IMG/VR virus record: IMGVR_UViG_3300044640_002616
Coordinates: 1 to 46,919 of that record
Direction: 5' to 3' (one strand)
Length of the DNA stretch: 46,919 nt
Source of the DNA: a virus
Shown: positions 1 to 46,919 of the stretch, one piece after another
Numbering within the stretch: position 1 is the stretch's first letter
How the letters are laid out: every line of letters begins with the position of its first letter
Notes under the pieces: model-generated
The model's input: the letters and a program-made list of their open reading frames with translations, nothing else
The model's database searches: none
What the model was told of the DNA's origin: nothing
Translations under genes and position numbers: made by a program

Positions 1-450
1 TTTATATGAAGTACGTAGGGTAGTCTTATCTGTTTTTCCTGCAACTTTAAATCCATGATGCCAAACGATAGCTTCAGTATAAATGCCATCCGGTCTATCC
101 CACCATAAAGTTTTGGTAGCCTCAGTATTTTCGTACAGAGCTTTACTAACAACAGGAAGTACTTCTCCCTGTGGTGTAACTGATAACATAGCTCCTTGTA
201 GAGCTGTCTCATTAGCTGAATGAATAAGGTTACCTCTAGTGACAGCCTTTTTTTTCTTCTTATCCCATTGCTCTAACCAATAATCAGCTGTCTGTCCGTG
301 CTTGATAGCGTACTTACGTGCAACCTCGTGAGCTTTAAACTCATTGCTGAACTTATCAATAACCTGTGTAACACTAGTGTATCGAGTATTCGCTACTTGG
401 TACCAATGCTCACTTTCATTGTGTATTATCTGAATACTGTTGTTTTGCAT
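1..450 (-). CDS. PD-(D/E)XK (RecB/Cas4-like) nuclease, partial
   Basis: I translated this reverse-strand reading frame by hand. It starts at the ATG complementary to 448-450 and runs open through 150 codons off the left edge, so the C-terminus is missing. The N-terminus has a Y-T-S-V-T-Q-V-I motif (residues 24-31), followed by R-G-N-L-I-H and E81. Near residues 126-142 lies E-A-I-V-W then G-K-T-D-K. This order (SVT motif, RG..H...E, then an acidic core) is typical of phage PD-(D/E)XK exonucleases related to RecB and Cas4, which process DNA ends in recombination. The catalytic Asp and QxK or ExK part probably lies beyond the window. The family call is inferred from motif order only. Confidence 0.6.
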   Translation of the reverse strand, partial: MQNNSIQIIHNESEHWYQVANTRYTSVTQVIDKFSNEFKAHEVARKYAIKHGQTADYWLEQWDKKKKKAVTRGNLIHSANETALQGAMLSVTPQGEVLPVVSKALYENTEATKTLWWDRPDGIYTEAIVWHHGFKVAGKTDKTTLRTSYK

Positions 451-506
451 TTTAATACTGAGGTTGTTTTTATGGAATCCTGTACAGTTGTAAGTGTTCC
501 ATAAGT

Positions 507-713
507 TTAATTTATTAACAGCTTTGGTTCAGTTGAGATCTCTGTTGCCTGATGCCATGACACTTTCTCTCCACAAGAAAGTTCATACACAATATACAAA
601 CCATTACCCCTAACTGTAAACGCTGTAACAATACGGACAAGCTGCTCTCCGTCTGTAACAAGATATACAGCTTGTCCGTAGTTAAATTCTAAAAGTAGAT
701 TAAGGCTGTACAT
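507..713 (-). CDS. small hypothetical protein, beta-rich
   Basis: This 68-residue protein is not recognised. It reads as a compact beta-rich domain with many Val, Tyr and Gly residues and no membrane segment or signal peptide. It lies 5 nt after the stop of the RyR-domain gene on the same strand, so the two are probably co-transcribed. The reading frame is free of low-complexity sequence and looks coding. Confidence 0.6.
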   Translation of the reverse strand: MYSLNLLLEFNYGQAVYLVTDGEQLVRIVTAFTVRGNGLYIVYELSCGEKVSWHQATEISTEPKLLIN

Positions 714-718
714 GTGTG

Positions 719-1369
719 CTATCTAGTGACGGCTTTTACAGCATACATCTGAGCAGTCTCTAAATTGGTTTTAGCAATAGTTGCAAGTCTGTGTGTATCA
801 ATTGCCTGTTGCTGCTCTAGCATTGTTGGCTCGGTAGTTTTGATGTTTACCCATTTATCAATCTCATCAAAAGCATCAGCGAATATCTGCTTGATAGCTG
901 CTACATCTTTTCTTTGACCTGGATTGAATTGTACGGACATTACTTGCTGTCCACGAGTAAGAGATGTTGGTGTAGGTTCACCTTGCAATGTTTTCACTAC
1001 TGTAGAAATACCATTACCTAAGCTGTAAACCACTTGTCTAAAAATGTAATCTTTAGCACGTTGTTCAGCTGGTAATTCATGGTAAGGACGAAAACAAGGA
1101 TGCTCTTTAGTCTCAGGGTTTTTAATTGTACCGTACTTCCAGCCTTCAGCTTCTTTTTGAGCTAACCAAGATTCATGGGAATTTTCTGGAGTAGCGTCTG
1201 GGTTTGCAAGGTGAAAGTTTACTCCATTTATAGCTGATGACTTTTGCCATTCAGGTGCGTCTTCCCAACTTGGTTGAGAATTATCTCCCATAGCTGAGCA
1301 ATAAGCTTTGTTAATTTCGTGAGCCACTTTCGCAATGAACTCTGGAGATAGGTGAATTGTCTCTAACAT
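719..1369 (-). CDS. RyR-domain protein with Acb2/Tad1-like C-terminal domain
   Basis: The 216-residue protein has two parts. Residues about 10-115 read as a RyR (ryanodine receptor repeat) domain: H-E-S-W at 65-68, then K-E-A-E-G-W-K-Y-G at 72-80, H-P at 90-91 and P-Y-H-E-L-P at 95-100. Residues about 145-216 match the pattern I know for the Acb2/Tad1 hairpin family: F-N-P at 148-150, V-A-A-I-K at 156-160, then R-L-A-T-I-A-K-T-N-L-E-T-A-Q-M and a terminal A-V-K-A-V-T. Family members sequester cyclic nucleotide signals of CBASS or Thoeris defence. RyR domains recur in bacterial conflict systems. A sponge that blocks host nucleotide signalling is inferred; the domain reading itself is fairly clear. 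It sits upstream of the 68-residue gene on the minus strand. Confidence 0.7.
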   Translation of the reverse strand: MLETIHLSPEFIAKVAHEINKAYCSAMGDNSQPSWEDAPEWQKSSAINGVNFHLANPDATPENSHESWLAQKEAEGWKYGTIKNPETKEHPCFRPYHELPAEQRAKDYIFRQVVYSLGNGISTVVKTLQGEPTPTSLTRGQQVMSVQFNPGQRKDVAAIKQIFADAFDEIDKWVNIKTTEPTMLEQQQAIDTHRLATIAKTNLETAQMYAVKAVTR

Positions 1370-1419
1370 ATTGTCGATTTATTATTGATTTACAAATGTT
1401 GAGTGAGTGTCATCCATAA

Positions 1420-1677
1420 TTAAATCCAACGAACTGTAGTTTCAAATTTAGCTTTTAACCATAATACCATTACTTCCATCTCTGTCCAAACCTTCACTGG
1501 TTTATGAGTTGTATAATCTATCGCTACAAGGTAGCTGTCATCTACTGGATAAACATTATACATAACTCCTCCTTCAACCCACTCTGTACTAAACTCCGTT
1601 TCCTCTGTTACCTCAAACCCTACTGTCCACCATTGCTCTACCCCACGCTGGTTACAAGAAATTAGAATCTCACGCAT
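1420..1677 (-). CDS. small hypothetical protein
   Basis: This 85-residue protein is not recognised. It is rich in Glu, Val, Thr and Trp, with W-W-T-V-G-F near the N-terminus and a likely beta-sheet core. No signal peptide or membrane segment is visible. It is the first gene of the minus-strand group that runs toward position 1, so its promoter should lie in 1678-1800 beside the tandem repeat. Confidence 0.6.
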   Translation of the reverse strand: MREILISCNQRGVEQWWTVGFEVTEETEFSTEWVEGGVMYNVYPVDDSYLVAIDYTTHKPVKVWTEMEVMVLWLKAKFETTVRWI

Positions 1678-1742
1678 ATCTATAAAAATTGTTGACTATG
1701 GTGAGTGAGTTGACGTAAAGGTATGGTAGCTTTTATATACAG

Positions 1743-1792
1743 ATAGCCCCGTGGGTTGAATTGTGAATATAGCCCCCTGGGTTTAACTGTGA
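1743..1792. repeat. two-copy tandem repeat in divergent intergenic region
   Basis: Two 24-nt copies start at 1743 and 1769 with a 26-nt period and differ at three positions. Each begins ATAGCCCC and ends in TGTGA, with GGGTT in between. They lie in the 337-nt gap between a minus-strand gene (start 1677) and a plus-strand gene (start 2015), where promoters for both directions are expected. A paired operator for a phage regulator is a reasonable inference. The rest of the gap holds only a GC-rich, tRNA-like folded stretch near 1828-1898. Confidence 0.6.
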
Positions 1793-2014
1793 TAGGTTGA
1801 GAGTGAGGTGAAATTTAACGTGTGTTGTGAGGACATGGTAGCACCTCCAAGGTGAGTCCCCCACTTAGAATTGCAGGGGAAAGTCCCGCACCAATCTTGT
1901 ATGATGAAGTAAAGTCAAACATTATTAACCACAATTCTACTTTTTGTGGCAAGGTGTTGTTCTTATCCTGTCAACTTAGTTTATCCATTTTTATAACCAT
2001 AAATTGTCCAAATT

Positions 2015-2623
2015 ATGACAACAGATCAAAGTGCACAAACTAGCACAACAGGTATCAACGGTGTGCCAATGTCTCAACAAGTGTTTAACAGTATCATAAA
2101 CAAACGCAAGCAAATCAGCTTGAGTGAGTTCAGAGACCAACAAACACGCTTGATGATACAAGGCAAAGGAACCTTTATTACAGCAGCTGAACAACGGTTG
2201 AAGACACCAGGCCAGAAAGCTTACTTTGACAAGTACATCTATAATACCAATGGTATTAACATGGACGTACTTGGAACAGTAGATTTCAAACGTAAGTTTA
2301 CCAAAGCTTTACAGCTTGAGAGTGCTGGTGACGCTGAAGGTGCATCAGCCTTGTATCGTGAATTGTTGAACGACTGTCAAATCAGTTTTAACGTTATAGC
2401 TAACGCTAATACTAGACAGTTCAACAATGGTGACATTGTGAAAGCAGTAATAGCTGAAGTTGACGGACGTAATGGTAAAACATTAGGTTTAGACAAAGTG
2501 ACCTACGAGCCACCAGTTACAGCTGTTTCCAAAGCAATTAACCTTAGCTCGTTGTTGTTGGTTGAAGAGCCAACTGCTCCAGCTACAGAGAACATCATCA
2601 ATCCTGAATTCGCTACTGCATAG
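2015..2623 (+). CDS. hypothetical protein, 202 aa
   Basis: This protein is not recognised. It has a Thr/Ser/Gln-rich N-terminal tail (about 20 residues), a soluble mixed alpha/beta body containing K-R-K-F-T-K-A-L-Q-L, and a short acidic, Ala/Pro-rich C-terminus. There are no membrane segments. It is transcribed alone and followed by a strong terminator at 2688-2716, so it is a single-gene unit. An isolated, well-insulated gene next to the control region may be expressed early or highly, but that is inference. Confidence 0.75.
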   Translation: MTTDQSAQTSTTGINGVPMSQQVFNSIINKRKQISLSEFRDQQTRLMIQGKGTFITAAEQRLKTPGQKAYFDKYIYNTNGINMDVLGTVDFKRKFTKALQLESAGDAEGASALYRELLNDCQISFNVIANANTRQFNNGDIVKAVIAEVDGRNGKTLGLDKVTYEPPVTAVSKAINLSSLLLVEEPTAPATENIINPEFATA

Positions 2624-2687
2624 TAGAACATTGTTGTTTCGTAGAAACCAATTCAGAGTTGAGTGAAGTGTCATTGCACGCTGCACG

Positions 2688-2716
2688 GGGAAGAGTTTTG
2701 GCTCTTCCCTTTTTAT
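2688..2716 (+). terminator. rho-independent terminator
   Basis: An 8-bp perfect stem, GGGAAGAG with CTCTTCCC around a 6-nt loop, is followed directly by TTTTT. It ends the single-gene unit of the 202-residue protein. Confidence 0.9.
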
Positions 2717-2744
2717 TGTATCTATTCACTTCTAAATACATCGT

Positions 2745-2882
2745 ATGAAACGTTACTGGATTCAAATCGGCAATCAATTTAAAATCCTCGCATCTACACT
2801 CACGCTCACAATTGGTGAAAGCGTATTCGTGAACGGGTGTGAATGTAGAGTTGACGGATTGTATTACACACGTAATACATAG
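2745..2882 (+). CDS. very small protein, 45 aa
   Basis: A 46-codon frame starts MKRYWIQIGNQFK and ends LYYTRNT. It lies between two strong terminators (2688-2716 and 2904-2932), which argues that it is a separate transcript. The sequence contains C-E-C and alternating beta-type residues. The function is unknown. The frame is too short for coding statistics, and the support comes from its position between terminators. Confidence 0.5.
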   Translation: MKRYWIQIGNQFKILASTLTLTIGESVFVNGCECRVDGLYYTRNT

Positions 2883-2903
2883 TGAGACGGGTTAGTAAGC
2901 ATT

Positions 2904-2932
2904 GGGAGTTCCGAAGTGGAACTCCCTTTTTT
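2904..2932 (+). terminator. rho-independent terminator
   Basis: A 9-bp perfect stem, GGGAGTTCC with GGAACTCCC around a 5-nt loop, is followed by six T. It lies 21 nt after the 45-codon gene and ahead of the convergent RepL-like gene. Confidence 0.9.
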
Positions 2933-2975
2933 AGTCTCGCTACAGAAGCGACTAGTCGATTTTCAACAAGATTGG

Positions 2976-3476
2976 TTAAGAAGCTAAGTCTTCATACATC
3001 GTTGGTGGCACATAGTCATTTTCTACAGCTTTAGACACAATTTGCTTGTGGTTAGGGTACATCTTTAATCTATTACCGCTACATAAGTATCTTGGATTAA
3101 CCCAATAAGTATTCTCTTGCTTCCTACATATAAGAGCAACATCGACAAGACACAAACGAGCCTTTTGAATTTGACGCTCTGATAAATTGAGTACGGTACA
3201 GAGCTGCTTGTCGTCTAACTTAATCTCATCTGAATCTTTTGGAAGATAGTATTGGATATAAGTGTACAACTTGAGAGCAGCTGGAAGGAGCTGAAGAAGA
3301 ATATTCATCTTATTAATTCTGTCAGATCCTCTGTAAATTCTAGTAAAATGGATAGACTCGACTTCAAAGTATTCCTCATCAGTAAGCTTCTCTTTCCAGC
3401 TAGGTACATCACGCTTCTTTACTCGATGGATAGGTATCTGTAAGGTCTCTAAAAAGGGATTTATACGCATAAACAT
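2976..3476 (-). CDS. RepL-like winged-helix replication or regulatory protein
   Basis: The 166-residue protein has a central winged-helix pattern. A helical stretch (A-A-L-K-L-Y-T-Y-I) is followed by L-D-D-K-Q-L-C, then L-S-E-R-Q-I-Q-K-A as recognition helix, and a wing and tail Y-W-V-N-P-R-Y-L-C-S-G. The ending ...VNP...G is typical of RepL plasmid initiators, and RepL-like genes are known in Bacteroidota phages. It would bind DNA at an origin or operator. Two palindromes lie just in front of the gene (3502-3519 and 3540-3561), which suits autoregulation or origin binding. The alternative start is Met3. An ordinary regulator remains possible. Confidence 0.55.
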   Translation of the reverse strand: MFMRINPFLETLQIPIHRVKKRDVPSWKEKLTDEEYFEVESIHFTRIYRGSDRINKMNILLQLLPAALKLYTYIQYYLPKDSDEIKLDDKQLCTVLNLSERQIQKARLCLVDVALICRKQENTYWVNPRYLCSGNRLKMYPNHKQIVSKAVENDYVPPTMYEDLAS

Positions 3477-3501
3477 GTATTTTAAGCAATTTACGAACTT
3501 T

Positions 3502-3519
3502 AAGTGTATTTATACACTT
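3502..3519. promoter_or_regulatory. palindromic operator candidate 1
   Basis: An 18-nt palindrome has arms AAGTGTAT and ATACACTT around a 2-nt centre. It lies 26 nt upstream of the RepL-like gene's start and shares its half-site with the second palindrome. Confidence 0.55.
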
Positions 3520-3539
3520 TTTCTTCGTAAATGTTCCAA

Positions 3540-3561
3540 AAATACACTTTTTAGTGTATTT
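3540..3561. promoter_or_regulatory. palindromic operator candidate 2
   Basis: A 22-nt palindrome has arms AAATACACT and AGTGTATTT around TTTT. The half-site AATACACT is the same as in the palindrome at 3502-3519, with reversed spacing. Two such sites upstream of a winged-helix gene suggest binding by that protein or by another dimeric regulator. Confidence 0.55.
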
Positions 3562-3810
3562 CAAAAGTGCCAAATGCCTTTTTCGTTTTAAGGAAGTCAA
3601 TGGTAGCAAGGGTTCCAGAGATTTTGGGAGTATATAGAGAGAAAGCCCTGCCTTTTCAGTCCCAGAAGTGGTGTAAGTTTTCTGCAAGATGTACAGAAAT
3701 TCTACACTTTTTTAAATTTTTGTGCAAGAATAACGTAACGTGAAATCGCTGAAACCCAAGCCCAGTAAGGCTTTGAAGTGTGTTGACTCTCTCGCTTACG
3801 CTCGAGTGCT

Positions 3811-4001
3811 ATACCTCTAACTCCTCTTCTCCTCTCCTTCATTTCCTCTCTCATCTCTCACTTTCCTCAATCCACTATTTATCGCAGCTTACAAACCCAA
3901 TCCTATTTTCCCACTACCTTATTAAAACCACCACATTCCCAACTATATTTTCCCACTTTCCAATAATTCAAACCACATTAACTCACACAAATTCTCAAAT
4001 T
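3811..4001 (+). other. near G-free pyrimidine-rich tract
   Basis: About 190 nt contain only two G residues (near 3894 and 3897) on the plus strand. The first part (3811-3880) is almost all C and T, the rest C, T and A. The 12-mer TATTTTCCCACT occurs twice (3904-3915 and 3946-3957). A frame runs through it in phase with the 96-residue gene downstream, but its composition is unlike protein coding, so I take it as an untranslated leader or origin-like element. The gap 3477-3810 upstream holds the palindromes and no convincing gene. Confidence 0.6.
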
Positions 4002-4292
4002 ATGTACACGACTGAACAACAAATCCAAGACAGGATTAACGAAATCGACGCAGAAGCCGCTGAAATACGTCAATTAAAAGCTAAAAACAGACTTACAGTA
4101 GAAGACGTTGAAGACATCTCAGAGAATTATCAGTATAACCTAGAATGGACTTATGCTCTCTCTGAACTACAAGATAAACGTAATGAGCTGATTAAACAAC
4201 GCAACGCATTTCACACAGTAGAGCAAAATGAAAGCTTAATACTAATCCCAAATATGACACCTGGTACAGCAATGTGCCAATGTGTTTTTTAA
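4002..4292 (+). CDS. coiled-coil hypothetical protein, 96 aa
   Basis: The start chosen is the ATG at 4002 (MYTTEQQIQDRINEID). An in-phase extension upstream to 3780 is possible but lies in the G-free tract. The protein is helical and charged, with heptad-like Ile/Leu spacing over residues 5-75, so a short coiled coil is likely. No enzyme motif is visible. Its end overlaps the next gene by 11 nt, which indicates translational coupling. Confidence 0.65.
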   Translation: MYTTEQQIQDRINEIDAEAAEIRQLKAKNRLTVEDVEDISENYQYNLEWTYALSELQDKRNELIKQRNAFHTVEQNESLILIPNMTPGTAMCQCVF

Positions 4293-4587
4293 ATCACATT
4301 CAAAATTAAAACTCATGCAATTAATCATTGCCCTTGCATTTTTCAGCCTAACTACATGGCTGTGGATTACCTACACTATTGGTGTAGTCGTATCCTTTAT
4401 CATGATTCAGCACATATACTTAGACAAACCAGTGCGAACAGCTGACTCCCAAGATTTAGCAGTCGTCATAGTCTTTGCATTTAGCTCATGGTTGTTCATC
4501 ATTCAAGCTTTATCCATTGAATTACTAATCATAGCAGGTAGCACACAACTTGTTAAAAAGCTACGTAACAAACTAAGATTGTCTTAA
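4282..4587 (+). CDS. small membrane protein
   Basis: The 101-residue protein has hydrophobic segments at about residues 12-45 (probably two helices) and 60-88, ending in a basic tail K-K-L-R-N-K. It is an integral membrane protein of unknown role. It starts inside the end of the preceding coiled-coil gene. Met12 is an alternative start that removes a basic N-terminus. Early phage membrane proteins often act in superinfection exclusion or host takeover, but nothing here proves that. Confidence 0.6.
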   Translation: MFFKSHSKLKLMQLIIALAFFSLTTWLWITYTIGVVVSFIMIQHIYLDKPVRTADSQDLAVVIVFAFSSWLFIIQALSIELLIIAGSTQLVKKLRNKLRLS

Positions 4588-4594
4588 ACTAATA

Positions 4595-4693
4595 GGGAAA
4601 TCCTAGGCAGAGCAGTCACTCAAGAAAAGTGTGAAAGTATAGTGCGACTGTAGAGTAGGTAGAGGGAGCCACCCTCGCTCTTTTCCCTTTTTT
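4595..4693 (+). ncRNA. candidate structured small RNA with terminator
   Basis: A long-range stem joins GGGAAA (4595-4600) and AGAGC (4609-4613) with GCTCT (4677-4681) and TTTCCC (4682-4687), followed by six T. Inside it, CAGTC (4613-4617) can pair with GACTG (4646-4650), and GAGGG with CCCTC near 4662-4676. The segment could be a discrete RNA of about 100 nt or a large terminator after the membrane-protein gene. No known RNA family was recognised. Confidence 0.45.
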
Positions 4694-4801
4694 ATTCATC
4701 ACAATATTTGCTTATAACTTGTGGTTATAGAGTGAATATTAAACTAGTTTTTAACAGGACTTTCGTGTCTTCTTAAGAGATAGTTCTTTGACATATTGGA
4801 T

Positions 4802-4921
4802 ATGAAACAAATCACAATTATTATCAGTACGACTGTTATGCTGCTTATACGATTTACTCTTGTGTACATCTTAATTGGTATCATAGCAGTCGTACTTGAT
4901 ACTATATTCAAATCATTTTAA
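4802..4921 (+). CDS. tiny membrane protein, 39 aa
   Basis: A 40-codon frame encodes MKQITIIIST then a nearly continuous hydrophobic helix to residue about 33. The stop TAA is two bases before the ATG of the next gene, so the pair look like an operon. A single-pass membrane peptide of unknown role is inferred. Confidence 0.5.
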   Translation: MKQITIIISTTVMLLIRFTLVYILIGIIAVVLDTIFKSF

Positions 4922-4923
4922 CA

Positions 4924-5220
4924 ATGGCTAGAAGTAAATACAGCTACAGCATTGAGACACATAACATACAAGGTGTAAACAAACAATTCCTATTCATTGA
5001 AGATAATGATACAGGAGCTTGTAGCGTTACCAACGACATAGAAAATGTTATTCAAGAGATAACCCAACAGGAACATATCCATCCAAGTCAGCTAGTAATA
5101 GCTTATAAAGACACTGATGGTGTATGGGATGGATTTGATTGGGACACACAACAATTTGTGTACATCACAGCTCAAAGTAAACAAGACGTAATCAATGAAT
5201 TTAAAACCGCAACTGTTTAA
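4924..5220 (+). CDS. hypothetical protein, 98 aa
   Basis: This protein is not recognised. It is soluble and acidic, with several Asp- and Trp-containing turns (D-G-V-W-D-G-F-D-W-D). No cofactor or metal motif is clear. It is part of a tightly packed plus-strand run and is followed two bases later by the DUF6011-like gene. Confidence 0.7.
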   Translation: MARSKYSYSIETHNIQGVNKQFLFIEDNDTGACSVTNDIENVIQEITQQEHIHPSQLVIAYKDTDGVWDGFDWDTQQFVYITAQSKQDVINEFKTATV

Positions 5221-5222
5221 TT

Positions 5223-5708
5223 ATGCAAGGTAAAATTCCACTAAGAAACGCTTATGAATTTTTACTAGCTGGAAAATGCCATGTAATGTTCTATACACCT
5301 ACACCAAAAAAAGGAGCAATTACAACTGTCAACAAATTTTCCTATTACATCAAACGTAAAAAGGAACAATTTGTATGGTACGTGTATACAGAACAGATGA
5401 TCTACTTAGGATACATTAGGGGTGACGTATTCGTTAAAACAGATACGACACCCTTAATTATATCTCTTGCAGAACAGAAAGATTATTTCGGTATTTTCTG
5501 GAAACATATTGTAGCTCAGACGCTACCAGATAGAATTCATATTCTTCATGTAGGCACTTGCGGACATTGTGGTCGCAAATTATCTGATCCAACAAGTTTA
5601 GAAACTGGTATAGGGCCAGAGTGCCGTAAAAAATTAAGCTATGCTTCCGCAAACACTCGACAAATTGATTCGGAAATTTCAACAGGAGAATCAAAACGTA
5701 ACACCTGA
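5223..5708 (+). CDS. protein with DUF6011-like zinc-binding motif
   Basis: The 161-residue protein ends with C-G-H-C-G-R-K-L-S-D-P-T-S-L and then G-I-G-P-E-C. This matches the short Cys4 module I know as DUF6011 (CxRCGRxLTDPxSxxxGIGPxC), present in many phage and actinobacterial proteins. Zinc binding through the four Cys is likely. The N-terminal 100 residues are basic and aromatic and unrecognised. Its last 68 nt overlap the start of the next frame. The biological role is unknown. Confidence 0.75.
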   Translation: MQGKIPLRNAYEFLLAGKCHVMFYTPTPKKGAITTVNKFSYYIKRKKEQFVWYVYTEQMIYLGYIRGDVFVKTDTTPLIISLAEQKDYFGIFWKHIVAQTLPDRIHILHVGTCGHCGRKLSDPTSLETGIGPECRKKLSYASANTRQIDSEISTGESKRNT

Positions 5709-5976
5709 TGTCATAGTTCTTCACCCAACAGATTGGAGTATACTAGTATCAAACTATACTGAAGACCATTTAAACTCTTATCCAGCTGATAAGCCTAAGT
5801 ACCAAGAGTTCACACTTATCAGAAGTTTTGATGTTAAGCTTAATAAACCACTCCTTTTGTTCACTGGTAAAAAATTATGGTATCCATTATATCACCCTAC
5901 AACGCAATCTGTACCTAAAGTACGTAAGCTTGTAGAAACACCCATTAACTATGGTCGCATACGTAATAAACCATAA
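5641..5976 (+). CDS. hypothetical protein, 111 aa
   Basis: The only ATG in frame (5641) overlaps the preceding gene by 68 nt. An alternative non-ATG start downstream cannot be excluded. Residues 20-80 read as a natural soluble domain (V-T-P-D-V-I-V-L-H-P-T-D-W). The gene's end overlaps the glycosyltransferase-like gene by 26 nt, so the three genes are packed and probably translated together. No function is recognised. Confidence 0.6.
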   Translation: MLPQTLDKLIRKFQQENQNVTPDVIVLHPTDWSILVSNYTEDHLNSYPADKPKYQEFTLIRSFDVKLNKPLLLFTGKKLWYPLYHPTTQSVPKVRKLVETPINYGRIRNKP

Positions 5977-6493
5977 CCCAGCACGTAAAATGCCAATGGT
6001 TGAAGAATTGGTACGTTGTAAAATAACTTCTGCAGTTTTTGTGCATAGCGTACCTGCTATATCTCCAATAAAATCTTTAAACCTTACCCACAAATCTATT
6101 GTATGTAAAGCTAAGGAATTAAATATGCCTTATGTATGGATATTGGAAGATGATTGCAGATTTAGTAAACCTGACGCAGCTCAGTTCTTTGTAGCTAACA
6201 GACCAGAACAATTTGATTTGTACATTGGTGGTATCTCGTACGGAGAGCCTTTACCAAACAATACAATTGATAAGTTTTCAGCTATGCATTGCTACATGGT
6301 ACACGCAAGGTTTTACGACATATTTCTAAAGCTACCATCAGATAAACATATCGATATGGCTTTAAGTGATGTACCTAATCGTATCTACAAAGTGTGTAAC
6401 CCATTCGTAGCTTACCAAGCCCCAGGCTATAGTGATATTGCTCAGGCTGAAGTAGACTACACTGATTTATTTAACCAATATGAATTTCTATGA
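5951..6493 (+). CDS. GT25-like glycosyltransferase
   Basis: The 180-residue protein opens with a beta strand (VAYVINHNP) and has W-I-L-E-D-D-C-R-F near residue 58, the acidic E-D-D motif of family 25 (LPS-type) glycosyltransferases where a sugar-nucleotide and metal bind. I-G-G-I-S-Y-G and H-C-Y-M-V follow, as expected for that fold. It is shorter than cellular family members (about 250 residues). In phages such enzymes glycosylate DNA bases, capsids or host surface molecules; the target cannot be seen. It overlaps both neighbours by a few bases. Confidence 0.6.
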   Translation: MVAYVINHNPARKMPMVEELVRCKITSAVFVHSVPAISPIKSLNLTHKSIVCKAKELNMPYVWILEDDCRFSKPDAAQFFVANRPEQFDLYIGGISYGEPLPNNTIDKFSAMHCYMVHARFYDIFLKLPSDKHIDMALSDVPNRIYKVCNPFVAYQAPGYSDIAQAEVDYTDLFNQYEFL

Positions 6494-6852
6494 GACCAGT
6501 AACAGTTGAAGAAGCGTATAAAGTGCTTACACTCCATGCTTTACTACTTTCCATAGATGAGATAATGGTTCAATTAGATGGTACAACAGTAATGCAACGT
6601 TCATTAAAGTATGCAGCTGTAAGACTTCGAAAAGAGATAGATAAAGAAATACCCGACATCGAATCTCTATTTGAAATTGATAGTACTGCTATGTCAGCTT
6701 TACAAGAACGAGCTTCAGAATTAGCTAAGTCGATTTTCACACTCACGCCAGACCAATGGCAGATTGTTGGGGAAACAATTCACATTACTCAAAACCCAGA
6801 TTGGTTAAAGCACAGACAGTTAAAAGCTGTACTTACCCAGCCTAATCGTTAA
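6490..6852 (+). CDS. helical hypothetical protein, 120 aa
   Basis: The protein is almost entirely alpha-helical and charged and is not recognised. It starts four bases before the stop of the glycosyltransferase-like gene (ATGA overlap), so it is co-translated with it. It is the last gene before a 410-nt gap that contains a structured RNA candidate. Confidence 0.65.
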   Translation: MRPVTVEEAYKVLTLHALLLSIDEIMVQLDGTTVMQRSLKYAAVRLRKEIDKEIPDIESLFEIDSTAMSALQERASELAKSIFTLTPDQWQIVGETIHITQNPDWLKHRQLKAVLTQPNR

Positions 6853-7017
6853 ACATTTATTTTTTTACCATACAGGATAATACATAAACTGTATGTAGTT
6901 GATATATGATGTAAAACAATATCGCCTTTTCCTACTCCGCAAATCTGTAAAGAAGAGACGGGTGGAATGTAAGAGAATATCGGTGTTCAAATATCAACGA
7001 GGTTATCACAGTCCTTG

Positions 7018-7104
7018 AATTGTAAGTATTTCAGCCGTTTAACGGATACTGGCGACGACACGGCCCTGTCGTCGAAAAAGCAGTCGTACTTGGTATTTAC
7101 AATT
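7018..7104 (+). ncRNA. candidate structured RNA in 410-nt gap
   Basis: The gap 6853-7262 holds no convincing gene. Inside it, AATTGTAA (7018-7025) pairs with TTACAATT (7097-7104) and encloses two hairpins: CCGT/ACGG (7035-7045) and the GC-rich 8-bp CGACGACA/TGTCGTCG (7053-7074). This closed three-way shape stands out in an AT-rich background and precedes the 75-residue gene and DNA ligase by 150 nt or more. It may be a small RNA or a 5' regulatory element. Confidence 0.45.
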
Positions 7105-7262
7105 TTAAAATTCATATAGTAATATATGCAAAGTTTTTAGTAGTTTTCTTTGGTGAGAAAATAAACTACTCTTTTAAATAATGTTCTTCTCTATGACAAT
7201 TAGTATTCCGTCTTCACACAACCATAGCCCAAGTATTAATTAAAAGTTTAAAATTTATTCTT

Positions 7263-7490
7263 ATGCAAAATAACAATTCGTCTGCTGGAACTAACGACCA
7301 GCCATGTACAAAAGTTGAGGTGGCAGTTGGTGGTTCGTTGAATATAACTCCTCAAATGGAAGAATTTGGCAGACGTTGCTTTTATGAGGGTAGAGAAATT
7401 GAAAGATTTACTACAGAAGGTGAACAAGGTGCAATTTTTAAACACTCAACTTATAATGGGTATTTAAGGATGTTGAATGTTCAGCGATGA
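7263..7490 (+). CDS. hypothetical protein, 75 aa
   Basis: This protein is not recognised. It is soluble, with a polar Asn/Ser/Thr-rich N-terminus and a basic/aromatic middle (G-R-R-C-F-Y-E-G-R-E). Two small hairpins follow between 7491 and 7530 (CCAC/GTGG and CAAAGC/GCTTTG), ahead of the ligase gene. Confidence 0.6.
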   Translation: MQNNNSSAGTNDQPCTKVEVAVGGSLNITPQMEEFGRRCFYEGREIERFTTEGEQGAIFKHSTYNGYLRMLNVQR

Positions 7491-7576
7491 CCACTAACGG
7501 TGGCGTATTTGTGCAAAGCTTATGGCTTTGTACGTATGAGGTAGAAATTTTTTAGTCAGTTTAAATAACAAAGAAC

Positions 7577-8767
7577 ATGAAATTAGATACACTTTACAAA
7601 CGCACCAAGACGGGTGCTATTCAATTTTGGGAAATTGAAGTTTTAAATGATGAATCTTTTATGGATGAAAGATTTCCCCGTATCATTAAAACTAGTGGTC
7701 AATTAGGAACCGAGAATCCTATAAAACATATCGAATCTGTTAAGCAGGGTAAAAACATTGGTAAAGCCAATGAAACTACACCTAACGAACAAGCAGAATC
7801 TCAAGCTCGTAGTGATTGGCAGAAAAAAAGAGATGAAGGTTACAAAAGTATGGAAGATTTAGCTGATAACAGAGGATTTGACGTATCAAATTTATATGAT
7901 TGGTTAAACGCTCGTTTACCTCAATTCAACACAGATGCATCAGGTAATGTAAAACCTATGCTGGCTACTGATTGGAACAAAGTGAAAAACATTACTTACC
8001 CATGTTACATACAACCTAAGCTTGATGGTGTAAGATGTTTAATGATTGTAAGTATTGATGATGAGGGTGTTTCACACTGTAAGTTTCTTAGTCGTTCTGG
8101 TAAAGAATACACTACACTTCAACATATTGCAGACGAAGTATTACCTTACAGTTATTCATATTTACGTCAATTTATACTTGATGGTGAGATTTATTCTGAT
8201 GAACTTTCTTTCCAGCAGATAGTTGCCGCAGTTAAAAAGCAGTGCCCTGATAGTTTAAAATTACATTTTAGAGCTTACGATATTGTAAATGATGATTTAC
8301 AAAGTAAACGTTGGCCTGCTGTAGTTGATTTAGTAGACCGTATTAAGTCACCATACATTTGGCCTGTTACAACTTTTGTAATATCAGATAAGCATGAAGT
8401 GAAATTACACCATGATGATTGGGTTAAAGAAGGGTATGAAGGTGCAATGCTTCGTTTATTTGATGGTGTTTATGGCCAAGGACAACGTAGTAGTCATCTG
8501 CTTAAAGTGAAAGAGTTTGATGAAACCGAATTTGCATTTAAGAACTTTGAATTTGGTCAACGTGGAGTGGAAGATTTACTTGCTGTATGTTGGACTGAGG
8601 ATGGTAAAGAGTTTAGAGCTAAGGTTATTGGTACTAAAGCTCAAAAAGAAGTATTGTATCAAGACAGTACATTAGAAGGAAAATCATTTACAGTTAAACA
8701 TTTCGGTTGGACAGAAGATAAACTTCCTCGTTTTCCAATCGGTAAAGGATTTAGAAATTATGAATAG
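7577..8767 (+). CDS. ATP-dependent DNA ligase with N-terminal WGR-like domain
   Basis: This protein of 396 residues seals DNA nicks. The adenylation motif K-L-D-G-V-R (about residues 147-152) carries the Lys that takes AMP. Motif IV is E-G-A-M-L-R and motif V is L-L-K-V-K. A C-terminal OB-fold follows (A-K-V-I-G-T). Residues 1-90 (L-Y-K-R...F-W-E-I-E-V...S-G-Q-L-G-T) look like a WGR domain, a nucleic-acid-binding module also found in PARPs and fused to some phage ligases. The gene overlaps the small downstream gene by 8 nt. The family call is firm and the WGR part is likely. Confidence 0.93.
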   Translation: MKLDTLYKRTKTGAIQFWEIEVLNDESFMDERFPRIIKTSGQLGTENPIKHIESVKQGKNIGKANETTPNEQAESQARSDWQKKRDEGYKSMEDLADNRGFDVSNLYDWLNARLPQFNTDASGNVKPMLATDWNKVKNITYPCYIQPKLDGVRCLMIVSIDDEGVSHCKFLSRSGKEYTTLQHIADEVLPYSYSYLRQFILDGEIYSDELSFQQIVAAVKKQCPDSLKLHFRAYDIVNDDLQSKRWPAVVDLVDRIKSPYIWPVTTFVISDKHEVKLHHDDWVKEGYEGAMLRLFDGVYGQGQRSSHLLKVKEFDETEFAFKNFEFGQRGVEDLLAVCWTEDGKEFRAKVIGTKAQKEVLYQDSTLEGKSFTVKHFGWTEDKLPRFPIGKGFRNYE

Positions 8768-8921
8768 CCATTTTGAAACATTTGTAGAGTGGAAGTGTTG
8801 TGATTTGCTTTCAAACTTTAGATTTACGTTCTTTGATAACAACGGTACAATTTTTAGAGCTGTGTGTAGAATTGAAAATGTGAAATTTGGAGTTATTTCT
8901 TATCACTTAATTTCTTTATAA
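8760..8921 (+). CDS. small hypothetical protein, 53 aa
   Basis: This frame (MNSHFETFVEWKCCDLLSNF...) starts inside the last codons of the ligase gene and its TAA overlaps the next ATG by one base (TAATG). Tight coupling on both sides supports translation. The sequence is hydrophobic/aromatic and beta-like, with no recognised motif. Confidence 0.5.
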   Translation: MNSHFETFVEWKCCDLLSNFRFTFFDNNGTIFRAVCRIENVKFGVISYHLISL

Positions 8922-9085
8922 TGGAAAGAGACTTGAACAAAGTAAGTAATGGTAAATCTATACACGAAGAGTATCAGAAGTATGTAAAGTATTGTGAATT
9001 TAAAGGTAAAAAGCCAAGAACTTTTACAGAGTGGAATTATGCTACTTACTCTGCTTTTGAAGAGAATTGGAGATTAAATCATTAA
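8921..9085 (+). CDS. small hypothetical protein, 54 aa
   Basis: The frame encodes MERDLNKVSNGKSIHEEYQK and then a Tyr/Trp-rich helical region (T-F-T-E-W-N-Y-A-T-Y). It starts on the stop codon of the preceding 53-residue gene. The charged helical pattern looks coding; the function is unknown. Confidence 0.5.
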   Translation: MERDLNKVSNGKSIHEEYQKYVKYCEFKGKKPRTFTEWNYATYSAFEENWRLNH

Positions 9086-9202
9086 GATAGTCGGGAGCTG
9101 CACATCTAAACAGTCCAAAATCAATCATTCCATAGAATTATAGGGAATGCTGGTTCGTTATGGTGAGCCTTTCCTTTACAGTAAAAAGTGAAAGATGTCA
9201 AT

Positions 9203-9333
9203 GGGGAGATGGCGAAATTGGTAGACGCTTAGTTCAAGTGCTCGTAGACGATAGGTTTAAAAGCCGACAATATATTTGAGCTGGTACGAAAAACCCGAAG
9301 TACAAGGTGCAGGTTCAAGTCCTGCTCTCTCCA
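9203..9333 (+). tRNA. tRNA-Leu-like gene with enlarged anticodon region
   Basis: The acceptor stem GGGGAGA pairs with TCTCTCC (one G-U). The D-arm is GCG-AAATTGGTAGA-CGC with the Leu-type GGTAGACGC end, and the T-arm is GCAGG-TTCAAGT-CCTGC. A GTAC/GTAC pair fits a long variable arm. However, the total is 131 nt against 85-90 for a normal tRNA-Leu. The extra 40-odd nt lie in the anticodon arm, where TAGTTCAAGT can pair with ATTTGAGCTG. No normal seven-base anticodon loop is visible, so the anticodon is undefined. The gap 9086-9202 before it has no recognised feature. Confidence 0.6.
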
Positions 9334-9372
9334 CAGAGATACTCAAATCTCGCTTTTCAAAGAACAACAACG

Positions 9373-9399
9373 GCCTGAGTTTTTACTCGGGCTTCTTAT
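9373..9399 (+). terminator. terminator after the tRNA-like gene
   Basis: GCCTGAGT pairs with ACTCGGGC (one G-U) around a TTTT loop and is followed by a T-rich run (TTCTTATTT). It lies 40 nt downstream of the tRNA-Leu-like gene. Confidence 0.7.
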
Positions 9400-9438
9400 T
9401 TAATCAATTTATTTCATCACACACACAATCTTATTACA

Positions 9439-9948
9439 ATGGTTACAAAGAAGAAAAGTAACGTACAAATCATGCTTAATGGGATGGTTAAACTATCAAA
9501 AGCTGATTTAAGAATTTTAATTGAGAGCATTAGTACACATGTACCAAAAGAAGTAATGCGTAACGGAGTTTTAATGTGGTTGCGAGAAGGTGACGATGTA
9601 CAAAAAGTCACAATATCATGGTTTAGTAATGAGCTAGTAATTACTGAAGAAGGCATTACACTTAAAATGATTGCAAACTCGCAACGTATTGTTGAATTTA
9701 CAGAGTTGATTGCTGAAGGCATTATTAGTCAGTTTAATCTTAATCCCACATTGTTGTCAACTGAAATTGAATTTCGCTCACTTACTGTATTAGATTTTAA
9801 TACAGCTGAAGTGCACTGTTACCAATACCCAGCTGAGATAAAAGATGTAGAATTATGGATTATAGATAATACACCACACCGTATTAACAGTTGTCAGTAT
9901 TTAACAGCTAACACTTTAAAATTACAAGTACATGGCACACTTAATTGA
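9439..9948 (+). CDS. hypothetical protein, 169 aa
   Basis: This soluble protein is not recognised. It has a basic N-terminus (K-K-K), a helical first third and a beta-rich remainder containing F-N-T-A-E-V-H-C-Y-Q-Y. It opens a plus-strand gene string that continues without large gaps through the replication region. Its end overlaps the next gene by 17 nt. Confidence 0.7.
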   Translation: MVTKKKSNVQIMLNGMVKLSKADLRILIESISTHVPKEVMRNGVLMWLREGDDVQKVTISWFSNELVITEEGITLKMIANSQRIVEFTELIAEGIISQFNLNPTLLSTEIEFRSLTVLDFNTAEVHCYQYPAEIKDVELWIIDNTPHRINSCQYLTANTLKLQVHGTLN

Positions 9949-10168
9949 TGCTTTTGGAACTGATGTATCCATAGGTGAACATATTATGTGGTCACCTCGT
10001 GGTTCTCGTAATGTTAAGTTTGGAATGGTGGTAGGTGTAAGCAAGTCTGGTCACCCGCAAGTTAAAGAGTGTTTATTTCTTACTAAGCTGTATGCAAATA
10101 CGTCTAGCACTATTCGAAGTGTTTATTTCTATAAAACTAATATAGAATATTATGCAGTACCAAGTTAA
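9932..10168 (+). CDS. small beta-rich hypothetical protein, 78 aa
   Basis: The sequence G-E-H-I-M-W...G-M-V-V-G-V-S-K-S-G-H-P-Q-V-K suggests a small SH3-like beta barrel, of the kind used by many small phage proteins. It overlaps both neighbours by 17 nt. No specific family is recognised. Confidence 0.6.
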   Translation: MAHLIDAFGTDVSIGEHIMWSPRGSRNVKFGMVVGVSKSGHPQVKECLFLTKLYANTSSTIRSVYFYKTNIEYYAVPS

Positions 10169-10961
10169 GCTCAAACACTTTCAAGATGATGATACTGGTA
10201 CATGGGGATTTACACATTTGGAAACTTACAAAGAAGATTACAGCTTTAATGCTTTCTATAACGCTGAAGGTATAATGCATGACATCTTTGAACATTGGTT
10301 TGAAGGTCAGCTGAAATACTTCAAAGGAGATAATATTTGTAATGTATATGGAGAAATGGTTGCATCTGGTGTAAGAGTTTGGATGTATACTTGGGGAATG
10401 TTTGATGTGTTTGATTATCGAACAAATCAATTTGCAGGTCGTGATCGTACTTTTTATGAAGACACAGAAAGTTATATTGTTGAAAAATTAGAAGATCCTG
10501 ACCGTAGTTCCTTTTATCCAATTCACAATATTAATTTACCTTATCAGAAAGACACCAAAGATTATAATCTTGAAGGCATTATTTCTGACTACTGGGATGT
10601 ATTGATAGGTGACCATTCAGTTAACACTTTACATGAATGTGGTGTGTATCGAAGCTACATTCAGAATGCTTACAGGTATGGATACAGATTGGCTGAACGT
10701 ATGTTTGGTAAGTATGCGTATGCAGGGCAGTATGAACGTCAAGCTTTATGCAGTTGGTTTTATAAACAACTAAAGTTTTGGCATGAATACACTGAACGTT
10801 ACAATGCCGAGCATCTTGCAATTCATGATGAGTACGCTTACAGCTTAAATTATCTTCAATGTACACTCCACAATCATAGCAGTAAACTCCCTATAATTAA
10901 GTACCAAGCTGTAGATGCCGTAGGTAATGTGCATCCCCTAGACTCTTTAATCAGTTATTAA
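10152..10961 (+). CDS. hypothetical protein, 269 aa
   Basis: This protein is not recognised. It is soluble, very rich in Tyr, Phe, Trp and His, and acidic. Y-R-Y-G-Y-R-L-A-E-R-M-F-G-K-Y-A-Y-A-G falls near residue 175. No nucleotide-binding or catalytic signature is seen. It sits between small unknown genes and is probably co-transcribed with them. Confidence 0.7.
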   Translation: MQYQVKLKHFQDDDTGTWGFTHLETYKEDYSFNAFYNAEGIMHDIFEHWFEGQLKYFKGDNICNVYGEMVASGVRVWMYTWGMFDVFDYRTNQFAGRDRTFYEDTESYIVEKLEDPDRSSFYPIHNINLPYQKDTKDYNLEGIISDYWDVLIGDHSVNTLHECGVYRSYIQNAYRYGYRLAERMFGKYAYAGQYERQALCSWFYKQLKFWHEYTERYNAEHLAIHDEYAYSLNYLQCTLHNHSSKLPIIKYQAVDAVGNVHPLDSLISY

Positions 10962-10965
10962 AAAT

Positions 10966-11229
10966 ATGAACACACATTGGATGATTGTGTACAGAGAGAA
11001 TGATTATAATCATTTTCTATTCAATGGTGAGTGGCCAGTAGCCATTAGACCACATCTAGTACCTTGGGGAAAGGTATCAGAAGAGACTTCAGCTCAACAG
11101 GCAATTGAGAATACTGAGAAAGATATTCCTTTATTGCAGTCCATTTTAAACAACCCACGTAAAAAGACTTTTACATGTAACGGTGTACGTCACATAGTAA
11201 GCCAGCGTGGAAAATTCATAAATGATTAA
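10966..11229 (+). CDS. hypothetical protein, 87 aa
   Basis: This soluble protein starts four bases after the previous stop and is not recognised. W-M-I-V-Y-R-E-N-D-Y-N-H-F at the start and T-F-T-C-N-G-V-R-H-I-V near the end suggest a small alpha/beta fold. Confidence 0.6.
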   Translation: MNTHWMIVYRENDYNHFLFNGEWPVAIRPHLVPWGKVSEETSAQQAIENTEKDIPLLQSILNNPRKKTFTCNGVRHIVSQRGKFIND

Positions 11230-11240
11230 ACTCAATAAAC

Positions 11241-11663
11241 ATGTTTTCGAGTTATTTGCACTTAGCAGGAGAAACTCCTGTAGATATTATGTTATTTGAT
11301 TCTCCTGCAGGTTTTACACCAACAGAGTGGTACGAAGGTATCAGAAAGACCATCGGAGAAGTGATGCAGGAAAAAATTGTAGCTTATCTTAACGATGTTG
11401 ATTTAGATACTAAACTAAAAGCTGCAACTACAGTTGAAGAAATTGAACAGATTGAAATTGAAACATTTCCTTTAAAGTTAAGGGAAGAATTATCTACTTT
11501 ATTGCAAGCTCGTGAAGACTTAAATGACTTCCAACGTGCCTTTTTATTCATCCAATGGTTACAGTTGTATAATGGCAACATTGCAGGTGCTTTAAATCGA
11601 AAAATGCAGCAGCGAGCACAGCAACTTGTAGACCGTAAAAAATCATCTATAATTCTTCCTTGA
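11241..11663 (+). CDS. helical hypothetical protein, 140 aa
   Basis: After about 25 residues the protein is helical and charged, with repeated Glu/Ile spacing (V-E-E-I-E-Q-I-E-I-E) suggesting a coiled coil. Function is unknown. The first 60 nt of the gene can form a short hairpin (CAGGAG/CTCCTG) or a competing long one with TTCTCCTGC near 11302-11310. Confidence 0.65.
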   Translation: MFSSYLHLAGETPVDIMLFDSPAGFTPTEWYEGIRKTIGEVMQEKIVAYLNDVDLDTKLKAATTVEEIEQIEIETFPLKLREELSTLLQAREDLNDFQRAFLFIQWLQLYNGNIAGALNRKMQQRAQQLVDRKKSSIILP

Positions 11664-11664
11664 T

Positions 11665-12003
11665 ATGAACACACTCCTAGATTGTGTATCTGACAACATA
11701 AGTGATTCAGCTTTATCAGTTTTTGGTTTAGACGAAACAGGCTTAAACTTAGTAGGAGAAATTCATGACCATTTTTTACTAACTGTTCAAATCCATGTAG
11801 CTTCTATTGTAATCATTCCAGGTGTTACAACAGAAGCTACATTTTTCCCAGTAGGTATGACTGAAGATTTAATAAAAGCTATTGATGAAAAATTTGAATC
11901 TTATAACCTAGCACTTAGGGGAATTGTTTGGTGGATATTGAATGATGATTTACTGAATCACGCTAGAACAGAATATACACAAAAAGTACTTAAAAAACCT
12001 TAA
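11665..12003 (+). CDS. hypothetical protein, 112 aa
   Basis: The start follows the previous stop by one base. The protein is soluble and acidic with a beta-rich middle (L-T-V-Q-I-H-V-A-S-I-V-I-I-P-G-V) and a helical C-terminus. No family is recognised. Confidence 0.65.
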   Translation: MNTLLDCVSDNISDSALSVFGLDETGLNLVGEIHDHFLLTVQIHVASIVIIPGVTTEATFFPVGMTEDLIKAIDEKFESYNLALRGIVWWILNDDLLNHARTEYTQKVLKKP

Positions 12004-12015
12004 TAGAATTTTATT

Positions 12016-12360
12016 ATGGAAACAACAACAAATGCCGAGTTACCAGAATTGTCAGAAGAGCGTAAACCAAATCGTAAAGAACGTAGAGCTGAGTTACAAG
12101 CTAGCCCTAACCGCAATGCAAAGAATACCAATGGTAGAAAGACGCAAGTAGTACCAATCAAAGTAAAGAAACAGTATAAGTTTGGTACAATAGTAGAAGA
12201 CACTGGTTTTAAACGTAAAATAGACCATCAACCTGTAGTCATTGCAAAAATAGATAACCGTATTGCACTCAACAAAGCCTTACGAGACAAAGTCGTGATT
12301 GCTGAAAAACCAGCAGACACGCAGGATTTATCATCAGAAAAGATTGAACATGAACCTTAA
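12016..12360 (+). CDS. basic hypothetical protein, 114 aa
   Basis: The first 60 residues are polar and strongly basic (R-K-P-N-R-K-E-R-R-A-E), probably disordered and able to bind nucleic acid. The rest is mixed. Its last 11 nt overlap the next gene. No family is recognised. Confidence 0.6.
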   Translation: METTTNAELPELSEERKPNRKERRAELQASPNRNAKNTNGRKTQVVPIKVKKQYKFGTIVEDTGFKRKIDHQPVVIAKIDNRIALNKALRDKVVIAEKPADTQDLSSEKIEHEP

Positions 12361-12622
12361 ATTTTTAAACCCGTTTAATAGAGCAAAAACGGTAGTAACT
12401 CCAGAAAGAGAATTAACGGAGCAGACATTTGATTTGGATTTTAATCAGCTTATTCCTAAGCTGCAAAGTATGTCTTCAAAAGCCCAAGCTACTTTTCTGT
12501 ATCGTTTTATTTGGGCTTCAAACGATCAATCACTTTTACAAGCAATCAAAGATTATGCAGAAAAAAGACTCAATGTCTTGTCTAAAAATACTGCAAGTAG
12601 ACAAGCACCATATATTGATTGA
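12350..12622 (+). CDS. hypothetical protein, 90 aa
   Basis: I chose the ATG at 12350 (MNLKFLNPFNRAKTVV), which overlaps the previous stop by 11 nt. A longer in-frame start at 12299 would overlap by 62 nt. The protein is helical in the second half (S-K-A-Q-A-T-F-L-Y-R-F). Its function is unknown. Confidence 0.6.
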   Translation: MNLKFLNPFNRAKTVVTPERELTEQTFDLDFNQLIPKLQSMSSKAQATFLYRFIWASNDQSLLQAIKDYAEKRLNVLSKNTASRQAPYID

Positions 12623-13064
12623 ACAGGAGTTTGCAGCATCTATTGTAGATGCATTTTGGTTTAACCCAGCTTATCAATGTTTTACGAATAAACGTACAGT
12701 TAAAATAGCTCATTATGGTAAGTCCGAAGAGTTGTTAGAAGAATTTAAACATCTACAAGGTGCAAGAATTTACAACATACTCTCTCACGAACCTATCATA
12801 ACGCAAGCTACAAAAGATTGTATAGCTAAAGGTTTATCTCTTTCCCATTTTATTCAACGGGTAAAGGTGAAAGATATAGACGGTGATGATTACATTGATG
12901 AGTTTGGTTATTACTTGTACAGTCATTCCTTTTTAGGTTTTGAGCCTGATTTGGATTTAAGGTATGAATTAAGTACTGAACCTGAAAGAGAATTATTTCA
13001 TTTACAACAGATTTACCATGATTTACTTGATAGGGAACTGCCAAACGTCACCGTTATATCTTAA
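12573..13064 (+). CDS. hypothetical protein, 163 aa
   Basis: The start chosen is the ATG at 12573 (MSCLKILQVDKHHILIEQEF). The frame is open upstream to 12429, but that part is out-of-frame shadow of the 90-residue gene. The protein is soluble, acidic and Tyr-rich near the end. It overlaps the polymerase gene by 47 nt. No known domain was recognised. Confidence 0.6.
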   Translation: MSCLKILQVDKHHILIEQEFAASIVDAFWFNPAYQCFTNKRTVKIAHYGKSEELLEEFKHLQGARIYNILSHEPIITQATKDCIAKGLSLSHFIQRVKVKDIDGDDYIDEFGYYLYSHSFLGFEPDLDLRYELSTEPERELFHLQQIYHDLLDRELPNVTVIS

Positions 13065-15204
13065 CGGTGATTTTAACCAGTTTGAATGTTGGGTAAACAC
13101 ACTACGAGAAGTAGAATTCGATATTGAAACTACAGTTTCAGATTATTGGTGTGAACGTAAAGTTATGACCATGCAGTTTGGTAATGCTCAACAACAATGG
13201 GTATTTCAATGGAATGCGTTAAACGATTATCAAAAATCATATATCAAAATTTTACTAGAATCTACGCTACTTTTAAAGCTTATTCATAATGCAATGTTTG
13301 AATGTGTTGTGTGTTTATTTTACGACATCAGAGTGCAAAATGTATTTGATACAATGGTAGCTGAACAAGTATTACACGGTGGAGAAGAAATTGGATATGG
13401 ATTAGACGATTTATGCGACAGACGTTTACACATTACTTTGGATAAAACCTTACAAACTGCTTTTGGAGATAACATACTAACTCCAGCTAAAGTAGTATAC
13501 GCAGCACAGGACGTAAAGTACCTATCACTTTTAAAGAAAGATATTTACCAGCAATTACAACGCTATGGGTTAGAATGGGTGACAGCTTTAGAAATGAGTA
13601 TCATTCCAGCTTTAGCTGAAATGGTATATCATGGAATGGAGTTAGACGTTAAGTGGTGGCGACAGTTAGAAGAAGAAGCAGCACCGTTAGTAGGTGAAGC
13701 ACATGCTAAACTTACAGCTTGGATTAATCAAGAGCCTTTTTATACTAAGGCTAAAGAACTAAAATACATTTACGAGAGCGATCAACTACGGCTTAATTGG
13801 GGCAGTGGTAGGCAAAAAAAAGAAGTATTTGCACACATTTTACCTGATATTGAAGGTACGTCAAGAGCAATAATGAAGTCTTACATTTCTAATTGTATCA
13901 AGACGAATACACTCTATCCAGAATGGTTGAACAGTGCATCTGAAGGCGACTACACTGGAGTTACTATGGAGTTGATTACTAACCATAATCAATGGTTAAT
14001 CGACAGAGAGTTTCTTATTCCTAGTGGACAGTGTACAATTAATTGGAATAGTACTGACCAAGTATTACCTATATTCAAATGTGTAGAACCACAGTTAAAG
14101 AACCTTTCAGCTGAAAGTTTAGGTAAGACAAGTCATTCGATTGTGCAAGACTATGAAGACTACAAGGATACTCTTAAACTTATCTCCTCTTTTGGTGAAA
14201 AGTTTATCACTAAAAATCTTGAGCCTGATGGTAAAATACGTACAAGTTTCGACCAAGTTAAAACGACTGGTAGAATGTCTTCTTCTAAACCAAACATGCA
14301 ACAAATTCCAGCTAAAGAAACCGTTGGAAATAAGTACCGTAACGCATTTATTGCTCCTAAAAATTTTGTATATGTTTCAAATGACTACATATCACAAGAG
14401 TTAATTATCATTTCTTACTTATCTAAAGACCCAGTGTGGTTAGAAGCTTTAAGTAAGGGACAAGATTTACACTCAGTAGCAGCTGAATTAGTGTTTGGAA
14501 GAAAATGGAGAGAAGCAGCTGAGCCTGATAAGTGTGAGTACTATTTTGCACACACAACTAAGGACGGAAAGCAGGTTGCAGTTTACAGCAAAGTTAAATG
14601 TAGCTGTAAAAAGCACAAGCACATGCGTAACGGTGTGAAGACGATAAACTTCGGATTGGCTTATGGTATGTCCAAATTTAAACTTGCATCTACACTTAGA
14701 ATTACAGTTCAAGAAGCAGCTCAATTGATTGAAGATTACTTCAAAGCATTCCCAGGAATTAAAGGTTTGTTGGATTATTTAGGACACTTTGGTGTACGTA
14801 ATGGTTACATACAAACTATATGGCCTTTTTACCGCCGTCGTTGGTTTCCCTATTGGAAATGGTATACTAGATTTATTGATTACCATATTAGGAATATCGA
14901 CTATCACGGTGGGTTAGGAGAAATTGAAAGAGCTTCTAAAAACATGCCTATTCAAGGTACAAGTGCTGATTTAACAAAGACAGCTATTTATTTGATTTAC
15001 GAGCACATTCACGAACACAAGTTAGAGGATAAAGTGTATTTAGTTATGCAAGTACACGATCAGATTGATTGTATAGTACATAAAGATTTCGCACAAGAAT
15101 GGGCTGTAACTCAGACTCGTATTATGGAAGACGCTGCATTATGGATTATACCTACTGGGACACTCAAAGCTGAAGCTAGTATTACTGAACGCTGGTCTAA
15201 ATAA
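13018..15204 (+). CDS. family A DNA polymerase with 3'-5' exonuclease
   Basis: This is the replicative polymerase (728 residues). The exonuclease domain has D35-I-E (Exo I), H-N-A-M-F-E near 90 (Exo II) and Y-A-A-Q-D near 162 (Exo III). Polymerase motif A is N-D-Y-I-S-Q-E-L near 455, with normal Asp-to-Glu spacing. Motif B is R-N-G-V-K-T-I-N-F-G-L-A-Y-G near 537. Motif C is V-H-D-Q near 678, where most family members have H-D-E. Between motifs A and B an insert carries C-S-C-K-K-H-K-H, a possible metal site. There is no 5'-3' exonuclease domain; that activity is a separate gene at 32762. Confidence 0.97.
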   Translation: MIYLIGNCQTSPLYLNGDFNQFECWVNTLREVEFDIETTVSDYWCERKVMTMQFGNAQQQWVFQWNALNDYQKSYIKILLESTLLLKLIHNAMFECVVCLFYDIRVQNVFDTMVAEQVLHGGEEIGYGLDDLCDRRLHITLDKTLQTAFGDNILTPAKVVYAAQDVKYLSLLKKDIYQQLQRYGLEWVTALEMSIIPALAEMVYHGMELDVKWWRQLEEEAAPLVGEAHAKLTAWINQEPFYTKAKELKYIYESDQLRLNWGSGRQKKEVFAHILPDIEGTSRAIMKSYISNCIKTNTLYPEWLNSASEGDYTGVTMELITNHNQWLIDREFLIPSGQCTINWNSTDQVLPIFKCVEPQLKNLSAESLGKTSHSIVQDYEDYKDTLKLISSFGEKFITKNLEPDGKIRTSFDQVKTTGRMSSSKPNMQQIPAKETVGNKYRNAFIAPKNFVYVSNDYISQELIIISYLSKDPVWLEALSKGQDLHSVAAELVFGRKWREAAEPDKCEYYFAHTTKDGKQVAVYSKVKCSCKKHKHMRNGVKTINFGLAYGMSKFKLASTLRITVQEAAQLIEDYFKAFPGIKGLLDYLGHFGVRNGYIQTIWPFYRRRWFPYWKWYTRFIDYHIRNIDYHGGLGEIERASKNMPIQGTSADLTKTAIYLIYEHIHEHKLEDKVYLVMQVHDQIDCIVHKDFAQEWAVTQTRIMEDAALWIIPTGTLKAEASITERWSK

Positions 15205-15213
15205 CAAAGTAAT

Positions 15214-15627
15214 ATGCTAGACTTAAAAAGCCAAAGTATAGAAGCAATACATATTATTCGTGACACTGTTTGTGACTACTTTTTTATCACTGCTGAACAA
15301 TTTCACTGCAACGGTGAAAATAAAGCTGTGAAAAGAACACCTGGACGTAGAGCAGGTATCACGGATAATATTGTTTTTGCAAGGCAGCTGTATGCCTATT
15401 TAATGACAAAAGTTTTCTTCCCTAAACGAGTTAGTATTCAAAGTATTGGTTATTATATCTATGAAGGATACCACCATAAAAATATTTTAGTAGGTATTAG
15501 TAAAGTAGAAGATAGAATTTTTATAAAAGAACTGCCGCAAAAAGACGTAAACAGACTTATTGAAATTGCACAGATTAAAATTGATAATTGGGAAAGGAAC
15601 AAAAATTTATTGACCCCTAAATTGTAG
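15214..15627 (+). CDS. DnaA domain IV-like DNA-binding protein
   Basis: The 137-residue protein resembles the C-terminal DNA-binding domain of DnaA. A helix with V-C-D-Y-F-F-I-T leads to R-R-A-G-I-T-D-N-I-V-F-A-R-Q-L-Y-A-Y-L, followed by S-I-Q-S-I-G-Y-Y-I and then Y-H-H-K-N-I-L-V-G-I, in the place of the GGRDHTTV signature. There is no AAA+ domain. A role in origin recognition or host DnaA-box binding is inferred. It lies between the polymerase and helicase genes. Confidence 0.6.
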   Translation: MLDLKSQSIEAIHIIRDTVCDYFFITAEQFHCNGENKAVKRTPGRRAGITDNIVFARQLYAYLMTKVFFPKRVSIQSIGYYIYEGYHHKNILVGISKVEDRIFIKELPQKDVNRLIEIAQIKIDNWERNKNLLTPKL

Positions 15628-15629
15628 TT

Positions 15630-16040
15630 ATGGCTGAAAACTTATTTATTCAAATTCCTAAGAATGACAGTGAATGTCGTTGCTGCGGAAAAGGAAAGGA
15701 AATCGTTTGTGATAGTTGTTATGACTTCATGAATAATGGCTATTTGATTTACATCGAATTAAAAGACCAATCGACCATTGAACGAATTAAACCTGCTCGA
15801 AATGTTGTAGCTACTAAAGCTCACTTATGGAAAGACCCAGAAACGGGTAAACCCTTTACACCAGGTTTTGCTTTTATTAAAATGTCCGATTTAAAACTCA
15901 CAATGAAACATGAATACCCCGACCCAAATAGATACAAACAAGCTAACAGATTTATCAACAGAGCACCTGAGCGAAGCGAACATAGAGCAATTGAAAGCTC
16001 ACGAAGGGCTGTTGAACTTTCTATTGATGGGCAAGGATGA
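15630..16040 (+). CDS. zinc-finger-like hypothetical protein
   Basis: C-R-C-C-G-K-G-K-E-I-V-C-D-S-C near the N-terminus can bind zinc. The rest contains a conserved-looking stretch (F-T-P-G-F-A-F-I-K-M-S-D-L). The last 130 nt overlap the helicase gene in another frame, and the C-terminal 40 residues (R-A-P-E-R-S-E-H-R) look like the product of that overlap, so this tail may be recent or unstructured. Confidence 0.65.
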   Translation: MAENLFIQIPKNDSECRCCGKGKEIVCDSCYDFMNNGYLIYIELKDQSTIERIKPARNVVATKAHLWKDPETGKPFTPGFAFIKMSDLKLTMKHEYPDPNRYKQANRFINRAPERSEHRAIESSRRAVELSIDGQG

Positions 16041-17427
16041 ACGTAGTAGGTTTAGAAACAGCAATAATAATATTCCTAAAATGGCTGTACTTATTGGTTT
16101 TGCTGGTACTGGTAAAACATGGTTAATTAGTAGATTGGTTCAATCCTTACAATTATTAGGAGAGAAACAATTAATTGCTATGTCAGCTCCAACACATAAA
16201 GCAGTAAAGGAATTAAAAAAGCACCCAATTAACGGTGTAGATTATGCTACCATTCATAGTTTACTTGGATTAAAGGAAAAACGTAATGAGTTTACAGGAC
16301 AGATAACTTTTGAACCTGTTAAGTCTAAGAATGGAGAACCACCGCCAATATCAGATTACACTACACTAATATTAGATGAAGTATCGATGTTTGGCTCTGT
16401 TCTTTTCAACTACTTAGTGCCATGGATTTCAGCAGGACTAAAAGTAATTTTCTGCGGAGACAAAGTTCAAATTCCACCTGTAAATGAAGCAGAGAGTTAT
16501 GTCCTACAAAACGCTCAGTTTTTCAACATGGACGTATTTGAATTAACTATCCCTATGCGTCAGAAAGATGGTAATCCCATTCTTGAATTTGCAACTGAAA
16601 TTAGAACTGATTATATCGCTGGTAGCTTTTATCCGAAAGAACACTGGACAGAAGCTGGTGGTATTCAGCTAATCGAAGCTGGAAATGCAGACATGGAAGA
16701 CACTATTCTTGAAACATATTTTACTTCACCTGAGTTCCAAAAGAACACAGATTATATGAAAGTGATTGCATGGAGAAACAACACTGTTGACATTTATAAT
16801 CGACGTATTCGTGAGTATTTGTACAAAGATTCTATTGAGCCTTTAAAAAGTATCATGCTGAAGGAGAAACTTATCATGGATAAGCCTTTTATTGATATAA
16901 ATACAGGTAGAATTTTGCTAACTACTAACGAAGAAATTGAAGTCATCAACATGAAAGAAATTTGGGAAGAGATTTCTTACAAAGATGCAGCAGGTTCTAA
17001 ACATACTGAACAAATTAAAGTGTACGTACTAACAGTAAGTTGGTCGTCACTTTACAAAAATCAAGTAAGTACCAAATCAACTCAAATTAAAGTTGTTCAT
17101 GAAGATAGCGAAGAGTTGTATCAAGGGTTTTTGAGCTTAATCAAAAAAGAAGTTCAATTTTCTTCATCTACAGCTCGTGGTTTCTTATGGAGATCCTTCT
17201 TTAAAATTGATGACAGTTATGCAAAGGTGAAATACAACTATGCTATTACTGCTCATAAATCTCAAGGAAGCACTTACGACAATGCATTGGTGTTGAAGTG
17301 GGACATAGATGTCAACGGAGCATCAGAGCGAGATGCGACAAAAAAAGGAATTAAAATTAAAGAGCGAAACAGGATACTTTATGTAGCCTGTACCAGAGCT
17401 CGTCACACTTTATTTATTGAACCATGA
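15910..17427 (+). CDS. SF1B DNA helicase (Dda/RecD2-like)
   Basis: This 505-residue ATP-dependent helicase belongs to the Dda/RecD group. Walker A is G-F-A-G-T-G-K-T (near 65), Walker B is L-I-L-D-E-V-S-M, and motif III is F-C-G-D-K-V-Q-I-P-P-V. Motif V is A-H-K-S-Q-G-S-T and motif VI is Y-V-A-C-T-R-A-R. The N-terminal L-S-E-A-N-I-E-Q-L segment matches the usual Q-motif region, which supports the start at 15910 despite the 131-nt overlap with the gene before. In T4-like phages, Dda acts in origin firing and recombination. Confidence 0.93.
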   Translation: MNTPTQIDTNKLTDLSTEHLSEANIEQLKAHEGLLNFLLMGKDERSRFRNSNNNIPKMAVLIGFAGTGKTWLISRLVQSLQLLGEKQLIAMSAPTHKAVKELKKHPINGVDYATIHSLLGLKEKRNEFTGQITFEPVKSKNGEPPPISDYTTLILDEVSMFGSVLFNYLVPWISAGLKVIFCGDKVQIPPVNEAESYVLQNAQFFNMDVFELTIPMRQKDGNPILEFATEIRTDYIAGSFYPKEHWTEAGGIQLIEAGNADMEDTILETYFTSPEFQKNTDYMKVIAWRNNTVDIYNRRIREYLYKDSIEPLKSIMLKEKLIMDKPFIDINTGRILLTTNEEIEVINMKEIWEEISYKDAAGSKHTEQIKVYVLTVSWSSLYKNQVSTKSTQIKVVHEDSEELYQGFLSLIKKEVQFSSSTARGFLWRSFFKIDDSYAKVKYNYAITAHKSQGSTYDNALVLKWDIDVNGASERDATKKGIKIKERNRILYVACTRARHTLFIEP

Positions 17428-17693
17428 GTACAATAGCAGGATTTAAAAATTTACGAAAAACAACACAGCGTAGAATGATTCTAACTGAAGCTATTAACAA
17501 GGGTGAATTATTTAAGACTATTAATCTTGAGATTCAAAAAGCTTTTAAACGTGGCTTACAAATTGGTAATGACTTTAAGGGTCAACGTGACGAACATTTT
17601 GTTCCAGACTCTGTAACACATGCTTTAAAAGCAGGAATTATAGATCAAGACACATTAGCAAACTTATACGCCAAACAGGAGGGCTACAATTAA
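17424..17693 (+). CDS. hypothetical protein, 89 aa
   Basis: This helical, basic protein sits between two helicase genes and overlaps the first by four bases (ATGA). No domain is recognised. Its position suggests a role in replication, but that is only context. Confidence 0.65.
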   Translation: MSTIAGFKNLRKTTQRRMILTEAINKGELFKTINLEIQKAFKRGLQIGNDFKGQRDEHFVPDSVTHALKAGIIDQDTLANLYAKQEGYN

Positions 17694-17695
17694 TT

Positions 17696-18946
17696 ATGAA
17701 AGAAGTCAACAACGCCAAAAATGAGTTGCAAAAACAAGCTCATTCTATTTGGCTTAGTTCTCGGCGAGTAGGTACAGTTGTAGCAGGTACAGGATTCGGC
17801 AAAAGTCGAATTGCTGTCTTAGAAGTAGAGAGAATGGCTCAGACAAACGATTTAATGTTTGATGAGAAAACTATTTTACTGGTAACGCCTACAATTAAAT
17901 TGAAAGATGAAAATTGGCCTAAAGAATTCGAAAACTGGGGTGCTAAAACTTTGTTTAATGAGTACGTGGAAACTGTATGCTTTGCTTCTTTACGAAAACT
18001 AAAGGAACAAGGTAAACAGTGGAAATTAGTTATACTAGATGAAGTACACCGATTAACTCAGTTATCAGCTGAGTTTTTTGAAACTGATGGAGAAGATGTG
18101 TTAGCTGATTTTTTAGATAACGCTAATTGTGACGCTGTACTTGGCTTAACAGCTACAGTCCCAGATAAACATAGAGAGCCTGAGAAACTTAGGTTATTAG
18201 CCAAAATTGCTCCAATTGTTTTTACTTACTCACTTGATCAAGGTGTGCAAGATGGAATGATTAGAGATTACGAAATCAGAATTATTCAGCATCGCTTGAA
18301 TAGTACAGATAAGTACATTACCGCTGGTTCTAAAGCTAAACCATTTATGACTACTGAAAAAGCTCATTATGAATACTTAGAAAAACAGATGGTTAAATAC
18401 CGAATCGCAGCATCTACAAGTAAAATACCTAAAGATGCAGCATCGTTAGAAAACCTAGCTGCATTGAAAACTTTCGAACGTAACCGTTTTTTAGCTTCTC
18501 TGAAAAGCAAGACGCAACTAGCAAAGATGTGTATTGATAAAATGAACAATGGTGTAAAACGAATTTTGGTTTTCACTGGTTCAATTGAACAATGCAACGA
18601 ATTGTTAGGTGCAAATGTGTATCATTCTAAGTCTACCAACACTGCTTACGAAGCTTTTAATCGTAAAGAAATTAATATTCTTGGAGCTGTTAAAGCTATT
18701 GATGAAGGTGTTAATATTGTTGACTTAGACCAATCGTTAATCGTGAGCTACGACAGTAGTTCTCGAAGATTGGTACAACGTATTGGTAGAAATTTAAGGC
18801 ATGGTTTAGATGGTAAAGCATTGATATACATTCTATGCACAATGGATACAGCTGAAGAGAAATGGTTAGAAACTATTCTTGAAGCTTTTGATAGAAACAA
18901 AATTAAATATTACTCTTCAAAGAGTATCACAGCTCAAACTGCTTAA
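17696..18946 (+). CDS. SF2 DEAD/DEAH-type helicase
   Basis: The protein of 416 residues has the SF2 motif set. Motif I is A-G-T-G-F-G-K-S (near 31), motif II is L-D-E-V-H (near 116), and motif III is G-L-T-A-T. Motif VI is Q-R-I-G-R-N-L-R-H-G. It resembles phage UvsW/RAD25-like helicases that remodel branched DNA and may switch origin use. The start follows the previous stop by two bases. Confidence 0.9.
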   Translation: MKEVNNAKNELQKQAHSIWLSSRRVGTVVAGTGFGKSRIAVLEVERMAQTNDLMFDEKTILLVTPTIKLKDENWPKEFENWGAKTLFNEYVETVCFASLRKLKEQGKQWKLVILDEVHRLTQLSAEFFETDGEDVLADFLDNANCDAVLGLTATVPDKHREPEKLRLLAKIAPIVFTYSLDQGVQDGMIRDYEIRIIQHRLNSTDKYITAGSKAKPFMTTEKAHYEYLEKQMVKYRIAASTSKIPKDAASLENLAALKTFERNRFLASLKSKTQLAKMCIDKMNNGVKRILVFTGSIEQCNELLGANVYHSKSTNTAYEAFNRKEINILGAVKAIDEGVNIVDLDQSLIVSYDSSSRRLVQRIGRNLRHGLDGKALIYILCTMDTAEEKWLETILEAFDRNKIKYYSSKSITAQTA

Positions 18947-18948
18947 CA

Positions 18949-19482
18949 ATGAATTTACCTGAAGTTGTACAATGGTTGATGCAAGAAGGCTACATACTTA
19001 AAGTAAAAAATAAGTATGTAGTTACTGCAAAATTTAATAAAATAATGACAGGTAAAGAAACTGGAGTTGTTTTAATAAACAACCAACCATTAGTTATGGA
19101 AAGTGTTCCAGCAGTTGTGCCTAAAGTTGTTGATTGGACTGCAGTTTACCAGCAATTTATTGTTGAAGCTGAAGTTCCATTCAAAGGTGAAGGTAAAGAT
19201 GGTACATACGATTTGAACAGATATTCAGAGCCAGCTATGAATGCTTTTAAACGAATGATTAGTAAACAGGGTATCGTGTATGAAGTGTTGGTGAAGAGTA
19301 CCATGCTGTACTATAAAACACACAAACGGTATCCTTTTACTATCAGTCGTTATATTGAAGAAGGTTTATGGAGAAATGATTATTTCGCATTGTTATCATC
19401 AGCTAAGGAAGGTAAAACTGTAGAGCATATTAAACAGGAAATAGATAACAACACTGAATTTTCTCGATTTAAAAGAGGTTAA
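18949..19482 (+). CDS. hypothetical protein, 177 aa
   Basis: This soluble protein is not recognised. An N-terminal winged-helix-like stretch (V-V-Q-W-L-M-Q-E-G-Y) precedes a helical C-terminus. It lies between the SF2 helicase and DnaB genes with two-base spacing to the former, so a helicase-loader or accessory role is possible but unproven. Confidence 0.65.
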   Translation: MNLPEVVQWLMQEGYILKVKNKYVVTAKFNKIMTGKETGVVLINNQPLVMESVPAVVPKVVDWTAVYQQFIVEAEVPFKGEGKDGTYDLNRYSEPAMNAFKRMISKQGIVYEVLVKSTMLYYKTHKRYPFTISRYIEEGLWRNDYFALLSSAKEGKTVEHIKQEIDNNTEFSRFKRG

Positions 19483-19486
19483 AACT

Positions 19487-19768
19487 ATGAGTGAAAAATC
19501 AACACTAAAAAGCGAAGTACAAAAAGTTAAATCTGGGACTATATTTAGTGAAACTCGTATAGCAAATGCTTTTGTTAAAGAAAGATTTCCTAATGCGGTA
19601 TTTGTTCCTTGTTGTGCGTTAGGTTGTTATTATGGAGTTTATGAAGATGCAACTTATAATGTACACGTAGCTGATTACAATTATTTACAAGCTGAAGATG
19701 TTATACCTAGAAATTGTCCGCCTCCAAGCCCATTTGGAGTTTATTTTAAATTAATATGGAAACGATGA
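19487..19768 (+). CDS. hypothetical protein, 93 aa
   Basis: The protein has C-C-A-L-G-C-Y-Y-G in its middle and P-P-P-S-P near its end. It begins MSEKS, as does the DnaB-like protein that follows, and the two genes share the 15-nt start ATGAGTGAAAAATCA. Function unknown. Confidence 0.6.
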   Translation: MSEKSTLKSEVQKVKSGTIFSETRIANAFVKERFPNAVFVPCCALGCYYGVYEDATYNVHVADYNYLQAEDVIPRNCPPPSPFGVYFKLIWKR

Positions 19769-20673
19769 GTGAAAAATCACATTACTTAACACCAGAAGTG
19801 GACGTTGAGTGGGCAGAGTTAGAAAAAGAATGGGCTAATCAGACTGATGAATATGACAATACTTTTATGAGTGTTGTTAAGCGTGGACTTACTGGAGCAA
19901 ATGAGGGTTTAGACAATGGGATGAAGGAGATTAACCAATACATACATGGTACTCATCGTGGTAGATATATACTTATAGGAGCTGACAGTGGTGTAGGTAA
20001 AACTACTATTGCCGATTTCATGTATGTATACTCTTTATGGAAAGCAGCTAAGGCAAAGGGAATTAAACTTTACATAAAGTATTTCTCCTTTGAAATTTCT
20101 ACAACTGAAAAGAAAGCTAAATGGGTATGTCAATGGATTAAAACTTTGTATCATTTAGATTTGTCTACTGATTATGTCATGGGACGTATACCCGGTTTGT
20201 TACTTACACCAGAACACTTAAAGTTAGTGATGAGGGCTTATGCAGTTGTAGAAGAAGTCATGAAAGACGTTGTGATAATTGACCACATGTTGCACCCTAC
20301 AGGAATGCTGAATAAGCTAATTGAAGAACACTATGAAAAAATTGGTGTAGTAATTAGAGATGCTCCTAAACAAGGCAAGTCTAAAGGGATGATTCGTGGA
20401 TACAAAGCTTACGATCCAAAATCTATGACCTTAGTTTTAGTTGACCACTTAGCGTTAATCAATGCTGAGAGTGGTTGTGCTACTACTAAACAAATTATGG
20501 ATAGATGGTCTATGTATTGTGTTCAGCTTAGAAACATATTCCAAACTACTATCATCAACATTCAGCAGTTTTCTACAAGCATGATGAGTGCTTACAGAGA
20601 CCAGAAAAAAAGCGAAGTTGCTATCAGTCCACAACGATTGGATTTTGGAGATTCTAGTTACACATTTCGTGAT
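19765..20673 (+). CDS. DnaB-like replicative helicase, exon 1
   Basis: This is the N-terminal 303 residues of a RecA-fold replicative helicase. Walker A is G-A-D-S-G-V-G-K-T-T (near 72), the region before L-V-D-H-L-A-L is Walker B, and I-N-I-Q-Q-F-S then D-F-G-D-S-S is motif H4. The ATG at 19765 overlaps the previous stop (ATGA); 19756 is an in-frame alternative. The coding sequence is cut after the Asp codon GAT at 20671-20673 by a group I intron and resumes at 21843. Joined, the protein is 407 residues long. Confidence 0.88.
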
Positions 20674-21842
20674 TAACCAAAAAGTTAGGTTTTATCACAT
20701 AGATTAAGTAAATTACATCATGAAAAAAATTGAGATAGATATTCAGAAATTAACTGAATTTCATAGTCAAGGTTTATCTGATAATAGTATTGCATTGAAA
20801 TTTCAATGTAATGCAGAAACAATCAGAAATCGGAGAAAAGCACTAGGCTTAGTATCTAATCAAGGTGTAACAATAAATGGGGTTCACATTAAGCAAACTT
20901 CGATTAAATTAAAGCAATTACAACCTTTAGTAGAACAAGGTTTAAGTGATTATAAGATTGGGCCTATACTAGGATATGATGCAAGAACTATTTACCAAGC
21001 AAGAAAGTTTTACAAACTTCAACGAGAGTCATTAAAACATGGTAAACATGTAAATGTTTCTCCGAAACAGTTAGAAATTCTTATTGGACATTTACTTGGA
21101 GATGGCAGTTTTAGAAGAAATTCTGTTAATGCTACAGGTAAAATATCACAAGGTATTGCTCAGTTAGAATACACTAAATGGAAAGTACAAGAATTAAAAC
21201 CTTTATGCAGTGATGTTGTTATTTACACTCGAAAAACAATTGATGTAAGAACTGGTCTTTATTATACATCAGCAGAGGCTAGTATTTATGCAAATCCTGA
21301 ATTAAATTGGGTGTACGATATGTTTTACGGTAAAGGTTATAAAGAACTTAATTCTTCTCTTCTAATGTATGTTACTCCAATTTCATTAGCTGTTTGGTTT
21401 ATGGATGATGGGTATATTGGTAAAGAAGGGTCATATTGTATTGCTACTAACAGTTTTAAAGAAAGAGACGTATTAAAGAGTATTTTTAAAAAGTTTGGAA
21501 TTGAAATAACTATTCATAAAATAGGAGTTACTTATATCCCAAGAAAATACGGTCAAAAGTTTGCTAATTTAATTTCTCCGTTTATAATACCATCTATGTG
21601 GTACAAATTACACCGCAGTCACGTAACTCCGTTAATTCAGGGGAAGCCTTAGAGTAAGGTAATCCTGAGCCAAGCCTTTGTAGGAATACATTGGAAAGGT
21701 GCAACGACTAAGAGTGAGCCCAGACCGGGCAATAATTCTCACACGAAAGCGGGGCATTGTCAAAAAATGACAATGAAGATATAGTCTAAACTGTAGATAT
21801 AACTGATGAAACTACAGAAGTATAGGATAAAGAGCCTATACG
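20674..21842 (+). mobile_element. group I intron with LAGLIDADG gene, in dnaB-like gene
   Basis: This intron of about 1.17 kb interrupts the helicase just after motif H4. Its core lies after the endonuclease frame. AATCCTGAGCCAAGCC and GGTGCAACGACTA, then GAAGATATAGTC, carry the P7 pairing GACTA/TAGTC. Close to the end GTATAGG pairs with CCTATAC (a P9-type hairpin), followed by G21842 as the terminal guanosine. Joining GAT (20673) to ATA (21843) gives the continuous frame R-D-I-I-T-M-A-D-L-V-L-G-L. The 3' boundary is well supported; the 5' boundary follows from the frame and the usual U before the splice site. Confidence 0.88.
20720..21652 (+). CDS. LAGLIDADG homing endonuclease with N-terminal HTH repeats
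   Basis: The 310-residue protein has two LAGLIDADG motifs, L-I-G-H-L-L-G-D-G-S (near 121) and L-A-V-W-F-M-D-D-G-Y (near 222), so it can act as a monomer. It would cut the intronless dnaB-like allele and so drive intron homing. Residues 1-90 contain two helix-turn-helix-like repeats (G-L-S-D-N-S-I-A and G-L-S-D-Y-K-I-G), which could help DNA recognition. The gene lies wholly inside the intron, with its own ATG 46 nt after the 5' splice site. Confidence 0.92.
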   Translation: MKKIEIDIQKLTEFHSQGLSDNSIALKFQCNAETIRNRRKALGLVSNQGVTINGVHIKQTSIKLKQLQPLVEQGLSDYKIGPILGYDARTIYQARKFYKLQRESLKHGKHVNVSPKQLEILIGHLLGDGSFRRNSVNATGKISQGIAQLEYTKWKVQELKPLCSDVVIYTRKTIDVRTGLYYTSAEASIYANPELNWVYDMFYGKGYKELNSSLLMYVTPISLAVWFMDDGYIGKEGSYCIATNSFKERDVLKSIFKKFGIEITIHKIGVTYIPRKYGQKFANLISPFIIPSMWYKLHRSHVTPLIQGKP

Positions 21843-22157
21843 ATAATAACAATGGCGGATTTAGTGTTAGGTTTAATTAAGCCTGTTCAATACAGTTTAA
21901 AAACCTTTTATGGGTACAATCTTGACCTTATCGGGCAATACTTTATAGTGAGTTTTATTATGAAGAATAGGTATGGTCCAGCTGATCGTTGGATACCTTT
22001 ATTCATGAACCCTTTAGCTGGAATATTCTACGACGTACCAGAGTTACAAGCTATGACTCCAACAGGAGCTCCAGCCATTACTTATCTTATTGAAGAAGCT
22101 CAAAGATTAGATAAAATATGTCAACAATTCAACTCCCCACTAGGGGCAACCCAGTAG
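21843..22157 (+). CDS. DnaB-like replicative helicase, exon 2
   Basis: This is the C-terminal part of the helicase. In frame with exon 1 it reads I-I-T-M-A-D-L-V-L-G-L-I, the usual segment after D-F-G-D-S, and it continues to an R-Y-G-P-A-D-R-W region near the arginine-finger position. It runs 105 codons including the stop. The apparent ATG at 21852 is internal. The end overlaps the Sak4-like gene by 40 nt. Confidence 0.85.
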   Translation: MITMADLVLGLIKPVQYSLKTFYGYNLDLIGQYFIVSFIMKNRYGPADRWIPLFMNPLAGIFYDVPELQAMTPTGAPAITYLIEEAQRLDKICQQFNSPLGATQ

Positions 22158-22927
22158 AGGCCACAAGGATTGGCCCTAAGATTTTAGTTCTTTATAGTTT
22201 ACCAAAAGTCGGGAAGACTAAAGAATTGGTAAACTTAGCAGAAATGCAAGATTGTTTGATTTTAGATGCTGAAGAAGGCACTGAAACCTATACTACTACT
22301 AAATTAACTATTCGAAGTACTACAGATATTGCTCAAGCAATATCAGCTGTATTTGCTGAAGGTAGTAAACGTATGCAAGCAGGTATAAAAGGTAAAGATG
22401 CTTTTCCTTATCAGTTTATCGCTATTGACACTTTAGATAAACTTGAAGAATATGCAGAAGCCACTGCTACTTTAAAGTATCGTAACGGCCCTATGAATAA
22501 GAACAAGAAATTTGAAGAGCGTGGTTTTACAACTATTACTGAATTACCTGATGGTAACGGTTACCAATACCTTAGAAAAGAAGTAATGGATAACATTGAG
22601 CTAGTTGCTTCAGCTTGTCCTTACCTTATCCTTATTGTTCACGTTAAGGAGAAATTGATGCTTGACAAGAGCAATCAAGAAGTAAAAGTGAACGACATTT
22701 CTCTCACAGGAAAATTAGCATCAATGGTGTGTGCTAAAGCGGATGGTATAGGTTACATGTATAGAACTGACAAAGGTGAGTTACGAATTTCGTTTCAAAC
22801 CTACGATGGTGCTATTATGGGAGCTCGTCAGCGATACCTTGCTGGCAAAGATTTTCCTTTCGATTGGAAATTAATTTACCCAGAAGCTTTTGGTTTAGAT
22901 ATACCAGAGATTCCAGCAAAATCATAG
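22118..22927 (+). CDS. RecA-fold ATPase, Sak4-like recombinase
   Basis: The 269-residue ATPase has Walker A S-L-P-K-V-G-K-T (near 28-35) and I-A-I-D-T-L-D as Walker B. This resembles Sak4-type single-strand annealing recombinases and the related AAA_24 phage ATPases. They promote annealing with a phage SSB and help replication fork repair. The SSB-like candidates at 24714 and 25602 lie downstream in the same transcription unit. Confidence 0.8.
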   Translation: MSTIQLPTRGNPVEATRIGPKILVLYSLPKVGKTKELVNLAEMQDCLILDAEEGTETYTTTKLTIRSTTDIAQAISAVFAEGSKRMQAGIKGKDAFPYQFIAIDTLDKLEEYAEATATLKYRNGPMNKNKKFEERGFTTITELPDGNGYQYLRKEVMDNIELVASACPYLILIVHVKEKLMLDKSNQEVKVNDISLTGKLASMVCAKADGIGYMYRTDKGELRISFQTYDGAIMGARQRYLAGKDFPFDWKLIYPEAFGLDIPEIPAKS

Positions 22928-22929
22928 CT

Positions 22930-23658
22930 ATGATTATATCAGTAAGTGGTAGAGCCGGCTCAGGAAAAGATACAGTAGGTAAAATAATTCACTACATTCT
23001 TTCGTGTAATCGTTTAGGACTTATCCCCGACGCACAAGAGTATGTTGAGCTTTTTTATAAAACAGGTAATAATGTTCCTGATACTAATTTTCGAATTAAA
23101 AAGTGGGCAGACCCTTTACGTCAAGTAGCAGCAATCATGTTAGGTGTAGATTTAGCTTTTACTTATACAGATGAGTTTAAGCAGATGACATTACCTGACT
23201 GTTGGGATACTAGTGTATGGAATGGTATTGATACTATAGAAGTTCCAATAACAGGTAGAGAATTTCTGCAAAAACTTGGTACAGCAGATGCTATTCGTAA
23301 TAATTTACATGAAAATGCTTGGATTAACGCTTTAATGAGTGAGTATAAAATTGTGAATGATGACTTGCGTCAATCTATGGGTAACGTTATAGATTACTCT
23401 CGTTGTTTTCCTAATTGGATTATTACAGACACTCGTTTTCCTAATGAACTGGCTGCTGTTAAAGAACGTGGTGGGATTACTATTCGAGTTAATCGAAAAT
23501 GGATGTCTTACGAAAAAGCTAACACTGGAGAATTTGTACACGAATCTGAAACAGCTCTTGACAACGCAGAATTTGATTACATTATTGAGAACAACGGCAC
23601 TATCGAAGAGTTAGTAGAGAAATGTCGTTACGTTCTTAAAAAATCCAAATTGATATGA
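22930..23658 (+). CDS. deoxynucleoside monophosphate kinase
   Basis: The ATG at 22930 gives MIISVSGRAGSGKDTVGK, with the P-loop directly at the N-terminus as in phage dNMP kinases. This start leaves two bases after the previous stop. The protein (242 residues) has W-I-I-T-D-T-R-F-P-N-E, a conserved stretch of that family, and E-S-E-T-A-L near the end. It would convert dNMPs to dNDPs for phage DNA synthesis. An upstream in-frame ATG at 22864 lies in the preceding gene and is unlikely. Confidence 0.88.
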   Translation: MIISVSGRAGSGKDTVGKIIHYILSCNRLGLIPDAQEYVELFYKTGNNVPDTNFRIKKWADPLRQVAAIMLGVDLAFTYTDEFKQMTLPDCWDTSVWNGIDTIEVPITGREFLQKLGTADAIRNNLHENAWINALMSEYKIVNDDLRQSMGNVIDYSRCFPNWIITDTRFPNELAAVKERGGITIRVNRKWMSYEKANTGEFVHESETALDNAEFDYIIENNGTIEELVEKCRYVLKKSKLI

Positions 23659-24251
23659 ACACAACAGAAACTTTTAACTTTTTACAGAAGTTACAACAAT
23701 CAGTTTACGAAGGTAATAAACAACGTGGATTTTGGGAAGCTGGAGTAGATGAGAATAAAGGTGAACGTGTGATGCTCATCATTACTGAATTGGCTGAAGT
23801 AGTTGAAGCTCATAGAAAAGGTAATACAATATCTGTGTATTACCCGACTTGGGTAAATGTGTTAGATGTGTTAGATGATCATATTGAAGTGACTCCTAAT
23901 TTTTGGAAAGTTGTATTTGTAAGTCAAGTAAAAGACACTTTACAAGATGAAATTGCAGATGTTGTAATTCGTATTCTTGATTACACTGGTGGTTTCAATA
24001 TTGAAATCAGGGAATCTACATACTGTAAAGAATCAACAGGAAATTTTGCCCATGACGTACTTCAACTTACACATTACTGTATGGCAGCTTACCACAGTGA
24101 TATAAAAGAATTTACAGGTAAAGATTGGAACTACGTATTAGCTGCAATCATTAGGTTTTGCGAATGGTATAACATTAATCTAATCCAGCACATAACATGG
24201 AAACTGCACTACAATTCAACCCGCCCGTACAAGCACGGAAAAAAGTATTAG
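23655..24251 (+). CDS. MazG-like nucleotide pyrophosphohydrolase
   Basis: The all-alpha NTP pyrophosphohydrolase motifs are E-L-A-E-V-V-E-A-H-R (first metal helix) and D-E-I-A-D-V-V-I-R (second). The protein has 198 residues. MazG enzymes hydrolyse NTPs or dNTPs, or lower the alarmone ppGpp; several phages carry one. The gene overlaps the dNMP kinase by four bases, so the two nucleotide enzymes are coupled. Confidence 0.85.
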   Translation: MNTTETFNFLQKLQQSVYEGNKQRGFWEAGVDENKGERVMLIITELAEVVEAHRKGNTISVYYPTWVNVLDVLDDHIEVTPNFWKVVFVSQVKDTLQDEIADVVIRILDYTGGFNIEIRESTYCKESTGNFAHDVLQLTHYCMAAYHSDIKEFTGKDWNYVLAAIIRFCEWYNINLIQHITWKLHYNSTRPYKHGKKY

Positions 24252-24496
24252 ATGCAATCGTGTATAACTCTGGACAATGTATTTGTACCTTAACTCCAAC
24301 AATAGCTAGTGGTTTAGAAGGATACATACAAGGAGTTGTATACGACTACGATTTTGTGACTCCACCTAGATTTGAAGGAGAGTTACAAAAACCTAATTAC
24401 GCTAGAGTTTACTTACTCAAAGAAGGTAATGAGTTAGACTATTACGAGATTTGCGGTTTAAACATGTTTAATCATTATTTTAAATGCCTATCGTGA
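24197..24496 (+). CDS. hypothetical protein, 99 aa
   Basis: This soluble beta-rich protein overlaps the MazG gene by 55 nt and is not recognised. G-Y-I-Q-G-V-V-Y-D-Y-D-F-V then Y-E-I-C-G-L suggests a small beta barrel. Confidence 0.6.
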   Translation: METALQFNPPVQARKKVLDAIVYNSGQCICTLTPTIASGLEGYIQGVVYDYDFVTPPRFEGELQKPNYARVYLLKEGNELDYYEICGLNMFNHYFKCLS

Positions 24497-24702
24497 AAAA
24501 ATGTATTTGCCTTAAAGACGTAAAAGGTGTCTCTGGCTTTCTACATTTCATACCCGGACGTAAATACACTTACATGACTAACACTAAAACGTTAGGTGCT
24601 GAAACACAGACTGTATTTGTGTTCTATTGTTCAGATATGTACGTAGAGATAAGCTCAAACATATTTTACAAATCGTTCAAAACTTCCATCGTTAATTATT
24701 AA
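24484..24702 (+). CDS. hypothetical protein, 72 aa
   Basis: The short protein starts 13 nt before the previous stop. It has C-I-C-L-K-D-V near the start and F-I-P-G-R-K-Y-T-Y, a beta pattern similar to the neighbouring 99-residue protein. No function is recognised. Confidence 0.6.
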   Translation: MPIVKKCICLKDVKGVSGFLHFIPGRKYTYMTNTKTLGAETQTVFVFYCSDMYVEISSNIFYKSFKTSIVNY

Positions 24703-24713
24703 ACAAGCATAGT

Positions 24714-25514
24714 ATGTTTGACTTTTTAAAGACGGTTACAGTAGTGGATACTGTTACTGACAAGATTCGCAAAGTTAGTAGTCCACGTAAAGAAAGAAAT
24801 CCAGAAGGATTAACTATCAGGCTGTTTAGAGATGGTAGTGTATATCCTTCACTTGAACTTATTGAGAAGTTCAATTTAGAATACCCAGTATTAGAAGCTG
24901 GTGAAACTCCTGCCAATTGTGGTAATGGTTTTGATGTGATTGACACAGATAAGTTTCCAGCTTTCCAAGTTGGTAAACGTATCCTTATCATTTCTCCTGT
25001 AAACAGGAAGAATGGTAAGATTGATTTATTTGGTAGTACTACCTATGATGAAAACGGCGTACCAAAAAGCAAAGTTGCTGAGCAAGGTGCTAAGACTTTC
25101 GGCCAAGATGAGTTCATCGGATTGGTTGAAGACATTTATGGCATCACTTTCGCTAAAGCGGCTGTTAAAGCTAAGGAAGCGACTGAAACTACAAAAGCTG
25201 TAACTGCACAACCTGCTGTTGAAGGTGTTGAGTTTGTAGATTTACAGTTTGTTGTTAATCCTAGCACAGGTCAGCCTTGGGGATTACCTACAGGTAAAAC
25301 TGTAACATGGATTCCAAAGAAAGTAAGCCGTGGAGAAAAGGCTGGTGAATACACTATTCAACGTAGAGAATTACCAGTGTTCTACGCTTTATTGCCAAAG
25401 GACATTATCCCTGCTGAACAATCTTCAGCTGCTACGGATGAAATAGATAACACTGGACAAGATGGAGGTTATGAGGAAGAATCAGTTGTTCAGCAAGAAC
25501 TTGCGGAAGCTTAA
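24714..25514 (+). CDS. hypothetical protein with acidic tail (possible ssDNA-binding)
   Basis: This 266-residue protein has no domain I can name. It has a beta-rich N-terminal half, an Ala/Lys/Glu-rich linker (T-E-T-T-K-A-V-T-A) and a strongly acidic C-terminal tail (D-G-G-Y-E-E-E-S). An acidic tail after an Ala/Gln-rich linker is typical of SSB-type proteins that recruit partners. Position between the nucleotide genes and primase supports such a role, but the evidence is contextual. A terminator follows. Confidence 0.6.
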   Translation: MFDFLKTVTVVDTVTDKIRKVSSPRKERNPEGLTIRLFRDGSVYPSLELIEKFNLEYPVLEAGETPANCGNGFDVIDTDKFPAFQVGKRILIISPVNRKNGKIDLFGSTTYDENGVPKSKVAEQGAKTFGQDEFIGLVEDIYGITFAKAAVKAKEATETTKAVTAQPAVEGVEFVDLQFVVNPSTGQPWGLPTGKTVTWIPKKVSRGEKAGEYTIQRRELPVFYALLPKDIIPAEQSSAATDEIDNTGQDGGYEEESVVQQELAEA

Positions 25515-25550
25515 TTTTAACTCTCATTATTTTCGGTTTATTGCAAACAA

Positions 25551-25579
25551 AGTGAGTGTGTAAAAGCACTCACTTTTTA
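25551..25579 (+). terminator. rho-independent terminator
   Basis: AGTGAGTG pairs perfectly with CACTCACT around an 8-nt loop and is followed by TTTTTA. It separates the acidic-tail protein from the next gene at 25602. Confidence 0.88.
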
Positions 25580-25601
25580 CTCTACCGTCAATTATTTAAT
25601 T

Positions 25602-26366
25602 ATGAATATAGGTGTAGGTATCAATGAAAATGTAGTTATTGCTAAAGCTTCAATTGAAGATAAAGGATGGCTATGTATAGAATTAGCTCCTGCTGAGAAA
25701 GCTGGAAGTGCTGCGAAAAGTTTATTTGAAGAATTGGGAACTGCTGGTGTACAAGATGCTCCATCAGGTAGTCGTCAAATGTTATTTGATCCTAAAGTTC
25801 CTGAGAGATTGAACAAGAAAGGTGAAACTGTGCCCGATGAAAAACGCCGCGAGTTGGTAGGTAATTCTATCCGTGGAGTTAGAAATCAGTTGGTACAAAT
25901 TTGTGAACAATACATGGTTCAAGATGCTATTGATTTTATCAAGCCTGACATCATGTATGCAAATACAGGTATCTCAGACCCTGAGAGTTTTAATGCTCGT
26001 ATTTTAGACCAAGAAGTTGTATCTAAAGTTTACAACAACATGGTAAAACGCTTTGTTGAATTGATGAAGCCTTTCTTGAACCAGAAAGAATATGCTGTAC
26101 GTTTTAGATTGGCTCGCCAAAGTAAGGACAAGCATTATCCTTCTATTCCTGAGAGAGCTATTGGCGACTATCCTTTTATTGAGTTAATGAGTGTACCTCA
26201 AGCTCAATCAAAAGTTAAGTTTAGCCCTTACGAGCTTACTAACAAACTAGATGACGGAACTCCTATCTCTATGTTAGCAACTGAAGCTAAGGCTGACGGT
26301 ACTCCTGTTACAGCTACTAACGCTGCTAACGTACCCGTTGTATCAAATCCTTTTGCACACCAGTAA
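25602..26366 (+). CDS. hypothetical protein, 254 aa (replication-associated)
   Basis: This protein is not recognised. It has a beta-rich N-terminus (V-V-I-A-K-A-S-I-E-D-K-G-W), a helical middle (R-E-L-V-G-N-S-I-R-G-V-R-N-Q-L) and an Ala/Thr-rich flexible C-terminus. It is transcribed right after a strong terminator, so it probably has its own promoter and high output. That and its place before primase fit an ssDNA-binding or recombination accessory protein. Confidence 0.65.
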   Translation: MNIGVGINENVVIAKASIEDKGWLCIELAPAEKAGSAAKSLFEELGTAGVQDAPSGSRQMLFDPKVPERLNKKGETVPDEKRRELVGNSIRGVRNQLVQICEQYMVQDAIDFIKPDIMYANTGISDPESFNARILDQEVVSKVYNNMVKRFVELMKPFLNQKEYAVRFRLARQSKDKHYPSIPERAIGDYPFIELMSVPQAQSKVKFSPYELTNKLDDGTPISMLATEAKADGTPVTATNAANVPVVSNPFAHQ

Positions 26367-26382
26367 GTATTAAATTGAACTT

Positions 26383-27333
26383 ATGTTGGATGATTTCCTC
26401 ATAGGTGAAGATGAAATTTTAGAGCGTGTAGATGAATACACGCTCTATTGTTTTTACTTGGAATTTCAACCTGAGATTAAAGTAAACTACAAATCTCCTT
26501 TAAGAGATGATGATGCTCACGCATCTTTTGGAATTTACCCAACTAGTAAAACCAGAAGTAGAGAATATATCTGGAAAGACAGTGGCGGAATTGGCGAAAG
26601 TGGTGACATTTTCAGATTGGTGCAAAAACTCTTTGATTACCCAGATAGAACAGAAGCAGTATTAAGAGTTAAGAGTGATTTTAGTTTAGGAACTAAGCTA
26701 GAGCAGAAAGAGAAGATTATACGATTTATAGCTCCACCAGTAGAGCCTTGTGATTTTAGAATTATACCTAAAGCGTTTACACATGCTGATTACGTTTTTT
26801 GGCAACAATTTTACGTTACTCCAGAAATTCTACACATGTATCGTGTTTCTCCTTTGTACTGTTACTGGTCCAATCCTAAGCAGAAAGCACCTGTATTTGC
26901 TCCGTCTTTGTCCTACGTTTACAGAATTTTTAGTCGTTATCAATTGTACTTTCCTACCAGAGAAAGAGATCGCAGGTTTAGGAATGATTTGTTTCCACAT
27001 GATGTAATGGGATTAGAACACCTTACATTCAATGGGCCACTTATCATCACTAAAAGTTATAAAGACATTATGTGTCTTCGCAGTTTTGGTTATGATGCTG
27101 TTAGTCCTAAAAGTGAAAATACACCTATGCCACCAGGCTTTTTTGAATGGGTAGATGCTCGGTACAAAGACAAGTTTGTACTGTTTGATAATGACATGAA
27201 GCATCGAGGAGAATGGTATCCTTATAAAAAAGTGTACATTCCTTTAAGTTCAGGTGAGAAAGATCCTTCAGACTTCACAAAAAGATATGGATACACAGCT
27301 ACTAAAGATATGCTGCAATCCATTTTAATTTAA
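26383..27333 (+). CDS. DnaG-like DNA primase (CHC2-like plus TOPRIM)
   Basis: The N-terminal part reads like a degenerate zinc-free CHC2 domain: Y-K-S-P-L-R-D-D-D-A-H-A-S-F, then W-K-D-S-G-G-I-G-E-S-G-D. The C-terminal part is TOPRIM-like, with P-L-I-I-T-K-S-Y-K-D in the place of the usual Glu strand and V-L-F-D-N-D as the D-x-D motif. The product (316 residues) would make RNA primers beside the DnaB-like helicase. A 10-bp hairpin followed by ATTGTTTTT lies 38 nt inside the gene (26421-26455). Confidence 0.75.
   Translation: MLDDFLIGEDEILERVDEYTLYCFYLEFQPEIKVNYKSPLRDDDAHASFGIYPTSKTRSREYIWKDSGGIGESGDIFRLVQKLFDYPDRTEAVLRVKSDFSLGTKLEQKEKIIRFIAPPVEPCDFRIIPKAFTHADYVFWQQFYVTPEILHMYRVSPLYCYWSNPKQKAPVFAPSLSYVYRIFSRYQLYFPTRERDRRFRNDLFPHDVMGLEHLTFNGPLIITKSYKDIMCLRSFGYDAVSPKSENTPMPPGFFEWVDARYKDKFVLFDNDMKHRGEWYPYKKVYIPLSSGEKDPSDFTKRYGYTATKDMLQSILI
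26421..26455 (+). promoter_or_regulatory. terminator-like hairpin inside the primase gene
   Basis: AGAGCGTGTA (26421-26430) pairs perfectly with TACACGCTCT (26437-26446) around a 6-nt loop, and ATTGTTTTT follows. It is inside the first codons of the primase gene. It could slow transcription or act as an attenuator. Confidence 0.5.
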
Positions 27334-27338
27334 CCATA

Positions 27339-27629
27339 ATGTTATTTACAAGAAGTGATGTAGAGCAACGTCTTGAACGTGGTTTAACAGGTTTAACTAT
27401 ACAGTTCATTGACATTAAAAACAATGTACAAATAGGCAAACTTCAACGGCTTGGAGTTGAAATTGAAGATGAAGAATTTATGGTAAACTTTCAATTGAAT
27501 ATCAAATCGGGTTACACAAAAAAGTTTCGTGTAGACTTGTATTATTTAGCAGACAATTTAACTATTTTATATGGCGATTCATATCGAGGAGACCGCACAA
27601 ATATCAGGCGGATTCTCAAAGGAAATTGA
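27339..27629 (+). CDS. hypothetical protein, 96 aa
   Basis: This small protein is predicted soluble and beta-rich (N-V-Q-I-G-K-L-Q-R-L-G-V-E-I). It lies five bases after primase and overlaps rIIA by 59 nt. Function unknown; the overlap suggests translational coupling to rIIA. Confidence 0.6.
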   Translation: MLFTRSDVEQRLERGLTGLTIQFIDIKNNVQIGKLQRLGVEIEDEEFMVNFQLNIKSGYTKKFRVDLYYLADNLTILYGDSYRGDRTNIRRILKGN

Positions 27630-30336
27630 CGAAGGTGCTAAGAGTTTAGTGTTCGACATTCTTCAACAACACCAATATCAATTTCCAATTAAGTCCACCA
27701 TTAGAGAGATTGTTTCTAATGGTGTAGATAGTATAGCTGAGAAGAATGCTGTTTTACAAATCTTGAGTGGAGAAGCTCAAGTATCGGATTTTTATGTGGA
27801 AGAGTTAGCAGGGGATATTTACAAAGCAAGCAAGTTTAAACCTGAGTACTATAACGCAGAATTTTTAAGTAAAGAGAATAATGTAATCGTAACTTATACG
27901 GATGGTGGAACTGTTGGAAAAGATACAATTACTATTGAAGATTTTGGCGTTGGTTTAGGAGATTATAGATTGGAAGGATACTTCAATCTTGGATTTTCTA
28001 CTAAAAGAACATCAAAATTAGCTTTAGGTAAATTTGGTATCGGAGCTAAAAGTCCATTATCAGTTGGTGTACCGTTTTATAGTATTCGTACTAGACACAA
28101 TGGTAAGGAATTTCAATTTAATATCTATTCGTCTAAAGTAGAAAGTTTAGTTCCCGAGAAAGAACTTCTAATGGAAGGAGCTACATTGACGGAAGTGTTT
28201 AATCATCCACATGTGTTTGGAAATGGTTACAAATGTTACTATCGCAACACTACAAAAAACAATGGAGTATTGGTTGAAATTGCTTGTAAGAAACACCACA
28301 AAGAATCTTACATTGATGCTGTAACTAAACAACTTTTGTACTTTACCAATGTAAAGTTGTTTGTACAGAGTGGTGACACACGTACAGAAATTCCTGTTAA
28401 GGCTGACATTCTTTATGAAGATGATTTAATTGTGCTGAGTAAAAACTCAGATTACAAGAAACCACATTTACTTTTAAACAAAGTGAATTACGGTTACATC
28501 AATTTTTTAGAGTTAGAGCTGGAAGAAAAGCTAGGTAACATTGGTATCAAAATTAACTCAGAAGAAGTGTCCATTAACCCTTCCAGAGAATCTTTTATCT
28601 GGGACGATAAGACTAGAGCTGCAGTACAAAATAGTTTTGCAAAAGTGGTTGACATAGCTGAAAACGCTATCAATAAACAATTGAGCGAAAAAGACTTCTT
28701 TAAATGGTTGAGCATAGCTAGCTCTTTAGCTTCAAAAGACCGCTGGTGGCATAATGATGAAAATGATTTAGTTTCAAGGTTGGCTGGTGTAATTGATATG
28801 ACGCAAGTCCAACTTACTTACGATGGACATCATAAATTAAAATTAAATTGGCGTTTGTTTGAGGGTTTAAAAGCTCGTTATGTAAGTCTTACAACTAAAC
28901 GTGAAGGTTCTAAACTAATTAAGAAAGTTGAATACACAACAAATGAAGTGTACCAATCCATTGTCTTTAGAAAACTTCCTATTCTATTACAAGTAGATAA
29001 CACAAGTAACCGAAAGACTAAATACATTTTACAGCACGTTCACCAATCTGGATTTGTTTCGATTAGATTGTCTGCTGAGTATGTACCAGGTCAACCTATC
29101 ACACCAGAAATGGTTTCAGATGAGCAAATTTGGGATGAGATTGATATGCGTTCAGCTAACTCAGCTACTAGTCGTCAAAGCCCTAAAGAAATTTTTATTG
29201 AACTTAAAGTTAAAGTTGTTACTCTACTTAATTTAATGGTAAGTTCAACTGAAGCACGCTGGTACGAAGAGATAGAAGTTCCTGATTGGTTTACAGGTAA
29301 TAATGATGATACTGATGTGGAAGAAGACGTAGAAGAAGGTGAAGAGAAAAAAGTAGCGGTATTATCAGCAGCTGAAAGACGTAAACTTCACGGGAGTACT
29401 ACATTATCTACTTTACGTGCTAACTCTTGTGGAGTCAACAGATTTAATAAAGCTTACGAATTACAGCGTTTTGAAGTGCCTATTCGAGAAATTGATAAGT
29501 GGGCAAATAACGAAGTGTATTGGAGTAACCAAGACACAGAGCCAATGTTGCACACAATTGCAATGATGACTCGTAGAACTTTTGGAATAGGATGGAGTAC
29601 AGGTACTTTGTTTGAGGGTGTTAAATTAAAAACACAAGATCAAATTGACAATGAAATTAATTTACTTAAAGCTAAAAACTACACTGTTCCATACGCATCA
29701 GATTATATACGTTGTAATAATTTTCACGACGATTCAGAAGTACGTTTAATTCGTGTAGCTCAAGACAATGTAAAGTACTACCAAGACTTCAAACATGTAA
29801 CTAAATTTTTTAGAGAATTAAAAGGAAAAACTATCACTATGTCAAGCACATTACAACGTTGGAACACAGCTAGAATGTTAAAACAACACATAGTTAAGCT
29901 TGAGTTTCTAAATGGGTTTGCAGTGTTAAGTCCACAAAAACATGCTCAGTATAAAAAGTTAGAACTGTATGTGAACACGCATTATAAACACATTGTAGCA
30001 GGTAAGATTATTGGTACAGAACACATTAATGACCTAACTAAGTATTTAGATTCTGTAAGTCAATTTCAATTGTACGTACACCAAAACCCAGAAGATGTTG
30101 CTGGTATTGCTCAACTAGCTCAAGAAGTATTTAATCCTGCAGCTGGAGTTGAAATTAACAATGCTTGTGCTTTTGATAACGATTTATATCAAGAGTGTCA
30201 AGAATTAGTAAGCTGGGCAAATTCTGTATACACGATGTTAAACATGATACCAATTTTGACTGATGCCGAAAGCTTGTCAGAAGCTCAAGAGCAGGAGATT
30301 GTTAATTACATGAAGTACAGGAACTGCGAACTTTGA
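27571..30336 (+). CDS. rIIA: rIIA-like protein with GHKL ATPase domain
   Basis: The 921-residue protein starts with a GHKL ATPase domain. The N-box is R-E-I-V-S-N-G-V-D-S (residues 45-54), G1 is I-E-D-F-G-V-G-L-G (122-130) and G2 is G-K-F-G-I-G-A-K-S-P (153-162). This order and the pairing with an rIIB-like gene directly downstream identify a T4 rIIA-type protein. In T4, rIIA/rIIB are membrane-associated and counter prophage-encoded exclusion; the exact activity is unresolved. The remainder is long and helical and contains an acidic stretch (D-V-E-E-D-V-E-E-G-E-E). Confidence 0.85.
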   Translation: MAIHIEETAQISGGFSKEIDEGAKSLVFDILQQHQYQFPIKSTIREIVSNGVDSIAEKNAVLQILSGEAQVSDFYVEELAGDIYKASKFKPEYYNAEFLSKENNVIVTYTDGGTVGKDTITIEDFGVGLGDYRLEGYFNLGFSTKRTSKLALGKFGIGAKSPLSVGVPFYSIRTRHNGKEFQFNIYSSKVESLVPEKELLMEGATLTEVFNHPHVFGNGYKCYYRNTTKNNGVLVEIACKKHHKESYIDAVTKQLLYFTNVKLFVQSGDTRTEIPVKADILYEDDLIVLSKNSDYKKPHLLLNKVNYGYINFLELELEEKLGNIGIKINSEEVSINPSRESFIWDDKTRAAVQNSFAKVVDIAENAINKQLSEKDFFKWLSIASSLASKDRWWHNDENDLVSRLAGVIDMTQVQLTYDGHHKLKLNWRLFEGLKARYVSLTTKREGSKLIKKVEYTTNEVYQSIVFRKLPILLQVDNTSNRKTKYILQHVHQSGFVSIRLSAEYVPGQPITPEMVSDEQIWDEIDMRSANSATSRQSPKEIFIELKVKVVTLLNLMVSSTEARWYEEIEVPDWFTGNNDDTDVEEDVEEGEEKKVAVLSAAERRKLHGSTTLSTLRANSCGVNRFNKAYELQRFEVPIREIDKWANNEVYWSNQDTEPMLHTIAMMTRRTFGIGWSTGTLFEGVKLKTQDQIDNEINLLKAKNYTVPYASDYIRCNNFHDDSEVRLIRVAQDNVKYYQDFKHVTKFFRELKGKTITMSSTLQRWNTARMLKQHIVKLEFLNGFAVLSPQKHAQYKKLELYVNTHYKHIVAGKIIGTEHINDLTKYLDSVSQFQLYVHQNPEDVAGIAQLAQEVFNPAAGVEINNACAFDNDLYQECQELVSWANSVYTMLNMIPILTDAESLSEAQEQEIVNYMKYRNCEL

Positions 30337-30359
30337 TTTTACATTTTAAAACCATCAAT

Positions 30360-31226
30360 ATGATGATTACACTTAACGTGGTTGGAGACCACATTACAGG
30401 ACACTACAATGGTAAGCCCTTTGCAGTGAAATTTAGCCCTGAGAAGTACAAATTAATGGAGGAAGCTGCTAGTAAGGCTAGCACCGTTTCTACCACAGAA
30501 GAATTAATGGCTGTATTCTCAGATTTTGAAGCTCTTACCAAAGAAGACTACAAAGAATTGATTGAACATGCTCAAGGTGGTAAGTATTTATATGTCAACC
30601 AGTTTACAGGTAAAACTTACTTGAAGATTGGCAACATGATTAGCACAATTCCTTTGCCGAACGCTTTAGTAGACCGTATTATCAGCAGCGTGGATAAAAA
30701 GATTAACGACATTAATCCGTTGATTAAATGTTGGGCAAGATTCATTAGACCTGTTAAGGGTAGACCAAAGTGGAATGATACTAGAGGTGCTAACTTTGCT
30801 GCTTACATCAATGCTGAGTATGTAGATACAGCTCACGTTGCTAAATTGATTGATGAGCTTGGGCTATCAGCTGAAGCTGCAACTAAAATGGCTACTACTA
30901 GACAGGTATCAATTACCCAAGAAGGGTTATTGGTTTGCTATAAAGTAAGCCGTGAAATTTTAACTCGCTATGAGTTGAATGAGCAGGAAGAAGTACTTCA
31001 AAAAAGCAGGTATAAACCTACAGTTGACCCTGATACAGGTGTTATCACTTATGATGAGCCAGCACATAACGAAGATCGTTTGTTTGAGCCGTGGGTAATG
31101 GGTAAAGGTGGAGATGAATTTTTCTGTGGAACCAAACCTGGCCATTTCATCCGTGTAGGTGAAGTGCATTATCTTGACAGCTGGGATAAAGTAAGCACAC
31201 CAGGTTCTAAAGGGCTGCATTGCGGT
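30360..31226 (+). CDS. rIIB: rIIB-like protein, exon 1
   Basis: The frame opens at 30333, but the ATG at 30360 (MMITLNVVGDHITG) is preferred because it avoids overlap with rIIA and gives the usual short beta N-terminus. The 289-codon exon contains W-A-R-F-I-R-P-V and L-V-C-Y-K-V-S-R-E, which resemble conserved rIIB stretches. It ends at G-L-H-C-G (GGT, 31224-31226), where a group I-like intron begins. Spliced to the segment at 31722 the protein is 389 residues. Confidence 0.8.
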
Positions 31227-31721
31227 AAACTAAAGTCTGCCGCCTAACATAGTAATATGTTATGTTAAATTAAGCAAATACGGTGAAAACTAAGGTCATA
31301 TTTTAGGGGATTACATTATAATGGAAGTATTCACGTTAGAGAGTTGAGTAACAAAAGTACAATTTACATTTGTGGAGTTAATTATGAGTTTATTTCTAAA
31401 CTCCAAAATTACTTACTAAGTAAAAGTATAAAGTGCACTTCTCACGTAGAAACAAGAGACCATTAATGATAGAGTAAAATTTTATAAATACATCTATCAA
31501 AATGCTTCAATTTTCATGATTCGAAAGAAACTAAAATATGATTATGTCAATACCGTGCTAACCAGAAAGAACTGGCAGCGTAGAGCGTAGGGACTGAGCG
31601 TTAATCAAGCAATAACGTCCCCAAGAGTGCTTAACCCCGTAGTGAAACGGGTGAAAATGTACGCCAAACTACTTGGAAACTTGTAGAGGTTGAGATAAAA
31701 AGCTCAATGGGAATATGAAAG
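31227..31721 (+). mobile_element. group I-like intron without gene, in rIIB-like gene
   Basis: A 495-nt non-coding insert splits the rIIB frame. Joining GGT (31226) to GGA (31722) gives G-L-H-C-G-G-L-R-Y-I-S-G-Y-Q, a natural continuation, with U before the 5' site and G31721 at the end as in group I introns. Internal pairing supports a fold: TACGGT near 31278 with ACCGT near 31552, GGGAC with GTCCC (31590 and 31617), and CCCGT with ACGGG near 31637-31651. No endonuclease is present. The subgroup cannot be set by eye. Confidence 0.75.
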
Positions 31722-32024
31722 GGACTTAGATACATCTCTGGTTACCAACAAAAAGGTTCTGTTACACACTACATTTTTGTAGACCCAATGGATATTCATA
31801 CTGTTGGTGGATTAGGTTATGGCAGCGATGGAGCAATGACTGTAAAGCGATATTTCGTTCACGGTAGCTTCAAAGGTGTAAATAAATCTATCTACCATAG
31901 TAGTGAGTACGCCAAGTTAACTGATGCTGAATATGAAGAACTGGTTAAAAAAGCTGTTGAACAAGCTTCAGTGTCAAAAGATGAGCTAGATAACTCTATT
32001 GCTCAAACGCAAAACTTATGTTAG
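31722..32024 (+). CDS. rIIB: rIIB-like protein, exon 2
   Basis: The 101-codon exon (100 residues plus stop) reads G-L-R-Y-I-S-G-Y-Q-Q-K-G-S-V-T-H-Y-I-F-V-D-P-M-D-I. The V-D-P-x-D stretch is typical of rIIB. An internal ATG at 31788 would drop this conserved part and is not the true start. The helical C-terminus ends 9 nt before the resolvase-like gene. Confidence 0.78.
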   Translation, partial: GLRYISGYQQKGSVTHYIFVDPMDIHTVGGLGYGSDGAMTVKRYFVHGSFKGVNKSIYHSSEYAKLTDAEYEELVKKAVEQASVSKDELDNSIAQTQNLC

Positions 32025-32033
32025 AATTAGATT

Positions 32034-32513
32034 ATGAGTAGAAACCACCGCACTGCTGGCCACAATTACGAAAGATTTGAAGCTGACCAATTAAGAAAGT
32101 CAGGTTTATTTCCTAACGCAGTTTGTAGCCGTGCAGAAAGCAAATCCAGAGATGATAGTGGTGTAGATTTGATGAACAGAGAAGAATCTACTCAAGGTCG
32201 TATGGAGTATAACTTTCAATGCAAGAACTCTAGCCAGATGTTGAACTATCATAAAATCATGGAGCATATTCCGAATAGCCCAGACATTATGAATGTGATA
32301 CTACACAAATTTACATTAAAGCCTAAGAACGGAGGAACTGTGTTTGTGACTAAGGGAATGTATGCAATTTTAAAGCGAGATGATTTCTATAAGTTAATGG
32401 AATTTCGTCGTGCCTTTGAAACTGTAAAGAAAGCAAGCGATGCTTGTAAAGACCTTAACAGTACCACAGATTTGCATAAGTTAGTGGACTTGATTGATAC
32501 TATTAATTTATAA
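32034..32513 (+). CDS. PD-(D/E)XK nuclease, Holliday-junction-resolvase-like
   Basis: The N-terminal region shows S-R-A-E-S-K-S-R-D-D-S-G-V-D-L and then Y-N-F-Q-C-K-N, that is the D...QxK core of PD-(D/E)XK nucleases such as archaeal-type resolvases. At 159 residues its size fits. It may resolve recombination junctions before packaging. Its TAA overlaps the start of the next gene (TAATG). Confidence 0.72.
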   Translation: MSRNHRTAGHNYERFEADQLRKSGLFPNAVCSRAESKSRDDSGVDLMNREESTQGRMEYNFQCKNSSQMLNYHKIMEHIPNSPDIMNVILHKFTLKPKNGGTVFVTKGMYAILKRDDFYKLMEFRRAFETVKKASDACKDLNSTTDLHKLVDLIDTINL

Positions 32514-32701
32514 TGGACAATTTAACTATTAGAGCATCAGCTGCATATCAAATTGCAGCTGATGTTTTTTCATTTCTTACTCGAAGTTCTACAATTGAAG
32601 TGTTACAACAATTAGAAAGTACAACTGAAGCTAGAACAGTTGTTGAATTCGTAACTACAAATGTTAACCGAGCTCAAACTGTAAAATCTTATCTGAGTTA
32701 G
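32513..32701 (+). CDS. small hypothetical protein, 62 aa
   Basis: The helical protein (V-L-Q-Q-L-E-S-T-T-E-A-R) starts on the stop of the nuclease gene. Remarkably, codons 8-20 form a perfect terminator hairpin (32535-32570). Either the gene is translated through it, with translation affecting termination, or the frame is accidental. The protein-like composition favours a real gene. Confidence 0.5.
   Translation: MDNLTIRASAAYQIAADVFSFLTRSSTIEVLQQLESTTEARTVVEFVTTNVNRAQTVKSYLS
32535..32570 (+). terminator. rho-independent terminator inside a small gene
   Basis: CATCAGCTGCA pairs perfectly over 11 bp with TGCAGCTGATG around an 8-nt loop and is followed by six T. It lies just inside the 62-residue gene that follows the resolvase-like gene. 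Confidence 0.8.
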
Positions 32702-32761
32702 TACACATAAAATGTTGTGAGTAAAACACAATTTGGTAGAACTTTTACTACCATTTAAACC

Positions 32762-33538
32762 ATGAACGAATTGAAACCCTTAATGCATCCGCAGCCAGAT
32801 TACTCTGAAGTATCTCTGGTGTTAATTGATGGAGATTCTATTCCTTATATACTTGGTTGGAACCACAAAGACCACGATGACGTTCCATTTATGCTAAACG
32901 CTGTTGATAATTTTATGAAAGAGTTATTGCTGGTAGCCTTTGCAGATAAGTGGATTGGTGTTTTAAGTAATGACTCTGATAAAAATTTTCGTAAAGAAGT
33001 TTATAAGGTACGTAGGTACAAAGGAGATCGTACAGAAAAACCAGACTGGTATATAAAATGGAGTCCGCATATTGAAAAACATTTAGAAGAAAACTACGGT
33101 TTCCTTCGAGCTAATGAAACTGTGGAGACAGACGATGTAATTGCACGTTTGTCGGAGCTGTACCCTAATGCTCTTATAGCTTCACCTGACAAAGATTTGA
33201 AGCAGTTACCGGGTAAGCATTTTAATTATAAGAACAGTCAATTTGAAAACGTATCAGTACAGAAAGCATCTTACAATTTGCATACGCAATTACTGATGGG
33301 TGATGAAACTGACTGTATTGTTGGTGTACCCAAGTTAGGCGAAAAGACAGCAGCTAAATTGCTTACTGAGGTAGATTGGTTTGAATATACAAACCATGTT
33401 CAGATGCAGTACATCAAGTATTATGGTGAACACTACGGTAAAATTATTTTTGCTGAAACTCAAGCTGTTGTGACTTTGTTGACGGAAAGAGGTCATCCTA
33501 TGTGGGAGCAATTAAAATTTGATATAGCTTTACTTTGA
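32762..33538 (+). CDS. 5'-3' exonuclease (FEN/T5-type)
   Basis: The 258-residue protein has L-I-D-G-D-S near the start, then E-T-D-D-V-I-A-R and S-P-D-K-D-L-K-Q-L-P, then L-M-G-D-E-T-D. These are the acidic clusters that bind two metals in flap nucleases. V-P-K-L-G-E-K-T-A is the helix-hairpin-helix. It would remove RNA primers and resect ends, supplying the activity missing from the family A polymerase of this phage. Confidence 0.9.
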   Translation: MNELKPLMHPQPDYSEVSLVLIDGDSIPYILGWNHKDHDDVPFMLNAVDNFMKELLLVAFADKWIGVLSNDSDKNFRKEVYKVRRYKGDRTEKPDWYIKWSPHIEKHLEENYGFLRANETVETDDVIARLSELYPNALIASPDKDLKQLPGKHFNYKNSQFENVSVQKASYNLHTQLLMGDETDCIVGVPKLGEKTAAKLLTEVDWFEYTNHVQMQYIKYYGEHYGKIIFAETQAVVTLLTERGHPMWEQLKFDIALL

Positions 33539-33568
33539 TAAAAACCTCGAACTATCAAATGTGTAATT

Positions 33569-34114
33569 ATGAGTGAGTTCATAAGTATTATTAACGAAAA
33601 GAACCTGTGTACTTGGTACATTCTACCGTTATTAAGTCTTAACAAGAGTAGTTTCGTGGACTTTAACTTTGTCGATAGTTATATGTCCAGAGATGGTAAT
33701 GCGATAGCAGTAAAGGTAGTAAGCATAGACTTTTGTAGTGAGCTAAAAAATCACGAACACTACTCTCAAGTGTTCATTGTACCCAGTGAGGAAAAGGAAT
33801 ACATTATCTTCAATATCCCTTCAAGATGGAGAGATGATGTGAACTGTTATTTACAAGGTCAATATTCTAAATTTAGCGAAGAAGCTAAGATGTTGATTAA
33901 GTTAAACAGTGGGTTAAAGTACAATGTAGATACAGAGTGGGGAAAGAAGACAGATGCTGTTTTATTAGCTCTGGATAAACACCCAGCTTTGAGAGAACAG
34001 TGGTCTATTGAACTTACAGCTGATTCAGATTATGAAGTCCCAGAGAATTCAGAATTATTAAGCATTCCATCCGCAGAGTCTTTTATCAATTTAGAAAACC
34101 TCACTACATGTTAG
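33569..34114 (+). CDS. hypothetical protein, 181 aa
   Basis: This soluble protein is not recognised; the second half is helical and acidic. It is the last gene of the long plus-strand replication unit, and its stop codon lies inside a terminator hairpin. Confidence 0.65.
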   Translation: MSEFISIINEKNLCTWYILPLLSLNKSSFVDFNFVDSYMSRDGNAIAVKVVSIDFCSELKNHEHYSQVFIVPSEEKEYIIFNIPSRWRDDVNCYLQGQYSKFSEEAKMLIKLNSGLKYNVDTEWGKKTDAVLLALDKHPALREQWSIELTADSDYEVPENSELLSIPSAESFINLENLTTC

Positions 34115-34124
34115 TGGGGTTTTT
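34097..34124 (+). terminator. terminator overlapping the stop codon
   Basis: AACCTCACTA pairs with TTAGTGGGGTT (G-U pairs allowed) and is followed by a T-rich run. The TAG stop of the 181-residue gene lies in the stem. It closes the replication gene string. Confidence 0.85.
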
Positions 34125-34146
34125 AATTTTAAAATAGCATAGAATT

Positions 34147-34428
34147 ATGTCAAAGTATAAATTACCAGTCAATTTCAAAGATTTGCATTATACTGAAAGA
34201 AAAGAGGTAATGCAACAATACATTGAAGAGCAAAAAGGAATTTGTTATTATTGCAAATGCAGTTTAAATGAACCAGCACCAATAGATAAAAAAGTGAATT
34301 GGTCGTTATTTCCTGAAAACTTTTTACAGTATTCAATTCATTTACAACACTGTCACAAAACAGGAATGACAGAAGGTGCTGTACACAACTACTGTAGTGC
34401 TGTATTGTGGCAATACGAAAATAGGTAG
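34147..34428 (+). CDS. HNH-type nuclease-like protein (Endo VII-like)
   Basis: The protein has C-Y-Y-C near residue 35, then H-L-Q-H-C-H-K-T-G-M-T-E-G-A-V-H and C-S-A-V-L-W-Q-Y. The pattern C..C, H..HxH..G...GAVH, C..VLWQY recalls a family of small HNH proteins related to T4 endonuclease VII. One zinc-side Asn/Asp (usually HDH) is Cys here, so activity is uncertain. It sits just before the cassette array. Confidence 0.6.
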   Translation: MSKYKLPVNFKDLHYTERKEVMQQYIEEQKGICYYCKCSLNEPAPIDKKVNWSLFPENFLQYSIHLQHCHKTGMTEGAVHNYCSAVLWQYENR

Positions 34429-34470
34429 AATATTCATTGCTCGGTAAGTTGTACTAAAGTTGATTAAAGA

Positions 34471-34530
34471 TACACGGTTTAGCAAGTAATTTGGCTGCCC
34501 TGCTTGCATAAAACCGATTGTTATGGGCAG
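34471..34530 (+). repeat. attC-like site 1 (left boundary)
   Basis: CGGTTTAGCAAG (34475-34486) and CTTGCATAAAACCG (34503-34516) form the inner arms; GTTATGGGC (34520-34528) is the right end. The left outer end is weak (ATACACGG), so this may be a boundary site such as a degenerate attI or attC. Confidence 0.6.
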
Positions 34531-34543
34531 GCAATTAGAGACT

Positions 34544-35044
34544 ATGAACATAATTTTTTTAGACATTGATGGTGTGTTAAATTGTCAAATATTCTACACC
34601 AACCGAAAGAAATCAAAAAGCATAATTGAACACCCACAAGACCAAATATGTACTGAAAGGGTTGAGTGGCTAAATCAGCTTTGCAAGGATGTAAATGCAA
34701 AGGTTGTTATTTCATCAACTTGGCGGCATAGCGGATTAGATTACTGCAAAGACGTTCTTAAAAAAGCTGGGGCGACATTTGAGATAATTGATAAAACTCC
34801 CGACCTAAGACACGCAGGTTGTTTAAGGGGCAATGAGATAAACCTTTGGATTGAGCAAAATAAAGAAATGCTTGGCGTGTGGCGTTCTGATTTCAATTCC
34901 TATGCAATTATTGATGATGATAGTGATATGCTTTACTGGCAGCGAAATAATTTGTTTTTAACCGATACTTATTCTGGTCTTACCCCGAATACTTGTTATC
35001 GCATAAAACGTCATTTTGAGCAATTAGGGTGTGTCCCTGTTTGA
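34544..35044 (+). CDS. cassette 1: HAD-like hydrolase
   Basis: I chose the ATG at 34544 (MNIIFLDIDGVLN). F-L-D-I-D-G-V-L-N is HAD motif I with the nucleophile Asp, V-I-S-S-T-W-R is motif II, and Y-A-I-I-D-D-D-S-D is the acidic motif IV. It resembles the HAD domain of RNA-repair ('Swiss army knife') proteins and is common in bacterial cassettes. The product (166 residues) is probably a phosphatase; its substrate is unknown. Confidence 0.75.
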   Translation: MNIIFLDIDGVLNCQIFYTNRKKSKSIIEHPQDQICTERVEWLNQLCKDVNAKVVISSTWRHSGLDYCKDVLKKAGATFEIIDKTPDLRHAGCLRGNEINLWIEQNKEMLGVWRSDFNSYAIIDDDSDMLYWQRNNLFLTDTYSGLTPNTCYRIKRHFEQLGCVPV

Positions 35045-35045
35045 T

Positions 35046-35181
35046 CATAACGTAAAAGTATTGTCGTTCGTTACGGCATTGAAAAACAAAAGTTCAATAA
35101 CAATTAAAAGCTAAATATATGCACAAAGTTGAAGTTACAACGTCAAGCCGTAATGGCGGCAATACAGTATTACCTGCTGCC
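35046..35181 (+). repeat. attC-like site 2
   Basis: The left end is CATAACG. Inner arms GTATTGTCGTTCGTTACGGC (35058-35077) and GCCGTAATGGCGGCAATAC (35147-35165) pair with a few mismatches. The right end is TATTACCTGCTGCC, matching the end of cassette 2 (GGTAGCAGGTAA) in reverse complement. The right arm lies within the start of cassette 2's gene. Confidence 0.75.
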
Positions 35182-35538
35182 TTGTCTGTCGAGCAGGGTA
35201 ATTGTCTAATTGCAGAGTTTATGGGGATGGAACGAACAGAAAAAGAGACAGGCGAACCAACATTTAAACAAGAACAAAATGCAGTTATATGGGCTTCACA
35301 GCTTATGTATAAAAATTCGTGGGATTGGCTAATGCCTGTTGTTGAAAAAATTGAAGATAATTTCAAGGCACACATTACTATCTACAACAAACAATGTTGG
35401 GTTGAATTTTATGGCATACACGATGACCCTTGTCAATTTCATAATAAAGATAAATCCACCATTGAAAACATTTGGTTATCCATTGTAAGTTTTATTGAGT
35501 GGCATAATCAGCAGGGTTTGTCCAAAGGTAGCAGGTAA
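35119..35538 (+). CDS. cassette 2: hypothetical protein (LIAEFMG family)
   Basis: The 139-residue protein contains C-L-I-A-E-F-M-G and S-W-D-W-L-M-P-V-V-E-K-I, shared with cassette 4's product. The two are paralogs of a small family seen in Bacteroidota. Residues 1-25 (T-T-S-S-R-N-G-G-N-T) are encoded by the right arm of attC-like site 2, so the natural N-terminus may be partly site-derived. The TAA stop falls in the core of the next site. Function unknown. Confidence 0.65.
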   Translation: MHKVEVTTSSRNGGNTVLPAALSVEQGNCLIAEFMGMERTEKETGEPTFKQEQNAVIWASQLMYKNSWDWLMPVVEKIEDNFKAHITIYNKQCWVEFYGIHDDPCQFHNKDKSTIENIWLSIVSFIEWHNQQGLSKGSR

Positions 35539-35637
35539 CGGTTCGGGTGTTTAATTGAAATACAAAATTTGATAACATGGAAAAAGTTGATTTGAAAAAC
35601 GAAAGTGAGCCGTTGAATAAACACCTTGTTACCTGCC
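35531..35637 (+). repeat. attC-like site 3
   Basis: The left end is GCAGGTAACGG and the right end GTTACCTGCC. Inner arms include GGTGTTTA (35546-35553) and TAAACACC (35618-35625). The right part is translated within cassette 3's frame. Confidence 0.8.
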
Positions 35638-35786
35638 GTTGCATGGTATGTGGCGAAGAATTTAAAGGCGAAGAACCTAAAATGTGTTGTAGTGGTAGAG
35701 ATTGTGGATGTATGGGAGTGCCAATAGACCCCATTATTTGTTCAGAAGAATGTTACAATAAGTTGCCTTTTCGCAATGGCAGGTAA
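35577..35786 (+). CDS. cassette 3: small zinc-binding protein
   Basis: The 69-residue frame has C-R-C-M-V-C-G-E-E-F, M-C-C-S-G-R-D-C-G-C-M-G and I-C-S-E-E-C, enough Cys for one or two zinc sites. The first Cys of the CxxC pair lies before Met23, so translation must start upstream, inside attC-like site 3. The stop TAA is the TAAC core of site 4. Function unknown. Confidence 0.65.
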   Translation: MEKVDLKNESEPLNKHLVTCRCMVCGEEFKGEEPKMCCSGRDCGCMGVPIDPIICSEECYNKLPFRNGR

Positions 35787-35919
35787 CGGTTCTGGGCTTT
35801 GTGCAGGGCGTAATTTATAGGTGTCAGCCCAGCCTTTGCACTTAGCTAAATTGAAAAACTAAAGTTGAATTATATAACCGTCCGCAAGCCTTGCACAAAA
35901 CTTTTTGTTGCCTGCTGCT
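35773..35919 (+). repeat. attC-like site 4
   Basis: The left end is GCAATGGCAGGTAACGG and the inner left arm GGGCTTTGTGCAGG (35794-35807). The right side is CCTTGCACAAAAC (35889-35901) then GTTGCCTGCTGC (35908-35919). The cassette 3 start GTTACCTGCCGTTGC matches this site's left end at 14 of 15 positions in reverse complement. Confidence 0.85.
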
Positions 35920-35959
35920 TGAAGTCATTTTGACTTAGGACACAAAACAAAAAAAATAC

Positions 35960-36322
35960 ATGTCTGAACAAGAAATTTTAGAAGCAAACAAACTGATTGC
36001 TGAATTTATGGGAGCAATTGTACTTAAAGAGCCTATTGGACATGCTCAAAGAAACATTCAATTTTTATACGAGGTAGAAGGTATTTTTTTACATAGGGAT
36101 TATGATTTAAAATATCATATATCATGGGATTGGTTAATTCCAGCATGTGCAAAATTCGATTCAATTTTTTTTGGCGAAGACCGTACAGATATGCAACAAG
36201 AGTACATTGAACTATCTGACGAACTTGACTTTAAGGCTACATCTTATGAATTAATACCATTATTTGAACAGTTAGTTAATTGCATTAAATGGTATAATTC
36301 GCAGCTTGTGTCCGACAAGTAG
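35960..36322 (+). CDS. cassette 4: hypothetical protein (LIAEFMG family)
   Basis: This 120-residue protein shares N-K-L-I-A-E-F-M-G, S-W-D-W-L-I-P and C-I-K-W-Y-N with cassette 2's product. The two genes are paralogs placed in separate cassettes. It is soluble and acidic. The function is unknown. Confidence 0.7.
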   Translation: MSEQEILEANKLIAEFMGAIVLKEPIGHAQRNIQFLYEVEGIFLHRDYDLKYHISWDWLIPACAKFDSIFFGEDRTDMQQEYIELSDELDFKATSYELIPLFEQLVNCIKWYNSQLVSDK

Positions 36323-36397
36323 CAGGCAACGTTTGCGGCTTTATGCTGTTGGCACTTAGGTATTTTAAAACAGCATAAAACCGATGTTGTAGGTAGT
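36321..36397 (+). repeat. attC-like site 5
   Basis: This is the clearest site. CGGCTTTATGCTG (36336-36348) pairs with CAGCATAAAACCG (36371-36383). Outer ends are AGCAGGCAACG and GTTGTAGGTAGTG. The cassette 4 start GTTGCCTGCTGC matches the left end GTAGCAGGCAAC at 11 of 12 positions. Confidence 0.9.
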
Positions 36398-36402
36398 GCA
36401 TT

Positions 36403-36801
36403 TTGTTAAAAATAAAAACTTCTGGGTGGAGTTATAAAACCCAATTAAATATTATGCGACACGTACAAAAAGCATTAGTTAAGTTAGTTGCAAGTGAAAT
36501 TAAAAATCCAGCAATAAGTGATGAATTTATTGCAATAGAAAATGTAGAATATGTAAAAGGGGTTGCCCCAATTGTAAAGTTTACAATTCAAAGCGACCCA
36601 ATTGGTGAAGTTGGTGTAAATGGCTGTCAAGCATTAGATATGTTAAAGTATGTTAAGTGTTTATTTGAAAGCCTTAACGATTCGTTCCCTTGCTTTGAAA
36701 ATGATAAAACAATTTCTCATATACAAGAAGCTATTGAATGGCAAAATGCAAGAACAAAAGACCGTCTTGCAAGAAAAGTAGAAGGTGCAAACAAGGCTTA
36801 A
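36403..36801 (+). CDS. cassette 5: Acb2/Tad1-hairpin-like protein
   Basis: The 132-residue frame begins with TTG (36403) or ATG (36454). G-V-N-G-C-Q at residues 73-78, then I-Q-E-A-I-E-W-Q-N-A-R-T-K-D-R and a terminal R-K-V-E-G-A-N-K match a phage/bacterial family I know for NGVNGCQ...EEALxWQxxRTxDR...VEGTN. That family resembles Acb2/Tad1 cyclic-nucleotide sponges that block CBASS and Thoeris signalling. The link is from pattern memory only. Confidence 0.5.
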   Translation: MLKIKTSGWSYKTQLNIMRHVQKALVKLVASEIKNPAISDEFIAIENVEYVKGVAPIVKFTIQSDPIGEVGVNGCQALDMLKYVKCLFESLNDSFPCFENDKTISHIQEAIEWQNARTKDRLARKVEGANKA

Positions 36802-36841
36802 ATTGTCAGGCTGTGGCGGCATTCTTAGGGTGTCGCTGCAT

Positions 36842-36980
36842 TGCCTACAACGTCAAAGCATAGGCGATTGTGGCGGAATTTGAAAAACGTCAGCCTAGCC
36901 TTTAGATGCAGCCAAATAGCGATTTGCAGTTGAATTACTTAATCAGTCCGCCGACATATTGCCTATGCAATGTTAGCGGT
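36842..36980 (+). repeat. attC-like site 6
   Basis: The left end is TGCCTACAACG. Inner arms GCATAGGCGATTGTGGCGGA (36858-36877) and TCCGCCGACATATTGCCTAT (36947-36966) pair well. The right end is GTTAGCGG (36972-36979). Confidence 0.85.
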
Positions 36981-37004
36981 TCGTTACTTCTAAATGAGAA
37001 CAAA

Positions 37005-37226
37005 ATGACAGATAAACAATGGCAATCAGTTATCAATAAATGCAGAAAAGCAGGTAACGAACATCTTAGGCTGTTAAAAATAGCAGAAAATGAATACATA
37101 AAAAGGTATGGACATAACCCATCCGAAGTTGATGATGATTGGTGGATTGACACCTTGCATTATTGTAAAGGTAATACCGACTTGGAAAAGATTAAGCAGT
37201 CTGCGGAGTTACGCAATGACCGCTAA
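37005..37226 (+). CDS. cassette 6: small hypothetical protein, 73 aa
   Basis: I start at ATG 37005 (MTDKQWQSVINKCRKAG). An in-frame ATG at 36906 lies within site 6 and is less likely. The C-terminal half has E-Y-I-K-R-Y-G-H-N-P and D-D-D-W-W-I-D, a charged helical pattern frequent in small cassette proteins. The TAA stop lies in the next site's core. Confidence 0.65.
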   Translation: MTDKQWQSVINKCRKAGNEHLRLLKIAENEYIKRYGHNPSEVDDDWWIDTLHYCKGNTDLEKIKQSAELRNDR

Positions 37227-37421
37227 CGAACAGGGCTTGGCTGTTGTAGCTGGAATAGTGAACGTCAAGTTGGGATATAAAGATTAATTATTAACCAAAA
37301 GCTGAACTACATACAAAAGATGGATAGCGTTACGTCAGATGGATTTGAAGCACAATAACGATATACTGTTGAAGTGAATTATGTCGGGCAGCTATAACGC
37401 CAAACCTTTTGTTGTAGGCAG
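37219..37421 (+). repeat. attC-like site 7
   Basis: The left end is ACCGCTAACG, complementary to the cassette 6 start GTTAGCGG. Inner arms GGGCTTGGCTGTTGTAGCTG (37233-37252) and CAGCTATAACGCCAAACC (37389-37406) pair imperfectly. The right end is GTTGTAGGCAG. With 203 nt it is the longest site. Confidence 0.75.
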
Positions 37422-37438
37422 TTAAAATTTGTCAAATT

Positions 37439-37642
37439 ATGACACAAAAAACAGAATTATTTAAAAGAGATTTAGAAGCATTATTAAAAAAGTATAATGC
37501 AACAATGGAAATTAAAGAGCCTGAAAGTTATATTGAAAGCCATAAAATAAGTGTGTTTTTTGATAGCGTTTGGGATAACAATGCAAATGAATGTATGGAG
37601 GAAAGCCAAACGTTAATATTAGGTAGTTGCGTCATTCCTTAA
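37439..37642 (+). CDS. cassette 7: small hypothetical protein, 67 aa
   Basis: The acidic protein has F-K-R-D-L-E-A-L-L-K-K-Y-N-A, a helix seen in many small phage proteins, and a beta stretch I-S-V-F-F-D-S-V. The gene ends directly before site 8. Function unknown. Confidence 0.65.
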   Translation: MTQKTELFKRDLEALLKKYNATMEIKEPESYIESHKISVFFDSVWDNNANECMEESQTLILGSCVIP

Positions 37643-37781
37643 TTGCCTACAACGAACAGGGCTTTGTGCCGTTTTGGAATTTGAAATTCGTCAGCTTGTA
37701 CAAAAGCTGAAAAAAGGTACAAAAGTTGAAACACAGCATCCGTCAAGCCACAGTAACGGCAATACTTTTGTTGTAGGCAGT
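37643..37781 (+). repeat. attC-like site 8
   Basis: The left end is TTGCCTACAACG and the right end GTTGTAGGCAG. Inner arms include TTTGTGCCGTTTTGG (37662-37676) and AGTAACGGCAATAC (37752-37765). Cassette 7 start and end match at 12 of 13 positions. Confidence 0.85.
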
Positions 37782-37919
37782 GTTTACTGTCTATTTGGAA
37801 AGCATAAGTGGGGCGGTGATGATTTTAATACTTGTATAAATTGTCAAAAGAAAGCAATTGGATTACCTAAATATGAAAACCCACCACCGCCACCTGCAAT
37901 TAATAAACAGGTATATTGA
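37674..37919 (+). CDS. cassette 8: small zinc-ribbon-like protein
   Basis: The frame has only a TTG near its start (37674) inside site 8. The part after the site reads V-Y-C-L-F-G-K-H-K-W...C-I-N-C-Q-K-K, a short zinc-ribbon pattern, and ends in a proline-rich tail. No ATG lies in the mature part, so the true start is uncertain, and the gene may be degenerate or started within the site. Confidence 0.45.
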   Translation: MEFEIRQLVQKLKKGTKVETQHPSSHSNGNTFVVGSVYCLFGKHKWGGDDFNTCINCQKKAIGLPKYENPPPPPAINKQVY

Positions 37920-37983
37920 TTATTATACTTTGCTTGTACCATTTCATACCAAAGTCTATTTCTCATAAGGTGATTTTTTTAAC

Positions 37984-38142
37984 ATTGCCTACAACGAGCA
38001 GGTATTGCCGTTGCTGTGGGAATAGCGTTCCGTCAGCCGATTAGCGAATTAATAAAAGTACAATAATGAACAAAAAGCAAATTGCGGATTCGTCCGCCCC
38101 AACTGTTTTATACCGTGTCTTACCGCTCGTTTTTGTTCTTGT
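37984..38142 (+). repeat. attC-like site 9 (right boundary)
   Basis: The left end TTGCCTACAACG matches the start of cassette 8 (GTTGTAGGCAGTG). The inner arms are weaker (GCAGGTATTGCCGTTG against CCAACTGTTTTATACCG). The right side ends near GTTCTTGTC (38135-38143) with no further cassette, so this is the array's edge. Confidence 0.65.
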
Positions 38143-38236
38143 CTAAAAATAATTAGAAATATTTTGAAAATAATTACAAAAATATTTGGTAAATAGAAAA
38201 ATACGTTGTATATTTACATCTCTAAAAACTAAAAAA

Positions 38237-38479
38237 ATGGAAAACTTATTAATCGTATTAAGAGGAATATCAGCAGGATATAAAACAATATTTCAAAATG
38301 AAGCTGGTAGTTATGTATCAAAACAGGTTGATAATTTTCAGACACACACCTTACATGAAGGCTGTGAAGAATTTGATATTGAAAGTAGGTTAAAGTATGA
38401 ACTTTATGGTGAATATCCCTTGAGTTTATCTAACGAGTTAGATTATAATAAAAATGTTAAACCTGCTTTTAAGTTTTAA
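38237..38479 (+). CDS. small hypothetical protein, 80 aa
   Basis: I start at ATG 38237 (MENLLIVLRGISAGYK). It is soluble, with L-H-E-G-C-E-E-F-D-I near the middle. It starts about 95 nt after the array's right edge and begins a run of three small genes with TAAATG junctions, so they form an operon. The product may pair with the next two in one function; none is recognised. Confidence 0.6.
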   Translation: MENLLIVLRGISAGYKTIFQNEAGSYVSKQVDNFQTHTLHEGCEEFDIESRLKYELYGEYPLSLSNELDYNKNVKPAFKF

Positions 38480-38653
38480 ATGAACCGCCAAAATATAATA
38501 GTAGTAATTGCCCCGACTTTAGAAGTTTGGGGCAATTTTAAAAAGTTGTGCGAGGCTAAAGGCTTTGATATTTTGCCTTATCATTCTTTAAAATCGAAGC
38601 CTTTCCCTATTATTCACAACGACTGGGTAATTCACAAAGTGCCGTTTCTTTAA
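38480..38653 (+). CDS. small hypothetical protein, 57 aa
   Basis: The frame (MNRQNIIVVIAPTLEVWGNF) follows directly on the TAA of the previous gene and ends directly before the next ATG. A beta strand followed by W-G-N-F-K-K-L looks like a real small alpha/beta protein. Function unknown. Confidence 0.6.
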   Translation: MNRQNIIVVIAPTLEVWGNFKKLCEAKGFDILPYHSLKSKPFPIIHNDWVIHKVPFL

Positions 38654-38854
38654 ATGGGCGATGATGAAGTTAAAAAGCAAGTTGGGTTTGTGCCAAAAGG
38701 CAAAACGCAACCATACTTTAAAATCAAAGGCAAATTAGTAAGCAGAAATCAGTTATTTGATAACCGATATTGCATTAAAATCTTACCTAAGAATAGGGTC
38801 AATAACAATGACCTTATTCTTAAATTGTTTGATGAAGTGTTTAAAGGAATTTAG
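38654..38854 (+). CDS. small hypothetical protein, 66 aa
   Basis: This basic protein (K-G-K-T-Q-P-Y-F-K-I-K-G-K) starts next to the previous stop and is the last plus-strand gene before the convergent minus-strand module. Function unknown. Confidence 0.6.
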   Translation: MGDDEVKKQVGFVPKGKTQPYFKIKGKLVSRNQLFDNRYCIKILPKNRVNNNDLILKLFDEVFKGI

Positions 38855-38858
38855 GTAC

Positions 38859-38886
38859 GCCACTTTGATTTTTTTAATACAGTGGC
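38859..38886. terminator. weak hairpin between convergent genes
   Basis: GCCACT (38859-38864) can pair with AGTGGC (38881-38886), with a T-run in the loop. It lies exactly between the ends of convergent genes. The stem is short, so this is tentative. Confidence 0.3.
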
Positions 38887-39138
38887 TTACCATTTACCTG
38901 CAGGACAACCTTCGTCAGGGCTATTCGTTTTAGCTGCTAAGGGACAAGTACAAAGTCTACATTTATAAATTGAACCCTCTTTGTTTACAGCTTGGATAAG
39001 CTTTTGACCTGCAGTAGTCAGTTGTACTTTATCTGGGCAAGTGTCACATATATTAAGTCTAAGTTGCATTAAACTTTTCACTTCTTCTGTACCGTTTATA
39101 AAGTTATACCAGCCTTTCGCAATACTGATTAGTTGCAT
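38887..39138 (-). CDS. small cysteine-rich zinc-binding protein
   Basis: The 83-residue protein has C-D-T-C-P near 32-36, Y-K-C-R-L-C-T-C-P-L near 58-67 and C-P-A-G-K-W at the end. Such a cysteine spacing is typical of a small zinc-ribbon family found in Bacteroidota phages. Its start overlaps the gene at 39104-39298 by 35 nt. The function is unknown. Confidence 0.7.
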   Translation of the reverse strand: MQLISIAKGWYNFINGTEEVKSLMQLRLNICDTCPDKVQLTTAGQKLIQAVNKEGSIYKCRLCTCPLAAKTNSPDEGCPAGKW

Positions 39139-39298
39139 AAAAATGTGAATCTATACTGTAAATATCGTACCAATATCCGTTATCTACAATTTTAAATTTA
39201 ACCCATTTACAACGTCTAGCTTTTTTCATCTTCGTTTTATCCCATCCTGTTTTTTGCATGACTTCAGTAGCTTTTACCCATAGTTCTTTCTTATTCAT
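39104..39298 (-). CDS. small hypothetical protein, 64 aa
   Basis: The ATG complementary to 39296-39298 (MNKKELWVKATEVMQKTGWD) is chosen. A longer frame back to 39385 would overlap the integrase gene. The product is basic, with K-M-K-K-A-R-R-C-K-W-V-K-F and a beta tail. It resembles short DNA-binding phage proteins but no family is certain. It lies 49 nt after the integrase. Confidence 0.6.
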   Translation of the reverse strand: MNKKELWVKATEVMQKTGWDKTKMKKARRCKWVKFKIVDNGYWYDIYSIDSHFYATNQYCERLV

Positions 39299-39347
39299 GC
39301 TGCAACATACTTTACGTCTACCTTGCTTAATTCGCAGCGTATTCACA

Positions 39348-40496
39348 TTATAATCCCTTCCAGCTATTGATGATTTCAGTATCAATTTTATGTTGAGTTA
39401 CTGAGTAATAATTCTCTACACAAGTCTTTATAGTAATGCCCATGAGCTTGGCACAAGTTTCAGATGAGATGCCTCTGTCAGCACACATGGTAATGGCGAA
39501 CGTGTGTCTTCCAGTGTGACTGGTAATGCGTTTGTCCCATTTAAAATGTTTATTCACGTTTTTTAAATGTCTATTGATGACAGGCTCTGCAAGTGTAAGC
39601 GGATATAGTTCTGTAAGTGCAATAATCTGTTTTAAGCTTTGTGTCAAAGGTATGAATACCCACTCATTATTCTTATGAGCTTGTATCTTAACTTTAGTTT
39701 CATCCACATGAGCTTTAGAGTTGAATTTATACCAATCACTAATTCTAAGTCCGGTGTAACAACCCAATAGTAAGTATACAGCTACTACCTTATCATTACC
39801 TTTTAAGTCATTGAGTTTATTGAAAATTGTTTGTACTTGCTCCAAACTAAGGTAGTCTTTTACAGGTGTCTTATACACAGGATTCTCATAGACTTTAAAT
39901 GGGTAATTGGTGATTAATCCACGTTTGATAGCTGCATTGAAAATAGACTTTAGAGTTTTGAAGAGAGCATGAATGTAATTGTTGTTTACAGTTTTTCTCA
40001 GGTGTGTTTCATAAGCGTATAGAAATTCAGCTGTAATATCCTCGAAGTTTAAATCTTTATTACCGTAGAATAGCTCAAGTCGGAGTAGATGTTTAGTGTA
40101 ATTAACCAATGTACCTGGTGTTCGCTTATGTTCAACTTCTTTACTGAATTTTGTAGTAAATTCAAAAATATTGGTTTTCTTCTCGACTACCACAATTTGT
40201 TTCAGACTGTTCTTTAAATCTTTAGCGGAAAATACTTTTTTCTGAAAGTTAAGCATGTTAGCAACGACAGCTACTTGGTTTTTTCTAAAACTTAAATCTT
40301 CATTGATAGTTTTCTTGAGCTTGTGTAAGATCACTTCTTCCTTGCTGGCATCCCATTGACTTTCTTTTATTTTATACCCAGTGCTTTTATATGCAGCTTT
40401 ACCTTCAACTATAAATTGAAAGTAAATAGGAAATTGTCCCTTAGTATTCGGGCCACTATACTTCCAAAGAATAAAATGAGCTGAGTAATCAACCAT
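39348..40496 (-). CDS. int: tyrosine recombinase / phage integrase (Bacteroidota type)
   Basis: The 382-residue integrase has an N-terminal arm-DNA-binding domain (residues 1-90), a SAM-like core-binding domain (about 105-200) and a catalytic domain. Catalytic residues are R251 (T-G-L-R-I-S-D), H327 and R330 (H-T-G-R-H-T-F), and Tyr363 or Tyr364 in E-N-Y-Y-S-V. The usual second His (G-H) is replaced (M-G-I). The arm domain separates it from integron IntI proteins. Direct repeats and a tRNA-like core lie right at its start (40497-40720). It would insert the phage into a host tRNA gene. Confidence 0.92.
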   Translation of the reverse strand: MVDYSAHFILWKYSGPNTKGQFPIYFQFIVEGKAAYKSTGYKIKESQWDASKEEVILHKLKKTINEDLSFRKNQVAVVANMLNFQKKVFSAKDLKNSLKQIVVVEKKTNIFEFTTKFSKEVEHKRTPGTLVNYTKHLLRLELFYGNKDLNFEDITAEFLYAYETHLRKTVNNNYIHALFKTLKSIFNAAIKRGLITNYPFKVYENPVYKTPVKDYLSLEQVQTIFNKLNDLKGNDKVVAVYLLLGCYTGLRISDWYKFNSKAHVDETKVKIQAHKNNEWVFIPLTQSLKQIIALTELYPLTLAEPVINRHLKNVNKHFKWDKRITSHTGRHTFAITMCADRGISSETCAKLMGITIKTCVENYYSVTQHKIDTEIINSWKGL

Positions 40497-40516
40497 ACTA
40501 AAGTATTACTAAAGTA
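40497..40516. repeat. integrase arm-type repeats, left pair
   Basis: Two copies of ACTAAAGTA lie at 40497-40505 and 40508-40516, spaced 11 bp, one helical turn. They match a second pair at 40701-40720 on the other side of the tRNA-like core. Confidence 0.65.
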
Positions 40517-40567
40517 AATGTAAACTTAAATCTACCTGTTTGTCTCTCGTTGTACCTACTTGACACT

Positions 40568-40597
40568 AAAAATGCATTGATAGTCAATGCATTTTTT
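40568..40597. terminator. bidirectional terminator in the attP region
   Basis: AAAAATGCATTGA (40568-40580) pairs perfectly with TCAATGCATTTTT around TAG, with T on one side and A on the other, so it works on both strands. It separates the integrase from the lysis genes, which are transcribed toward it. Confidence 0.85.
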
Positions 40598-40624
40598 AAT
40601 TTAGCTGTAAAGTAGCCATCTATT

Positions 40625-40648
40625 GAGAGGTCCCGAGCGGATTCAAAC
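40625..40648. other. attP core candidate derived from a tRNA 3' end
   Basis: Read on the minus strand, this 24-nt segment is the T-loop and 3' acceptor half of a tRNA: GTTTGAATCCGCTC followed by GGGACC. On the plus strand it starts GAGAGGTCCCGAGCGG. Only the 3' part is present, without a full tRNA. It lies in the gap of 205 nt between integrase and endolysin. This is the usual arrangement of an attP that matches the 3' end of a host tRNA gene. Confidence 0.8.
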
Positions 40649-40700
40649 TATCTACATATTAGGCTGATTACTACTCATTTAAACTGTATGATTTTTTAAC

Positions 40701-40720
40701 ACTAAAGTAATTCTAAAGTA
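40701..40720. repeat. integrase arm-type repeats, right pair
   Basis: ACTAAAGTA (40701-40709) and TCTAAAGTA (40712-40720) repeat the left pair with the same 11-bp spacing. They overlap the last codons of the endolysin gene. Confidence 0.65.
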
Positions 40721-41430
40721 ACTAATTCTGAAGCTTCGTATTTATGAATCGAGTTTTCAATTAACACCGCTTCACGTTCACGACGAGTTAAAAGAGCTGT
40801 CATTCGTTTCTCAGACAATGTTGAAAGTAAAGTTTTATCATCCTTACCATCCCACAATCGCTTCATCTCTCTCACTTTATCAGCAATAGATTTGTAACGA
40901 AGTACAGTAGAAGCTTCAGTTAAAATTGATGATGGTGTTATCATGTCAATTAAAGGCTTCAACTCTTTCATCTCTCTACGTTTAGAGCCTTCAGTACTAG
41001 TACCACGATTGAACACTAAACTAAGTAATGCACCACTTGCGTCAGGAGTTAAATTAACTGTATTAGGATAAGCACGAACAAGCTCTTTAGCAAATCTTGG
41101 TAAAGTGTCAGTTGTAAATACTTCGTACGCTAGTTCCCAGCTTATTTTAAACCCTTTTACAGCTTGAGTAACTTTACCACCAGCATTAGCTCCTTTAATA
41201 CCAGCTACGTTTAGCATGTAATTTAAAATGTTTCCATTGACTTTACCTTCCCAGTCTTCACGAATTTGTTCTCTGGTATTATAACCTAAGTCGTAACCCA
41301 TACCAACTGTAACTCCAGATGCACCTGTTGGCCATGAAGGGGCTGCAAGGAATTTATTATAGTAATCTTTACCACCAGTCTCATCATTAATTAACTGGTC
41401 AATGGACTTTTTTGAAAATGTAATCATCAT
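40702..41430 (-). CDS. endolysin, T4-lysozyme/pesticin-like
   Basis: The 242-residue protein has E-T-G-G-K-D-Y-Y-N near the start, then G-V-T-V-G-M-G-Y-D-L-G-Y and, later, F-N-R-G-T. This E...D/T arrangement is that of pesticin and T4-type muramidases that cut peptidoglycan. No signal peptide is present, so a holin is needed. It overlaps the u-spanin candidate by four bases, and two holin-like genes lie upstream. Confidence 0.82.
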   Translation of the reverse strand: MMITFSKKSIDQLINDETGGKDYYNKFLAAPSWPTGASGVTVGMGYDLGYNTREQIREDWEGKVNGNILNYMLNVAGIKGANAGGKVTQAVKGFKISWELAYEVFTTDTLPRFAKELVRAYPNTVNLTPDASGALLSLVFNRGTSTEGSKRREMKELKPLIDMITPSSILTEASTVLRYKSIADKVREMKRLWDGKDDKTLLSTLSEKRMTALLTRREREAVLIENSIHKYEASELVTLELL

Positions 41431-42029
41431 GTGAATAGAGTTGATATAAAAGAAATTTTTTTACGGTACTTGTACGCTACAACAACTAAAACTATTAAGA
41501 GCAGTGGAAACAAAGACAACCATGGGACTCGCTTAGTTTTAATCTCTTTCTGCGTAATTTTACTTTCAGTGTGTACAGCAGTAGTTTTACCTGACGTACT
41601 TCCAGTACTGTCGTTTGTACTTGACGTAACAGTGTTATCAAAAGAAGCTTTGATTCCATCTTTAGTTTCACTTTTCTTGTTAGTTTTAACGCCAACTACT
41701 TTACGTCCACCAGGGTCAACTATAATACTGTCCCCTTTTTTAGTGATGACAATAGGGCCGGTAGCTTTAGTTGTATCTTTTTTGTCAAAGTCAATTTTAA
41801 CTCCAGATTTCTCTGAAGTTTTTTTGGTTTTACTACTGTCTTTTTTTACAGTCTCTTTTTTAATGGTTTTCTTAACTTCGAACGTGTCTTTATACTGATG
41901 TTCAGTACTATCTTTTTTTAGGATTGACGTTGACTTAGATACATTACGAGTATTACAACTCACTATTAAAAAGAAGAACAAGCTGAATAGATACACAACA
42001 GTTTGTAATTGTATTAAAGCTTTTTTCAT
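41427..42029 (-). CDS. lipoprotein with C-terminal membrane anchor (u-spanin candidate)
   Basis: The N-terminus is a lipoprotein signal peptide with a lipobox ending I-V-S-C (Cys25). A Lys/Thr/Ser-rich, probably extended, periplasmic region follows, then a hydrophobic segment about 170-188 and a basic end (Y-K-Y-R-K-K). One protein joining outer-membrane lipid and inner-membrane helix is the layout of a unimolecular spanin (as in phage T1). It sits between endolysin and holin-like genes, as expected for lysis. Confidence 0.7.
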   Translation of the reverse strand: MKKALIQLQTVVYLFSLFFFLIVSCNTRNVSKSTSILKKDSTEHQYKDTFEVKKTIKKETVKKDSSKTKKTSEKSGVKIDFDKKDTTKATGPIVITKKGDSIIVDPGGRKVVGVKTNKKSETKDGIKASFDNTVTSSTNDSTGSTSGKTTAVHTESKITQKEIKTKRVPWLSLFPLLLIVLVVVAYKYRKKISFISTLFT

Positions 42030-42268
42030 ACTTCCTCCTTGTCTTTAGATGGCTTAACACCTACTAATGCTCCAAGCATTAGTAAACCAGACATTGCATT
42101 TGTCAAGTAATTTAAATACTTGACTTTTACAGCGTCTAAAATTGTTGGATCACCAATAATAATTTGTTGAGTGATAAACATAACAATGTACATCACAGCA
42201 ATAACAGCTACAAGCCACACAGGTGGAGTTTTTAGTAACTGTCCAAAACCAAATCCTAACTGTTTCAT
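42026..42268 (-). CDS. holin-like membrane protein
   Basis: The 80-residue protein has two hydrophobic segments (about 17-38 and 56-70) and a basic/acidic tail (K-P-S-K-D-K-E-E). It overlaps the u-spanin candidate by four bases. Size, topology and position fit a class II-like holin. Confidence 0.65.
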   Translation of the reverse strand: MKQLGFGFGQLLKTPPVWLVAVIAVMYIVMFITQQIIIGDPTILDAVKVKYLNYLTNAMSGLLMLGALVGVKPSKDKEEV

Positions 42269-42279
42269 AATTTATATAT

Positions 42280-42570
42280 TTAAATTTTTGAAATAAAGTG
42301 TTGAATAATAGCTGTAAGAAGAGCCCCAAATAATGCAGCACCAGCCAGCAAAGTTTTATCTCTGCCTTTGTTGTTATTTTCAACAGCTTGTAAATGAGTT
42401 ATAATCTTATTTATCCCTACAACTCTATTTTTTACACCAGCAACCTTATCTTCTAAATTGGTTACTCTACCATTTGTTTTGGTAGTTTGATACAAAATTT
42501 TGTCAAGTTTTTCATCGTACTTTTCATCCATTTTATCGATTCTATCAATGAGGTATTGCAGTTGTTCCAT
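42280..42570 (-). CDS. XhlA-like coiled coil with C-terminal membrane helix
   Basis: The 96-residue protein has a charged coiled coil over residues 1-70 (I-D-R-I-D-K-M-D-E-K-Y) and one C-terminal hydrophobic helix (A-A-L-F-G-A-L-L). This is the layout of XhlA-type haemolysin/lysis-enhancer proteins. It lies 11 nt upstream of the holin-like gene. Confidence 0.65.
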   Translation of the reverse strand: MEQLQYLIDRIDKMDEKYDEKLDKILYQTTKTNGRVTNLEDKVAGVKNRVVGINKIITHLQAVENNNKGRDKTLLAGAALFGALLTAIIQHFISKI

Positions 42571-42610
42571 TTTTTAAAATGTGTAAATGTTATAAGTTAT
42601 TAATCTTAAA

Positions 42611-42709
42611 TTAGTTTACTATCCACCAATCAAAAGTGCTTGCATCGCTACTATTGATACTTGTTACAACAAATGAAGTAGCTGCTGTTTTTACTAATTT
42701 GTGTTTGTT
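42611..42709 (-). pseudogene. tail-fibre C-terminal remnant
   Basis: A frame without a start codon encodes 32 residues ending S-T-F-D-W-W-I-V-N then a stop, a typical C-terminal ending of phage tail-fibre or adhesin proteins. It lies alone between the 72-residue gene and the XhlA-like gene, in an otherwise empty 170-nt gap. It is probably a leftover of a longer fibre gene. Confidence 0.5.
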
Positions 42710-42740
42710 TCATACAATGGGAGTGCTCATTCCCATTTAA

Positions 42741-42959
42741 TTAATCTAAAAAATCAATTATATCAATCATAACTTCATCTCTGTCGGTTATAAACAGTTT
42801 AGTAACAGTATCGCTAATTATTGCCAACTTACCATTTTTTAAATGCTGTCTAGAACAATAATCTGCATTTAGTTTAGCACTTTTTTGAGAACTATTAATC
42901 TCGTCTATTATATTAGTTACATCCTCGTTCTCGTCAAAGAGAAAATATGGCTTTATCAT
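42741..42959 (-). CDS. small hypothetical protein, 72 aa
   Basis: The acidic helical protein (E-D-V-T-N-I-I-D-E-I) overlaps the end of the LamG-like tail gene by four bases. It lacks a signal peptide. Position behind a tail protein suggests a chaperone-type or accessory role, but nothing in the sequence proves it. Confidence 0.6.
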   Translation of the reverse strand: MIKPYFLFDENEDVTNIIDEINSSQKSAKLNADYCSRQHLKNGKLAIISDTVTKLFITDRDEVMIDIIDFLD

Positions 42960-43777
42960 AAAAAATATTTTGCTGTTAAAAATGCCATACGGTCAACAGG
43001 TGTATAGCCAACTTGGGTATTCCAAATAACCAACTCTCCTATTAATGATGAATTATCATAATCACTTGCAGATGGTACATAAAATTTGGAGTTAAAAAAA
43101 TTTGGAGAATTTAAATTATAATCAGTACTCCAATCGAATCGTGAAACATTTTCACTTCCAATTGCAATAGACCCATACATTGAAATGCATGTACCAAGAC
43201 TTGCACCTGAATACCAACGATAAATATAGTAACTAAAAAATCTGGTTGGCCCCGCTCCGTTAGATTCTCTCGTAACTAACGCAGAATTATTTGAACGTAG
43301 TTTGCAAAAAATTACAGAAAATCTAGCCTCATTTAAAGTTGAATCGCTCAATAAAAACTTTCCTGGCCCAGGCACATCTAAACATAAAATACCTTTTGCA
43401 TTTGTGCTTAAAGAAAATTGATTGGTAGTAGTTGTTTGTCTCAAATGATTAAGGCCTCCGGTTTGGTCGTACCATACAGTTACAAAGCCTGTAGTTGATG
43501 CAATAAATGTTGTATATGCACTTGCATTAAAATCACCATTTACAGTAAAACCAATATCCATTTCAGCATTGTCACTCGCTCTCCTTACTCTAAGGGCTGC
43601 ACCAGTATAAGTAGATCTTAACTTCCTAACGCTATAAGCGACTTTAGGCTGTTCTGCAATTTGGTCAAGTGGGAAAAGTTGCTGTACAGAGTTGTAGTAA
43701 GACCCAATTGCTGGATGTTGGCAAAAAGCAACCGTTGCAAAAACCTGTAAAATTAGTATAATAAATAATCTTTTCAT
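42956..43777 (-). CDS. tail/adhesin-like protein with LamG-like domain and signal peptide
   Basis: The ATG at 43777 (TAATG with the previous stop) is chosen over 43804. The product begins M-K-R-L-F-I-I-L-I-L-Q-V-F-A-T-V-A-F-C-Q, a clear Sec signal peptide. The body has Y-T-G-A-A-L-R-V-R-R-A-S-D and V-T-V-W-Y-D-Q-T-G-G, typical of arabinofuranosidase-like/concanavalin domains found in phage tail and adhesin proteins. It could bind surface glycans. Confidence 0.7.
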   Translation of the reverse strand: MKRLFIILILQVFATVAFCQHPAIGSYYNSVQQLFPLDQIAEQPKVAYSVRKLRSTYTGAALRVRRASDNAEMDIGFTVNGDFNASAYTTFIASTTGFVTVWYDQTGGLNHLRQTTTTNQFSLSTNAKGILCLDVPGPGKFLLSDSTLNEARFSVIFCKLRSNNSALVTRESNGAGPTRFFSYYIYRWYSGASLGTCISMYGSIAIGSENVSRFDWSTDYNLNSPNFFNSKFYVPSASDYDNSSLIGELVIWNTQVGYTPVDRMAFLTAKYFL

Positions 43778-44556
43778 TATCTCACGTCTTTTTGAATGTT
43801 CCAATTAAGATTAGTGCCGTCATTCCAAAATGTTAGTATATCAACTGCATTAGCGGCAGTTGAAAGAGCTATTAAACCATTTGGAAATTTTGAATTCGCA
43901 GGGAAAGCTATAGTTCTACCACCTGTTGCATCTTGCGTAATTTTTAAAACTCCAAAGGTGTTTGCAACCATATTGGTTATCGCTAATGTTCTATTTCCAG
44001 CCAGCGTTACGCTTCCACTATAAGAGGTTGCATAATTCCAAGTAATAGTTGCAGCATCGCTTAATGTTTGTACGGCAGGATAGGTTAATTGTGTTGATGC
44101 AATTGATTTATTCGTTAGCGTTTGTGTGCCAGTTAAAGTAACAACATTTGTACTAAGCCTTGCATCAGGAAGTGTACCTGTTGTTAAATTAGTTGCTGTT
44201 AAAGCTGTTAAAAGGCTACCGTTTAATGCAGGTAAAAATCCTGAAGCATTTAATTGCACTAATTGATTAACTCCATTAAAAGTATTGCCCTGCAAAGTGA
44301 TATTGTCAGTTATTCCATACCCTGCTAATGTAGTTGGTTTACCAGTTATACTCGACCAGTCACCACCACCACCTGCAACAGTTGCCCAACTAGTGGTTGT
44401 GCCATTTGTGGTTAAGTATTTACCACTGTTTCCAGTTTGAGTTGGTAAAGAACCAGGTGTAACAGAAGGTAATTTAATAGTTATCTTAGAACCTTGACCT
44501 AAACTATTAAACGTAACAAGTATGAAAAAAGTCATCAAAAATGTTGTAAATTTCAT
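43777..44556 (-). CDS. tail-fibre-like protein with signal peptide
   Basis: After a signal peptide (K-F-T-T-F-L-M-T-F-F-I-L-V-T-F-N-S-L-G-Q) comes a Thr/Asn/Gly-rich chain. D-W-S-S-I-T-G-K-P-T-T-L-A-G-Y-G-I-T-D is the classic tail-fibre repeat, and T-L-T-G-T-Q-T-L-T-N-K-S-I is another fibre hallmark. The protein probably forms a trimeric beta fibre. Its stop overlaps the next start (TAATG). Confidence 0.78.
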   Translation of the reverse strand: MKFTTFLMTFFILVTFNSLGQGSKITIKLPSVTPGSLPTQTGNSGKYLTTNGTTTSWATVAGGGGDWSSITGKPTTLAGYGITDNITLQGNTFNGVNQLVQLNASGFLPALNGSLLTALTATNLTTGTLPDARLSTNVVTLTGTQTLTNKSIASTQLTYPAVQTLSDAATITWNYATSYSGSVTLAGNRTLAITNMVANTFGVLKITQDATGGRTIAFPANSKFPNGLIALSTAANAVDILTFWNDGTNLNWNIQKDVR

Positions 44557-44557
44557 T

Positions 44558-45643
44558 TTAAAAAGTTTTAAATTGAATAATTCTCCAATTATCTGAGGTA
44601 GCTATTAACTCCATACTTTCTTTAGTGTTAATGTGAACAATTTCTGTTTCTCCTACATTAAGAACATTTGAAGCTCCAGTTACAGCAAATGTCCATTTCC
44701 AAATTGTTTCTGACTTACTGGTATGAAATATACTTAAACGTCTTCCTACACAAGTAGCAGGATCAGGTAAAGTCAAAGTACGTAAAGCTGTAGGGTCTTG
44801 TAACCATACAGCTTCATCAGTGGACGTAATTGTATAGTCTGCATCTAGTACTTCAACTAAACTTGAATTAAAAGGTTTATAGTAAGTTTTAGGTATTGTT
44901 TCCAAAATACCTGTAGTATTGTTTTTACTAACTAATTTATAATCCCCTGTACTAGCTATCATACTAGCTGAATTAAAGGCAAGTTTAGTTGTATTAAGTT
45001 GTAAAGTAGCAGTATCTATATCAGCACTTAAATTAATACGTGGTATAGTTCCTCCAGAGCTTGAAGTTGAATAAACTATCCACTGTCCATTATAATTTTG
45101 ATACCAACGATACTGACCTGCATTTTTATAAGTAAGAGATTTATTGTTAAATCCAAAATCTCTATCACTTGTTAAAGCTCCATTAGAATTATATATATTG
45201 TTTTCTCCACTCCCACTTCCATTTGCAATTGTACCTGTAAAAGAGATAGTATCTTTTCTAGTACCGTCTTTACTTGCTATTAAAAAAGCTGTATCATTTA
45301 AAGGTTCAATAAAGTAATAAAATTTATTCACAGAGTCTGCACTCACTCCACCGCCAGAGTACTCTATCCAATTGTTAGGCGTACCTGCCACACTATCCAG
45401 TCTGTAAATTTTCTTATTTGCTGTAACGGTTACATACATACCATTATAACGTACTGCAGTAGCAATGCTGTCTCTAGCTGTAAGTCTTGGTACAGTTTGA
45501 ACTGCGTTAGCAATAAAAGTTCCATCAGCTATAAAAAAACTACCATTAGGTATAAACTTAGCTGGAGTTTTTAACTGAGCTTGTGCAGTAAACCCAAGTA
45601 ATAGGACAAAAACTGTCCAAAGTTGTCTAAATAGTTGTCTCAT
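44558..45643 (-). CDS. tail-fibre-like structural protein with signal peptide
   Basis: The 361-residue protein starts with R-Q-L-W-T-V-F-V-L-L-L-G-F-T-A-Q-A-Q, a signal peptide. The rest is Thr/Ser/Asn-rich and beta-like, with E-Y-S-G-G-G-V-S-A-D-S-V-N near the middle, as in many Bacteroidota phage fibre proteins. The C-terminus (T-L-T-L-P-D-P-A...V-G-R-R-L-S-I) resembles fibre tip domains. Start and stop are next to its neighbours (same operon). Confidence 0.7.
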   Translation of the reverse strand: MRQLFRQLWTVFVLLLGFTAQAQLKTPAKFIPNGSFFIADGTFIANAVQTVPRLTARDSIATAVRYNGMYVTVTANKKIYRLDSVAGTPNNWIEYSGGGVSADSVNKFYYFIEPLNDTAFLIASKDGTRKDTISFTGTIANGSGSGENNIYNSNGALTSDRDFGFNNKSLTYKNAGQYRWYQNYNGQWIVYSTSSSGGTIPRINLSADIDTATLQLNTTKLAFNSASMIASTGDYKLVSKNNTTGILETIPKTYYKPFNSSLVEVLDADYTITSTDEAVWLQDPTALRTLTLPDPATCVGRRLSIFHTSKSETIWKWTFAVTGASNVLNVGETEIVHINTKESMELIATSDNWRIIQFKTF

Positions 45644-46818
45644 TATTGAAAAGTTAAACTGGTTACTGGCCCACCTTGTAGTACTTGCAATGTGTAAACT
45701 ACAAGTGGTACTGTATAAGATTGAGCATTTGAAAATGAAGTTTTATATATTTTTTTCCACCCAGCATCATCAATCGTAAAATCTCCAAGTGTATTAAATA
45801 TTCTAGTTAAATCTCCTAACGCTGAAGGATAAGCATAGAACACATATTGACCTGCAGCTGGAATAGTGACGTTTGACTGGCCTTTTGCAAAAGAGAATCC
45901 TTGTTGAGCTGCAGCTCTTACTTCTGCATCTGTTGGTGTAGATGTTGCTGTTACACCAAAATAATATTTAGGAGTTGGTATGTAGCTTAATGTGTTGCTT
46001 GCAGCAGTACTTGAAGCTGGTAATCTAATCGGAGATGCTGGGTCACCAAGATTGTCGTAACGAAGTGGCCCTTGAGCATAAGTGATTACGCCTTGGTAAT
46101 TTGCAGTAGTAGTTATGGATGAAATTGCATCAGTATTAATTCCTACTCCAAAAGATGAGCCATTCCTACTGTATAAAGTACTTGTAGCTGCCCCTGCGTC
46201 ACTTGCTGGGTTTACAAGCGAACTTGAGAGTGTTATTGTACCTATGTTAGTTCCTATTTCATAATAACCCGGTGAAGGTGAACCACTGATTGATGTAGTT
46301 GGGTAAGTGTAAACATAAGGAACAGACTTGACAGCTCCTAGCAATAACAATTCGGCTGCTGTTTTTCCTTTAGCTGGTACGCTATCTCCATTAGCCCATT
46401 TTAAATACGCAGTAACCCCTTTCACTTGAAAATTAGAAGGAAAGGTATCACGAGATTGTACAGTTTTCATTACTAAATTTCCGTTAGTGGTGCCGTTTTT
46501 AAACCAGTATTCCACAGTATTACCGCCAACAAAAGTTAAGCTATCAGCTTGGAGTGTACCACCTACATTTACAAAAACAGGGAATTGACCTCCTCTATAT
46601 TTAGGTAAAGAAAGATAACTAAGCACTTCAGCAGTAGATTGGTAAACACGGTACCTAAAAAGGTTGTTATACTTAACAAAGTATTTACTTCTAGCATCTG
46701 TAGGCACATCTTGAGCAAACCCTATTGCTTTATTTGAAAGCGTATGGTCAGTTGGGTTGTACTGACTGAAAACAATCGATGTGTACAGAATTAATAAGAG
46801 TGTGATTATAATTTTCAT
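45643..46818 (-). CDS. tail-fibre-like structural protein with signal peptide
   Basis: The 391-residue protein begins K-I-I-I-T-L-L-L-I-L-Y-T-S-I-V-F-S-Q, a signal peptide. The rest is beta-rich and polar with G-G-N-T-V-E-Y-W-F-K-N-G-T and A-G-Q-Y-V-F-Y-A-Y-P. It is one base from both neighbours and is presumably a fibre or baseplate-associated protein. No specific family is recognised. Confidence 0.65.
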   Translation of the reverse strand: MKIIITLLLILYTSIVFSQYNPTDHTLSNKAIGFAQDVPTDARSKYFVKYNNLFRYRVYQSTAEVLSYLSLPKYRGGQFPVFVNVGGTLQADSLTFVGGNTVEYWFKNGTTNGNLVMKTVQSRDTFPSNFQVKGVTAYLKWANGDSVPAKGKTAAELLLLGAVKSVPYVYTYPTTSISGSPSPGYYEIGTNIGTITLSSSLVNPASDAGAATSTLYSRNGSSFGVGINTDAISSITTTANYQGVITYAQGPLRYDNLGDPASPIRLPASSTAASNTLSYIPTPKYYFGVTATSTPTDAEVRAAAQQGFSFAKGQSNVTIPAAGQYVFYAYPSALGDLTRIFNTLGDFTIDDAGWKKIYKTSFSNAQSYTVPLVVYTLQVLQGGPVTSLTFQ

Positions 46819-46919
46819 TAGTTGATGAATATTAAAGGTTTTGTATAATCCATAGAAGCTTCAATGCTTGTCATTATATAACCGAAGCTTCCATATTCAA
46901 AGTATTGTCTAAACAAGAA
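46818..46919 (-). CDS. structural-like protein, C-terminal end only
   Basis: The last 33 codons (F-R-Q-Y-F-E-Y-G-S-F-G-Y-I-M-T-S-I-E) of a frame that enters from the right edge, with its TAA overlapping the next ATG (TAATG). Too short for a family call. The coupling suggests another member of the tail module. Confidence 0.65.
   Translation of the reverse strand, partial: FLFRQYFEYGSFGYIMTSIEASMDYTKPLIFIN

Follow-up and report, generated by a model that had tools for sequence, protein, structure and literature searches.

The locus at positions 34471–38142 of a virus sequence raises the question of whether a phage genome carries an array of integron-type gene cassettes and, if so, which enzyme moves them. 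The window, that is, the whole stretch analyzed, comprises the 46,919 nucleotides of the IMG/VR record IMGVR_UViG_3300044640_002616. The first-pass annotation described eight single-gene units in one orientation and nine inverted repeats at this locus. This observation is confirmed, and the locus is an integron-like cassette array. The units occupy positions 34520–37995 with every gene on the plus strand, and nine hairpin-forming sites, termed A to I, lie between and around them on the same strand, those between units being 55–183 nt long. In each unit, 9–15 bp at the 3' end are the reverse complement of the 5' end of that unit (hence termed own ends).

Layout of the cassette array

The array starts with site A (34471–34519), which has the hairpin arms ACGGTTTAGCAAG and CTTGCATAAAACCG and the first letters ...ATACACGG, and lacks the R'' half. 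Cassette 1 (34520–35051; ORF 34547–35044) encodes a HAD domain (Pfam PF18143, HAD_SAK_2; E-value 1e-25) and has the ends GTTATG.../...CATAAC. It is followed by site B (35052–35168; 117 nt, own-arm pairing −18.0 kcal/mol) and by cassette 2 (35169–35539; ORF 35119–35538), which begins with ATTACC, not GTTACC, and encodes a LIAEFMG/SWDWL family protein. A paralog from the same LIAEFMG family is encoded in cassette 4 (35907–36330; ORF 35960–36322; 15-bp own ends). Between the two paralogs are site C (35540–35627; 88 nt), cassette 3 (35628–35787; 15-bp own ends) with a small Cys-rich ORF (35577–35786; phrog_19268) whose start falls inside site C, and site D (35788–35906; 119 nt, own-arm pairing −14.0 kcal/mol).

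The right part of the array includes site E (36331–36385; 55 nt), cassette 5 (36386–36851; ORF 36454–36801, phrog_2428; matched own ends), site F (36852–36971; 120 nt, own-arm pairing −21.0 kcal/mol), cassette 6 (36972–37227; ORF 37005–37226, 73 aa; 9-bp own ends), site G (37228–37410; 183 nt, own-arm pairing −16.4 kcal/mol) and cassette 7 (37411–37653; ORF 37439–37642, 67 aa; 15-bp own ends). Site H (37654–37769; 116 nt) pairs weakly with itself. Cassette 8 (37770–37995; 15-bp own ends) has a Cys-containing reading frame, for which a clear start codon was not found within the cassette. Site I (37996–38142) forms the right end of the array, with an intact left arm and, on the right, no clear GTT box. 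Sites H and I appear to be chimeras, and the best partner of the left arm of site I is the right arm of site H (−22.6 kcal/mol). Sites A, C, H and I are worn. No defense family matched any of the eight cassette proteins, and an Rfam search at gathering cut-offs found no family in the array region.

Unit ends and folding of the sites

The complementarity between own 5' and 3' ends of the eight window units, whose boundaries were placed by eye before the permutation test, sums to 78 of 96 on the diagonal, with a permutation mean of 37.5. Among all 40,320 permutations the identity pairing alone reaches 78. In an automatic scan, positions 34400–38200 yielded 8 end pairs versus 0.4 in Markov-model sequence, and this array is the only chain of adjacent units in the whole window. 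The facing boxes of neighboring units match no better than chance, which indicates that the units are shuffled.

Arms from one and the same window site pair at −13.7 kcal/mol, compared with −9.0 kcal/mol for pairing with arms of other sites (permutation p = 0.0004). In a set of 47 diverse sites the respective values are −17.5 and −8.8 kcal/mol, and 0 of 20,000 permutations were as low. One covarying stem with a constant offset is present across the sites when columns are anchored at the site ends; this anchoring was used because whole-site MAFFT alignment put the arms out of register. As in integrons, the sites are imperfect palindromes capable of single-strand folding, with variable but complementary arms. 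The asymmetric spacer is clear, with a constant offset of 4, and a single bulged base occurs only in some chromosomal sites. The first-pass annotation proposed folding the bottom strand, which gave −12.0 kcal/mol (z-score −5.4) at site E. The hairpin of site C is weak.

The hairpins sit between co-directional genes, as would non-mobile regulatory elements or terminators of small phage genes. We consider such a role highly improbable as an account of the locus, since it leaves unexplained the unit-specific matching of gene-flanking ends, the near-constant site length (mostly 116–121 nt) in unrelated phages and chromosomes, and the exact gain and loss of units composed of a site and a gene.

Related arrays and natural gain and loss of units

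The same organization was found in other phages of Bacteroidota, including Polaribacter phage P12002L, as well as in chromosomes, where arrays reach about 21 cassettes. Matching ends were demanded for array detection outside the window, and their frequency there is biased upward for this reason. The array type is widespread in Bacteroidota. Prevalence was taken from a profile of the array-type recombinase, which has full-length matches in about 24 of the 148 genomes sampled. The profile replaced a phylum-wide search with one box pair, which matched 3 of 392 genomes and was too narrow for prevalence. Integrons have been considered very rare in this phylum, where IntegronFinder 2.0 found one complete integron, in Salinibacter ruber (PMC9024848), and standard integron searches appear to miss the arrays described here. 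The cargo of the window phage consists of small genes, and DNA methyltransferases are numerous in arrays elsewhere. Direct BLAST of the window array against phages and plasmids gave no match, no close relative of the window phage was found in the collections via its exonuclease, and a first, too strict, viral DNA pattern had 0 matches. Viral loci selected by homology to the HAD and LIAEFMG proteins (about 1 Mb) contained no arrays, which implies that these genes usually reside outside cassettes.

A comparison of related phages for cassette gain and loss, as the first-pass annotation had suggested, was informative in phages of the related type, the window phage having no close relative in the collections. 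Between near-identical isolates the difference is exactly one unit, with the junction at AA|C (G|TT), the cut known from integrons. Mumin6-1 and mumin6-3 differ by a 506-bp unit with the junction TAACGTT, Danklef_1 and Danklef_2 by a 781-bp unit with the junction TAAC, and filifjonk9-1 by an end unit. The gained or lost unit is a site plus a gene, and the mobile unit begins with the hairpin site. In Danklef_1, the unit was inserted at a place that had a bare TAAC and lacked a hairpin site. With regard to an attI site, the array-end flank is constant where units change in Muminvirus, and the first cassettes of chromosomal arrays adjoin the recombinase gene; no attI was identified in the window.

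These junctions bear on two further explanations. The 9–15-bp inverted repeats that bracket each gene might suggest single-gene transposons or MITEs, an explanation that is scarcely credible: natural insertions start at the hairpin site and lack mutually inverted repeats at their two ends, it is contradicted by where the units begin and end in mumin6-1/6-3 and Danklef_1/2, the repeats vary from unit to unit, and a transposase is absent. Homologous recombination between phages could spread and exchange the repeats without any site-specific enzyme; the similarity of sites within some arrays, 42 bp of shared sequence at one filifjonk difference and the chimeric appearance of sites H and I are in line with it. 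It is nevertheless very unlikely. The three independent junctions share just 4–8 bp, with TAAC in each, the sites on either side of the mumin unit differ in sequence, and random crossovers would not preserve the pairing of own ends in each unit.

We consider it very probable that the locus is an integron-like array of a Bacteroidota type, in which a recombinase acting on folded sites moves single-gene circles, the enzyme being provided by the host for phages that lack one. The recombinase would work on the folded strand of the site and cut it at G|TT, excising and inserting single-gene circles. In the circle, the two boxes of one cassette would lie on either side of its site and form about 15 bp of pairing, which makes the hairpin ready for insertion, whereas each box in the array would face an unrelated box of the neighbor. 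During infection of a host by a phage without such an enzyme, the host recombinase would act. The cargo is accessory and probably aids against host restriction or defense. The authors of the Muminvirus isolates tied reduced plating on one host to a missing specific methyltransferase (PMC7077304).

Recombinases and comparison with known systems

Next to the chromosomal arrays lies the gene for a XerA-like tyrosine recombinase, whose N-terminal extension is conserved. Arrays were found near 15 of 20 checked full-length recombinases, versus 1 of 15 relatives without the N-terminal region. The best-scoring model for this protein is NF040815 (Xer/XerA; 228 bits, cut-off 220). Array-linked chromosomal recombinases lack the IntI-specific insertion, with 21–24 residues in the segment that counts 59 in IntI (24 versus 67 in the comparison with IntI4). 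From its position and co-occurrence we infer that this recombinase acts on the sites. The window contains no IntI integrase, the best match to TIGR02249 scoring 25 bits against a cut-off of 265. Its tyrosine integrase on the minus strand (39348–40496; Arm-DNA-bind_5 and Phage_int_SAM_5 domains) is not of the array-recombinase type and is probably the phage's own integration enzyme. It is remote from the array recombinases in a recombinase tree, which was used solely for this placement, as its base is not resolved and long branches were joined. No relative of the array recombinase is encoded in the complete phages P12002L, P12002S and mumin6-1. Since exact-unit differences include complete phages without such a recombinase, the host enzyme is the likely mover of phage cassettes, and the proposal of the first-pass annotation that a host integrase exchanges accessory genes is the best explanation.

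The site is upstream of the gene in 38 of 43 phage units and has the opposite arrangement in five, whereas it lies 3' of the gene in 56 of 61 chromosomal units, again with five exceptions. Given this opposite orientation, the phage cassettes probably do not derive by simple transfer from a host integron, and the earlier idea of capture from that source is not favored. That the locus is a canonical CALIN, whose ordinary attC cassettes serve an IntI and came from a chromosomal integron of the host, is also unlikely. The unit logic, the hairpin sites and the cut point are alike, phage CALINs are already known, and one P12002L site functions with IntI1 (PMC9892861). However, the canonical R box GTTRRRY/RYYYAAC is present in 0 of 8 window units and in 3 of 83 overall, the unit-specific inverted boxes here being GTTR...G...//...T...YAAC; the chromosomal array recombinase lacks the IntI insertion, and the orientation of phage genes relative to the site is reversed. 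The array is integron-like rather than a textbook CALIN: of the initial CALIN-type assignment, a cassette array without IntI stands, and canonical attC boxes with an IntI-type enzyme do not.

With moderate confidence, we propose that Bacteroidota have their own integron-like capture system, which relies on a XerA-like recombinase in place of IntI and in which the two ends of each cassette match and pair only in the free circle, and that phages keep a separate, gene-inverted cassette pool, reshuffled by the host enzyme to change anti-restriction genes. If this is right, Bacteroidota contain a large, so far overlooked reservoir of cassettes together with its recombinase, and the system shows integron function without IntI. 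Phages would have a concrete route to swap small accessory genes, methyltransferases being typical array cargo. The cassette-specific paired ends provide a testable prediction on recombination of the circle versus the array. Our literature search did not find the Bacteroidota integron type, its recombinase or the separate phage cassette pool in published work.

CALINs in phages, including P12002L, were described in 2023 by Qi et al., who also observed recombination of a P12002L attC by IntI1 in E. coli (PMC9892861). Integrase-less cassette arrays in virulent phages, methyltransferase cargo and P12002L itself are common to both sets. In contrast to the present analysis, canonical attC models were the basis of that study, which makes no mention of the Flavobacterium phages, the Bacteroidota arrays, the recombinase, or gain and loss between isolates. 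The Danklef_1 insertion, a single natural event in a phage, resembles attG or secondary-site insertion (term as in PMC12901181).

The arrays share with integrons and CALINs (PMC9024848) tandem single-gene units, hairpin sites with conserved outer triplets and variable arms, a cut compatible with G|TT, a recombinase that borders chromosomal arrays on one side and the addition of units at one end. They differ in their GTTRnnnGY-like boxes, which are cassette-specific over about 15 bp, compared with GTTRRRY in integrons; in a G facing T at position 11; in the length of the sites, mostly 116–121 nt; in the position of the site 5' of the gene, not at its 3' end, in phage units; and in a XerA-like recombinase with an N-terminal extension and without the IntI insertion. 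Compared with Xer/XerA proteins (NF040815), this enzyme has the extension and would act on many hairpin sites, not on one chromosomal dif-like site. As in the reversed-integrase chromosomal integrons typical of Spirochaetota (PMC9668308), the recombinase gene is co-directional with the cassettes, with its stop codon toward the array; the Spirochaetota enzymes are IntI proper, whereas in the Bacteroidota arrays the IntI insertion is absent and the boxes differ.

Cassette array of the window phage

The array at positions 34471–38142 contains eight one-gene units, which are arranged head to tail on the plus strand and flanked by phage genes. The units begin with a conserved box GTTRnn..., except for one that begins with ATTACC, and end with ...nnYAAC; over ~6 to 15 bases, the two ends of a unit are reverse complements of each other. 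The true pairing of the eight starts with the eight ends gives 78/96 matches beyond GTT, compared with a mean of 37.5 over all 40,320 pairings, and is the only one that reaches this score. The sites between units are 55–183 nt long, and the two arms of each pair together, with a mean of −13.7 kcal/mol within a site vs −9.0 kcal/mol between different sites (p 0.0004). Because the unit ends pair with their own starts and the site arms pair with each other, the first-pass description of the locus as an integron-like cassette array is right in substance.

The array is partly worn: one half of site A and the other half of site I are missing, sites H and I appear to be chimeras, and no clear start codon is present in cassette 8. 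The right arm of H and the left arm of I (37654–38142) pair at −22.6 kcal/mol, better than either pairs with its own partner, and the two sites therefore look like products of within-site recombination. The cargo includes a HAD protein, two LIAEFMG-family proteins and small unknown proteins. For the LIAEFMG...SWDWL family, to which the products of cassettes 2 and 4 belong, viral contigs (loci L015–L094) contain 294 relatives, mostly outside cassette arrays.

The DNA polymerase of this phage shares ~25% identity with polymerases from crAss-like phages and from others, and no close relative was found in which cassette gain or loss could be viewed. Elsewhere in the window, a Group I intron (RF00028, 82.8 bits) at 21544–21805 adjoins a 310-aa ORF (20720–21652) that looks like a homing endonuclease; together (20720–21805) they apparently split a helicase-like gene, the first part of which lies at 19756–20676. 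An Rfam tRNA match stretched over 131 bases (9203–9333, 37.8 bits), unreported by ARAGORN, may be a tRNA gene that contains an insertion.

Bacteroidota arrays and the adjacent recombinase

We scanned 84,980 genomes for two matching boxes with a 100–130-nt gap and matched 14 contigs, 13 of them from Bacteroidota; many carried real arrays. These include a Flavobacterium MAG (11 units with nearly identical 120-nt sites and differing box pairs), F. sedimenticola (~21 units) and two Flavisolibacter species (5 units each). Detection outside the window selects for matching ends; among 83 well-matched units GTTR is invariant, and the next bases vary yet agree between the two ends of a unit. At position 11, G stands opposite T in 75 of these units, and in 84/108 units when that position was excluded from detection. 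Site length is 116–121 nt in 53/60 sites. In 47 mutually different sites, internal arm pairing averages −17.5 kcal/mol vs −8.8 kcal/mol for mixed arms; there is a single covarying stem, whose offset is always four positions. The boxes of neighbouring units agree no better than those of random units from the same array (4.59/12 vs 4.68/12, p 0.66), as expected if units are shuffled.

Chromosomal arrays start beside a tyrosine recombinase gene, with its stop codon toward the array and the cassettes co-directional. The exception is Flavobacterium covae, where the start codon faces the array; its two identical recombinase copies lie ~1 Mb apart (L136/L137), with arrays on the start-codon side, which is the classical divergent integron layout. 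The enzyme has a conserved N-terminal region (HRGxxxIAI...WSQT...WYLPDT), is XerA-like by HMM (NF040815, up to 228 bits, cut-off 220) and scores under the IntI cut-off. The IntI extra region is missing, with 24 residues in its place vs 67 in IntI4, and likewise in 10/10 array recombinases (21–24 residues vs 59 in a Shewanella IntI). Relatives at E ≤ 1e-70 occur in 52/148 Bacteroidota genomes, and full-length forms with the N-terminal region in ~24. Of 20 full-length recombinases, 15 have arrays nearby, in 14 cases on the stop-codon side; of 15 relatives that lack the N-terminal region, one does, and this sole case is an array-like chain at 1953–5300 of locus L233. Position and co-occurrence suggest a link between enzyme and sites.

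Phage-borne arrays and cassette gain and loss

Arrays or single sites were also found in a Lacibacter luteus prophage (L104/L143), in IMG/VR contigs including L142, L150, L155/L159 (11 units), L156, L157, L158 and L160, in Polaribacter phages P12002L, P12002S and Danklef, and in Flavobacterium Muminviruses. DNA methyltransferases abound in the cargo of sister arrays; in the Muminvirus study, lower plating efficiency was linked to the absence of a specific methyltransferase (PMC7077304).

Isolates of these related-type phages differ by whole units of site plus gene. Muminviruses mumin6-1 and mumin6-3 are 99.9% identical around the locus apart from one 506-bp insertion of this kind, whose junction repeat, TAACGTT, lies exactly at the box. 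The compared Muminviruses share the array-end flank ...TATAAC|TACAATATTAC; filifjonk9-1 has an additional unit at this array end, which is also where tooticki6-1 differs. A 781-bp unit of site plus adenine methyltransferase gene is present in Danklef_1 and absent from Danklef_2. The empty Danklef locus consists of a bare TTAACTCTAAC and has no hairpin site, in which it resembles the attG sites for integron cassettes (PMC12901181). TAAC is common to the three junction intervals and contains AA↓C, or G↓TT on the other strand, which is the integron cut point. For one further Muminvirus difference, which involves three filifjonk units, the shared sequence is 42 bp long; ordinary recombination could account for it.

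When the longest ORF of each cassette is taken as its gene, 38/43 phage cassettes with an ORF have the gene on the strand of the AACG...GTT reading of the site, whereas 56/61 chromosomal cassettes have it on the opposite strand. Since the orientation of a gene relative to its site cannot change inside a cassette circle, the phage cassettes seem to form a pool of their own and not to have been copied directly from the chromosomal pool. The complete genomes of P12002L, P12002S and mumin6-1 encode nothing related to the array recombinase. Directly past the end of the Danklef_1 array is a broken recombinase remnant with internal stops (L256:1998–2495, record positions 40997–41494) that resembles the array type (E 1.8e-31) and may be a decayed array recombinase formerly borne by the phage.

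Possible mechanism and relation to integrons

We propose that the recombinase would act on one strand of the site in its folded form, cut at G↓TT, and release or insert a circle comprising a single gene and a single site; in phages, the host enzyme would act during infection. Only in the circle would a site lie between the two boxes of its own cassette, lengthening the hairpin by ~15 bp; in the array, the flanking boxes come from two different cassettes. Insertion of circles would thus be expected to be easier than their release from arrays.

Integrons and CALINs have been reported in phages, and a P12002L site was recombined by IntI1 in E. coli (Qi et al. 2023, PMC9892861), so integron cassettes in phages are already known as a general statement. 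IntegronFinder 2.0 reported one complete integron in Bacteroidota (PMC9024848). The Bacteroidota array type, its recombinase and its spread are undescribed in the papers found; their novelty is provisional, as the search excluded subscription papers and preprints. The system probably works like an integron. By the features tested, the array type is not a canonical member: it departs from the canonical integron in the IntI domain and the GTTRRRY box and, in phages, in gene orientation.
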